This document shows, in pieces, positions 1-64,000 of a stretch of DNA of 64,000 nt (the first letter of the stretch is position 1; the number at the start of each line of letters is the position of its first letter). The DNA is taken from contig NC_068558.1 of the NCBI RefSeq assembly GCF_022201045.2, positions 1,178,001 to 1,242,000 on the forward strand, given 5' to 3'. A program made the translations under genes and the position numbers. Below the pieces are notes generated by a model. That model made no database searches. It was not told the DNA's origin and saw only the letters and a program-made list of their open reading frames with translations. Source of the stretch: Citrus sinensis (taxonomy: Eukaryota; Streptophyta; Magnoliopsida; Sapindales; Rutaceae).

Positions 1-2603
1 CCTGGATAGCTCTTTCATTAATATCGGATAAATGTAGTAAGAAAAAGAAAATCATTATGATGTTTTTTGGATTGCTTTTGGTGTCATAAAAAAATTATGT
101 TTGTGATGCAAGATGTATAACTTCTAAAATAGGTAGTATTTAGATAAACTGTATCAAATTTAAGTATATAATCCATAGGAATATGATCTACTAACCACCA
201 AAGTCCACTATATGGCGAACACATAGATACGTGATATAATTAGGTGACTCTTTGTGAATAATTTTAAAATTATGGATTAATTAGATAGGGTCATGTGGCA
301 CTATTGCCCACATCACGTTGAGCATCATCAACCATTAGATGATTACTCACAATTTATAATCTATCGCTTTAAAACTCGTGACGACAGATGAGAGAATTAA
401 AACTCATGACAATACCCCATCTATAAAGTGCATCAAACTGAGTTCATTCATGTGTACTTTTTTTTTTATTTAAGTGATCAAAACTGCTCTAACCTTTTAA
501 ATCAGTATAGGAAGTAATCATGAGTATTTTATTACTATAAAATAATTTGAGTTCATTCTTTTAAAAAAAAAAAATCCAAGCTATCAACGGTTTAGGCATA
601 AAAAGGAGCCCAAAAACAATCTAATTTATGTTATTTTTTTCATATTAATAATCAATATTTTTTTCCTTTTTTTTGGTCTCGTTTTCGTTTTGTTAAACAT
701 TTACACAACATTTTATAGAAAATACGTTATATATTTATAGAATTCTTCTTAGTATCGATATTTTTTTCACTTTAGATTTTAATGAGACAACTATGTTCAT
801 CTTAAATTTGCATCTTAGAATATGTAGACATGCATGGGAATAGAAAAAGGGAAGATAACGGTCGCCATGTCTTCGAAGAAATATATTTGAAGTTGAAGAA
901 TAAATCAAAGTCGTTGATAATAGTGTTGTTGGATCAAATGGTTGGAGAGAAAGATCTCAGGAAGAAGGTATGCGTACTGCCAAAGACAAGTATATTAATT
1001 AACAGCCGTATGTAAACAAAAGTATAAAAACATGCAAAGAAGTACATGGGAACCGACAAAATCCTTGAAAGGTCTTGGTCAGGGCATTTTATTTAAATTC
1101 AAAATAACATATTATTACATCGAATACTGAGAGGTTTAATTATCATCACTAACTACGAAATTTCTATCATTTTCTTTAGGAAAATAATGGTTTAGCGGGG
1201 GGTGGTGGCTTAATATTTTTTTTTCTTGGGAATACAAGTCAAAGCAAGCAACGTCTCGTAGATTAAGGCTTTGAGCCCACAAAATGGAGAAATCCCATCA
1301 TTATTGTTGTTACTTTCTTGTAGTTACATGCGGATGCTGGCTGTAATTGATGTGAGTTTTGATCACTAACAAGTCAACCAGCTCTGAGACCCATGCGCTC
1401 TTGGTTTCAGTTATCATTATTATTACGGAATCATATTGTGATGAACATTACAAACGAAGCCATGCATAATGTTTTGGTAAAAAAAAAAAAACAAATCAAT
1501 TTTGTAATCCTTTTTTTTTTTTTTTAAATTTTGAACTCCCTTGTTTTTTATATTTAATTTTTGGTACATAAAGTGTCGATTCATTTCTTCAGTACGGACA
1601 TATGCCTCAATTAAATATAAATTTTAAGTAATTACCATAAATAAGTAAATAAAAGATAAAAAAAAATTATATTTTGCAAAGTAAAGAGATCAGGTATAAT
1701 AGTTTTCATCAAAATGACATGATTTTTGTGATTTTATACCAACCCATTGTCCTCTGATTTTTTTTTTTGAAGTGAATTTTATTTTTAATTTATTTTCAAA
1801 TAAATATTTACTCTAACTAATAATTTGATATGAACAACTCCTTTAGGAAACCGTCACGGATGGACGAGTGAACGACCGGCATAGACGGTGGTGGGTCCCA
1901 GTTAAAAATCCACCTCATTTTGAAGTCCGTAACTGGCGCCGTTCACGCTCTTCAAGCTTAGGGATCCGACACGTGTACCTGCTGCGGGTTGATGGGGACG
2001 TGGCTCCCGAATGAAAAAAAATCACCACTTTACTGCCATCTTTTTATTTTGCGACATGCACGTAAAGAAAGAAGAAAATATTTCGTCCATTAAATAAAAT
2101 ATGGTACGCAAAATAAATGTGTGAGGGGTTGTTGTTGTTCTCGAAAAGTGATTCAAAGGGGCCTGAAATTGAGGGCTTCGGTAGCCCACATTATGGAGAC
2201 CAACATCATGTTCCTTTTGTTGAGTAGTAAGTACTCTTTAATGTGTTAGGATCTGTTGTCATTATTATTAATTAATCTTTTCAGCCATAACCATTAATGC
2301 ACCATAATTCTTCACTTCGCTTACGTTTTTAAAAGAACATGTTTGACGATTTTGTACCTCAACCTATTTGTTGAGCGATTATTCTGGCATTCTCTTACCA
2401 TATGCAAAATATGTTTTTAAGGTTTATTATGTTAGCTTGGAATACAAGTTTCACTATTCTCTAGTATTTTTTTTTTCGAAATTTTGTTCTTCCAATGTGA
2501 CTTTATCACCATACAAAAATCGGTTTTCACAAAAAAAAAAAAAAAAAACTAGTCAATTTAAAATGCTCATCTGTTTGATCTTATTTTATAGAGCCCCCTT
2601 TTG

Positions 2604-2655
<52 letters not shown>

Positions 2656-4015
2656 TAGTGCCATAAATCAAATGTTCTCCAATGCACCAAAGGATGGATA
2701 TGAGAAAGTGAATCATTCAACAAATGATTGTTATAAACAACATGATTCGAATGCTAATACATGATGATTAAAGCGCTCTAGGCGAATGATTGACGAATCA
2801 TTTAAACCTTACAGATTTGATGGTTCTAAAATAATCAAAACGCTGGACACGCCCACCTCACCAAGTGCTTGGCATCCACGTGGCGACCCCACACGACGAT
2901 AGCCACGTCAGCCACTAATGCTTGAACAGATATGTTTTAGTCGGGGTCAGCTTGTGATTATCATTCTCTGTCTTCAACAGAGACAAGAGATTAAGTGTTG
3001 ATTACAAAAATTATTTGTGATTCTATTCAATTCAAAATCATAATTCCTTATTTTCTGGGACTAGTTTTTTTTTTTCTAAATCGCGTGCACGATCCTTTGC
3101 CGGACTTAAAATTAATTTTTTCTTTTTTCTTTTTTTAAAAAAATGGGTTAGAGGCTTACACGTGCAATTTTCTATGAAGAAAAATCAGAGCGAAAAGATA
3201 CAAAAATATGATTAAATATTGATAAATGTCCAAATACGATGTCGTGAGACGTAAGAAGACACGGGTCGCGGTTTCCCATTAGAAAAAAAAAAGAAATTAA
3301 AAATTCCAATTGAACTCAGATACAACTAAGCTTCATTTGCTTTTACGGGGAGCAAAAAATCAAAATAAAATATGAAAGTAGATAAACAAGACGCCACTCG
3401 GCCATTCTTCTAATCCGCTTTCAACTAAAAATTAAGTAGAGGTTAGAATTTTTTTGGTTGATCTGTGGCAACTTCCACACATTTATTTTACAATTTCATT
3501 TTGTGCGGCGAAAGCTCTAATTGTCAAGGAAATGACCTCATACTTCCATTCCAAGAGTTGGGCCAAATGATTCTTCTTTTTGGGATATATAATGTGAATT
3601 TAAATTGTAAGTATTTGATTAAAATGTATAAATTAGAGCCACAAATTCTTCGTACAAATTTATTTGATGTAGTATTGTAATTAGATAATGATATCACATA
3701 CTTCCCATAATTTATTTTTATTATTATTTTATATTTTTATCCAATAAATACTATTGTGCCGCATTAGTTTATTAGTTTATATAAATAATTTTTGGTTCCA
3801 TTATGACTTTGAAATACTCTAATAGCTAAAGTTAAAAAATAATAATAATAAAAGCAAATGGAGTCTAAATTTGAAATTTGGAATATGGAAATATTTGAAG
3901 AAAACCTATAGATAAATAATTTATAAAATGTTGCATGATGATGAAAGGTAAGTATCCACCGACTACATGATATTTTTTACTTTATTGTTTTTCCACTTTT
4001 TCATTGACATTATAA
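1..4015. other. Intergenic, no gene recognised
   Basis: This AT-rich stretch has only short chance frames and no family I recognise. Two islands are richer in GC. About 1850-2030 has ACGTG cores (gacacgtgtac, gacgtggc). About 2830-2920 has a G-box-like cacgtggc followed by gccacgtcagc. These resemble ABA-response or G-box promoter elements and may belong to a gene beyond the left edge, but no adjacent coding start supports that. Confidence 0.5.
2609..2652. repeat. (TA)n microsatellite
   Basis: An uninterrupted alternating TA run of about 22 units, read directly from the sequence. Likely length-polymorphic. Confidence 0.95.
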
Positions 4016-4443
4016 GAGCATCTCCAAAAGACTTTTTAGAGTTTACTTTTCAAATATCAATTTGTTTACTGGTGTGGCAAATAAGTGGATGGAAAAATAC
4101 AATCTTCTCGATAAGACTCATTAAATAAGAATAAATTAATATTATTTTAATCAAATCTTTTCACTATTAAATTGAATTGCTGTTATGTTTTTGAAAGGAA
4201 ATATAAATAATAATTATTGCAGTCTTATCTTTTCAATAAATAATAATAAAATATTAATAGAAGAGGGAGAAACTCATTCGGTAATATTAAAGAGTGAGAA
4301 ACAAATCTTATTCGAAGAATCTAAATTAACGTGTCTTTTGAATGTTTAATATTGTAATGACTCTTTAAATAAAAGTCTTTAAATTAACGTGACTCTTTAA
4401 ATAAGAAGTAGAATTTTATTTAAAGAGTCTTTTGGAGATGTTC
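4016..4443. mobile_element. Tourist-like MITE, copy 1
   Basis: The 428-bp element begins GAGCATCTCCAAAAGAC and ends GTCTTTTGGAGATGTTC, so its ends are inverted repeats. It is flanked on both sides by TAA (4013-4015 and 4444-4446), the target duplication of PIF/Harbinger Tourist-like MITEs. The inside is AT-rich and has no coding capacity. A second, clearly related copy lies at 6240-6637. The direct TAA duplication and matching termini are seen in the sequence; the superfamily assignment is inferred from them. Confidence 0.85.
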
Positions 4444-5166
4444 TAAGATGATTTAACATAATATTGAAGAAAATAATTGTTTTGTCTTTGAACATAAAAA
4501 GACTATTTAATCATAGCTAAATGTATGAAATAAGGTTTTATTTTATAGTTGTTGGGATCAAGAATGACTACAAAAATGACTATATAAACTCAACTCATCA
4601 AACTTGATAATTTAAAGATATAAAATCACCAAAATAAGTTTCGTAGTTAATTTGTACCTCATTTACAACATTATTCAAGAATCTTTACTAATATAATTCA
4701 TCCTGAATAACATATCTTTGACAACAATAATAAGTCTTCAACAACAATAAATCACTAACGGAAATAGTCATTATTATCTAAAATACATTCAAAATAACCA
4801 TAAAATTAGTTATGAAAAACTTTGAACATTATAATTTGTTCTTATGGATCCAGAGTAACAGCCAATAAATTGTCTTTTTATATTCAAGGGAAAAATAATT
4901 ATTTTATTAATATTCTGTTAAATCATCTAACAATATTAATAAAAAAGTGAAAAAAAATAATACACTCTATAAATTATAGGCAGATAGCTGAAAAAAAATT
5001 AGTATATATATATATTATAAAATATGAAATATTAAGGAGTGGGTGGATATTCTCGGATATTGAATGGAAACATGGCAAGAATAACTAATTGGCTGGTAGA
5101 GTGGAAATTTTGGCCCTTGATTTCATCCAATAGCTAGCCAGATTTTTTGTGAATTTGACTTTGAAT

Positions 5167-5322
5167 GAGAAACAAGGGTCCGGTTACGGTGCAATTGTGG
5201 TACCGTGTCACAGTTACATCCAACCGTTGGATGCACTTGAATAGGTATGGTCTATTGACATTCAACGACTGGATGCAACTGTGGCACGGTACCACAGTTG
5301 CACCACATATTTTCCCGAGAAA
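5167..5322. repeat. Short fold-back (inverted-repeat) element
   Basis: Two arms of about 45 bp, at roughly 5188-5233 and 5262-5306, are inverted copies. Both carry a GTGGTACCGTG-type core followed by a cacagtt/gcatcca segment. The outer edges also match (gagaaacaag near 5167 and its complement near 5320). The opposed frames here are a by-product of the palindrome and not genes. It is probably a small MITE of unassigned family. Confidence 0.7.
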
Positions 5323-6041
5323 CAAATTTTTAACATACAGTGACCATTAAATATGCCTAGTGGAACTATTAGACATTTTTCTTTTTGAGGATACTAATTA
5401 GGGAGACACCTTTTTTGCCCCCCTTTGAACTGTGCACTAATACCGGATACATTTTGAATGCACTAGAGATCGAAAAGCCTATTCAAATTTTAATTTTTGC
5501 CTCAAGTATTCATAAACATCCCGAGGAAGAGTAGGGGTGTCGTGGGATCCGGTACCGTAGGCTCATTTCTTAAGTAAAAAATAGGTCTATTTCCCAAGAC
5601 TTGTAGCCCTATTCTTTTTGGGTTGCTGGCCATTGTCATTTTGTGCTTTGTTGATATTTTTGACCCAATTGAAATAGAGAGTGATGTTTGTTCAACCACT
5701 TGGTTTTAATCGTCACCATTGCTCTGAGTGCAGTAATATCTTTTTTTGTAAAAGATTTGAGTTTTGTTTTTTTTTTCCTCACTTTGAGCTGTTACTTTCG
5801 TTGTTGGATAATTTGGGTAGAGGAATTTAATTGTAATCTGTTTGAATTCCATTCTGCCAATAATCCCATCTTTCATTGTGTAGGGTGAACAATTTCAAAT
5901 CTGAATATGTGGGTGGTGTCAAGTAAAGAGTACTTCACTCGAAGTCGATGACGTTGCCGGAGGAAATTATTGGCAGCGATAATATTGCTTTCAATTAAAA
6001 CAATTATATGTATAAATAAATTAACTTATTTTCTTTTTTAA
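5323..6041. other. Intergenic, no gene recognised
   Basis: Unique-looking AT-rich sequence with only chance frames. I see no splice-consistent exon or RNA gene. Confidence 0.45.
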
Positions 6042-6228
6042 GGTCTATTTGGAATACGTTTTTTAAGATGATGGTAATTTTGTTATTATGCATTACAAAA
6101 TCAGATTCTAAAATAATTTTTATTTTCAAAAACTGCTCACAATAACTTATAATGTTTAATACAAAAGTAGATTATTTAAGAATCATATTTTCAAATAATT
6201 AATTTTAAAAAGTATTTACCGAACACTT
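6042..6228. mobile_element. Probable small hAT-like MITE
   Basis: The segment begins GGTCTATTTGGAATACG and ends with TACCGAACACTT. The 'ggtctgtttgg ... ccgaaca' terminal signature is common on plant hAT-type MITEs. It ends about 10 bp before the second Tourist-like MITE. I could not fix a clean target duplication, so boundaries are approximate. Confidence 0.45.
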
Positions 6229-6239
6229 TTTGGGTATTA

Positions 6240-6637
6240 GAACATCTCCAAAAGGGTCTTTAAATTTCACTCTTCAAATTTCAATTTGCTTACTGATGTG
6301 GTAAATAAGTGTATAGAAAAATATAATTTCCTCCAAAAGACTCACCAAATAAGAATAAATTAATATTATTTTAATCAAATCTTTCCCACTATCAAATTGA
6401 ATTGTTATTATATTTTTCAAAAGAAACATAAATAATAATTATTACAGTCTTATCTTTTTAATAAATAATAATAAAATATTAATAGAAGAGGGAGAAACTC
6501 ACTCGGCAATATTGAAGAGTGAGAAACAAATCTTATTTAAAAAATTTAAATTAACGTGTCTTTTGAAGTGTTTAATATTGATATGGCTCTTTAAATAAGA
6601 AGTAAAATCTTATTTGAAAAGTCTTTTAGAGATTGTT
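6240..6637. mobile_element. Tourist-like MITE, copy 2
   Basis: A diverged full-length relative of the element at 4016-4443. It starts GAACATCTCCAAAAGGG and shares the internal block around 'aataagaataaattaatatt' and the 'gaagagggagaaactcac' block in the same order and orientation. The right end has drifted (TTTTAGAGATTGTT), and I cannot read a clean target duplication. No coding capacity. Confidence 0.8.
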
Positions 6638-8491
6638 AAATAAGTAAAATAACCTATATCGATTGAGTATTAAACTTAAGTATATAAGATTTGGATAATT
6701 CTTAACTGTTGAGTCAACTTTTCGGTTGAGTTAGGCTTGTGGCCTTCTATATGGTATTAGGGACAACTCACCCATGAGTGGGCCCACACTACCTTATCGC
6801 GTGATAAGAACTAGTTAAAAGGACGGACTGCATGTGATGGGGAGTATTATGAAAAAAATATCTTACATGGATTTTGAGTATTAAACTTAGGTTAAGTACA
6901 TCAAACTTAAACAACCCTCAACTTTTGAACCAATAACTCTTGGGTTGAATTACACCTGCAGGCTTCACTTATTTAAAAATCTAAAGCAACTCCGAATGTG
7001 CTCTATGCTTCTTAGAATTGCTAGATGGAAAAACACTCCACTGGGCTTTCATTCCTCTTTTTTTCAGATCAATCTATCTAAAATTCCGGGTAAAAATTTC
7101 TGTGGCAACTTCAAAATCATGGCTGTTTTCTGGCTTGGACCGTCCAAGAGCTCTGTCCCCAACAAAAAGAGCAGAAAAACAAGCGGTAAACGCTAAAGTA
7201 CAAATGAGTGAACCGAGGAGAAAATCGATGTGGGCCTATGATTGGTTCCCCTATTGTTTCTCCAGCTTTTATTTTGTTTACATGCACTTTTCTTTTTTTT
7301 TGGTTTTTCTTTTCTGTTCTGTTGATGGTTGTTTCCAGTCAGGATTTTATTTTAAGAGCACAAAACATTTTATCTCGTTTTGTTCTTTTGCGGGGTCCTC
7401 TTTATGTGGGAAACAGCACATTGCCTCGAGTATCCTTTACAATTTCTGCTATCCCCATCAAAAAACAATGCAACATATCTTTACAAGTAATCAGCAAAAA
7501 ATAATTAAAAAAATAAAAACCCCCACACAAAAGCTTAAAATTAAGCAGCAAAGGTGTGAGCAGGAGCACATTTGATTTTTGAATGGAAATTTTTTTTTTT
7601 TAAATGGCAGTATGCTCCGATCCATAATTTCAATAATGCCGTTCCAATGACGCGTCCTACGCTGGGACTGTGGGCATGGCAGACTGTCGCTAATGAATGG
7701 GCTGGGCTACTACTACTTTCAAGTTCTGGATTTCAAACTGGTCCAATATCTCATTTTCCAGCTACAACTCGTAACAAGAATGGCCTAACCCAAAATGGGC
7801 CAAGCAGACATCATGCTACCTTTACATAGTAATGCAAGGGCAGAGCCCTCTACTTTGAGACTGTTGCCGAATCCTTCCAAAGGTTAATTTTTGCGAAGAA
7901 ATAGATTTGAAAGTTCAATTTAGCTCTACTCCTTTTTATTTCATCCCAAGACTTCATTTCTTGATCAACACTGAGACATGGAAGCGTGTCTTATTTTCGA
8001 CGGGAAATAAAACAACAATATTCAATCGGGATTTTCTAAACCTCTACACATACAACAACATTTAAGCTAATAACTCAAAGAAGAAAGATAATATACCAGC
8101 TATGTCTTGCTTTTCCCACCCATCAATCTCTGGCATTTTAAGGGTACAAAGCAAGACGCCAAGATCAGTGACAAGAGATGGTGACAATTTAATCAGGTAA
8201 GAACTAAGATCACTCAAAACAGTAAAAACATCACGGCCCAGGGTTCGTTAGAAACCAGCTAAGAGGTTGATGCTAATGACAATAGAGACCGTCCAAGCAA
8301 TGAAAAGATAAATTTGCATACAAACAATTAAAAGCAGTGAATGTTGTTGTTTCTAGGCCTTAATTATAATTCTTCCCCTCTGGTACCACTTGTATGAGGA
8401 GACATCTCACACTTCTTGTTCATACATAAATAGTTTTAAAGACCAAAGCCCTGGGGAAAGCCCTCCCTTGAGACAGAGAGATAGCAGCGAC
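6638..8491. other. Intergenic plus probable UBC 3' UTR
   Basis: A 185-codon open frame at 7018-7575 shows no known domain and is rich in F, S and K, so I do not call it a gene. About 8340-8491 is probably the 3' UTR of the minus-strand UBC gene. The rest shows no recognisable feature. Confidence 0.4.
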
Positions 8492-10429
<1,938 letters not shown>

Positions 10430-10440
10430 AACCTAATTCT

Positions 10441-10674
10441 CTGAAATTGTTGTTTGTAAAAAAATTGCCAAAAAAAAGTTTAAAAAAAAAAAAAACTTAG
10501 ATCAGCTTTTGGCTTTAAAACAGAATCTGAAAAAATAGAACAGTACAAAATAAATAAAGAGGAAACAAGCAAAGTGCCTGAGAGAGATCCTCCTGGTAAT
10601 TATTGCTAGATTTTTTTTTTTGGGGGGGAGGGGGGGGGGGGGGGTGTGTGCGGGGTAGGACGAGAGGGCTTACA
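10441..10674 (-). other. Putative UBC 5' UTR intron with a long G/C tract
   Basis: On the minus strand an acceptor (AATTTCAG) ends at 10441, just before the UBC start codon. A GTAAGC donor candidate lies at about 10674. The span contains a run of about 25 G on the plus strand (10621-10645), broken by a few other bases. Leader introns are common in plant UBC genes. The donor choice is inferred and needs transcript support. Confidence 0.4.
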
Positions 10675-10979
10675 GTAAAATAAAATAAAATAAAAAAAAG
10701 TTTATATATGTATAAACAATAATAATAATTAAAATAAAATGATTGAATCACGAGCTGGAGATGCACTGTAATTGGTTATCGATAACGTTTTTGTGGACCC
10801 CGCACACTTGATAATTTTGTTGAATTAATTAATCAATTATATCTAATCCGCGTGTTTACCGGTTGACTCACCTTTTGCTTATTAACTATTCCGTCTTTAA
10901 TAACTTGGTTATCCGGTCATCCGGTTTACTTTTCATGGTAGTTATTGAATTACAGATGAGTTGGTGGCCGTTGGCGGGG

Positions 10980-11194
10980 GTGGGTAAACTTGGGTTCGGT
11001 TTAGAAAATAATAATATGAACTCAATCTGAATTGATAACACGATTTGATCCAATTTGAATAGATCGGATTAAAAATTTATATTTATGTATACATTGTTTT
11101 AATCTGATCGAATGAAATTCTTCAACTACATTCAATCTAAATCTGAAAATTTTAGACCAAATCGAATCGGCACGGGTTATTTACTCACCACCCG
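10980..11194. mobile_element. Small non-autonomous hAT-like element
   Basis: This 215-bp segment is flanked by the identical 8-mer TGGCGGGG at 10972-10979 and 11195-11202, the length of a hAT target duplication. The ends are imperfect inverted repeats: GTGGGTAAACTTGGG on the left and the complement of CGGGTGGTGAGTAAATAACC on the right. No coding capacity. It sits upstream of the UBC gene. Confidence 0.7.
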
Positions 11195-11202
11195 TGGCGG
11201 GG

Positions 11203-12178
11203 TATAATTTTCTTTTCAAGGAAATTGCTGAAGATTCTAAATTGTAGTATCTCTCTTTAATTATTCTTCTTTTTGGACTAACTTATTTTTTTAATAGAAA
11301 AAGAAATGGATGAATTTATGGAATATGGGGCACATGAGTTTTCTCATCATTAGATTCTATTCTCACATGGGCCCATATTATAATTTTTTTTTTTTGCCGT
11401 TTCGTCATGTGACGTGGTTCCATTGGGCAGTCCATTAAATATACCAAATCTGAGACTTTCCCTATATATTATTATTTATTATAGCCCATGTATCACAATG
11501 ATAAGCCTATAAAATTATCGTAATATGCATAATATATAAATTATGGGTCTTCCTAAATTACATTCATTTGGTTCGATAAAATTCGTCCATTAACCCACTT
11601 GACCCTACTGCTTAATTTTGCAAATCACCCGTAATATTTATATTTGTGACATAACAAATGATATGACATGACATTATTTCGTAGGGTCCTGTAATATATG
11701 AGTCATTATGAGGCCTTATTATGTCTGATATAAACAGTGAATTTATGTTGTCAAATAAAAGATTTGTATAATAAAGCAAGAATAATTTTTAATGAACACA
11801 TTCTTATCTTAATAAATGAGAATGCCGGTAAAATTTTCAAGATACACAAACAAATAAGCATTATCTGCAATTTTTTGTTACACCGATGTCTAACTAGAGA
11901 ACGACTGAAATAAATCAATTCTAAGAGCGGTAGATCTACTGATATTTGATGCATTACCTGATCTTCTTTACTCTGCGGGATCAAGATGCTCAAAGTGAAA
12001 TCAGGGGTTGTCCAAGTGGGAAAAATTAACGATACAACATTTTGAAGTGAATTGGCAGGGCGATACGCCATCAACGATAATATTGCAGCAACACCAGAAA
12101 TGGGTACAAAAATCAAGCCAAAAAAAGAAAAAGAAAAAGAAAATTGCTAATGGATTCACTCACTCCGAATGAATTAAT
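11203..12178. other. Intergenic and 3' flank of the receptor kinase
   Basis: AT-rich sequence without a recognisable gene. An open frame at 11751-12116 on the minus strand begins just past the kinase stop codon, has no known domain and probably overlaps the kinase 3' UTR. Confidence 0.4.
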
Positions 12179-14863
12179 TTAGTTCTCTCCGGCTACTGGT
12201 GGAGGAGGTGTTGAACTTTCAGACTTGTTTCCAGAAGATGGCCGATTCTCCGAGTCATTTGGCCTAACATTTTCTATCACTCTAACAACATCAGGCATTT
12301 TAGGTCTTTGATCTGGCATACGTACAACACAAGACATTGCAATTTGTAACATCTCGACCATCTCTTCCTCTATGTTGGGATATCTCAACAACTCTACATC
12401 GAATACTTCTGCTGTCCACTCCTCTCGAACTACTGAATGAACCCATCTGACCAAGTGAACAAGTTCATCACCACCAGTAGTATGGATGGGGGATTTCCCA
12501 GTAAGGATCTCAAGTAGGACTACTCCAAAGCTGTATACATCAGAAGCCTGAGTTGCTTTCCGGGAATCTGTCACTTCTGGGGCACGGTAACCAGCGGCAC
12601 GGGCAATAACTGGGGCTAGAGCACTTGTAATAGTTGTCAGACCAAGATCAGACACACATCCATACTGTTGGGAGTTGAGAAAGATGTTCGAGGACTTGAT
12701 GTTGCCATGGACTAGCTTCCCACCATTCGCTGCATGGATCCGAGCTATTCCTCTTGCTGCACCTATAGCTATCCTCATTCGAGTATCCCAATCTAGAGGG
12801 ATTCTACCTTCTCCTCTCTCACCTGCAGAGCTACAAATGCATTAAACAACGATAAACATGGCGGTGGGCAACTATTTAAGACATTAAAACCATCAGGGTG
12901 GGAACTATGAAAGGATTGATCACCTACTTTATAGTTTGTCCTACATGGAAAATAGGGTACGCATGTTGTATCATACGTGATCATCAAAGAGACAGACCAT
13001 CTACCATAATTGGGACACCAAACAAGATCCTTGATGCAATATCACTGATGTTCAAATAGTTATTATGTTCACTCTTTCGTGATCACATTTGTGTTACATC
13101 AAGATCCTTTATAGACAAAGTTACAGCAATAATTATAACTGAAGGTGTTCTGAAAGTACAAGACCTGCGGTCAGATTGGTCAGAAAATTACTTTCATAGT
13201 AGCTGAGTGAACATATTTTCTCAAAACAACAAGGAAATGCAGATTATAAAGCTATCAAGTGCTTCCAATAGCCAGGATCACCATTGGTAAGACACAAAAG
13301 CAGTTTCCTGAAAACTATATGAACCTCTGACATATTTGGGAAATAAAGAACCAAGCCAAACAAGAATTACCATCACATCCCATATTATGTACTGCTAATT
13401 CAAATATCAAATTACAGCATACAAATATAAGGATCTATCAGAACACCTTATGGACAATAATTCAGTCCAGCTATCCTTTTTCTCTAGCATATTATGACTT
13501 ATTGTTATATCTATCTATCTCCATAGATTTTCAACAAACTTTATTATTATTATTATTATCATGCACATGAATTTGTATTCCAAAATAAGAATTGCAACAA
13601 TCTGCCAATGATTGAATAAAGCAACATACTGTGTAGCATAGCAGAGACACTTCCCAGACTGTAATAATCATAAACCATAAGCTTCTCATCTTTGGAATAA
13701 TAATATGCCTTCAGCTCAACCACATTCTCATGTCTAATGCTTCCAACAATCTCCATCTGCTGTTCGAAATCCCGCTTCCCAACATTCACATCCTTCAATC
13801 TCTTCACCACCACTGTGGTTCCATCCTCCAATATCGCCTTATAAGCCATGCCAAAGGTTCCTTTGCCCAGTACCTCAGCAGAAGCCCTCAACAAATCCTC
13901 CAAATCAAATGCATAATTACAACCCTCAAAGAAAAACAGCCTATTACTTGCATCTTGATTCCTTGAAACTACTTTCTCTGGGGACATTCCTCTCTTTTGT
14001 AATGTCCCTGCAAATTCATCCTCCCTCTTTTTTCTTACACAACAGGCAACTATCAGAAACAAAAATGCCAAAAGCCCTAACACACTAGCAGCAATCACAA
14101 TCCCTAACAATGTAGTTTCACCTATCCTCCTACCACTCTTAGGCCTCAAATGAGATTCACCACGGGGTGCAACATCTGGTGAAGCTCTAGGGGCTAAATT
14201 TTCATCAAAAGAAATACTATTACCAACAAAGGCTGAACTCGGGAACCTTTTAAGTGACTGTGGTATGGAACCACTAAGGTTGTTGTTAGCCAAATTTAGC
14301 TGTTGCAAGTTGGGTAAGTTGAGATCAGGAATTTTACCAGATAACGAATTGTTTGCAAGATATAAAGCTTCAAGCTGAGTCAAATTCGACAGTGAACGAG
14401 GAATGGTCCCATTAAACCCATTGTTAGACAAATTGATAATAGTGAGATTCTTCCAAACAGAAAAATCAGGCAATGTACCTGAAAAGTTGTTGAATTGAAG
14501 ATAAAGATAGCACAAGCTTTTCAAGTTAATAAAATCAGAAGGAAAATACCCAGTAATGACATTCGATCTAAGACTCAAAATCTTCAAAGCTGATAAGCGA
14601 CTGATAGTTTTAGGTGGAATCAGACCGCTAAATCCAACACCAGGCAATCTAACGGCTACTACACGCTTCCCATCTTCACTACATTTCACTCCAGTCCAGT
14701 GATTACACACTGAAGCGCTCTCATTCCAGTTTAGAGAACGAGAGTGTGGCAAATTGTTGACAAAATCCAACAAAGCTTCCTTATCTTCAACTGGTTCTGC
14801 ATTTACTTTCGAGAAAATCAGACCCAGATTAAAAATCAAAGTGAAAACACATAAAGCTTTCAT
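12179..14863 (-). CDS. LRR receptor-like kinase, probably inactive (At4g23740-like)
   Basis: A plasma-membrane receptor of the LRR III type. Two exons, 13630-14863 and 12179-12822, join across an 807-bp intron (CACA|GT...CTGCAG|GT) to give 625 aa. Order: signal peptide 1-22; LRR N-cap about 25-65 with a CNHWTGVKC motif; about five LRRs 70-215; membrane span 251-275 followed by CCVRKKRED; kinase-like domain about 328-600. The glycine loop GKGTFG (333-338) and the Lys of VVVKRL (354) are present. The catalytic loop reads HGN (450-452) instead of HRD, and DFG is replaced by DLG (470-472). Catalysis is therefore doubtful, as in relatives annotated as 'probable inactive receptor kinase'. It probably signals as a scaffold or co-receptor. 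Ligand unknown. Confidence 0.93.
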
Positions 14864-17800
14864 TTTCCTTCACTTGCTCTCCAATAACAAGCTAAAAACG
14901 AGCTGTTTTTGCCAGTTTCTTGAGCCTCACTACACAATACAAATCTGTGGTTTCTAGCTGGAGAAATAAAAAGGAAAAAAAAGACAGAAAGGTTTTTTTT
15001 TTTAAATAATAATTAAATAGATAAAATACGATTATTGAAAAAATAACAAAGAGAACAGAATGTAAGGAAAAAGGGGGGAAGCAGATTCCGAGATTATTGT
15101 CTATAAAAGCAGAGATGAGTCTGTATTATTTTGTACATAAAAAAATGAGCTGCAGGCTTTGAATACTGTGTTTCAGTCAAAAAGAGGGGACCTCGGCAAT
15201 TTTAATTTAAATAAAAGAAGCCTCAAATCGAGCTTCTTTTTGGTTGTTTGTAGCTTGTTCTCCTTTCACTTTTCAGTTGAAAATTGAATTGGTGAGTGAA
15301 ACAAATAGACCAAGATTTAACTCAACTGTGTAATAGAAGCTTTGTTAAAAAATTATGAAACTCAACTGTGTATCAGGCTTTTGCAGATCCGAACAAAAGA
15401 TAAAACACTCCTTTCCAGCTTTGCTTGTAACCTCTGTGAACAATCCCGCCTGTAGCAACCCAAAATAATAATAATAATAATAATAATAATAATTCATCAG
15501 CCTATGTTAAAATGTGAGGTAAATATTTTATTTATTTATTTCCCTATAACAAAAAAATGTGAAAACGTACAAGTGATGATTTCTCTGTCCAAAGTAGCAC
15601 GCAGTGAACAGTTATCACTCAAAAAGTGCGCAAAACACTAAAAAAATTTCTCAACACACTTTCACTACCTCACTATTAACTTGAAGAAGAGAAAATGGTG
15701 CAGGGTTTAACCGTTTTTGGGTAATAACTTATGTGTCCTTGCTCCATTTTATCACAATCTCGAAAAAGAACTTAATTTACTTTTTCTTTCGTATAGACCC
15801 CCTACTGTACTGTAATGCTAGAAACTATTACAAAAATCAGTTATTCGATTGCTATGCTTTTGGAAATGAAAAAAAAAAAAAAAACTCTACAAATGAGTTG
15901 ATTTCAAATATATAATCAGCAAATAATTAATTTTTTTAAAGAATTATTAATCAATGGCATGTAATTATTTTAACTTACCTAAATTATAAGTACTAGTTCA
16001 AATTCAATTATCAATTTTCTAGTCTCAATTTAAATATTTAAAAAAAATTAAAAAATGAACCAAATCAAGTTAGTTCAATTTGGTTCTTGGGTTTTGATCA
16101 GTCAGGAAAATTAAGTTAGGTTTGTTTTGTTTTGTTTTTCATAAAAAAAAAAAAGCCTTAATCGAGTTTAAAAAATTGTACATTCTTAAACTGTGTGAAT
16201 CGAGTTAATAAAAATTTCAAACTAGGTATTTGCTTCTATTTTTTGAAAAGACTAGGGACCCGATATCATCATTTTTCTTCCTTTCTAGTGTAATAATTAA
16301 CTGCTGCGAGTTTTTACTATCACGGTAACTGAAAACTAATCGAAGGAGAAACGGGGAACAAGTATTTAACGGAAAAGCCGCTGTTCGCGCTGAAGTGGGT
16401 TTATTTGGATGGGTCGTTGGTATGAGAGTGATACGTGGGGCCATCATTAATTCCTGGTGATAAGTAAAAGATGGGCTCGGGAAATTTGGACCGTCATTCT
16501 CTTTTGTCCGCTATATGCGATGGGCGGATCACTTTCATATGTGGGGCCCAGAAGCCCAGTTACGTTACCGTGAAGTGAAATGTATTTAAAATGCTGCGGC
16601 ATCTGTTGCCGTTGATTCGGGGTTGAATCCTGAACTTGGAATTCTTGCCGTTGGATTGGGATTGTTGGCAAACTTCAAAACTTCTACGAGTTTATCTGTA
16701 ACAAGGAAAATATTTTTGTTTTCAATTGACCTCTCGTTTTTAACGTTCTTTTTACTCTTTTACAGTGCATTGGTTTAAGAAATATGATGGGCATTATTTT
16801 CAAAATTTTGAAAAATAATAAAGTAGTAATATCATACTAAATACATAAAAAATAGTACATTAATAGTATTCATCATAAGACTACTAATTTACTGATTTAA
16901 TATAAATTACTCAATTAATGAGTATGCATCACTCACTTGAGATAAAAAAATTTAGAATAATATTTATTTCATTTATAATTGGAGGTTGTGATTACGTTGT
17001 TTTATAGATTCATGCTCCACAATTTAAATATTGTCCTATAATAGTTTTTTTTTGACTTTTTAATTATTTAATTGTTCTCAAATTATGGGGATTCTGTAGT
17101 TGGACCCATAATTACAATATAGTAAGTCAAAAGCCATAATTCAAAGATAAAAGCTAAAAGACTTGGAAAATCATCCAGTCAAACTAGAATCACAAGCAAA
17201 CTTACCTAAGGCATTTGCTCTCTGGTGACAAGACGTAATATTATTATTTTACTAAGATTACTTGAATGGAAGACAAATAAAAACTTTATTTTAAAAACTG
17301 ATCAATGTATATCTGATAGTTACAACTGTGGACTATATAATTCAGCATTATCCTTACACTATTCACTATTGTCAAGTCAAACTAAGCGAGTCCTTTTTTT
17401 TTTGGTTTCTTCCCTCTTTTATTCTCAAATCTCTCAGCCCCCGGAGCTTACTGCATGTCTTTATCTACTCAACTAACATTTAGCTGCCACCTTCAATCAG
17501 ATAGCTCTCGTCGAATGGCCTTAAAAACAATGGCCCTTGGTGTCTGCGAAGGTTGGTTTGGTCCAGATTTGAAAAGCAAAAAAACAACTTGTTATAGCAT
17601 ATGCAGTTGAAGGCGAAACAACCCAATTATGACGCGTCTCTCAAAACCCACCTCCAATGTTTCGTTGCAACAAAGAGCATCCAATTATTAAGACGATTCA
17701 AAGTAAGGTTGCGTTTGGATTTTGCCACAATCCTATCAAATTATTGCAAATACTCATTTCTAGGTGACTGAATTGTCCGTTCAATGAAGGCAGAACGGTG

Positions 17801-18708
17801 AGTTTTTGAGGCATTGACGTGTACGGTGGTAGGGCCAGTCGACATTTAGGTGACAATGTCATATGCAATTGTCTATTGTTTGTTCAGCAAACTCCTGTAA
17901 TTTGATTTTGCAAATTTGGCACCATCTATTTTAACCTGCTCTACCAATGATTCGAGGGCTTTTGACCATATACTTTGACATGACTGTATATCTTTTGAAA
18001 TGTAAACTTTTTCTGTTTATAACCCATTTCACTAGAAAAAAGTTACGGAAGAAGAAGAAAATAGGATTATCAAGCTAATCTTGTAGAAATTGAGTGCCCG
18101 CGTCACTTGTGATAAAAATTTTGGAGTAATTTTTTTTCCCCAAATTATCTAACATCACGCCTCACTTAATTGACTATTTTCTTACCCAAAACACGTGAAA
18201 ATTAATTTTTTTTTTTTTTTTAGCTCCATTTTCTAAACAGTGTGTAATATATTTGGAGAAATAATTCAGTAATCAATTTCGAGTCAGCGCAGGTGTGTGT
18301 GGGCTCATAATTCACATATCCAATAACCCAAGATCTCACCGAGTCCTGGTCTCGTATACAATTTGAGCTACATTAGTTGTTTGGGCATCATTAGCCCGCT
18401 ATAGCGGGAAAGTTGGGAACATGAGCATTCAGAAGAAGAATTTCCACAGAATCTAACGATCGGCATACAATTTTAACAGGAAAAAAATATTTAAGATTTT
18501 GTACATATCTAGGTTACTGCTACAATGGAGATACAATAAAATAGATATCTCCACTTTCTCTTCATTAGCAAATCAGAAGAAGAATTTGCCCTTATTTGCT
18601 TTTGCATGTACGTAGAACAAATAGTACAAAATTAGAGTAGCATTATCATTTTCAGAATTGAAATAGTTTATTTAATCTTCGAAGAACCTTGAATTTGAAT
18701 CACTTCCA
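14864..18708. other. Upstream region of the receptor kinase; no gene recognised
   Basis: This 3.8-kb gap holds the kinase promoter and leader. It also has an (ATA)n microsatellite, A/T tracts, and a more complex block near 16300-16680 containing a TGGGGCCCA palindrome. Open frames in that block have no recognisable domain. I see no RNA gene. Confidence 0.45.
15464..15493. repeat. (AAT)n microsatellite
   Basis: About ten uninterrupted ATA/AAT units in the upstream region of the receptor kinase gene. Confidence 0.9.
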
Positions 18709-20647
18709 TCAACTTGAATGTACAAGAGAAAGTTCCAAACGGCCAGTCCATTCCTCACCTGGCTTCAGAGTAATCGGTTTCTCAATTGCTGCCCCGTCAA
18801 CACAAAGCATGTGCTTGTACTCTTCATCTCCAAAATCTGCCATTGATTTTGATTTCCTCTCCCATGGATTCCACACCACTTGATGAAATCCAAAGCATCT
18901 TATTAGGATCATCTTATATTGTTCAATATGGTGCATGCCATCAATATAACTTATAGTTAGCTTGAATTTTTTAAACGGAACTAGCAGAAGCTTACCAACA
19001 TCTGGGAGTCCTTCTTTGTGTATAACGAATGTTCGCTTTCTTTCATGATCAAAGATTGCAATCTTATCTGAAGAACTGAGATAAACCCGATCAATCTGCA
19101 AAATAAGAAAGCACTTACAAATGCAAACTTCTGTGCAATATTTCTGTGGATGCACATAGAAAATTAAGTTACCTCAGATTCAAATGTTAAGGCATCTCCT
19201 TGTTCTGTGAAGCGCTCCCTTTGACATAGGTTATCAAGATAGTCAAGAGTCTCCAGCCCCTCGATTCTCACTTCACTGTTAGCATAATTATTGCTCAGTC
19301 AGTGTACAAAGCTTATTGTATATATTAAAAAAAAAAAAAAAAACTACTGCTGATCATCAATATCGTGCAAGGCAGATGAAGCAAATGGGCTCCCTTTTCA
19401 TAATATTCAAACTTTAGCTACACTTATCCATGCCCTACTTGGCCTGCTGATCATAAATATCTTAATAGCTTGCACTATAAATGCTTATTAGTAAATCAAT
19501 ATTCCTATTAGTCTATTATCAACATTAATATGACAACTACTACTATACCTGATATCAGAGATGGCGAAATATGTATGATAGGCAATTGAGAAACTAAACG
19601 GCTTGCAATTGATATTCCTGATGCGTGATAGCAGAGCAAGATTCCCATCTGCTGTCAAAGACACCCTAAGACGGAACTCGAAACTGAAAAGTAAGAAGTA
19701 ATGATTGTAATAAGTATTAATTGAAGTGAAATTACACATGCCGACTTGTGCCGAACTAGAATCAATAGAGAAATTTGTGGGGCAACCAGTTCAGGTGATA
19801 ATCTTTCCTGAACTACTGTCAATAGTTTCATTTGGGAGGATCATAAACGGTTTCTAGATATACAGGATCTTACCTGTGCGGCCAGATTTTCAAATCTTCT
19901 TCAGATGGCTTAAGTAGCAAGTCAACATACACCTTGCCATGGGAATCACTGGGTTTCAATGGTGGTGGATTATCATCAATGACCCAAATCCTGTTCCTGG
20001 CAAACCCATGTTGCTCTAGCAAGCCCCGGTTTCCAAACTAACACAGATGGAAGCAAACCCGGAAGTCAAATGCTTTTACAATTGTTCACCACTGAAATGC
20101 ATAAATGATAAAATACCTGCGGAAAGCAGATGGGAATTCCTCCTCTCACAGCATGTGGGGGCTTGAAAATTGCCTATGCTCAATGGAACCACAAAAGCAG
20201 TAAAATTTAAACTTAGTTGAAGGGATAGAATTCATTGGGAAGTTTAGGATTTGACATAAAAGTAAAAAATTTACCCACCACAAATCCCACCAAAATGGCA
20301 AAGTGAATCCCAAGGTTACCTTAGTACTTGTGAATAACAATTCTTCTCCTCTTTCAGTCCTCCACGACAGCGCTTGTCCTCCATGTAAGCTAATCTGCAT
20401 TAATTAACATCAATAAGGAGCATAAAGTGTATTTTCTAAGCCAAAATTGCACATGTGATATGAACGTTTCATCGAATTTTCAATCCTTCCTAATGAATTT
20501 AAATGAAAAACGAAAGGCAGGAAAAATGGTTCTCACTTTTGCAGAAGCCCCCCGAGGGTTTCGAAGCACAACCTGTTCTATTCCATTTCTATCTTTGGTA
20601 ACTTCAACTGCTGCTCTCTGATCAGAGGCTGCCCCAGAATCTTTCAT
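18709..20647 (-). CDS. Putative glucose-6-phosphate 1-epimerase
   Basis: A galactose-mutarotase-fold enzyme expected to interconvert the alpha and beta anomers of glucose 6-phosphate. Eight exons join in frame: 20537-20647, 20320-20394, 20117-20173, 19874-20037, 19549-19683, 19173-19275, 18996-19095 and 18709-18878. They give 304 aa. Family marks include SLHGGQALSW and RGEELLFTS near the N terminus, RGGIPICFPQFGNRG, HGFARNRIW, the AYHTYF histidine, HMLCVDGAAIEKP, and a C-terminal KPGEEW glutamate that is catalytic in characterised relatives. No transit peptide is evident, so it is probably cytosolic. It ends LVHSS, shorter than some relatives that have an extra C-terminal tail. The ATG at 20647 gives MKDSGAASDQ; a farther start in an upstream exon is not excluded. 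Confidence 0.92.
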
Positions 20648-22864
20648 AGTAAAAACACAGTAAGGACATAAAAAAAAAAAAGAGTAAACAAAAAAACAGA
20701 ACTCTTTTGCTCTGAATCCAAAACAATGCTTGAAGTAACTCTCAAACTTTGAACAGAAAGGGCTTGTGAACAATATTAACTATTAAAAGGCTTAACAGTC
20801 ACTGAAGCAGTTGAAAATCAGAACTTGCCCACCCCTCAACACTTTTCTTGTGACACACCAATATTGCCGTGAACTGAAATGAAATTTCAACTACCTTAGT
20901 ATGTCTTCACCACAAAAACTTTCAATAACACGAATCCCGTCAATCTCAAAGACTCGATCTTAGTGACCTGATTTTATTGTAAACTACCAACAACTCACTT
21001 TCAAGCAAAATAAATGTCCGTCAAAACGAGGGGAAAAAACATTGTTACCCAGATAACTCAACCGTCTAATTTTCAAAGTAAGAACCAAAAACCAATCAAA
21101 GCTCCTTTATCGTGCTCTAGTTTCAAACAAAGACATCAATGAATAAAGTCGTAGCGTCTACCAAAGAGGATGAAGTTTACAAGGCAAAGAGTAAACAGCT
21201 AAAAATTGAAAGGCCAAGAAAGCACTTGTAGGAAACACTCGTTAATGATTTGTGTGACCTTGTCCTAATTTCAAACAAATATTGAAAGGTCAGGTTTTGA
21301 AGAGATCATCATATTATGATCATGATCTTCAGATGTATGAAGATGATTGACTGATAATTTATTGGTTTCTCATGTATAAAAGTCTTAAAATATTCTTAAA
21401 AACCTGAAATTTTTTTTGTTGATATTTTAGCGTTCAACTGTGCTGGCTCTCAATCATGAACATGCGACCATAATTAACTGAAATAACTACCCACTGAAAA
21501 ATATTAGGATAATGAAATTGTTTTCTTTTTTGGCGTTTTTCCCCTTAAGGATTACTTATTTTCCCTTTTACCCAAAGAAGGTATCATTCTTTTACACGAA
21601 ATTGGACTTGTTTACAGCATCATTGAGATTCCGTACTTTCCCATTTATGTGTGTGTATATATATATATAATTGAAAAAAAGGATAGGCTTTGAAATTTAT
21701 TCGATGAAGCCTATCCTTGTCCTTGTCATGTGATAATTAGGACCAATCCATTTACATTTTGGCAATATTTTTTACATTAGATCACCGGCCAAAATACCTC
21801 ATCTTTGTTTAATTGATAGAAAGAAACACGTCTGACTGTGTTTCTTTTCTATCTAAAATGTTGAGCCGTATATTTTTATTTAGAAAAGTTGATATTTGAA
21901 TAAAGAATATTATCCTCAGGAATATTCAGCAACCTCTTGCTTAGTCAACAGAGTACGAGTAAAGTGCAGCAAACTGGGAATGATTCAGAATATTTTCACT
22001 TCTGAAGGAGAAGGAACATGCATGTTGCCAAGTTGTTGAAGAAAATTCCCAACTAGCACACTCAGCGCTAGCCGCCCACGGAACAATCTTTAAAAGGTAG
22101 GCAGGTTGAAAAGAAAGCAAAGCTGCGTCATTCTCTTTCAGTTTCGGTTAAAGTTTGAAAAATGAAAAACATGCTTTTGAATCGAACCTTCCAAAAATGT
22201 TTTTGACTTAGTCATTGAAGTGAAGATGAGGAAAAAAAAAAAAGTGGTAGAGAAGATTCCAAGACTAGCAGTTAATTTGCAAATTTCAACAACCAACTTC
22301 TATGAAATTAACGTAACAAGCACACAACCCCCCACCCCCCACACACAACAACAACCAAAGAAAAAAAAAAGGGACTCATTGGTTGAGTCACGCGGAAAGA
22401 CCCACAATTTTTCTCATTCATTAAATGAAAAATCCAACAACATTTACTAAGCTTGTCCCTAAATCTTGCAATAACTGACAGTAGTAAGTTATTGGGATCC
22501 TTTTTATTCCAAAGGAAATCATTTTACCCCCCCAACAAAAAAAAAAAAGAAAGCATGATGTTGGAATATAAAGCCATTATAATACATCTTGTGAGCAATT
22601 CCTCAAACTCCATATGAATCCCAACTATATTCAATGTGCCTGCATCAGCATAGGCTTTGGAAAGAATCATATCAATAGTGTGACAAAATTCTCTTGAATC
22701 AATTAGTAAATCCATGTTTCCACTTAGCTCAGACTTCAGTACGTTGGCTTCTCCTATTCTTCACTGGTTCTCTACAGCAGGCATTTGAGACGAATGCTGG
22801 AAAACAATGGCCTTCCTCACCTCTACCTATACAGTTTGTTTTTAATACTAACATGCAAGTCAGA
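20648..22864. other. Epimerase promoter region and HPGT1 3' flank
   Basis: AT-rich intergenic sequence of about 2.2 kb. It includes a short TA run near 21655-21669, a C-rich patch near 22328-22340 and several A tracts. I see no coding exon, tRNA or clear transposon boundary. The final few hundred bases are likely the 3' UTR of the minus-strand galactosyltransferase. Confidence 0.4.
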
Positions 22865-25800
22865 TCACACAGCTGCGCATATGACTCCTGGGCCTGCAGT
22901 ATTCACATAGTGAAAGCTATAAACCAGAAAAATAGTTCAGTTTGGCCTTAATCCTCCTTGAGAATTAGACCATCTATGAAAATATAGACTTACTCAGCCT
23001 TAGTTTTGTATTATAATGTCTAGCTTCCTAAAATTAGAGAGGGAGGGAGAAACCTGAGGTCCATGAGGCGCAGCAAAACTTCGAATCGTCCACATGGTTA
23101 ACATCAAGCCCAATGAACCATGATCCGGCACTGATATCATCATGGGCATATGTTTGAAGAATAGACCTTTAAAATCAATATGGGATGGTCAATACAGTCC
23201 AGCTAACGATGTCTGTCGTATAGTATATGTACTACAGCAAAGACATACAAAGGGAAAAAAGACTAAAAGGCACCTATTAATTGAGATATACTGTGCCAAA
23301 GCACGTGAAATGGTATACAAGTCACCAGAAGCATATCGAAAGTACCTATACCATCAAGAACAAAGTAACAGGAATAACAAAAAATCCATAATAAAATTGT
23401 TAAATTTCAAGAACAAATAACAACAGAAATGCTACTGCATAGATGCATAGTTAATGCTGCACCCAGTAATGAAGCCACAATAAGACACAATCACACTACT
23501 CTTAACTAAAATTTCCAGCAACAAGCAAAATCAAATTTCTGTATTACCATTTTCCATCACCAAATTTCCACCAGTCTGGTTCGTACCACCTCTGCGTCCT
23601 GCAAAATGTTGATAACTTGAGTATTAGATAAATAATAATGAAATAACATTTTATTTCCAGAAAAACTATAACTAACAACGTTTTTAGTAACTCACGGCTC
23701 TGAAAATACTTCGCCTGATTTCATGCATCCAATATAAACACGAGGCTTATCTAAATGACTAGAAAGTGCTGCTCCTAGGGCATCTGCATGACAAACAAAT
23801 GACAAGCTATATGAATTGTAAGCACAGTAAAAATTGTGCTGACCTAAACCCATTTCTCTCATTTTTCCCAAAAAAGAAAAATTTCCTTCATTCTTTTTGG
23901 TTGCCTCACTAAGCATTTCATTATTGCCATCTTAAAACTTACAAATCTAGTCGTCCAAGAGTCTATGGAACTTCACAATAACTATGTTGAGCCAAACAGT
24001 TTGCATTACTTAATATCACTATTCTTCTTGATCGCAGTTCCAGGGTTACCTAGGCTAATATAATTTCCTGCCAGATATATACGGAGAAGGAGGGGCAAAG
24101 TTCAGTTTGGTCTCAGGCAACATGTGTAATAATCTCACATGGAAGCGGTATTTTGTTTGTACCCAAACAAATTAATAAGGATTACATACCAATATTAACA
24201 TAAACATCATCATTGACCTTAGTATAAAACTCAGCATCCCACTTCTCAACAGCATGTACAAAAAATGATTTCATCTTTTTTGCAAGCTCCTCAGGTGCTT
24301 CCACGTGGTCATCCTGTGCAAACAAAAGGAAGGAAATGCGACATAATATCTGCTCCTACAAATTGCCATCTCTAAAGCAATTAAATGCCAACTTTAATAG
24401 ACCAGATAGCTACTGGAAATGCACAAATTTTCATGACAAGTGAAAAAACAAGGAACTATATAAACTGCATGAAGTGTATGAACAATCAAACATACACCTA
24501 CAGACACAAAAATATGAGAAAACGCACTACAATAGGTTTGGATGCCATCTATGATTCAATCCAGTCGTTACGTCTTTACTCCGTTGAGGCTTGAGCTCAA
24601 AAAATTATTGACAGACTTTGAAAGCCAACTTTTTAAACAAGGAAATATGCAACCTTAAGAATATTATAAAATGTTCATACGCGAATAAACAATTTTTTTT
24701 CAAATAATTTCAACTTAAGAACTGAACGTACAAGAATAATGAAGTCATTGGTCTGACTATTTTCACTGTCAATCTCTGTGTCAAAAGAGTCTCCACGATT
24801 TGCACTGCAATTTATATAATATTAAATTAACAGAAAATTGTAAACTTTCTCTAGTATAAATAAAAATCACAAAAATAGAGACCTTCTTCCTATCACAAAT
24901 CGCACAACAATGCCTTTATTATCCTGCAGTTCCCGTAAAGCTGCACCTGCATACACAGTATTTTCAGATTAACTATTACTAAAAGATACAAATTAGTTTT
25001 TCTAGTGGCCAGATACTCAAAAAACCAAAGCATAATTGAAAGAAAACCAATAAAATTTGAAATAGCCGAATTTTCCGCGGTATGAAAGGTTACCAGTCGA
25101 CATCCATGCCTCTCGTATTGCATCTCTATTTTTCTTCCGGCCAAATGTTGTGATAATTCCTATAACAGCTAAATGTCTTTTCTTAGAATGTTGTGTATCA
25201 TTCTGTGACAAGGAACCAGAAACAAAACCTTCCTGCCTAGCCGCGGCCAAGTCCATCTCAATAGCCGATAATCTCATCTGTTGTTCCCTGACAAACGCAG
25301 AACCACCAATAAAAATTAAAAAAATAACACAAGATATCACAAAATATATCCCAAAAAATTCATACAAAATGAGGCGGCACTCATCACGTGGATTATGAAA
25401 TAGTTCAATAAATTATTTTAAAAACTGTGAAATTATCCACAAACTGATAATATATGCTACCTCATTTGGAATGAACCTGTTTGGACAAGTATTGGGGATA
25501 CATAAGCAGCATTACTCTAAACTTAAATATTGTATATTATCAAATTTTGAAAAATGTGGAACAATGATAACAACCTACCTGCAAGCTATAAGTTTTAGTG
25601 TTTCATCAACAGACACAACAGAATAATTCTGAAATTGGAAATTCAATCACCTTATTAGTTTTTGCCATAAAAATATCTCAACCCACCAAACAATACGCAG
25701 CAACAAAGGTGGTACATTTGTAATTTAAATTTCCAAAATATATATATATATATTTACCTGCATAGTTCTCTTATCAAGCTCTTTTACTAAGTACGTCCTA

Positions 25801-26026
25801 CTCTCCGCGTCCTGCCACAAGCTATAATTAAAAGAAACGTTCTTAATAAAAAATTAAATTAATTTAAATTTGAGAAAAAAAATCAACTATCAGAATCTTA
25901 AGATTAAACAAACCGGCTGGCAACGTAAATGGTGGCCATGGTAGCGAACATGGCGAGCACAAGACCCGCGACTCGCGACTCAAATGTGGAGTTCGAAAGC
26001 CGGTTATATGCGGCCCGCCCATGCAT
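22865..26026 (-). CDS. HPGT1: Hydroxyproline O-galactosyltransferase, HPGT1-like (GT31)
   Basis: A Golgi type II membrane enzyme expected to add the first galactose to hydroxyproline of arabinogalactan proteins. Twelve exons keep frame: 25914-26026, 25758-25821, 25579-25628, 25094-25287, 24883-24946, 24732-24804, 24190-24313, 23696-23783, 23548-23598, 23274-23345, 23054-23166 and 22865-22893. They give 344 aa. A short cytosolic tail and membrane anchor (about 19-37) are followed by a DUF4094-type stem (REQQMRLSAIEMDLAAARQE). The GT31 domain has GIITTFGRKKNRDAIREAWM, the metal-binding DxD in NDDVYVN (220-226), YIGCMKSGEVFSEP, WYEPDWWKFGD and a late DDISAGSWFIGLDV. The end is GPGVICAAV. No galectin domain precedes it, unlike GALT-type relatives. 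It is head-to-head with VHA-E. Confidence 0.92.
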
Positions 26027-26852
26027 TTTTTATTCAATGGTCAGTAAAAATGATCAAAGTGTTTTACACAATTAAATATTAATCAATATATTTGGCAGTG
26101 CTTGAATTTCTGTTAATTTGTTTGGCCGGATCTAGAAAGAAGCAGAGGGTGAGAGGAGCTCTGAGTTTGAATCTGAAATGGATCCAAGAGTGTGTTTAAT
26201 TAGTTAATTACTGAGTTTGGTCGATGAATGAAACGTGGGACTAACTGACTAGTGGATCGTGTTTGTCGGTTTCATTTACAAAATTCAAGTAAGAAGAAAC
26301 CTGAACAGTAACGAACCTTTTTTTCCAGTTCAACGTTGTGTTTGTTTTATCTCCTTATTAATTTGGTAATTAGTAATTAATTACTGTTTAGATGATGGGC
26401 TAAATGATACGTTGGTGAATTTAGTTGGGCCACGCCCACGTGGGTACCCAAATTGATTGATACTAGATGCACCCAACCTAGACTCTCTTTTCGAGTAGCG
26501 GGCAGTCAGCCCCGATGGAGTCCATGTAATCAATATCAAATATTTAGAACAGATTTTCAATTTTAAAAAAAAAAAAAAACTTAAGAGGAGATCGTAATAT
26601 TTGTGAAAATTCAGGGACCTGTGTGGACTGTGGATAAATAAAAAAATTTTTAAAAAAAAGGGAAAAACATTGGAGAAAAAAACAAAACCAAGGGGACTCG
26701 TCACTCGTGATCGTAAATTATAGGAAGCAGGAAAACCCACCTGTTACTAACCTTACCCGCACCGTCTGTCTCTCCTTAGCGATCGAAGAAAGTCGAATCG
26801 CTCTTCTCATTTTGATATCAACAATCTAATCAAATCAAAAGATCCCGCGAAA
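26027..26852. promoter_or_regulatory. Divergent promoter between HPGT1-like and VHA-E
   Basis: Only 826 bp separate the two start codons, which point away from each other, so both 5' UTRs and core promoters must lie here. Visible elements include a TTGGGCCACG box and a palindromic CCACGTGG G-box near 26430-26441. A pyrimidine-rich leader (ctgtctctcc) precedes the VHA-E start. An open frame at 26381-26740 on the minus strand has no recognisable domain and is probably chance. Confidence 0.6.
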
Positions 26853-29440
26853 ATGAACGACGCTGATGTTTCGAAGCAGATCCAGCAGATGGTGCGGTTT
26901 ATCCGCCAAGAAGCTGAAGAGAAAGCCAACGAGATCTCAGTTTCTGCCGAAGAAGTAAGTCTATTAGCTTCACAATTCAAAATTTAATGATTATTTTATA
27001 ATTATTTTCTCGGATTTATATGTTTTACTAGTGATTCTCGATTGACTGTACGTAATTCCTTTGTTGTTTTTTCTCTCTTTTATTTATTTATTTATTTTGT
27101 AACTGATCTTGTATTTGTTAACTTTTTTTAGGAATTCAACATAGAGAAGTTGCAGCTGGTGGAAGCAGAGAAGAAGAAGATCAGACAAGAGTACGAGCGG
27201 AAAGAGAAGCAAGTCGAAATCAGAAAGAAGATGTAATTGATTTATTTTTAACTGGATTTAAGATTGATTATGCTTTTAGATTTATGTTTTTTTTTTCTGA
27301 TTTTGATTTGATTTTATTCAAATTTAGACCTTTTAGTTGTTTTTGGAGTAGTTATGCTTGCTAGTTTTGTGAAATTAGTGTGAAGGACTGGAGTCAGTTT
27401 TCTTGGTATCTTGTATTGGAATTTATGAATCAATTAGCTGTTATTACTATCGTTTTTGCAAAATTTGGAAGTAAATCTAGATATTAAGATTTTAGATAAT
27501 TTTGTTTGTTTTGATGAAAATTTGAGTGACTGATTCGAAAATACATGATTTTGTTGTATAATTGGACATTATATAGAAAACTGTTTTTAACATGAATTGA
27601 TTATATGATTATTACCTACATAATGCTGGTATATTGATGAGTGAGATTTATTTAATTTTTCCTTTTGGCTTCATGGTAGTGAGTACTCCATGCAGCTGAA
27701 TGCTTCTCGGATCAAAGTTCTTCAAGCTCAGGATGATTTGGTCAGTAATATGATGGAGGCAGCATCAAAGGAGGTTTTGAATGTGAGTCGCGATCACAAT
27801 TCATATAAGAAGCTTTTGAAGGGTCTTATTGTTCAGGTCAGTGGAATCAAGCTCGTTTTTCCCCTTTTCTGTGTTTTTTCAATCAGTCACTCCTAAAAAA
27901 AGTGTCTTAAGAGATTTTACCGACTTCAACAGTATCTATGCACCCTGTATTTTTGCTATATGTTTCTAAGTGAAAGGGATACCTTTCCAAAATAGTTATG
28001 AGGAGAAAAAGAGCCAAAACATTCAGTTTGAGTGTTGTATGTATGCACATCATATCATTCCACGAAAAGAAAATGCGTTGATACTTTTCCCACGACTCCT
28101 GAGAACATTTTAATGAAGGTTCTGAAGATGTTTCTTCTGATGATCTGAGTTTTCAGCGTTATTTATATCAAAGAGTGAAATATTACATCTTTTTTTCAGA
28201 GTTTGCTCAGGCTGAAAGAGCCAGCTGTGTTACTGAGATGCCGCAAAGATGACCATCATTTGGTGGAGTCTGTTTTGGAGTCAGCAAAAGAGGAATATGC
28301 ACAGAAATTGCAGGTTCACCCACCAGAGATAATTGTGGATCATCACATCTATCTTCCGCCTGGCCCTGGCCATCATAATGCCCATGGTCCATCCTGGTAA
28401 ATTTTTTCAGCTGAGCTAGCCCGCATTGCTTAAGTGTTGTACATACTGCAGCATTTTCAACCTTTTAAAAAAAAGCAGTTTATCTACCAATTCATCCACC
28501 TATAACTTTTAAGGGGGCTCCGGTGAATATAATATACTGGGTCAGAACTGTTGCCATAATGCTACCATTGGTCAGTAGAATGCTTGTGGTGTTTCTCAAT
28601 TTTTCGAGTTAGTTTTTTTCATCTGTTAATTGTGAAACTAGAATAATGCCTAATTGGGTTGCTAATCTTTTATCTTCTTAAATGTTTTCTCTTCATGAGA
28701 AAATGGTGATGGAATAGCTTGCTTATAATAATGTTGGTTTGCTTGAGCAGCTCAGGAGGTGTCGTGGTGGCTTCTCGAGATGGGAAGATAGTATGTGAGA
28801 ATACCCTTGATGCACGGTTGGATGTTGTGTTCCGTAAAAAACTTCCTGAGGTATTCCATTTTTAAAATTTATCATTATTATTGTTTTTGCCTGTTTCTTT
28901 AGCAGTAATCTAACATATCTTGGTGGTATAAATGTTTTATTCTCCTCCATTCCTAATGTGATCATATTGAAGAATAAATAAGACACGGACAGATAAATTA
29001 ACTTATTGTTTCACTATTTAGAAAATAACAATCTTGATGCTGATTCCTTATTTATTCGCATCATCAGGCTTGTCAGCAATTGATAATTTTGGTATAATTG
29101 AAAACTAGGAATACGATTCAAACTTTATAGTCATCAATTAATTTGCCATTGGCTTCTGCATCTGTTGTTGATTTTATAGTGTTAACTAGTAAACAATCAA
29201 ATGCTTTTGGAGAAGGCCACTAATATGGTGTTTTTGTGATTATAATTTGGTTTAATTTTCACAATGTCTTTATTTTTTTTGGTTTTGGGGGGGGACCACA
29301 GATTATTTATTTATTTTAGTACTTGAATAACCTATCGATGATGATGTTCATGTAAGATTGTTTTAATTTGTCAAGTGTATTCATTTTTGCTTCTTCTACT
29401 GCAGATCCGGAAGCAGCTCGTCAGTCAGGTTGCTGCATGA
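26853..29440 (+). CDS. VHA-E: V-type proton ATPase subunit E
   Basis: The peripheral-stalk subunit that links the V1 and V0 sectors of the vacuolar/endomembrane proton pump. Six exons (26853-26954, 27132-27232, 27680-27836, 28200-28396, 28751-28850, 29405-29440) give 230 aa, the normal length. The protein begins MNDADVSKQIQQMVRFIRQE. Its N-terminal half is a long charged helix rich in E, K, Q and R (about 1-85). Next come YKKLLKGLIVQSLLRLKEP, the CRKDDHHLVESVL segment, and a C-terminal SGGVVVASRDGKIVCENTLDARL block. It ends LVSQVAA. Which plant isoform (E1, E2 or E3) cannot be settled by eye. Confidence 0.96.
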
Positions 29441-31303
29441 TGAGTTAATTTGAATTGTTTGTCACCCTCTGATTATTCATGTCCGAAGTTTTTAAGTTTA
29501 GTTATTGACCATAAAATTTATTATTTCCTGTTTGTTTGCATATTTTAAATTATAATGTTTGCAGAATATCTTTATTTGTGAAAATCAGTGAATCTGTTCT
29601 TGGATTTGGTGCTCAAATCTTTTGGGGTGTGGCCGGCTAATATAATAATAAATATTTTGCATAAGTTCGTCTGTTTTATGTCGACTGTAATTTCTGATGG
29701 TTGGGATTTGTAATGAGATATGCAGTTTGCACATTTTTTCGGTAAGCTTTACGAACTTTGCGTTAACAAGAAGTTTTGGTTATATTCTCAATTCTTTTAT
29801 TTGGAAAAGCTTGGCGTGATGGAAGAGTTGAGAATGAGAAAATTACTCAATGATATACAAGTATACAACGAAAAATATGGAGGGTGTGACCAAAAAAATT
29901 AATTGAGCCGTGTAACATTGAAGCCAAAGTTGGATAGATGTCAGATTTTGGTTTAATGTCTCGTTACAGTAATCAGGAGTGTTTTAATTCCTCAATCAAT
30001 GATGTTGGGTCATTTCAATTCGAACAAGTGTTTCTGGTTCTAAAATTATTCATTCCTCAAGCCTTCTAGAACACTGCACAAAACAAATGTTTTTGCCAAG
30101 GACAGGGCTACGTTGCAGACTCTCTATGTAACAGCTCAGTGCAAACTGGCCTTGTGTCGGCTGAGTTCCAACAGCTTTTCCTCTCTCCTGCAACGCGTGG
30201 ATGCTCCCCATTTGCTTTGTTACACACAGAGTCTGTAACATAGCAAGCTCCGTTTGCCAATAGTCAACTTATATATATATATATATATCAAATTTTAAAA
30301 TGTGAAAAAATTTGAGAAAACGCATAATTTATGTGGTTTAAACGTTTTAAATTTTAAGTCTCTTAAATTTCATGATTTTAAAATTTTTTTAGATTTTTTT
30401 CACACTTTAAAATTCTAGACTAGAAAACAACTATATATATATATATATATATATATAATCATTTTCAATGCAGATGCTGGTATTTTTTTTAATACAGATA
30501 CATTTTTAAACTATGTAGTTTTAGAGAGTTAAAAACTAATTCTTTTAAATTCCACAATTTTAAAATGTGGTCACATGAAAAAAATGAGAGCGCCACACTA
30601 GAACATGCCTATGTGTGTGTGTGTGAAACACAAATTTAGACATAATATTGTGACCATTAAATTATAGCTAATCAAAAGTTTGAGATTAAAGTTGACATAT
30701 ATATTTTTTTTAATTTTAAGAACTAACAAATTAAATCATTAATGTTGTGGGTTCCGATGTAATAATAAATTATTATTCATTTTTCCGTCCCTTAATAATA
30801 TTCCCTCTTTTTCTTTTATAATATTAGTCGTCTCTCGCTTATGAAAGTACCTAAAAAAGAAAAAAAAATCATATACACAAGAATGGATCAAACACTTCGT
30901 ACTCTCAAAACGATTAGAAGACATATCAAACAACCCTCACAAAATATTTCCAGTAAGCAATGATGTTCTTTTTTTTTTAATATTTTATGTTACTGTCAAC
31001 TATTTATTTATCAATTCATATGGTTAACAAAATTGGAAAAAGGATTTAAGTCAACGCCATTTCTTTAACTTATGTATACTTTTTTTTTTCATTATCAATT
31101 TTTAATCTTGTCTTATTTAGTTTTTGTTAATCCCTTTCCATCAAAATTGCAAGCCTTGATGAGAAGTCAAAATTGGATCAAGCTACGAATCGTGATGCCG
31201 AGCATTAATTTTGTAAGTTTTCTTATCATTTTTTTTTTATCTTTTATTTTTTCTATATTGTTCGTTAGCTAATTGCAATAGATAAAATGTTTACTATAGA
31301 AGG
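29441..31303. other. VHA-E 3' flank and intergenic sequence
   Basis: The start is the VHA-E 3' UTR. The remainder is AT-rich with TA runs at about 30270-30288 and 30431-30457. Around 30050-30240 is a more complex block with a 63-codon minus-strand frame of no recognised family. No RNA gene seen. Confidence 0.4.
30288..30418. repeat. Inverted repeat between two TA runs
   Basis: The left arm (about 30288-30316, AAATTTTAAAATGTGAAAAA) is mirrored by the right arm (about 30390-30418, complement of TTTTTTCACACTTTAAAATT). TA microsatellites flank both sides. This resembles a small MITE inserted in a TA run. The arms are low-complexity, so the call is tentative. Confidence 0.45.
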
Positions 31304-32311
31304 TAAGGATGGCAAAAATCCCCACGGGGACGGGTACCCTTGAGGATTTTTCCCATTCGGGGAGGGTATGGGGATAATTTCATACCCAATTTCTTATTCG
31401 GGGAGGGGACGGGGAAATTTTTTTACCCAATTTCTTATTCGGGGAGAGGACGGGGATGAGGTGGAATCCCCATCCCCTACCCATTTCCTCATTTTAATTT
31501 TTAATTTTATTTTAATTTTTTAAAATTACTAGTAAATAAATTATAAAATTTAAATTATAAAATTATAAATATTGGTAAAAATAAAAAATATCAAAATATT
31601 TATATTATTAAACTTTTAGGCCTAATTAACTAATTAAAATCCTAAATTTTTATTTAGGACATTAAAAAGACCGAGTAGATTATAATAGCCAAACATTTTT
31701 TTTAATTTTAATATTCTTTAAATATTTTAAACTTAAATCTATTTTTTATTTATTTTTAGATGTTATAATTGCCCACAGCGAATCACAATTTTAATATCTA
31801 ATCTAATCTAATCTAATATTTGCTTTTGATTTGCTCCGATTTAACTATTGTATTGTAAAGGGAATAGTCCACATTTATAAAGTGTCCACGCCACCATTGA
31901 AAAAGTTAATTTTGAATCTAAATTCGATTTTATTTGTAACAATTTTGTATTAGACTATTAATTTGTTCATGATAGTTTATAAAAGAAGTTTGTATCCCTT
32001 GCATATTGAGTTACTTACTAATTTAATGTATGTGACTTTTGTAATAGATATTAATATAAGAAATATTTCAAACTTTACTTTTATTTGAATTTTTTATTTT
32101 AATATGATTAACTCAAAATTAAAAAAAATATATATTAGTTATTCGGGGATCGGGGACTCTCGGGGATCCCCTGTTATTATTCAGGGAGGGGATGGTGATT
32201 CTCTCAAATAATTCTGACGGGGACAGGGAGGGGACGGGGACATACACAAAATATCGGGGATGGGTACGGGGAGATCGGTCCCCTCCCCTCCCCTCCCCAT
32301 TGCCATCCCTA
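31304..32311. mobile_element. Non-autonomous hAT element, 1.0 kb
   Basis: The left end reads TAAGGATGGCAA and the right end is its near-exact complement (TTGCCATCCCTA). The perfect 8-bp duplication ATAGAAGG lies at 31296-31303 and 32312-32319. Ends of TAGGGATGGCAA type with an 8-bp duplication are typical of plant hAT elements. Both subterminal regions are full of GGGGA/CGGGG motifs, possible transposase-binding arrays. The centre is AT-rich, includes a short CTAAT tandem run near 31796-31815, and has no transposase frame. It lies 1.2 kb upstream of the truncated ABCC gene. Confidence 0.92.
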
Positions 32312-32319
32312 ATAGAAGG

Positions 32320-32814
32320 AAGGTATTTTGTTAGAGCATGTGTGGTTTAGTCTTGTTAAAATATATACCTTTTTGTCCTTTTTTTTCAGATAAAATACAT
32401 TTTTGTTCTTTAGAAACATAGAACAAATTGTGCATTAATTATTATTTTGAATCATTATTATTGGGTACATCACTAATTTGTTTTGATATTTTTGTAGGTG
32501 TATCAAGGACATAAAAATAAGTTGATAACATTTTCGATGGTGGTCAAATTTTGGAATAGAGTTCTTTTATAATCGACCACTTTGGAAATGGAATGGTTTT
32601 TGAGTAATGGTAGTTGTTATTAAATTTTTTATTGAGCAGTGGTACTTGTTAATATAGTAAGGGATAAGTAAAAAAATATAAAAACACCAACTACAATACG
32701 TTATAAGATAAAATACATTACATTAAGGTGCATGTTTATTTTTAACTTATCATTTGTTTTATTAAGATAAGGAATCCTCATTGGAAAACTAATATATACA
32801 GTTGTAAAATTGTT

Positions 32815-32859
<45 letters not shown>

Positions 32860-33503
32860 GAGAAAGATGTCCTTGCGACTACTAACTTAATGTATACAAC
32901 ATATACTGTGTAAACAGCACTCTTAAATGGAGAATTAAACCTTCATTTATTGAATGTCTAACACGCGGACTTGAAACACCCAAATCTGTTGTAATGTAAT
33001 TGCTGGTCAGTCGCATTGTTATTAGTAATCAATTGATCAAGTTAATGGACTTGTAAAATAAATGCTATGGCAGTATCGTCGGGAGTTGGTGGACGTGTAA
33101 GCATAGGCATTACGTAATTTGCCTACTCCCTGACATGCATCAACGAACTTTTGCCAGATATTAAACCAAATCAATGAATTCATTTTATGAATGAGAAACA
33201 CATGCCTTCTAGATGCCAAAAACTACAATTGTTAAAAACTGTTCTTTTTTTACCTTATTTTCATTTTTCCACTCATTTTCAGATATTTAAAGTTTGTAAA
33301 ATTTGATTTTGGGATATCAGAGTAATAGTTACACGACCTTTTAATAAGAATTTATATACAGCTAGAAAATATATTACTTGCCGGGTTATTTTTTTACTTT
33401 TGAGGCTTTAGTAGGCAAATGTTTTTTTTTTTTTTTGTGCATGGTTACAAATTTGATTTGCAGCTTTGCCACTCTTGCAGGTTGATATTCTGGAACAAAA
33501 ATC
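32320..33503. other. Intergenic, upstream of the ABCC gene
   Basis: AT-rich sequence with a CA/TA compound microsatellite at 32815-32856. Roughly 600 bp of coding sequence for an N-terminal membrane domain would be expected here in a complete ABCC gene, but I cannot find it in any frame. Confidence 0.5.
32815..32856. repeat. (CA)n(TA)n compound microsatellite
   Basis: About seven CA units pass directly into about fourteen TA units. Read directly. Confidence 0.92.
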
Positions 33504-36500
33504 ATGAATGTTTTGGACGCTTTATCTGGAAGTAATTCGGTTCGTGTACATCATTGCTGTCTCAACCCTTTTCTCTGTTGATATCCTTTCTTAGAAATAT
33601 CATTGACTTTGTGTTCATTCAGGGATCCAAATGCAAAAAAATTGATCTGGATGAGCAGAATGATGCTCTATATTCACCTCTGCGACGTGAGGAAATTGAT
33701 GCAAATGAAGACGATGATGATGGTGATCATGTGACTCCGTTTGATAAAGCTGGACTGCTCAGAAAGATATCTTTTTGGTGGCTGGACCCCTTGATGAAGA
33801 AAGGGAAAGATAAAATCCTTGAGGATATAGATGTACCACAGCTCCGTTTGGCTGATCGAGCTACGACTTGTTACTCTTTATTCATAGAAGAATTGAATGA
33901 TTGGAATCAGAAAAGACCATCAGCACACCCTTCAATTTTAAGGGCTCTAATTTCATGTCACTGGAAATCTATATTATTTTCCGGGTTCTTTGCGTTGATC
34001 AAGGTTATTAGCATCTCTGCCGGTCCATTGTTTCTGAAAGCTTTCATTTCTGCTGCTGAAGAGGAAATAATTTTCAAGTATGAGATTTATTCACTGGCTA
34101 TAAGCCTCTTTCTTGTGAAATGCGTAGAATCATTGGCTGGAAGACACTGGTTCTTTCAAAGTAGATTGACTGGGCTCAAAATAAGGTCTTCTCTTTGTGC
34201 AGCAATATCTAGCAAGCAACTAAGACTCTCAAATGCTGCTAAAATGATGCATACCTCAGGCGACATAGTGAATTATGTTACAGTTGATGCATATAGAATA
34301 GGTGAATTTCCATTCTGGTTTCATCAAATATGGTCGACTAGTCTTCAACTCTGCATTGCAGTAGTTGTCGTCTATTACTCTGTGGGATTGGCAACTATTG
34401 CAACGTTAATTGTCATGATATTGACTGTACTTGGAAATTCACCACTCGCTAAACTTCAACACAAGTATCAGGAAACGTTCATGACGGCACAAAACAAAAG
34501 GTTGAAGGCCATAACAGAGGTCCTGGTCAACATGAAAGTGCTGAAATTGTATGCCTGGGATTCATATTTCAAGAATGTTATCGAGAAGCTAAGGAGCGAG
34601 GAATATGGATGGCTCAAGGTCCTGCAGCTTCAAAAGGGATACTATATGGTTTTGTTTTGGTCATCTCCTATATTAATTGGAGCTGCTACATTGCTGACTT
34701 GCTATTTTTTGGGGATTCCTCTAAACCCTAGTAACGTTTTCACCTTCCTAGCAACCCTCAGAATTCTTCAGGAACCCATTAGATTACTTCCTGATGTTTT
34801 TGGGGCATTCATTGAGGCCAAGGTTTCGTTAGATCGAATTGCCAATTTTCTTGAGGCACCTGAGCTGCAGAATTCAGATATGCAACAAGTATGCAGTATA
34901 GCAGAATTTGAGCACTCAATTTTCATCAAGTCCGCTGATCTATCATGGGAAGCTGATCTTTTGAATCCTACTTTGAGAAACATCAATCTGGAGGTTAAAC
35001 CAGCTGAAAAAATTGCAATTTGTGGAGAGGTTGGTGCTGGGAAATCAACCCTTCTTGCCGCAATTCTTGGAGAGCTCCCAAGGCTACAAGGCATGGTAAG
35101 TTTTTGTTACTTTATCGAATGCACATAATATTTGACTCTTCAGGCTTATGAAGTTGTTTTGATCCTACATCATTGTGCAGATTAAAGTTTATGGGACGTT
35201 AGCATACGTTTCTCAAACAGCATGGATTCAAACAGGGACTATACAAGAAAATATTCTTTTTGGATGTGATATGGATCATAACAAATACCAGCAAGTGCTT
35301 GAAAACTGTTCATTATTAAAGGACCTCAAGATGCTTCCATTTGGGGATCTCACTCAGATAGGAGAACGAGGTGTTAATCTTAGTGGTGGGCAGAAGCAGC
35401 GTATTCAACTTGCCCGTGCATTATATCAAGATAGGGATATTTATCTTTTGGATGATCCATTCAGTGCTCTTGATGCAAAAACGGCAAAATTTCTATTTAC
35501 TGTAAGTTCATTTTATGAAAATTTTTGCTGCCCTATTCAGTGTAAAATCTAATCTGGATTCCGGACAGGAATATGTCATGGGAGCTCTTTCTAAGAAAAC
35601 GGTCTTGTTAGTCACCCACCAAGTTGATTTCCTTCCCGCATTTGATTCTATTTTGGTCAGTGAAAATTGCCTCAAGTTTATCCTGTTTCTAGAATGAATC
35701 TTGCATTACAAATTAACGGCTAAATTAATTGGTTACAGCTGATATCTGGACGGGAAATCATACAAGCTGCTACTTATGATCATTTGTTGGTTACCAGTCA
35801 AGAATTCCAGGGCCTTGTAAATGCACATAAAGAAACCATGGGTCCGGAAACATTTCAGGAACATGTTTCTTCGAAAGAAGATGAAAATGAAGTCAAGAAA
35901 GTAGAAGATGAGGGACACAATAATACATCTCCAGCGGATCAGTTGATAAAGAAAGAAGAAAGAGAAACAGGAGACACTGGTCTGAAACCTTACATAGATT
36001 ACATGAGTCACAAGAAGGGCTTCCTGTACTTCACTCTGTCAACTTTTGCCTACCTAATATTTTTGGTAGCTCAGATACTACAGAGTTTATGGATAGCCAC
36101 TTACATCCCGAGTACAAGCATTAGCAGATTGAAACTAGTCATAGTATACTCCGGGATTGGAATTGGCATGATGTTCCTTTTGCTCACAAGATCCTTCCTC
36201 GTAGTTTATCTAGGTCTTGAGGCATCAGAATCAATATTTTATAAACTGATGAGCTCTCTTTTCCGAGCACCGATGGCCTTTTATGACTCAACTCCTGTAG
36301 GAAGGATACTCAGTCGAGTAAGTAGTAAAATTTACCCGTTACAAACTATGCTTTAGGAATAATTTGGAAACTCAAATCATATTCCTTTGTTGCAGGTATC
36401 TTCTGATTTGAGCATTATTGACCTCGATCTGAGCATCAAATCTACTATCGCAGTTGGAACAACCATGACTGTGATATCGACCTTTGTGGTGCTGGGTGCT

Positions 36501-38593
36501 CTTACCTGGCATGTCTTGCTAGTCATAGTACCCATGATATATCTGATAATTGTCTTGCAGGTAACGCTAAACCCAAAAGAAAATAATAATAATAATAATA
36601 AGAAGAAGAAGAAGAAGAAGAATCATTGTTTATTGTGTGTTTATTTTGTCCTCCGAAGAAAGGATTCTTACAAAACCTGGTTACTTCAAAAATAGAATTA
36701 TTATTTTGCCACTGCAAAAGAGTTGATGCGTATCAATGGCACGAGGAGTTCTTTGCTTGCAAGCCATCTAGCTGAAACAGTAGCAGGAGTCATGACGATA
36801 AGAGCTTTCCAGAACGAGGAGCGGTTCTTTGCTAAGAACCTGGACCTTATTGATACGTATGCAAGTTCATTTTTCCATGGTTTTACGGCAAGAGAGTGGT
36901 TGATCCAACGTCTTGAAACCTTAAGTGCAATTGTTTTGGCCACCTCAGCTCTCTGTACAACTTTGCTTCATAAGGGACATAAAGGCGCCGGTTTGCACAC
37001 TCACATTGTCATGTTTCTCACAATTCTCCATCCCCTCTAATTTATTTAATCCTTTATAAATTATGTAAAAATAACTTGATTGATCATCTTTGAATAATAA
37101 TCAATCTCTTTTTTACAGGATATACTGGAATGGCATTGTCATTTGGCCTTTCATTGAACGACTTCCTTGTATATTCAGTCAACAATCAGTGCATTGTAGG
37201 AAATCTCATAGTTTCAGTAGAAAGGCTGAATCAGTACATGCGGATACCCAGTGAAGCGCCTGAATTGGTTAAAAAAAATAGCCCAGCACCGGATTGGCCC
37301 CCTACCGGTAAAGTGGAGATCTATGACCTGCAGGTACATGACAATTAATAATTCTGAGCCAATTACATAAATTAAAAAGTTCAATTCGTATTAATAACTA
37401 TTCATCAGCACCTCACACAATTGCTTTCGTTTCAAGCAGATAAGGTATCGGCCTAATGCTCCACTAGTTCTCCGGGGGATAACATGCACATTTGAAGGAG
37501 GGCACAAGATAGGAGTTGTTGGACGGACCGGTAGCGGCAAGACCACCCTAATCAGTGCATTGTTTCGTTTGGTAGAACCTACAGGGGGCAAGATCATCAT
37601 AGATGGCCTTGACATCACAACAATTGGGCTTTATGATCTCCGGTCAAATTTGGGAATCATTCCTCAGGATCCGACTCTTTTTAGTGGGTCTGTGCGGTAC
37701 AATCTAGACCCCTTATCTCAGTTCACAGACCAGGAAATATGGGAGGTAACTGTGTAACTTCCATTTTGTTACACCCTAACTTTTAAGTATTTGGTGAGGG
37801 TCTAAGTGTCTTTCCCCTTTGTGTCAACAATGGAAAAACTTTCGAGGAACAAAGAACCAAGAAACCAGCTAAAGATAAGAAAAATAATAATTGTTTGACT
37901 AATAAGGTCACAATACCCTCACAGGTGCTCGAGAAATGTCAACTTCGCGAAGTGATTCAAGAGAAAAAGGAGGGACTGGACTCATTAGGTGCGTGTCTGT
38001 TTGTTTGTGTGTTATAAGTGAAATGAAAGAATCATTAAATTGACAAGTCTAGTGTAGTGCAGTTGTGCAAGATGGGGCGAACTGGAGCATGGGACAACGA
38101 CAATTAATTGGGTTGGGAAGGGTTGTACTGAGGAGACGTCAGATATTAGTGCTTGATGAAGCAACTGCATCTATTGACAATGCAACGGACTCTATTCTCC
38201 AGAACACCATTAGAAGAGAATTTGCTAATTGCACTGTGATAACTGTGGCACACAGGATAGCAACTGTTATGGATTGCAATATGGTGCTATCTATGAGCGA
38301 TGGTGAGTTTTCATTCAATAAGTCGTGCTAAATTGCTAAATATTTAATTGTTAAGAATAATTTACCAGTCCCTTTCTTCTTTTCTTTTTCTTTTTCTTTT
38401 TCTTTTTTTCAAATAGACGTGTTTCAATGACTATAGAACTGAGATATGAAATGTCCATTTGTTTATCTGTTTTCATTTAACAGGAAAATTGGTAGAATAT
38501 GATGAGCCGAAGAAGCTATTACAGAGGCAGCATTCGCTATTTGCGCAGCTAGTCAAGGAATACTGGTCTCATGCAGAAAAACATCTGATATGA
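33504..38593 (+). CDS. ABC transporter C family (MRP, ABCC10-like), lacks TMD0
   Basis: An ATP-driven exporter of the plant ABCC subfamily. Exons after the first: 33623-35095, 35181-35501, 35569-35655, 35739-36317, 36396-36560, 36696-36990, 37119-37333, 37440-37745, 37925-37988, 38063-38302 and 38484-38593. All join in frame. NBD1 has GEVGAGKS (about 480), LSGGQKQR (about 570) and [11 protein letters not shown]. The linker carries [15 protein letters not shown]2 has GRTGSGKT (about 1085), [18 protein letters not shown] and a VAHR histidine. The body looks intact, but relatives are near 1480 aa and start with a five-helix TMD0 that is absent here. The 5' end is uncertain: I propose ATG 33504 with an 83-bp intron (33540-33622), giving about 1296 aa. 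The in-frame stop at 33533 blocks a longer frame. It may be a lateral truncation still expressed, or a pseudogene. Confidence 0.75.
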
Positions 38594-38899
38594 AACAATA
38601 AGGGGTTGACATTGACCATTTGGCAGCCAATAAATAATAAGACTTTTCTTTTCTTTTCTTTTCTTTTGTTTTTAATGAGAAAGTAAACCTTTCAATCATT
38701 TAAACCAAGTATATGAATTGAGCTAGATATTGTCTCAGCCATATATCAAGCTCCAATATGTTCAGGGCTAATTTGTCTGTCGAATGAGTTAAGAAATTAC
38801 AAACTCTTTTAGCACATTAAATCTTAATATTTGTTAGTTTATTCATAACCTATTGAATCTAAAAAAACCCAAAAATTTCTTTTCTACTGCCTTTTTTAT
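38594..38899. other. 3' flank of the ABCC gene
   Basis: Probable 3' UTR, with a CTTTT tandem run at about 38643-38668 and AT-rich sequence beyond. No gene seen. Confidence 0.4.
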
Positions 38900-39610
38900 T
38901 AAGGCATAAATTAATGAATTGTGGCCAATAGACGCTGCAACTCTATGCACTAAAAGGCTGTTTCAGCCTTTGCAAATGAAACTTCACCAATGAAAGTTGA
39001 TCTTTTCATTCCAGCTCTTACAAAATCTTTATTTGAGTTTCATAGTACAATCCTAAACCCAACAATTAGCTGCCTCTCACTAATGGACCTACATTGATTT
39101 TCATTTGTCCTTCTAATAAGAGGCTCCATTTCACAATAGTAGTTGCTGCTGTCCTAGACTTCGCTGCATAAGAGCATTTTAATTCTTTTGCATGACTCCA
39201 CAATGGCTTCTGCTTTAGCCATTGATATCTGGGAATCTTAACTCTTATTTTCAAAGAGCTAAATATTCCTTGCATGCCAAACTGCTCCTTTTCTCTACTA
39301 ATTATTGTAATCCACTCAATAAATCATGTCAAGGGAAGGTATAAACATCCTTACCGAATGATGAGAGCCTCCATATCTTATTTGATAACTTGCAACTGAG
39401 AAGGGCATGATTAATAGATTCTCTTTGTCTTACACATCTCTAACACCATTGATCTTGAAGAATTTTTTTCTTTCGTAAATTTGCAGCTATAGGAAGTAAG
39501 ATCTTTGATGCTTTCCGCATGAAAATCTTCACTTTTTTTCTGGTAAATCAAGCCTCTAGATGACATTCCATAATGGTTCTTTGAGCTGCAAAGAGAATTT
39601 AAGAAAGTTT
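38900..39610 (-). pseudogene. Decayed LINE: zf-RVT and RNase H-like remnant
   Basis: Read on the minus strand, broken by stops and frame shifts, the segment gives in order: KVKIFMRKASKILLPIAANL; a zinc-binding reverse-transcriptase piece (RCVRQRESINHALLSCKL, then NKIWR); and an RNase H-like start (WSLLLEGQMKINVG) followed by AGMKRSTFIGEVSF and a KAETAF-type stretch. This is the typical 3' end of a plant non-LTR retrotransposon polyprotein. The upstream reverse transcriptase core and a poly(A) tail are not seen. Boundaries are approximate. It lies between the ABCC gene and the broken ABCC copy. Confidence 0.75.
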
Positions 39611-39663
39611 AGCCTTAAGACTACTCGATAACCACTCTATATTAATTAGTTTTCTAATTTATT

Positions 39664-40133
39664 TAGGGTTGGTAATTTGTGGGCTTGGGTCGGGTTTGGA
39701 CGAAACCTAGTCTCTTAAAAAATCTGTCCAAATTTAGACGATGTCGAGTTCGGGTCGGCCTGAGCTTTTTCATTAATTATAAAATAATTTTTTAATGAAG
39801 TAAAAAAATTAAATTAAATATAATTATCTAATACATAATAGAATAATAGTTAAATATGCAAAGTATTAGTAACATAACATAATAAATAACAAATACTAAT
39901 ATAAAAATTATACTAACTTAGTATTTTGAGTTTTTTCATTATACTAACTTAGTATTTTGAGTTTTTTCTTCTTTATTTAAATTAAATTTATTTTTATTTA
40001 TAAATTAAAAAGATTTAGGTTTTTTTACTAAGCTCTTATCTAAACCTAATATATGTGAGCTTTATATTTTTTTGTTCTATATTCAGAGCCAACCCACGCT
40101 AGCCAGGCTTCACACCGTAAATTGCCAACTCTA
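39664..40133. mobile_element. Non-autonomous hAT element, 0.47 kb
   Basis: The left end TAGGGTTGGTAATTT and the right end AAATTGCCAACTCTA are inverted repeats. They are flanked by AATTTATT (39656-39663) and AATTTATC (40134-40141), an 8-bp duplication with one mismatch. Subterminal sequences are GC-richer (cgggtttgga, cgggtcggcc); the middle is AT-rich and non-coding. Confidence 0.85.
39907..39968. repeat. 31-bp tandem duplication inside the hAT element
   Basis: Two exact, adjacent 31-bp copies (39907-39937, 39938-39968), each beginning ATTATACTAACTTAG and ending GAGTTTTTTC. Confidence 0.92.
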
Positions 40134-40833
40134 AATTTATCATAATGTCATAAGATCTAATTAGCTCTTGGATCTCTTAGAAGTGGGATTTTCAGGATTA
40201 TTTATGTATCTTCAGACCTAAAATGTTACTTTATCTCCTCTTTCAATCTGTTATCCCTATCTATCAAGGAATCCTCTTCTTAAGTGTTTGGTAAGTGATG
40301 TCTATTTACAGCAGCTTCATCGATTCAGTTTTTGGCGGACTTGTAGGTGGGCCAGACAGCTTTGGACAAAATCATTAATATCCCTTAAATTTTCTTATTC
40401 TCATATAAATAATAATATTATTTTATTTTATTTTATTTTATTTTAAACATGTCTCTAATTCAACTTTTTTTTTACCTAAAGTTAAAGACCTTTTTTTATA
40501 AAATTATTAAATCATATTTTATTGAACAAATTAAAATCATTACGAGCTAAAATTATACTACTACTTAATATAAAAAAATATTATAATTTAGTCTAAGTGA
40601 GCAAAAAGTATGTTAATGTAATATAAAATCATCACAAGAGCTAGAAATTTACAAATTGACATATAATAACAATTAAGAATATTTTCTCCATGATTTTTTT
40701 TTCCTCCGAAAACAGAATGAAAATCTGAAAAATAACACAAAGGGGATAATTTTTTGGATAAAAAATTTAAACTTTTTATTACTACGCGTAACAATAATGT
40801 CTGCAAAATGCTATTTGAGCCTGTCTCTAGCCA

Positions 40834-41400
40834 AAGCCCCACGGCTTCCAAAGGCAAAAAGTTGAAAATTAAAGCTATGCAGCGGCTGAAAAAACCTGTA
40901 AGAGTTCAGTTGATTAAGAAAGAAGAAAGAGAAACAGGAGACTCTGGACCGAAGCCTTATTAACAGTATTTAAGGCAGACGGCGGGGCTTTTATACTTCT
41001 CTTTAGGAATCGCATATCGTATCATGTTATTAATTGGGCAAGTGGTATAAAACTTATGGTTAGCTGCTGACATACAGAATCCTCGCCTAAGCACAGTGAA
41101 ATTGGCTGCAGTTTACTCCTTGATCGAATGCGCCACAGGATTCTTGTTGTTTCTGAGATCCACTAATGTAGTGTCGGATGTGACGCATCAGAATCACACT
41201 TTTCAACACTGCTGAGGTCTCCTTTCCTAGCACCAACGTCCTTTTGGCTTGTACAAAACTAGGCCTTCACTTAAAAATATCAGTATTCACGTTAAAGTTT
41301 CTTATAATGTCCATCCAATCCGTGTCAAAGAGGGTTCTTTATTTGGGCAGCTTGTGAAGGAGAACTGGTCCGTCTCACGCTTCAAATTCTGGTGTCAAGG
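40834..41400 (+). pseudogene. Broken ABCC transporter copy
   Basis: Decayed remains of a second ABCC gene. From about 40910 it encodes [18 protein letters not shown], a stop where the parent linker continues, then QYLRQTAGLLYFSLG, a second stop within IGQVV-NLWLAADI, and STVKLAAVYSLIECATGFLL. Together these are the linker and first helices of TMD2. Frame is lost near 41180. The C-terminal tail of the family (VKEGSLFGQLVKENWS) appears abruptly at about 41325-41380, so the rest of TMD2 and all of NBD2 are deleted. The residues differ clearly from the neighbouring full gene, so this is a separate paralogue and not a recent copy. About 40834-40905 may be poorly conserved linker. Confidence 0.85.
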
Positions 41401-42075
41401 CTAGGCAGAAGATTAATCCTGGTGATATATGTGCACTCCAGTCCATTGTTTTAACTGTAACGAGATTTAACGTTATTTTTGAGCAAGCAAAGAAAGGAAA
41501 AATGAGTAGTTGAGTAGTGCCTGAATCGAGACAACCTTTCGTTAGCATACAAATACTATTGGCTCTCAAACTTGAGGCAAAGCAGCAGATTTTAGTTTGA
41601 AAATTTGCACCAATAATAATAAGTTAATAACAAGTGTTTGGTTATGTTGGAGTTGTGTAGAGTATTCTTTCATAAAATTATAATAAATTTTTTATTATTT
41701 ATTATTTTACGTATATGATTAAGATTCATAATTCACCGTAGATCTACTCCAGCATAACCATACTCCAATAACAATCAGTAATTATCATGAAGAATGAAAG
41801 AGGAAAATCTCCCATTCAAAAAAAAATAAAAAATAAAAAGAAGGAAAGTCTCAGTTCACCAAACCGCTGCGTTTAGCAGTCCATGAAAATAAAAATAATA
41901 AAAAAGTAAAAAAAAAAAAAAAAAGGCTGCGTACGCCGTCGTATGGGTAGGTAGCTCAATTTGTATTGTCTCTCGGAATCATCGCACGCTCTTTTTCGTT
42001 TGGTTTGGTCGTTAAGTCAGTGGCCTTTCGCTCCCTCGACGAGTCCGCCGCACCCTCACCAACCTCAATTTGCAG
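41401..42075. other. Upstream region of 6-phosphogluconate dehydrogenase
   Basis: Probable promoter of the next gene, AT-rich with an A-rich run at 41911-41924. No coding exon seen. Confidence 0.45.
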
Positions 42076-42085
42076 TATAAATTAA
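42076..42085 (+). promoter_or_regulatory. Candidate TATA box for PGD
   Basis: TATAAATTAA lies 72-81 bases before the start codon. This would leave a leader of about 50 bases that includes a pyrimidine-rich ctcttttttcttc stretch. Position and sequence fit a plant core promoter; the start site is not proven. Confidence 0.5.
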
Positions 42086-42156
42086 TTTTAAAAACAAATA
42101 AATATATATCTCCTCCGCCCCAAATACTCACCATTTCTCTTTTTTCTTCAGTTTCA

Positions 42157-43641
42157 ATGGAAGCCTCTGCTCTCTCACGCATCGGTCTTGCTGGCCTAGC
42201 CGTCATGGGCCAGAACCTGGCCCTAAACGTCGCTGAAAAAGGCTTCCCAATCTCCGTCTACAACCGCACTACTTCCAAAGTCGACGAAACCCTAGATCGG
42301 GCCCACCGCGAGGGTCAACTCCCTTTGACCGGCCACTACACTCCCAGGGACTTCGTCCTCTCCATCCAACGCCCCAGATCCGTCATCATCTTAGTCAAAG
42401 CCGGCTCCCCCGTTGACCAGACCATCGCCGCCCTCTCGGAGCACATGTCCCCCGGCGACTGCATCATCGACGGCGGCAACGAGTGGTACCTCAACACCGA
42501 GCGCCGTATCCATGAAGCCAGCCAGAAGGGTTTGCTTTATCTCGGCATGGGGGTCTCCGGCGGCGAGGAAGGCGCGCGTCATGGTCCCTCTTTGATGCCC
42601 GGTGGCTCCTTCGAGGCCTATAATAATATTCGAGATATTTTGCAAAAAGTTGCCGCCCAAGTTGATGATGGCCCTTGTGTTACTTACATTGGTGAAGGCG
42701 GGTCTGGTAATTTCGTTAAGATGGTTCATAACGGAATTGAATACGGAGACATGCAGTTGATTTCCGAAGCTTACGATGTTTTGAAGCACGTGGGTGGAGT
42801 CAGCAATGCCGAGTTAGCGGAGATATTTGATGAGTGGAATAAGGGCGAGTTGGAGAGTTTCTTGGTTGAGATCACTGCTGATATTTTCAAGGTGAAGGAT
42901 GAATATGGTGAGGGTGAGCTTGTTGATAAGATTTTGGATAAGACCGGAATGAAAGGGACCGGCAAATGGACCGTTCAGCAAGCTGCTGAGCTCTCAGTCG
43001 CTGCCCCGACCATTGCTGCGTCGTTGGATTGTAGGTACTTGAGCGGCTTGAAAGAGGAAAGAGAGAAAGCCGCCAAGGTATTGAAAGAGGCGGGATTGAA
43101 AGATGAGGTTCAAAATGTGGGAGTACATGTTGATAAGAAGAGATTGATTGATGATGTGAGGCAAGCGCTGTATGCTTCCAAGATTTGTAGTTATGCGCAA
43201 GGGATGAATCTGTTGAGGAGTAAGAGTAATGAGAAAGGATGGAATTTGAATTTTGGCGAATTGGCGAGGATTTGGAAAGGTGGGTGTATTATTAGAGCCG
43301 TTTTTTTGGATAGGATTAAGAAGGCTTATCAGAGGAATCCAAATTTAGCTAGTTTGGTCGTGGACCCGGAGTTTGCGAGGGAGATGGTGCAGAGGCAGGC
43401 TGCGTGGAGGAGAGTTGTGGGGTTGGCTATTTCAGCTGGGATTAGCACTCCTGGGATGTGTGCTAGTCTTTCTTATTTTGATACTTACAGGAGGGCTCGG
43501 CTGCCAGCGAATCTTGTTCAGGCTCAGAGAGACTTGTTTGGGGCGCATACTTATGAGAGGATTGATCGCCCTGGGTCTTTCCACACTGAATGGACAAAAC
43601 TTGCCCGCCAGACTGGTGCTGGTGTTGGTGCGTTCAATTGA
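42157..43641 (+). CDS. PGD: 6-phosphogluconate dehydrogenase, decarboxylating
   Basis: Oxidative pentose phosphate pathway: 6-phosphogluconate plus NADP+ gives ribulose 5-phosphate, CO2 and NADPH. A single exon encodes 494 aa, as in Arabidopsis PGD genes, which are also intronless. The start is MEASALSRIG at 42157; the open frame extends 87 bases further upstream, but with no better ATG. The NADP-binding GLAGLAVMG is at 10-18. GVSGGEEGARHGPSLMPGG forms the substrate site. The catalytic Lys188 and Glu195 lie in KMVHNGIEYGDMQ, and the C-terminal part has YFDTYRRARLPANLVQAQRD. There is no clear transit peptide. The C terminus GVGAFN is not a peroxisomal tripeptide, so I favour cytosol, but plastid targeting of such short-leader forms has been proposed. 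The first third of the gene is markedly richer in C at third positions than the rest. Confidence 0.97.
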   Translation: MEASALSRIGLAGLAVMGQNLALNVAEKGFPISVYNRTTSKVDETLDRAHREGQLPLTGHYTPRDFVLSIQRPRSVIILVKAGSPVDQTIAALSEHMSPGDCIIDGGNEWYLNTERRIHEASQKGLLYLGMGVSGGEEGARHGPSLMPGGSFEAYNNIRDILQKVAAQVDDGPCVTYIGEGGSGNFVKMVHNGIEYGDMQLISEAYDVLKHVGGVSNAELAEIFDEWNKGELESFLVEITADIFKVKDEYGEGELVDKILDKTGMKGTGKWTVQQAAELSVAAPTIAASLDCRYLSGLKEEREKAAKVLKEAGLKDEVQNVGVHVDKKRLIDDVRQALYASKICSYAQGMNLLRSKSNEKGWNLNFGELARIWKGGCIIRAVFLDRIKKAYQRNPNLASLVVDPEFAREMVQRQAAWRRVVGLAISAGISTPGMCASLSYFDTYRRARLPANLVQAQRDLFGAHTYERIDRPGSFHTEWTKLARQTGAGVGAFN

Positions 43642-44694
43642 GCTGCTACCTTTTGTTGCTTGTTTGTTTGATTGATTGTTTCAATCGGGTATTGATGATG
43701 TTCAATTTGAATTAGGGTTGTATCTTTCATTGGGAATTTCATGCCTAGCCATTAAGGCATTGCAATTATCAATTAGTCTCACAGTTTAGCTGTTAATAAG
43801 AAATGGATGCCTTTCTATAGGTACAAGGTTTTCTCTCATGTGCAACACTAAATAATGCGATTTCTTTTGCTTTTTGTTATGTTATTCTTTTTCCTTGTGT
43901 CTCAAATGCAAATGCAAACATGTGCGCATAAACTTGCTCATCCAGATCGGAATGTTCAATAAAAGTTTTCTTAACTTCAGCTTTGTGCTGAAGGAGAAAA
44001 ATTCTCATGATTTATGTCCTAACTTGTCGCAATATCGATGCAGATGCAGAGCAGTAACAAGTGGCCGACACCTTCTTTCATGGCTGACTGATAACTCCTG
44101 GACAGAAGCAGCCTGTTGAGGGGGAAATAGCATAGATATTGACATCATTGGTTTATATTGCTTACTTGACTGATATATCTGATGCTTTTTATCTGAGAGG
44201 ATGGTTGAATTAAATACGACAAGATCATTAGTGGTAATATTTGGAATACCTGTACTTGTTTGATAGACTAGAGATTGTGGAAATGGAATTTGAAGCTATG
44301 AAGATAACGTCTGATGTTTTTGCAATTTCTAAATTACTTGTACGATTGAAGGGTGGTAAAATAAGGATAATGTGTATCAGCCGTCGGCGAATATGATTAA
44401 TTTGAGACCAATGCCCTCTTGAAGGCATCTCATTGGTTTTTCAAAAATATTGTACCAACATCTCTAAATGTGTTGAATCAGCTACTGCCAAATTTTCATT
44501 CTCGATCATCAAAATAGACTGATTATTTACAGCTCAAGCCGTTATGACTGCAAGTATTTCACATTGGTATAAAATCTCGCTGAATGCAATTTAGTAACCA
44601 CGTCATTAATAACCACAACTCTAGATTCTTTTTAGGTGATGAAAGAGAGCAACACGGTGCAAGGACAAATATGATACGTAAATGAGATGAGATG
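43642..44694. other. 3' flank shared by convergent genes
   Basis: Between the PGD stop and the stop of the convergent DUF1191 gene. It must contain both 3' UTRs. Nothing else recognisable. Confidence 0.45.
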
Positions 44695-45561
44695 TTATGG
44701 GAGACCTCCGTCCTCCAGCGTTGGCTGAGTTCTTGTCACAGTTGCCGAAGGCATTTTACTTCTACCAACCCATATGGTATCCAGTACCAAATCTTCATCA
44801 GCTTGTTTCTCCATCACTTGGATCTTCTTCGCCTTCAGAACTTTGACCGACGCAATTACAACGTAACCTATCAATATAAACCCACCAATTCCAAGCACAA
44901 TACCAATCGCCCACAACTTCCACTGCCCTCGTTTCCTCTTCAATGGGACAACAATTGAGAAATGGCCCTGATCCTGAGAGAAACATACATTAGCCAAAGT
45001 TATTTCACCAAGATGAAGGGTTCCATTGCTGCTAAATATTGCACATCTTGCTTTAGAGACCATCCCATCAGATAATGTCGAATTGGAGAATCGAATCACG
45101 ATAGGCTTCCCCATTGTATTAAGACTAAGCTTTTTAACACTTCTAGACATCATATTCGATGCATCAAAAACTTTGAAACCAATTACAGGAGTGATCATTG
45201 AGTAACCTGGAACAGTGTAGTAGTGAGAAGACCAATTGCCAAAGTCATGATAGACTAAAGCCAGCCTTTTCACATGAGGCACTGGTATAGTTCTTGATGG
45301 GATATGAAAGTTGCAAAAATTAGCTCCTCTGTTCCACAATCTTCTGCTTCGCAGCCGTACAATCGAAACTGACATACCTGATAGATTTGCCGGTAGCATA
45401 GCATTGTACAGATTTCCCGTATGAGGCCGGTGCCTGATCAAAGTTCTGAAAGCAAAATCCTGAAGACATGTATCCAAAGAATCTGTAGTATTGTTGTTTA
45501 AGCTGTGGACAAACTGAGACAAAAATAAGCTGAGAATTAAACACATAAAATTCCAGGTCAT
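44695..45561 (-). CDS. DUF1191 family membrane protein
   Basis: Single-exon gene of 288 aa belonging to the plant DUF1191 family, of unknown function. I start at the ATG at 45561 (MTWNFMCLILSLFLSQFVHS), which gives a clean signal peptide of about 20 residues. The open frame runs upstream to 45594, but only with a non-ATG codon. The extracellular part (about 21-210) has the family motifs LPANLSGMSVSIVRLRS, LWNRGANF, the IPVPHVKRLALVY block, NWSSHYYTVPGYS and PVIGFKVFDASN, with several N-glycosylation sequons. A membrane span lies at 214-240, followed by a basic LKAKK stop-transfer and a short acidic/polar tail ending in TRTQPTLEDGGLP. It is convergent with PGD. Probably at the plasma membrane or in the secretory pathway; role unknown. 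Confidence 0.88.
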   Translation of the reverse strand: MTWNFMCLILSLFLSQFVHSLNNNTTDSLDTCLQDFAFRTLIRHRPHTGNLYNAMLPANLSGMSVSIVRLRSRRLWNRGANFCNFHIPSRTIPVPHVKRLALVYHDFGNWSSHYYTVPGYSMITPVIGFKVFDASNMMSRSVKKLSLNTMGKPIVIRFSNSTLSDGMVSKARCAIFSSNGTLHLGEITLANVCFSQDQGHFSIVVPLKRKRGQWKLWAIGIVLGIGGFILIGYVVIASVKVLKAKKIQVMEKQADEDLVLDTIWVGRSKMPSATVTRTQPTLEDGGLP

Positions 45562-46371
45562 GTTGGACTTGAAAAAGTGACAAGCCACGAACACAATGTG
45601 TCTACGATGTAATCAGAAAAATCTGGATGACTGTCATCGCAATTTCTAAGAAGCACTGGAAAATCAGAAAGAATTCTGAAGAAGGGCGTACATTAGGACA
45701 AGTTTTCTAGTAAACTTAATTTTGTGTCTTGTTGACGAATGATGATGATCTTCTTTTTTCTTTTAATTTTTCTGGGCATGCTTGGAATGGGTCCCTGTAA
45801 TGGATGACCAAAAAGCCGCTTTACATCCTGTAACGAGTTTTCCATTTCACCCCTGCCACAAGCTGATAACTTTTTAGGGTTTTACCGTTTGGATAAATGA
45901 TTCCTGCCAGTTCTTTGGTCAAAGAAAGAACAGATAAAGATTATCTGCCCATGAAATGCGGGAGAAATTATAGTGCTATTAGCACTGAAACATGCGCTGA
46001 TTGCTCTTCCCGGGGCTCTCCTCTCTCTCTCTCTCACTCACTCGAAGGCCACCATCGACAGCCAGCCGTGTAATTGATGCCAGCCCTTTATCCTCATCTG
46101 ATTTTTAGTTTCGTCATATTAGCGAGGGAAGTGAGATTTAAGTGGATGTAGAACTTGCCCATTTGTATTGTGGTCATATCTAATGATTTCTTAGACAAGG
46201 AAACGTATTGCCACAATTGCAATACTAATGCACGCAAGCATCATTATCGTTAATTATTACTGTTCTAATAAGGAGACTACATTAGGCTCACAAGTTATGA
46301 TTAACAACTACTCCATCAAAAGTTCTAGCAACTTCCTTCAAGTCCTGGAATAAAATGCATATTATTTATTT
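45562..46371. other. Upstream region of the DUF1191 gene
   Basis: Promoter and leader region. A CT microsatellite (about 46018-46036, followed by cactcactc) reads as GA repeats in the sense direction of the minus-strand gene, a pattern seen in some plant core promoters. No other gene seen. Confidence 0.45.
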
Positions 46372-46978
46372 GAAAAAATATCTACCGTCCATCCGTTTTT
46401 TTAATTTTTTTAAAAATACACAATTTTTTTTTTTTTGCTGAAATCCACCTAAAGTTACATTTTGTTTTACTTTTTCACTTCCGTTTGGAATCCGTTAAGA
46501 AAACTAACGGAAACTTAAAAAAATGACCATTTTACCCCAAAAATGAAAATTACAATTTCACTCTAAAATATACCAAAAATAATCAAATTTAATGATGAAT
46601 ATCATTATTGGTACGTTAATGAAGTACAAAAAAATCTTAACTACTAAAGATCATAACTCAATGAATAATAAAACTCTACTTACCTTAAATTCAATTGATG
46701 GTTTGCAAGATTGGGCTATTTTTAATACTACTGTTATAATTTAACATTTTAATTACATACATATTTAAAAAAAAAACCATGCATTTGATGGTTGTAGAAT
46801 TAATTTCTTTATTGACCAATAGTCATTTTTTTTAAGTTTTCGTTAATTTTCTTAATGGATTCCAAACGAAAGTGGAAAAGTAAAACAAAATGTAACTTTA
46901 GGTGAATTCCAACTAAAAAAAAGAATTGTGTATTTTTAAAAAAATTAAAAAAAACAGGTGGACGGTGGATATTTTTCC
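46372..46978. mobile_element. Mutator-like MITE with long inverted termini
   Basis: About 150 bp at each end are inverted copies: GAAAAAATATCTACCGTCC on the left and the complement of GGACGGTGGATATTTTTCC on the right. They continue through a TAAAGTTACATTTTGTTTTAC block. Perfect 9-bp duplications TATTTATTT flank it (46363-46371, 46979-46987). Long inverted repeats and a 9-bp duplication are the marks of Mutator-like elements. The centre is non-coding. It ends about 140 bp downstream of the LRB-like stop codon. Confidence 0.9.
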
Positions 46979-47115
46979 TATTTATTTTAGAAAATTTACT
47001 TGTCATATTACAAGCCAAAAAAAAAACAGTTGTCACTACATTTTGTACAAAATGCCGTTAAACAAGCAATATTGCTATACCCTTCATGTTCCAAGAGGCC
47101 TGATCTGGACAACAG

Positions 47116-49580
47116 TCACTGCCTGATGGTAAGCTCAGCCCTAAGATGAAGATTTCCATTTATAAAATAAATGCTGTCATCAGCCATAAATGCTGTCCAC
47201 GGTATACCAAACAGGTTTCTGTACCCAACGGCCTTCCCTCCCGTAAAAGTGTAGTTCCCCTTGTACTTGCTCACATACTCCTCTGTTGGCTTTATCCTTG
47301 CTGCAAACTCGTAATCTACAGCAAATGAAACAGATCCCTTCTCTTGCATGCCCAAAAACAAACCGAAGCAGTGAAATGAGCTTTGTTGGTCCATATTACA
47401 GTGTGCCGAAAGGAAAAAACCCTGCCCACCGAGGTGAAATGCCTGTGAATAAATCCGTCCAGCTGGAAACAGATGTGCACACTCCTCCCGCTTCAGGTCC
47501 AGGTATACAACACATTGCTGACGGGGCAATTCAAACTCAACCACCTTGACAGGGCGATACTTGTAAGCCCGCTCCACAAAACGACGATAGGTGGAATTCG
47601 CTTCCTCTGCTGCAAGAGCACGCTGTCGGTATGGTGTTTCGGCCTTAAAGAAGAGAGACTCAAGCACTACCTTTGATGCAAGTTCAGGATCAAAGTCATT
47701 GCAGGTTAAAACTTTCTTCAGCTTTCGGCAGGTCATGTATGGAAAACGGATTAGTCGACCAAGTCGAGAGCCCAGGATTTCTCTTCGTTCCTCTAATTTT
47801 GGATAATGAGTTCGAGCCCACTTCAGTGCAAAGTCATAAACAGCATCCTCTGAAGCTATCTGGAGATCATCACTGGCCAATACTGCTTCAATACCAGCCA
47901 AGGGCAAGTTAAGCACCTCTTCCTGAAACCTGGTAAGAAACACAGAAATGTTTAGTTAGTAACTTAGTGCTGTCAGTAGCCAATAGAAAATATCAAGGTC
48001 AACAAAATACCTCTCCAATATTATTATTATCAAGCCAAAAAGTAGGCATAGTCCACAAGATTGCATTAGTGATAACAGAGGGACTCACTTAGAAATGTCC
48101 TTGTATCGTGCAGCAAGAAACTGCTTCGCTGTATCTGTCAGCGGCTGAACAGCATCTGCCATTAAAACACTCGAAGGAAGGTCCAGATACAGTAAGGCAG
48201 ACTCACAGGTCATAGGCAAGTTTCGCAATAACCTGCTACAATATCTCATGCATGATGCAACCTCAAATTTGTCAGCAGCCATCAGTACATCCAATAAGGC
48301 AGTCGGTGTGGTTGTTGACAAAGTACTACTATACATGAAATTAAGGAGTTCCATGAGGGCAGCTTCTTCTGCTCGAAGGAAAACACACAAAAAAAAAAAA
48401 GATTAATCTGATGTCAATATGAGTCTATTTAAAGTGAAATCAAATTAATGACCAATAAATGGGTTTCAAATGCATAACTGAGCCCTTTTTCAGAAAGGAA
48501 TTCACAACAGATCCCTTACCAAAATCGAGGGAAGAAATGCATAAAGAAATTCAAACAATGATAACAACTACCACACACCATAAAAAAAGAACTCAAACCC
48601 GCTTCCGCATGAAATCAGACCAAAAGCAAACCAATTTTCACATGTTGCTGCAATTACCTGAGGCATGTATCCGTAGAGTTACATATCGTTGCTCTGACTC
48701 TCTCATTCCATTTGAAAACAACTGCAAGAAGATACACAAAATTACAAGCCAGAGCAAGAGAAACCAAGGAATACAGAAAGCATAAACCAAGCTAGGAACA
48801 TTCACCTTATAAAAGAAGGGGCTCTTAGCCGCTAAAATAGGAGAACTAATATGTACAGTCTTGACTCTAAGAACAGTTGACAAGTCCATGCTCCAAGCTG
48901 GATCAATGTTACCAGTTGCTTCCTCACCTAAAGCACCCAAACCAAATGTGATTCCTAATTCATAATCAAATGAAACTTAAAAAGAGCTTAAGCAAAAATG
49001 GATGTACCACATTGTTTCAGATTCAAACCAACATCAGCAGGTGATTCCTCGACCATGGCCTCAGGTTCATCGTCCTGATTTTCATATGCCACACCGTCCT
49101 CAGTGTCCGGCATGTTACATTGTAAAATTTGCTCACGTTGCACAAGGACATCCACTAAATGCATAATTCACAATCACAAAAATGAAAACTAAATCCCATG
49201 TAAATATTTCTCATTCACAATTTTGCAACAAGCCAAGCCAATATACGACAAGAATAGTTACTTTTTGATTAACAATACCAAAGGATTCGAAAAAAAATAA
49301 AACATTTAATTTCTAGAAAATCAAAAAATAAAAACCGACCAGTATCTTTTTTAATTTCTTCTCGGCGTCGCTTGCGGTTGCGAGCCCAGTCAGCGATGGA
49401 GGAGCAAGCGTCGCCGTCAGATTTGGAATCGGGCAAATCGGGCATGATTTCGATTCTCAGGACCCGATCTGAGAAGTTGCTGTCGTTAAAGGCGAACCCG
49501 AAATCGGAATCGGGCAGTCCCGATGAGAAGTCCGAGTCCATGTTCGATTGAGGGTCGAAGAGATCGACGTTCACTCTCAT
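47116..49580 (-). CDS. LRB1: BTB-BACK protein, POB1 / LRB (light-response BTB) type
   Basis: A likely substrate adaptor of CUL3 E3 ubiquitin ligases; Arabidopsis LRB1/LRB2 act on light-signalling proteins in the nucleus. Six exons (49340-49580, 49008-49154, 48806-48927, 48658-48721, 48089-48368, 47116-47929) give 555 aa, close to the 560 of the family. The start at 49580 gives [11 protein letters not shown]. The N terminus is acidic, with a basic patch [12 protein letters not shown] (about residue 68-78) suited to nuclear import. The BTB domain spans about 145-245 ([21 protein letters not shown], then YVTLRIHAS and LLNFMYSS). BACK follows (about 255-355), and a conserved C-terminal domain ends [19 protein letters not shown]1 versus LRB2 cannot be decided by eye. 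Confidence 0.94.
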
Positions 49581-50923
49581 GCCCAAATTTACAAAACCCT
49601 AGGCCCTTTTTTGAAATACAAAATCCCAAATGTGAGATCTGATTTTTGTGGTTCCCTGTTTACTTTATTTTTTTTAAAAAAAGAAAGGTTAAAAATGAGA
49701 GAGAGAGAGAGAATTTGCTCCCATTCCTATAACATTATTAATGAATCGAATTAGGAAAGTATACTTCAATAAGTAATTGCCAAATTTACATTTTAGTCAT
49801 CGAGAAACTAATGATGTGCCATGTAATCTGTTATACACTAACTAAATAATAATTTCGTATAATTCTTAAATAAATAAATTACAGTATCATATTGTTTGAG
49901 ATAAAATTTTAAGATATTTAGTCTCTTTAAATTATTTGTTATCATAATAATTAATAAAAGTGATAATTTTTTTTTAATAATTTAAACTCCAATCACACAA
50001 AGAAATTTAGTTATTAATTTTTTTAATAATTTGTACTTACCAAGCAAAGTTAAGGGCCATTTTGAAATTACATTTAAGAGACTCAAAACTTATTTTAAAA
50101 AATTAAAAGTTAATTTTAATATTTGAAAAATTTCGTACAAATCACTTCATCGTACACAAAGTTTTAAAAAACAAAGTATGAATAGCTTTTCAAAATCTGA
50201 TTTTGAAAATTAGTTTTTTATTTTATGTAATTTTATATATATCCTCACATATATTATAAAAATCCAAAACTATCCTTGTTCAATTAAAAAGTAAAATCAT
50301 TAAAAATTAAAGAGATCATGATTATTGACAATTATATTAAATAACAAAATAAAATTTTAATAAAATAAAAATATTTATTTTTAGTTGTCAAGTATTATAT
50401 CTACACAATAAAAAAATATTATTTATATATTTTACAAATGTTTAAATAAATTTTGTTTAACATTATATTTATTTTCATTATTTATATACTTACAATAGAT
50501 TTACTAGATACAACGACTATTTTTAGAACCCACTACACTTTTTAAAATAAATTTTACTAAATATTTAACTAATTCTTTTCATAATCGATTATTCTTATAG
50601 CACTACTAATTATAGTTATTTGAAAGTTATCTTATTACTAAACTAACCCTAACATATATAATTTGTTTGTACTTCTTATCTTATCTTGGAATTTTGAGTG
50701 TGTGTGGGAGGGGGGGGGGGGAGGGGATTCCTTCTCTAATGAGGGTATCCTCACTTTGTTAAAGTGGATATGCACACTAATTTTTTTTTAAAAAAACCAT
50801 ATTTTAATACATTAAAAACTATATTTTTCTTATCTGTTAGTGTATTGAAATATGTGTTTTTTGTTTGTTAATGACATTCTCACTTTGTTATTATTGTTGT
50901 TGTTATTGTTGTTATTATTATTA
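49581..50923. other. LRB upstream region and AT-rich intergenic sequence
   Basis: The first 150 bases are probably the LRB leader and core promoter, with a GA run (about 49697-49711). The rest is extremely AT-rich, with a G-rich patch near 50708-50724. No gene seen. Confidence 0.45.
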
Positions 50924-51482
50924 GGGATATAATCATTTTCCCACCAAAGGTATTCTGACACATCATGTCAGTACCACGGTTTGGTAAAACCATCAGTTTA
51001 CCACCAAACGTTTAAACTGTTAGTATTTTCCCACCATTCCGTTAAAACTCAGTTAATATGTAACAGAAAATTCATAAAAAGGTCAATTTTATCCCTGGAG
51101 CGTAAAAGATGATTTTGCCCTTTAAGAAGAAAGAACAAAAAATGATGATTTAATTACAAAAATCATAAAATATTAATTACATTATTTTTTAAAAGGTCAA
51201 TTTTATAAAATTCATAAAGGGTAATTTTTGTCCTTTAAGAAGGAAGAACAACAAATTATGATTTAATTACAAAATTCATAAAAGGTTAATTACATGGTCT
51301 TTTACACTCCAGGGGTAAAATTGACATTTTATAAATTTTCCGTTACATATTAACTGGGTTTTAACGGAATGGTGAGAAAATGCTAACAATTTAAACGTTT
51401 GGTGGTAAATTGATGGTTTTATCAAACCGTGGTACTGACATGATATGTCAGAATATCTTTGGTGGAAAAATGATAATATCCC
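50924..51482. mobile_element. Mutator-like MITE, second family
   Basis: Nearly 200 bp at each end are inverted copies, from GGGATATAATCATTTTCCCA on the left to its complement at the right edge. They include the TGTCAGTACCACGGTTTG and CCGTTAAAACTCAGTTAATA stretches. Nine-base TTATTATTA duplications flank it (50915-50923, 51483-51491), though both lie in ATT repeats, so the duplication could be coincidental. The interior has repeated blocks (ccctttaagaagaaagaac and tcctttaagaaggaagaac) and no coding frame. Confidence 0.85.

Positions 51483-51521
<39 letters not shown>
51483..51521. repeat. (TTA)n microsatellite
   Basis: About thirteen TTA units directly at the right edge of the Mutator-like MITE. 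Confidence 0.92.
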
Positions 51522-51525
<4 letters not shown>

Positions 51526-51535
51526 GTAGAGGAGT

Positions 51536-51569
<34 letters not shown>

Positions 51570-54562
51570 TCAATCTTTTAACTCTCTAACCATCCAAATT
51601 TGCACTTAGGTAGTCCGCCAACTAAACTGTTTGAAAATCACACGGCCTTGCTCTTAACAACTCTTCATTTTAAAACTTTACTAGTGATTTTTGTTACTTA
51701 AATAATGTTATACCATTGAATATATTTCTATTTATTTGATGTTGATTTTTTGGCCCCTTTGTCATTAAAAATAAATATATGAATAAAAAATGCAATTCTA
51801 TAAAAAAAGATTGTACAAATTAATATAATATAATATGATTGGTTGGATGAAAAAAAAAGATAATACAAATAAATCATGTGAGTAATATGATATTTTTATT
51901 CAATCAATCATATTATATTACACTAGCTTATTAAAAAAAAATTTGTAACTATATATCTTGTTAAAAAAGTGATGCAACATGGAAGTACACAAAAAAAAAA
52001 GTGATGTAACATTTATTTATTAAATGATAGAATGATTAAATAAATAATTTCTTTTTTAAAAATGATTAAATACATAATTTCGCAGAAGGTAAACATTGAT
52101 CATCTTATGGGATACAACTAGGTACGGGCTGTGCTGCATAAGTTGGTATGTGATTATGTGCTGATTCCTTGTGGGCTCTGGGCCACTGCACTTTAATCTT
52201 TCAGCAACTGCACCCAAAGTACTTTAAGGCCACTCAAATTCTTAGCTCATTAGTCATTAATAACAAATTTCAAAGAGTGGGACTGCTACTCTGCTAGCAC
52301 CCTCCAATTTATTTTTATTTTTTCTGTCGAGACTTACTTTATATTTAGAAATATATTTTTCTTGGACCAACACTTAACTCTAACTTCTCAATTTCTTCCC
52401 CTCACTTCCAGTTGTCTTGTAATTTCCTCGTAGCACTCTTCTACCCACCATCAACGCAAACAAAATTTTATTAGTGATGGATTTTTAAATGCCAAATTAA
52501 AACATAAATTTGAATTAATTTGAGTTGAAAGTGAACATAAATGAACCTTTGTGACAAAAACTGTTATTTAAGTTTATACGAGAAAATGGACACTGATGAA
52601 AAAGATTGACAAGAGTAAGAATTCGTTATTAATTTATTAGTGAAATCAGAGTGATGACATTGTTGTTGTTACCTAAAAATCGACACTAGGACCAAAGGCT
52701 CATTTCAATCCTTCAAGTATATATTCTACAATGGACGCAAGCCACTATGATGGAAGGAATGGATACATTAAAGTAAGGTTCGTTCACATTGATCAATTTT
52801 GGTCAAGTCCATTTAAAGAGCCTTTGTCGACAAAGTAATACCTTGTGAAACAGGTTAGCGGAGAATCAATAACCATAGGAGGCCCATAAGAAACTTAATA
52901 CTGCTCAAATTTATGTACGTTCATAGTTGAGTTTACAGTAGGAGCCTTACCTTCAATCCCAGTAAAACCCTAGTTTCAGCCAAGCTCCTTTCTTATCCCT
53001 ACAAGGTAGATGTTTGGTGGCCAATAACCCTTATTTAGGAAAAAGATACTTGAAACCGATACAATGAAAGGATAAACTGATGCAACGAAAGATAAAAAAT
53101 ATAGCGTGATCAATAATATATATATGAATAATCCTATCCCTAGTTGAAGAAAGATCGTCTCCAACCAATCTGGAGGAGACGTATGGACAGATGGAAACCT
53201 CACCAAAATTTTTGGTGACTCCACTAGGTATCTTTCCAACCATTCAAAGAGTGACAAAGGACCTGATGAAATCTGCCAAAACAAATGCAAAGTGCTTGTG
53301 AGTTAAAAAAAAAAAGAAAAAGAAAAGTATAATTAGTGGCGAAGCTCAAACATTCAGAAAAAAATTGCTTAATTACAAAATTAATCTTATTTATACTTAT
53401 GTTAGTACTTTTATATGAATTAGCTATGTTGCCTCTTCAACTATCATGAAATTCTTGTCTAAGTTCATCCTTTGAGAGGTAAATGTGTTATCTAAATAAT
53501 CTCAAACAAAATTGCCAAAAGAAAGGGTGTTAACGAGAAAAATAGTGGGTGTTAAAAGCGTCGCTCTTTGGAAAAAGTAAATTAGCCTGCATAGGACGGG
53601 GCTTCTTATCACTAATCCAAAGTTCTGGAAACATGGAACTTGGTTTTTTTTTTTTTAAATAAAAAAAGATAAAAATGGAATGAATACTGCATACGTACCA
53701 CTTTTAATAGCACTTGCTAATACTTATGACCAAAGCTTTAATTTGCTTTTGTTAGGAATAATTCTTTCAATTGGCCTTATCCTGATTCTGATTTAACACG
53801 TAAATCAATAAGCAAAAGCAAAAGCATGAATGAAGAAAAGAAAAAGGACGATCATGTTTGCGTGTATTCTTCATTCCAAGTACGAGTTTATTGATAAATA
53901 ACATTATTAATTATTGCTAAATGACGATAATTAGATCCCTTTTTCATGCGGTTCTTTCCTTTATTATAATAATATCCATCACTTCAATTACTTATTATTA
54001 TATTATCAGTGGGACAACTGTGCAAAGTTAAATTCTGTCTCCTTTGTTTCTTAAGTTAATAATTAAAAGACGCACCAACTTTTTATGGATCATTAACTTG
54101 TTAATATTTGGAAACACTTCTTTTTTGCCGACTTTGAGAACGGGGAATTAAACCGATGCTTCTTTAGCAAAATCCTTTCTAGATTGTTGATTATATCGTC
54201 ATACGCAGCTAATTAAGAATCAAAGCAAATTGAATCTTATATACATATATATATCATGCTAATTGTAATGAAGCCTCTTCAAATTATTTGCTCAAAATTT
54301 TATTCTAAAAAAAATCATTCTGAATTATATGATATTTATTATAATTAATTCACTTGAGACTTATTCAAATGTATTTAGGTACGACTTAATTAACGATATA
54401 TGATTAGTGTAATTAATTCATTTGAAACTTGTAAAAAATTGCCAACTGCTTTGTATATAAAATATTAAAATATTGTCTTTGAATTTAAAACATCACTTCG
54501 CACTTCAAAGTTTTGGATACAATTTGTATGATTGACCATATTCTCAACTGAAATATATAACT
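51522..54562. other. Intergenic, no gene recognised
   Basis: Mostly AT-rich. A more complex block at about 52680-53290 contains a 104-codon minus-strand frame with no recognised domain and no supporting splice structure. It may be an old repeat or a non-coding exon. Confidence 0.4.
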
Positions 54563-54830
54563 ACTAGGGCTTGGCTCAGTTGCTATAACCACTCCTTTAA
54601 AAGTGTAAGAAAAGTGGTTTGAGCCTCTACAAACATATTGTAGGGGTTTTACTTTAAATTTCCTTCTTCAAATCTTGAATGAAGACAGTCTTTCTCTTAA
54701 AAAGGAGTTGACGTTTCTCGAATATTTGAGAGGGTTAAAAATTTGAGCGGTGCCATATCAGAATTGATATAAATTGGTCTCAGTAATTATAAGACTGTAA
54801 ATATCATGAGTAATTGTCTCGTAAAAAAAA
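54563..54830 (+). mobile_element. tRNA-derived SINE, copy 1
   Basis: RNA polymerase III boxes are present at tRNA-like spacing: an A-box-like TGGCTCAGTTG at 54572-54582 and a B-box-like GGTTTGAGCC at 54616-54625. A 3' body ends TAAATATCATGAGTAATTG, followed by an A run (54823-54830). The whole is about 270 bp. It has no protein coding. A related copy follows immediately. Confidence 0.75.
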
Positions 54831-54849
54831 CTAAAATATATAAGCTTTA

Positions 54850-55070
54850 ATGTTCTTGGCCACTCCCTCACAAGTGTGAGGGAAGTGGTTTGAGCCCCCA
54901 CAGACGCATTGCAGGAATTTAATTTAAATTTTCTTCCTTGAAACCCCAGAACTTGAGTAAAGACAGTCTATTTCTCAGGAGGGAGCAGTACCATATCAGA
55001 GTTGATGTAAACTTATCTCAATTATTTTGTACGGTGTAAATATCATGAGCAATAGTTCTTTTAAAAAAAA
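54850..55070 (+). mobile_element. tRNA-derived SINE, copy 2 (5' truncated)
   Basis: Same family and orientation as the preceding copy. It shares the ccactccctc / aagtggtttgagcc head with a B-box-like GGTTTGAGCCCCC (54887-54899), the AAAGACAGTCTATTTCTC and CCATATCAGAGTTGAT blocks, the TAAATATCATGAGC tail and a terminal A run. The A box is lost. Confidence 0.75.
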
Positions 55071-55559
55071 ATATTCTTGGCTCTCGAGACTTGCTGCCAT
55101 GTGTGCATTATTCTTGTCCAATATTTTTATTTTAGAATTTTCGTTAATTTTGTAGATTTTTGCAGAATTTATATAACTTTATTGGTACAATATATATTTG
55201 ACGTGTTAATTAGGCAAAACCAAATGAGTGGATGTGATGGTATCTCGTTCCACACAGTCTAGTGCCTTTCATCCGGAAATGGCTGTGCAACGTCAGCATT
55301 TTTGTCGATGTGTACTAACTAATAAAATGAATACTTGAATAGAAAGTTCATGAAACTGTCGATGCACTCTCACGTTCGTTAGCATGTGATATAACTTTAT
55401 TGTTTTGATTCATGACAAATAATTCAAATAGGGGAAAATAGAGAAAATAATTTCAAGAAGAAAGCATCATGTGTGACTGAATTCATCCATGTGCCTTGCT
55501 TTTAAATAATAATTTTAAAAAATATAAATCGTATCCCACTTTCAAGTGAGGTGAATTAT

Positions 55560-55720
55560 GATATCATATTCTCTGGATCAAAATTAGCATATCAACAAAG
55601 GAAAAGAGAGTGTAAAATTTGAACTGTATTATATAAAATTTATAAATTAGTCATAATAATTATTTGATTGTAAATATTAATGTAATAATCTCATGTAATT
55701 AAAAAAAATAAAGGAAAAAA
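55560..55720 (+). mobile_element. Degenerate SINE tail
   Basis: Resembles the 3' half of the two SINEs upstream: a TTAGTCATAATAATTA-like segment, then TTGTAAATATTAATG, then TCTCATGTAATT and an A run. The head is missing. Tentative because the sequence is AT-rich. Confidence 0.4.
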
Positions 55721-58700
55721 AATTCTTTTAAAAAAATGTACTACTGATTGTCGTCTCTTATTTCTTTAATTATTAGTCATATTATATGAACATTTTATGC
55801 AAATTAATTCTAGAGCTAGGATTGTTGGTATTAAGATTATCCTAATTCGATTGTGGGAGAAGATAGTGATTAATTTTATGAGGAAAGATCTCACGTTTGA
55901 GTTAAATTTTTTAGATTGAGAAAGAGTCAAGACTATTTATCAAATGATATCAAAGTGTATAGACTCGCTGACCGTCTTGTCTCAATAATTTTAACTCAAA
56001 GCTCAATATGTGAAGAATAAATTATAATATTATATGGTTCTATCTCATATCAAATATGAAAGGAATCAGTGGTCATTTTACAAGTGTGAGTGTGAAGGAT
56101 TCTTGCACTCCTTGGCTTCCAAACATTCAGCCATCAACAGAATAACTAGGTTGTTTTAATATTATTAAAAAAATTCATTAAATTCCTTAAGTTTTTATTA
56201 TTTCTTTTTTATATAAAAATAGTTTTCACGTTTTCCCTGAAGTATATTCTTAAAAAAAAAAATTCCCTCCTGAAATAACTAAAATATCATTACCCTTGCG
56301 TGTGTGACTTTTAAAATTTAATATTTAAAGTAGTTTATTATTTTAATTAGAGTTGTAAATTTATTTCAATAAATATATATTTTTTATTTGGAACTGGATT
56401 CTTAATATTCTATTACTTAATATATGTATTACGTTTTTATTTTAAATGTACTGTGACTCATACTTTATCATTCATACTTTATATAAACAAACTAATAGTT
56501 TAGGGGTACCATCTAATCAAAGATATGAGTATCGTAATACAAATTTAATAAAATCTTGTTTTGAAAGCACTGTGCTCGATTGTGTGGACCTACTTCTAAA
56601 TTATTTCGAAAAGTTATTTCCCTATATACCTATTCACACTAGGTTACTTAAACGTCATCCACAGACCAATCACACTGGCGAAAAGAAGTAGTAGTATATG
56701 CGCAGATCTCTGAAAAGTTGAAACTATAACTATGCAAATACTACCAGTGATGGAACAAATGCGGGCATAAATCCGAGTGCAGAGTGAAGAAGAGAGAAAA
56801 ATGGAGAGGGAGATCCCAAGGAGAGAGGACAGCACCATGCTCATTTCATGTGGGCAAGTTATGAATTATTCTGGCAAACCCATTATGACAAAGAGATGAA
56901 TATTAAAAAAGAGAGAAAAAAAAAAAAAAGAATTGATGATTAAAAAGGCATGCACTATGCAACATAATAGAAAAATTCAAAATTTGACAGAAAAATAAGA
57001 TCAAGCAAATCTAGCTGTGCAAAGTGCAAACACAATGGTCTTTTCACGGGACAACCCCATCTGCCCCATTAAAGCAACAAAATAATGCCTTGTGCCTTCG
57101 CTTGCCTCGCATCGGTACTTGTCTCTCTGCAGATGATGTCTGTAAATTATAGTGTTAAACAGCTCATTGTCTTTCTCCTCCTCTCGCCCGTCTATGAAGG
57201 GAGGTGTCTGTTCACTGTATTATCAAAGTCCATTTTTAATAATTGTTGTTTCAATTCATGTTAGCCTTTTACAATACAACAATATTTTCTTGCTATGTGA
57301 GAAGGTGTAAGACCCAAATCAATTTTGTCTTTGCTTTTTAAAGTATTGTTCTTAATTTCATATACCCATCAGGCTTAATTAATTAATTAATTTGCATGTG
57401 TACACGTCAACTTTTTCTTGCTATATTCCTCCCCTTGGTTTATCTAATATGATGTTAATTAGCTATTAGCATATTTTTTTTCCGTTTTTGGCTAATCTGC
57501 GAGCGTAGGGTGACATGCATTCATTAAAAAGAAGTCGCTTTGTTAGTTGATGACTTCATTCATCGTCATACTGACGATGATATTTTATCTTCCGTTGCTT
57601 TTTTTTTTACTTTTCCCTTTAATAATTATGAAAATTCGAAATTAATGACGTCCTATCAAAGTGTTTTTTTTTTATTTTAAAGTCAAAATGATTTTTGATA
57701 TGGAGTGAGAACTGAAAGATCTGAAGTGGGAACCGGGCAATTAGTGGATCTTTAAACTGGTTAGTTCTCACAAGTTAAAGGCTACAGCCTGACTCGCTTG
57801 AAATTTTAACTAATTTTACGTATATTTTAAGTTTTTGCTGCTTTTCCAGGTTTTGCGTTATAGTTTCCGTAGGATGATTGACTACTGTCTGCATTATTAT
57901 CTTTATTTTCTCTGTCAACTTATTTTAAGTTTAGAATTTCTTCATTATTGCTTCCATCAAACTAAGGACTTTGGTGGAGGCAGATCAATATATGTGATAA
58001 TTATCCTTCAATTGTATAATAATACAATTGGGAAATTGTTAATTTCAGTTTAATGTATGTTTTTAGAAATAACTGCAATAAATTAGTTGCTGTTACACAA
58101 GCTTAAATGTTATTATTTAGATTATTGCGTTAAGTTTAAATTTTCAGGTCAAATGAAAACTTAGCATAAAATCATAATGGCTTTTATATAAAAGTCTTTA
58201 TGTTCGAACACAAATTAAATTAAACAGAGTGGAATTTTCATTAGGGTAACTGGGTATATTTGATAGCGTTTTCTAAATGGTTTTAATTAGAGAATCGCAA
58301 TGATGTCATTTAAAAATGATAATTTTTATTGAATGAGAATGTGAAAAAGAAGAGAAAGGAAGGAAAAATGAGATTAGACGGATGGATGGACAGATGAGAG
58401 GAAAAAGTAGTGATTGGACAATTGAAGAGAAGTGAGAAGGGTGAAATTTGTGTGTAAAAAACTCTAAGCTGTGAGTGTGAGGGGTACCACTTGTTCGGCA
58501 GACTTTTTGTGTTGACAAGACTCTGATTTCAGTGATTTGAATGAGAATCTGATGTGATCTTTCCAGAATTAATAATAATTTCCTCATTGCTATCTATTGG
58601 CTCCTTCGTGGTTCCCTCCACCCTCCATTGTCTGTTGCCCCTATTCCTCCCCTCCATAATTTATTTTACAATATCGCTTGCTAATGTAAGCTTCTGGATA

Positions 58701-60160
58701 TTTTTTTATTAAAAGATAATTCTTTCAAATTCTCAGGAAAAATACTATGTAGTTATTATATATAGTAACACCTTCTCTAATTAGGACGGTTTTTTTTTAT
58801 AAAAATTTTGACAATTGTTGTTACAGTATTTTTGTATTTGTCTTTAGATTAAGTTGAAGTAAAGTGTTGCTGTTAACAAAGCTTGTCTTAGCTTTTGATG
58901 CCTGGTGAAAGGCTGAATGCACCATGTTGCGCGTGCTCTCCTTTCAATAAATTTTACAAAATTGCTTCATTCCCACGTATCGTACAAGTAAAGACGAGAA
59001 GATTCTATCCATAGTTCCAGTAAATAAAAATCAGAAGACATATTTTTATTTTTTTTTATTTTTTATCGGAAACAAAAATCTTTATCCATTCTTCTTTGCA
59101 ATCTTAATTATATGTAGAAACCATATTAGTGGACAAAAACACCAATTTTTTTTTTTTGGGGGGTGGAGGGGTTGGGGACTGTAATCACCACCTATCGCCG
59201 CATATTTAGATAGAGGTGGAGAATTTATGAGGTTTCAGAAGCACTGGTTTCGGAGAATTTATAACTTAATTCCATTCCATTTCTCTAGTTTTTGGTCAAT
59301 AAGAAATGGAATGGAATTAAGTTCCCCTTTGTTTATTTCATATTAAATATATAATATATTTATAATTATGTAGCTATTATGTGTGTGCAACTTAAAAATA
59401 ATTTTTTAAATGTATTCTAAACTTGTGAAACGGTAAAGCATGCAGTAATTAATATACCTTCCCCCCAACCGAAAAAAAAAAAAAAAAAGAGGTTCATTCC
59501 GTATTTGGTCACTAGTCAATTCTTGATTTTGGGCTTTTATCTTTATGTTTTCTAGTTGCCAAAAACTGTATGTCTTCCCTTTTTCTATAATTAAGCAAAC
59601 AGGTTGAAATTTTACACGATTTGTACCATTAGATATGCGAATGAAAGACACATACATATAAGATAAGACATATCGCTTTCATATATTAACTATCGAACAA
59701 GAAATCCAATCTGAAATATCTACATCATGCGTAGCTTGAGCCTAAAGTTAGCACATGATCTAGCTGCTTAGAGCAAATATTAGTAAATTATCTTAGTAGC
59801 CAAAGCTGCACGATTCTTATTCAAAACCACCTTGCAATCTTATCAAATATAATAATAATCTTTATCTTGATCGTCATCTCAAGACTTGGATTGTTCTTCA
59901 GTATAAACAGATCAGCTTTCTTCATCTGATTGAAGATAATACGTATGATCTAGATCAAGTTTAATTTTATATTGTACTTATTATAAATTTTGTTTGATCA
60001 TATTAAAGTATTAAATTATCGAGTTATTTTTGTTGTGTCAACTACTCGTTGTGCTAATAGTTGACACTTCTTTGTTTTATTTTTACATTCGTCCTCTTAA
60101 AATAGTTTGGTTGATGCTATTTGTGCTCGTGATCACCCGAATTCAAATAAGAAAAAGGGG
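55721..60160. other. Gene-poor AT-rich region
   Basis: About 4.4 kb without a recognisable gene. It includes a purine-rich block at 58330-58450 and a poly(T)-G stretch near 59150-59170. Short frames at 56446-56691, 57835-58053 and 58306-58587 show no family features. It may hold distant regulatory DNA for MIR319, but nothing specific is visible. Confidence 0.4.
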
Positions 60161-60508
60161 CAAAGGATTGGTTTAGCGGTTAGTTTTTCATCCTATCCAA
60201 ACTATTTTAATAAATAAATAAGTCTACTTTTACTACATAAAAATATAAGTCTAATAACTTAATTCCTACACTCTTACCATTGAAACAACCAAGCACTCAA
60301 GGTTCGAGTCACCTTGAGTGTATATGTTAGAGTTCCAACAATACTTGAGACTCAATTATCCTCTTAGTGAAATTATCACGTATCATGTGAAGATAGAAAT
60401 TCAGGCTTTCCTATAGTAAAATTATCAAGGATAGTATTGATAGATTTCTTATTATAAATATCCATAAAATTCTGATGGTACTATATCAGTGTATCAAAAA
60501 AAAAAAAA
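60161..60508 (+). mobile_element. Possible SINE of a second family
   Basis: A-box-like TGGTTTAGCGG at 60169-60179, an excellent B-box GGTTCGAGTCACC at 60301-60313, and a terminal A run (60497-60512). The A-to-B spacing of 130 bases is far too long, so an insertion between the boxes or two merged elements is likely. Confidence 0.45.
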
Positions 60509-60512
60509 AAAT

Positions 60513-61891
60513 TCTCTGCACTCTTACCCGATATGCTTTATGATAATTAACTTAATTAACTTGAAGGCGGATGTTGTCATACTAAATAAGTTAAGCATAT
60601 AGAGATAAGATGAAAGTTGTATAATAATAATACAGAATGGAAAGCCAAAAGTTCATAGCAAAAAGTTCAAATGTTAAGCACTATTTTGTTTAGCATTAGT
60701 TTTAATATAATCATTATAGAGAGAGTATTACGTTTGGTATGCAAGATTGGATTAGAATAATTGTCAGACTATGTTAAATTATATTTAAATAATATTAAAT
60801 AGCATTCAAGTTGATATTTAAATATAATATTAATTATTCACCAAATTTATAATAATAATTAAAATAAATTTAAAAAGTAATTAATAAGAAAATTAAATTT
60901 ATTGTGAATAAGTTATTGGGTAGTTATAATATAATAAACAAATAAAAAGAAATAAAATAATTTCAATATTTAATTAAAATTTATCAAATATTTAAAAATA
61001 TTATATAAAATCAATTAATTAGTGGTATTATTAATTTTCATGATATTTTTAATATTATATTCGTGAGTATTAAATGGTTAATTTTATTGGTAAATTATTA
61101 TATATACAAGTAATGAAAATTTAACTCAAGAACTAGCAGAAGTAAAAGTGCCAATTTTATTAGGTCATAGATAATAAATAAAAAAATAATCAATGTACTG
61201 ATATTCGGTATAAATAAAAAAAATAACGATATAAATGAAAATCTCATAAATGGACCACTTTTTTTTTTAATTTTATTGCAACTAAACTCATGTATAAATT
61301 AAAATAACTAATCCAATGATTTTAGGATTAAATTCAAATTCAGTCCCCCCCTGTCTAGTCCAATCCAACTAAACTTACCAAATATGAGATAGATATTTAA
61401 GCTCAAAATTAGTTTAATCTCATATTTAATCCTAGAATCTAAGCATGGCCTAAGTGGATATATATAGGTATTTTTCCTAATCTCTCCAAGGTTTTACTAG
61501 ATTTTTACTACCTTTTTAAAAATTCCTTTCTAACTTTAATAAACATGTGAAAACATACACGTACGTATTTATAGAAATATCAGATAACTTATAACCAATA
61601 TTAATTATGTCTTTCAAGTCTAGAAATTATACTCACCGGGGCATGGATGCAAGTACAGTTCATGCTTATTAGTTACTACATTATAGAATTAATTTATATA
61701 TATTTATATAGGGGCATATGCAAAGGAATTGATGGACTCTCCACAATGGAAGGGATTGATGGGAGGCTTCTTACAAATAAAAGCTAGCAAAGGGAAAAGA
61801 AAGAATATGAATAACTCTTTTATTTATTTAATTATGATCACAATAAATATTTAAATAATTGTTTGTTGTCTAATCTTTGCCTTTCTTTCAG
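60513..61891. other. AT-rich region upstream of MIR319
   Basis: Very AT-rich without coding frames. The last few hundred bases before 61892 are the likely MIR319 promoter. Confidence 0.4.
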
Positions 61892-61901
61892 CTATATAAA
61901 G
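61892..61901 (+). promoter_or_regulatory. Candidate TATA box of the MIR319 gene
   Basis: CTATATAAAG, preceded by pyrimidine-rich sequence (cctttctttca), lies about 315 bases before the hairpin. Plant MIRNA genes are Pol II genes with TATA boxes at such distances. A start near 61925 is predicted, not shown. Confidence 0.55.
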
Positions 61902-62217
61902 CCATTCCTTTGCACTTAGATCCACGAGATGCTTAGTAACCTCGCCAGTGATAGTACCAGCCAATAAAAAGCTCTTTCTTCTCCATCTTCGCCATTGACA
62001 TTAGTTTTATACCCCTTTGTGAGAGATCTCTTCTTCTCTTTCCTTTAGGGTTTTTTTCAGCAAGGCCCATTTTCGTGATCTGTACTTGTGAAATTAGCAC
62101 AGATCTGCATATCATTAGGCAAGGATATACGTGGATAAGGTTCAAGAAGTTTTTCTCATTGTATTGTATGTCTTTTTTTCAATTTTTTTCAAAGTTTGTT
62201 GATTTTGATTAAGCTGG

Positions 62218-62238
62218 GAGCTTTCTTCGGTCCACTTA
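62218..62238 (+). ncRNA. miR319 passenger (star) strand
   Basis: GAGCTTTCTTCGGTCCACTT pairs with the mature strand with the usual few mismatches. Conserved in this position in MIR319 genes; the exact ends are inferred. Confidence 0.75.
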
Positions 62239-62322
62239 TGGGTGGCAATAGGATTTAATTAGCTGCTGACTCATTCATCCAAATACTGAGTAAAGGGTCG
62301 AAATGGATACCCAGTAAATGAG

Positions 62323-62341
62323 TGAATGATGCGGGAGACAA
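62323..62341 (+). ncRNA. Possible second small RNA (miR319.2-like)
   Basis: TGAATGATGCGGGAGACAA lies on the 3' arm, loop-proximal to the mature strand. The same block is conserved in Arabidopsis MIR319 precursors, where a second small RNA has been reported. Accumulation here is unproven. Confidence 0.6.
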
Positions 62342-62364
62342 ATTGAATCTTAAGCTTCCTGTGC

Positions 62365-62384
62365 TTGGACTGAAGGGAGCTCCC
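62365..62384 (+). ncRNA. miR319: Mature miR319
   Basis: TTGGACTGAAGGGAGCTCCC matches the conserved plant miR319 core exactly. The next base is A, so a 21-nt form would end in CCCA; the 5' U and length fit AGO1 loading. Confidence 0.95.
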
Positions 62385-62398
62385 ATTGCTCGCTAATC

Positions 62399-64000
62399 TT
62401 ATCCATATTATAGTTTAATTATATCTTTATCTGTTTAATATTCTTTATTTTTAAATTACCTAGGCACTCTATAAATATATATGCTAGCTACTGAATAATT
62501 ATGCAATTGTCATACTGAATTAGTAAAATACAGCTTTTACTTATCCACTGAATTTGTTTCATTCTTAATATATTTCGAGATCATAGCTCAACCCTTCCTG
62601 TGGTATTATGTGAAAGATTATGCATGTTCTCAAAGTGCTATTGATTTTTTAAATTTGTTTATTTGAATAAATTGTATGTATATGTATTATTTTATGGTCT
62701 TTTCTATTAATTAAATTGTTGAGCGGTCAAGATATTCTGGATAATTAATCATTATTTTATGTTCGATTTTTGGTTTGATTTTTATGGATGGAATTGATTG
62801 CTAACCATTGTTTCGCTTTCTTGAGTGATTATTTGTGGGCAGCCTCAATCTTTGAAAATTAAGCCAGGGCTTTCGCCTTTAGGGTTTTTGTTATGTTTGT
62901 CAAGCTGCTGCTGCTGCTGCTGCCGTTATTGTTAAAAAAGCTAGGCCTCCGCAGGGAGTTTAATTTACGCTCTACGACAACAACCTCCTTGGGTCTAGCT
63001 CTCTTGCTTGCAACAAGTTCCTAGGCCTAGACAGACATGTCTCTTCATCAGTCTCGGGGTTACAATTACCGATATATCCTCGCCCCATCGGTGCTTCATA
63101 TATATGTCTTTCTCTTCCCATCTATCTTTTTCCTTTTAAATTTGAAGATCGAGTACTGACTGTATTATTTATTACTTGCTTGGCAGTTGGCAACAATTAG
63201 GCTGCTGTGTTTTGCTCTGGTGCGTTTGCATGTGTGAATGAAAATATGAAAATGATCATCCACTGCCAAGTCTAGAAATAGATACAATATTAAAGTTGTA
63301 TCTGTTCATTACTGCGCCTGTCTAATTCTTGCGTTTGTTTGACGAGTCTGATTGCATGTACAGAGCCTTCAGCCAGAATCCATATATTGTACGTAACACA
63401 CGGTTTACACGAGTTTTTGAGTTGCAAAGCGGGCAGATTCGTGCTAAATCTCTTCTGTTGACTTCGCTTGTTATTAATAAGATTATCCCACAATTAGTAC
63501 CGGTGTCTTTCTGTACACTTCGATATGTCACATCACATTTTATATTTGAATGTTTACCTACCAAGTGAATTTACAAATAACTACATTTAGAATTAAATAA
63601 AGGACGATGCTTACTCTAAATAGTTTTAAAGTTGAGTATTAATTAGAGTGTAAATTACAGACACATACGCATAGTAATAAATAATAAAAAAAATATATTA
63701 TAATTTTGATTGTCTTAAAGTGAATCTAATATCATCGGACCCTTAAATAAAACAATTATCTTCCACTGACAATTTTTTAAGAGAATTCATGTTGGTGATC
63801 GAAAGAAAGTTTCTTTGAATTTTAGTTTCTTTTAATGTAATAGGGTCAATGCTGATGGATGGGCGTGACAAGCTACTTAATTTCACTCTTGCTAAAATTG
63901 AATGAAGAATATGTGATATGATCACATTAATTTTTTTAATGAAAATATTATTCCCGTTGACTCTCCATGAAACCCTAGCCTGACATATAGTTTTTAAGCT
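62399..64000. other. MIR319 downstream region and window end
   Basis: The primary transcript may extend here. A (GCT)n run lies at 62901-62920, followed by a more complex stretch to about 63120. Short frames at 63290-63568 are opposed on both strands and show no family. No further gene seen. Confidence 0.4.

Follow-up and report, generated by a model that had tools for sequence, protein, structure and literature searches.

A very probably functional MIR319 gene in a gene-poor stretch of the Citrus sinensis genome

A MIR159/319-type hairpin lies beyond the protein genes of the window

The window, the 64-kb stretch of DNA that we analyzed (C3:1178001-1242000 of Citrus sinensis), begins with protein genes. 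Among 36 longer frames picked from its first 49.6 kb, Pfam searches identified several clear ones: a ubiquitin-conjugating enzyme, a leucine-rich repeat (LRR) kinase, an ABC transporter, a 6-phosphogluconate dehydrogenase, and a BTB/BACK protein. The original prediction described the last 14 kb as gene poor, and this proved correct for frames of at least 45 amino acids with Pfam domains: the 80 frames of this length overlapping 49.7 to 64.0 kb gave no convincing Pfam match (best E value, 0.0019; six families at an E value of ≤0.05, with one member each). Over the 19 kb that follow the window, a frame of more than 150 codons first appears at C3:1247247-1248803 (519 codons).

Within this stretch, at 62206 to 62396 on the plus strand, we found a MIR319 precursor hairpin of the bi-duplex, "type 1" MIR159/319 kind, identified by its match to the Rfam model RF00638, by its fold z score, and by covariation. 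The RF00638 match covers the full model (positions 1 to 196) with 147.1 bits and an E value of 1.2e-32 (cutoff, 74) and was the sole Rfam match at gathering thresholds in the 64-kb window. The original prediction had placed a MIR319 gene at 62207 to 62398, which is right to within 2 nt. The antisense strand of the hairpin scored 73.6 bits, just below the cutoff of 74, as expected for a near-palindromic hairpin. RF03483, the Rfam model named MIR319 (92 positions; cutoff, 54), gave no match at an E value of ≤1 in 61500 to 63500; this model is short and is not the definition of the long MIR319 genes. ARAGORN found no tRNAs in the window.

A stable hairpin was expected from positions 62190 to 62410, and we found that this segment folds at −87.1 kcal/mol, compared with a mean of −54.2 (standard deviation, 4.2) for 200 shuffled sequences, none of which was as low (z = −7.86). 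The stem is single and runs without a branch from the pair 62212:62390 up to the terminal loop. At −83.5 kcal/mol, the hairpin had the lowest energy among 2554 segments of 191 nt, taken in 50-nt steps on both strands of the 64 kb. The runner-up, at −83.1, is a repetitive element at about 5.15 kb, only 0.4 kcal/mol behind. Thus, low energy alone would be no proof.

The mature sequence is that of miR319

The mature miR319, UUGGACUGAAGGGAGCUCCC, occupies 62365 to 62384 on the plus strand (20 nt; the 21-nt form ends at 62385). We located it by a 19-mer search, and it equals ptr-miR319 of trifoliate orange. The exact core and the start at 62365 are as originally predicted. With up to three mismatches allowed, the core TTGGACTGAAGGGAGCTCC occurs once in the 64-kb window (mean over 100 shuffles, 0), and it had no occurrence in one viral and one genome contig collection, neither of plants. 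As printed, ptr-miR319 and grape miR319g show 0 mismatches to the mature sequence, where the criterion of PMC3118147 allows 3. From the pairing table, miR319* lies at 62218 to 62237 on the plus strand, its ends placed by assuming 2-nt 3' overhangs. In the fold, an uninterrupted helix of 19 bp, including G-U wobbles, joins the two arms between the pairs 62216:62384 and 62234:62366.

The Rfam model that matches here bears the name MIR159, and miR319 and miR159 are mostly the same sequence; the printed data of PMC6470687 include a Citrus MYB mRNA with a cleavage site to which either microRNA could have directed the cut. The locus could on these grounds be a MIR159 gene acting on GAMYB rather than TCP mRNAs. 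We consider this very unlikely. The mature sequence reads UUGGACUG, like miR319, and not UUUGGAUUG. A separate locus, at C3:42281462, carries the exact miR159 sequence UUUGGAUUGAAGGGAGCUCUA, the same as that of grape MIR159C. Finally, RF00638 is a model for long hairpins of both kinds, and its three top-scoring loci in the genome all have the miR319 core.

The middle and loop-proximal duplexes are preserved

The original prediction also held that the 5' arm, the base, and a second duplex near the loop are preserved, and we found miR319*, a middle duplex, and a loop-proximal duplex all kept, each on the plus strand. The middle duplex pairs 62239 to 62259 on the 5' arm with 62344 to 62364 on the 3' arm, which abuts miR319; printed Ammopiptanthus small RNAs match these arms at 19 of 21 and 20 of 21 positions, respectively. 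The loop-proximal duplex consists of 62260 to 62282 (ACR5) and 62321 to 62343 (ACR3), and the fold places the terminal loop region at 62283 to 62320 between them. ACR5 is identical to the printed cumin cci-miRN14-5p (23/23). ACR3 is identical to the printed longan dlo-miR9 (23/23), for which the source gives 1144 in a column that we take as the read count. Its first 21 nt (62321 to 62341) equal a printed Cucurbita miR319 small RNA (21/21) and match a grape read labeled Vvi-miR319c at 20 of 21 positions.

The hairpins MiR_278 and MiR_1267 of the legume Ammopiptanthus (PMC5048172) resemble the locus in giving several small RNAs per hairpin. Those printed for the middle and loop-proximal duplexes that we compared differ from ours at one or two positions, with one mismatch each for the loop-proximal ones. 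The miR* arm in this other plant family differs from ours, the printed miR319 5p read having 4 mismatches of 23 over 62215 to 62237. Taken together, the printed small RNAs of other plants cover the 3' arm of the hairpin at 0 to 1 mismatches. We also found that the 3' arm segments 62321 to 62343, 62344 to 62364, and 62365 to 62384 lie end to end with no gap or overlap, as expected if dicing proceeds from the loop to the base.

Li et al. (PMC3118147) classify a gene as type 1 when its stem is unbranched, two further conserved sequences are present, and miR* and miR lie more than 60 nt apart; 231 of the 277 genes in their table are of this type (277 by our addition of the rows). The locus shows each of these features, including ACR5/ACR3 and a spacing of 127 nt between 62237 and 62365, above the 60-nt limit. 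In melon, such cuts have been mapped by 5' rapid amplification of cDNA ends (5'-RACE), with frequencies printed for sites 1, 3, and 4 (PMC6195573).

Conservation among paralogs is confined to the hairpin

We searched the genome (299.7 Mb in 11 contigs) for MIR159/319 loci and obtained 21 matches; 10 loci account for two each, one per strand, and the remaining match is a weak locus on C1. The genome therefore has at least 11 such loci, a lower bound because only 34 candidates were scored. The core TTGGACTGAAGGGAGCTCC occurs in the window locus and at C7:21401072, C4:2424381, C2:24851653, and C3:9817627. C3:48418407 and C3:49762873 carry a TTGGAGTG variant, C3:48410240 and C3:49754750 carry a TTTGGATTG...AGCACC variant, and C1:4827514 matches RF03483 with 87 bits. 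As a separate observation, a pair of MIR159-like hairpins at C3:48.410-48.419 Mb appears again at 49.755-49.763 Mb, 1.34 Mb apart, with an identical 193-nt hairpin for one member; either the segment was duplicated or the assembly contains it twice.

When 62000 to 62600 was compared with the genome, it matched three places: itself, the C7 locus (75% identical), and the C4 locus (71%). The similarity spans 62218 to 62383 and 62216 to 62383, that is, from miR* to miR almost exactly, with the flanks excluded. Both paralogs belong to the same family and share the identical 19-nt core and the two-duplex layout, but in both the core is followed by CU rather than CC/CA at the 3' end. We also considered that the hairpin might be an inverted-repeat transposon and rejected this because it has only these three genomic matches, unlike two other inverted repeats that we tested.

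We then aligned the window locus with the C7, C4, and C2 loci (4 of the 11, leaving aside C3:9817627 and the miR159-like and C1 loci). With the structure taken from the window row, and thus somewhat in its favor, 83.9% of the cells were paired, and 17 of 70 pairs had changed on both sides; none of 500 shuffles was as high. Sliding the partner by 1 to 3 columns lowered pairing to 38 to 51%. Helices 2 to 4 near the loop had 37.5 to 62.5% of their cells paired, versus 87.3% in the main stem.

These data bear on whether the locus could be a decaying, silent MIR319 copy whose hairpin is kept by descent only. One copy could be lost, given that the 19-nt core occurs in four other loci of the genome. 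We nevertheless consider a silent copy extremely unlikely, since the arms show compensatory changes, the hairpin alone is conserved between distant paralogs, small RNAs printed for longan and Cucurbita have exactly the sequence of the loop-proximal 3' arm, and the counterpart in trifoliate orange was described in a study that screened expressed sequence tags.

The locus corresponds to a published trifoliate-orange microRNA

The ptr-miR319 of Poncirus trifoliata (PMC2881865) has the same 20-mer as the locus, and its precursor can be compared over the 26 nt that are printed, all of which match 62362 to 62387 (26/26). We found that the C2 paralog encodes the same 20-mer, so the 20-mer alone cannot name the locus. 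The 26-nt stretch can: it is exact at the window locus alone in the genome, and with up to three mismatches allowed it has one further place, the C7 paralog, with 2 mismatches. According to the printed results, the trifoliate-orange work (PMC2881865) screened expressed sequence tags for precursors, identified by miR-RACE a 20-nt miR319 with exactly the start that corresponds to 62365, and placed the cleavage of Pt-TCP4 opposite nucleotide 10 in every one of 15 clones. Grape MIR319G (PMC2831844) agrees with the locus over all 21 nt of the mature form, including the final CCCA, a likeness that concerns the mature sequence only. The citrus counterpart has been in print since 2010, and the locus is a standard conserved gene of a kind that is not new.

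Three TCP genes carry candidate miR319 sites

We next looked at miR319-complementary sites in the 21 TCP-domain loci that we found in the genome. Three had such sites, with penalties of 3.5 (L025), 4.0 (L033), and 5.0 (L032), and the remaining 18 had penalties of 6.5 or worse. The three loci are at C2:28.473, C1:16.558, and C2:7.190 Mb. All three sites are on the sense strand and fall within the open reading frame encoding the TCP domain. Against 20 shuffled versions of the microRNA, with one strand of each locus used as stored, none of the 21 loci scored as well as 4.5; the shuffles say nothing for L032, whose 5.0 is beyond that line. A stricter first target pattern gave one match, in a TCP gene. 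Both Pt-TCP4 RACE primers printed in PMC2881865 (27 and 25 nt) match the C. sinensis genome with 0 mismatches, and they match L032 exactly. Of the two Pt-NAC1 primers in the same paper, the one that we tried (25 nt) also matches the genome with 0 mismatches. Independently, a study of Citrus sinensis TCP genes (PMC9258177) lists such sites in three of 20 genes, all three of the CIN type.

The sequence, the fold, the comparison with paralogs, the complementary sites in TCP genes of this genome, and the published trifoliate-orange data all support the original prediction of a very probably functional gene, and we hold it highly likely that the locus works as a MIR319 gene in a Citrus-type tree. 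Its probable role is to silence TCP genes that shape leaves. In the MIR319 family, it is established that miR319 directs cleavage of CIN-type TCP mRNAs and that these TCPs control leaf growth. This standard route accounts for everything that we saw, and from it we infer transcription, processing, and cleavage in C. sinensis. RNA polymerase II would produce a long noncoding RNA. DCL1 and its partners would then make four cuts from the loop to the base, as the pairing register and the small RNAs of other species suggest. The loop-proximal duplex (62260-62282/62321-62343) would be released first, then the middle duplex, and then miR319*/miR319. The 20- to 21-nt miR319 starting at 62365 would load into Argonaute and direct the cleavage of CIN-type TCP mRNAs.

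TATA-like words occur upstream of the hairpin, as is common in AT-rich DNA. Twelve ATG-started frames of 4 to 46 codons begin in 61601 to 62215, and no test singled one out as a miPEP-like peptide. A scan of 60001 to 62700 found TCP-binding-like words at 61252 and 62229; the word at 62229 falls within the miR* arm and carries no weight as evidence.

No general view is changed by these results. They identify a conserved regulatory gene that a protein-based annotation would miss and place a studied trifoliate-orange microRNA in a whole genome, beside its paralogs and likely TCP targets.

miR4414 and the loop-proximal duplex

RF03440, the MIR4414 model, matches 62253 to 62350 of the window with 29.2 bits, below its cutoff of 100. 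At the C2 paralog (L016, C2:24851653-24851846, minus strand), a MIR4414 match is nested in the MIR159/319 hairpin with 83.8 bits and an E value of 4.2e-17 (cutoff, 100). The loop-proximal duplex of this paralog matches at 21 of 21 positions what we take to be the 5p sequence of mtr-miR4414a. We found this 5p sequence in eight papers, one of them on Medicago, among the text available to our literature search, which did not return the 3p sequence that we had assumed. Loop-proximal small RNAs of the Ammopiptanthus miR319 hairpins are labeled mtr-miR4414b (PMC5048172), and papers on tree peony and pomegranate print the same label on similar small RNAs, with the hairpin not displayed there. From these sequences, miR4414 appears to be the second duplex in a MIR319 gene. 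Searching titles and abstract openings, we found no published statement equating miR4414 with the loop-proximal MIR319 duplex; the observation would tidy microRNA family naming.

A further step is speculative, and we think it rather less probable than its opposite: the loop-proximal duplex could be a second working microRNA of the window gene. The miR4414 families would then be loop-proximal MIR319 duplexes and not independent genes, and at some loci, such as that on C2, miR4414 may have replaced miR319 as the main product.

Repeats elsewhere in the window

The inverted repeat at 50914 to 51492 (166-nt arms, 91% complementary, 247 nt apart) makes up part of the gene-poor gap. It has many copies genome-wide, the near-full-length ones being 87 to 93% identical, and is therefore probably a mobile element. 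A second inverted repeat lies at 46374 to 46976 (150-nt arms, 85% complementary, 303 nt apart). The hairpin at about 5175 to 5320 (z = −9.5), the runner-up in folding energy, is a repetitive miniature element found, among 40 candidates scored, at no fewer than 40 genomic places including itself, the others being 81 to 89% identical. Direct repeats at 4011 to 4439 and 6235 to 6633, about 2.2 kb apart and with blocks 82 to 91% identical, flank the hairpin near 5.2 kb and are possibly a small LTR-like element. Finally, a 97-nt stretch at 40906 to 41002 is 75% identical to 35939 to 36035 of the ABC transporter gene (33536 to 38328), which it follows by about 5 kb, and may be a degraded copy of that part.
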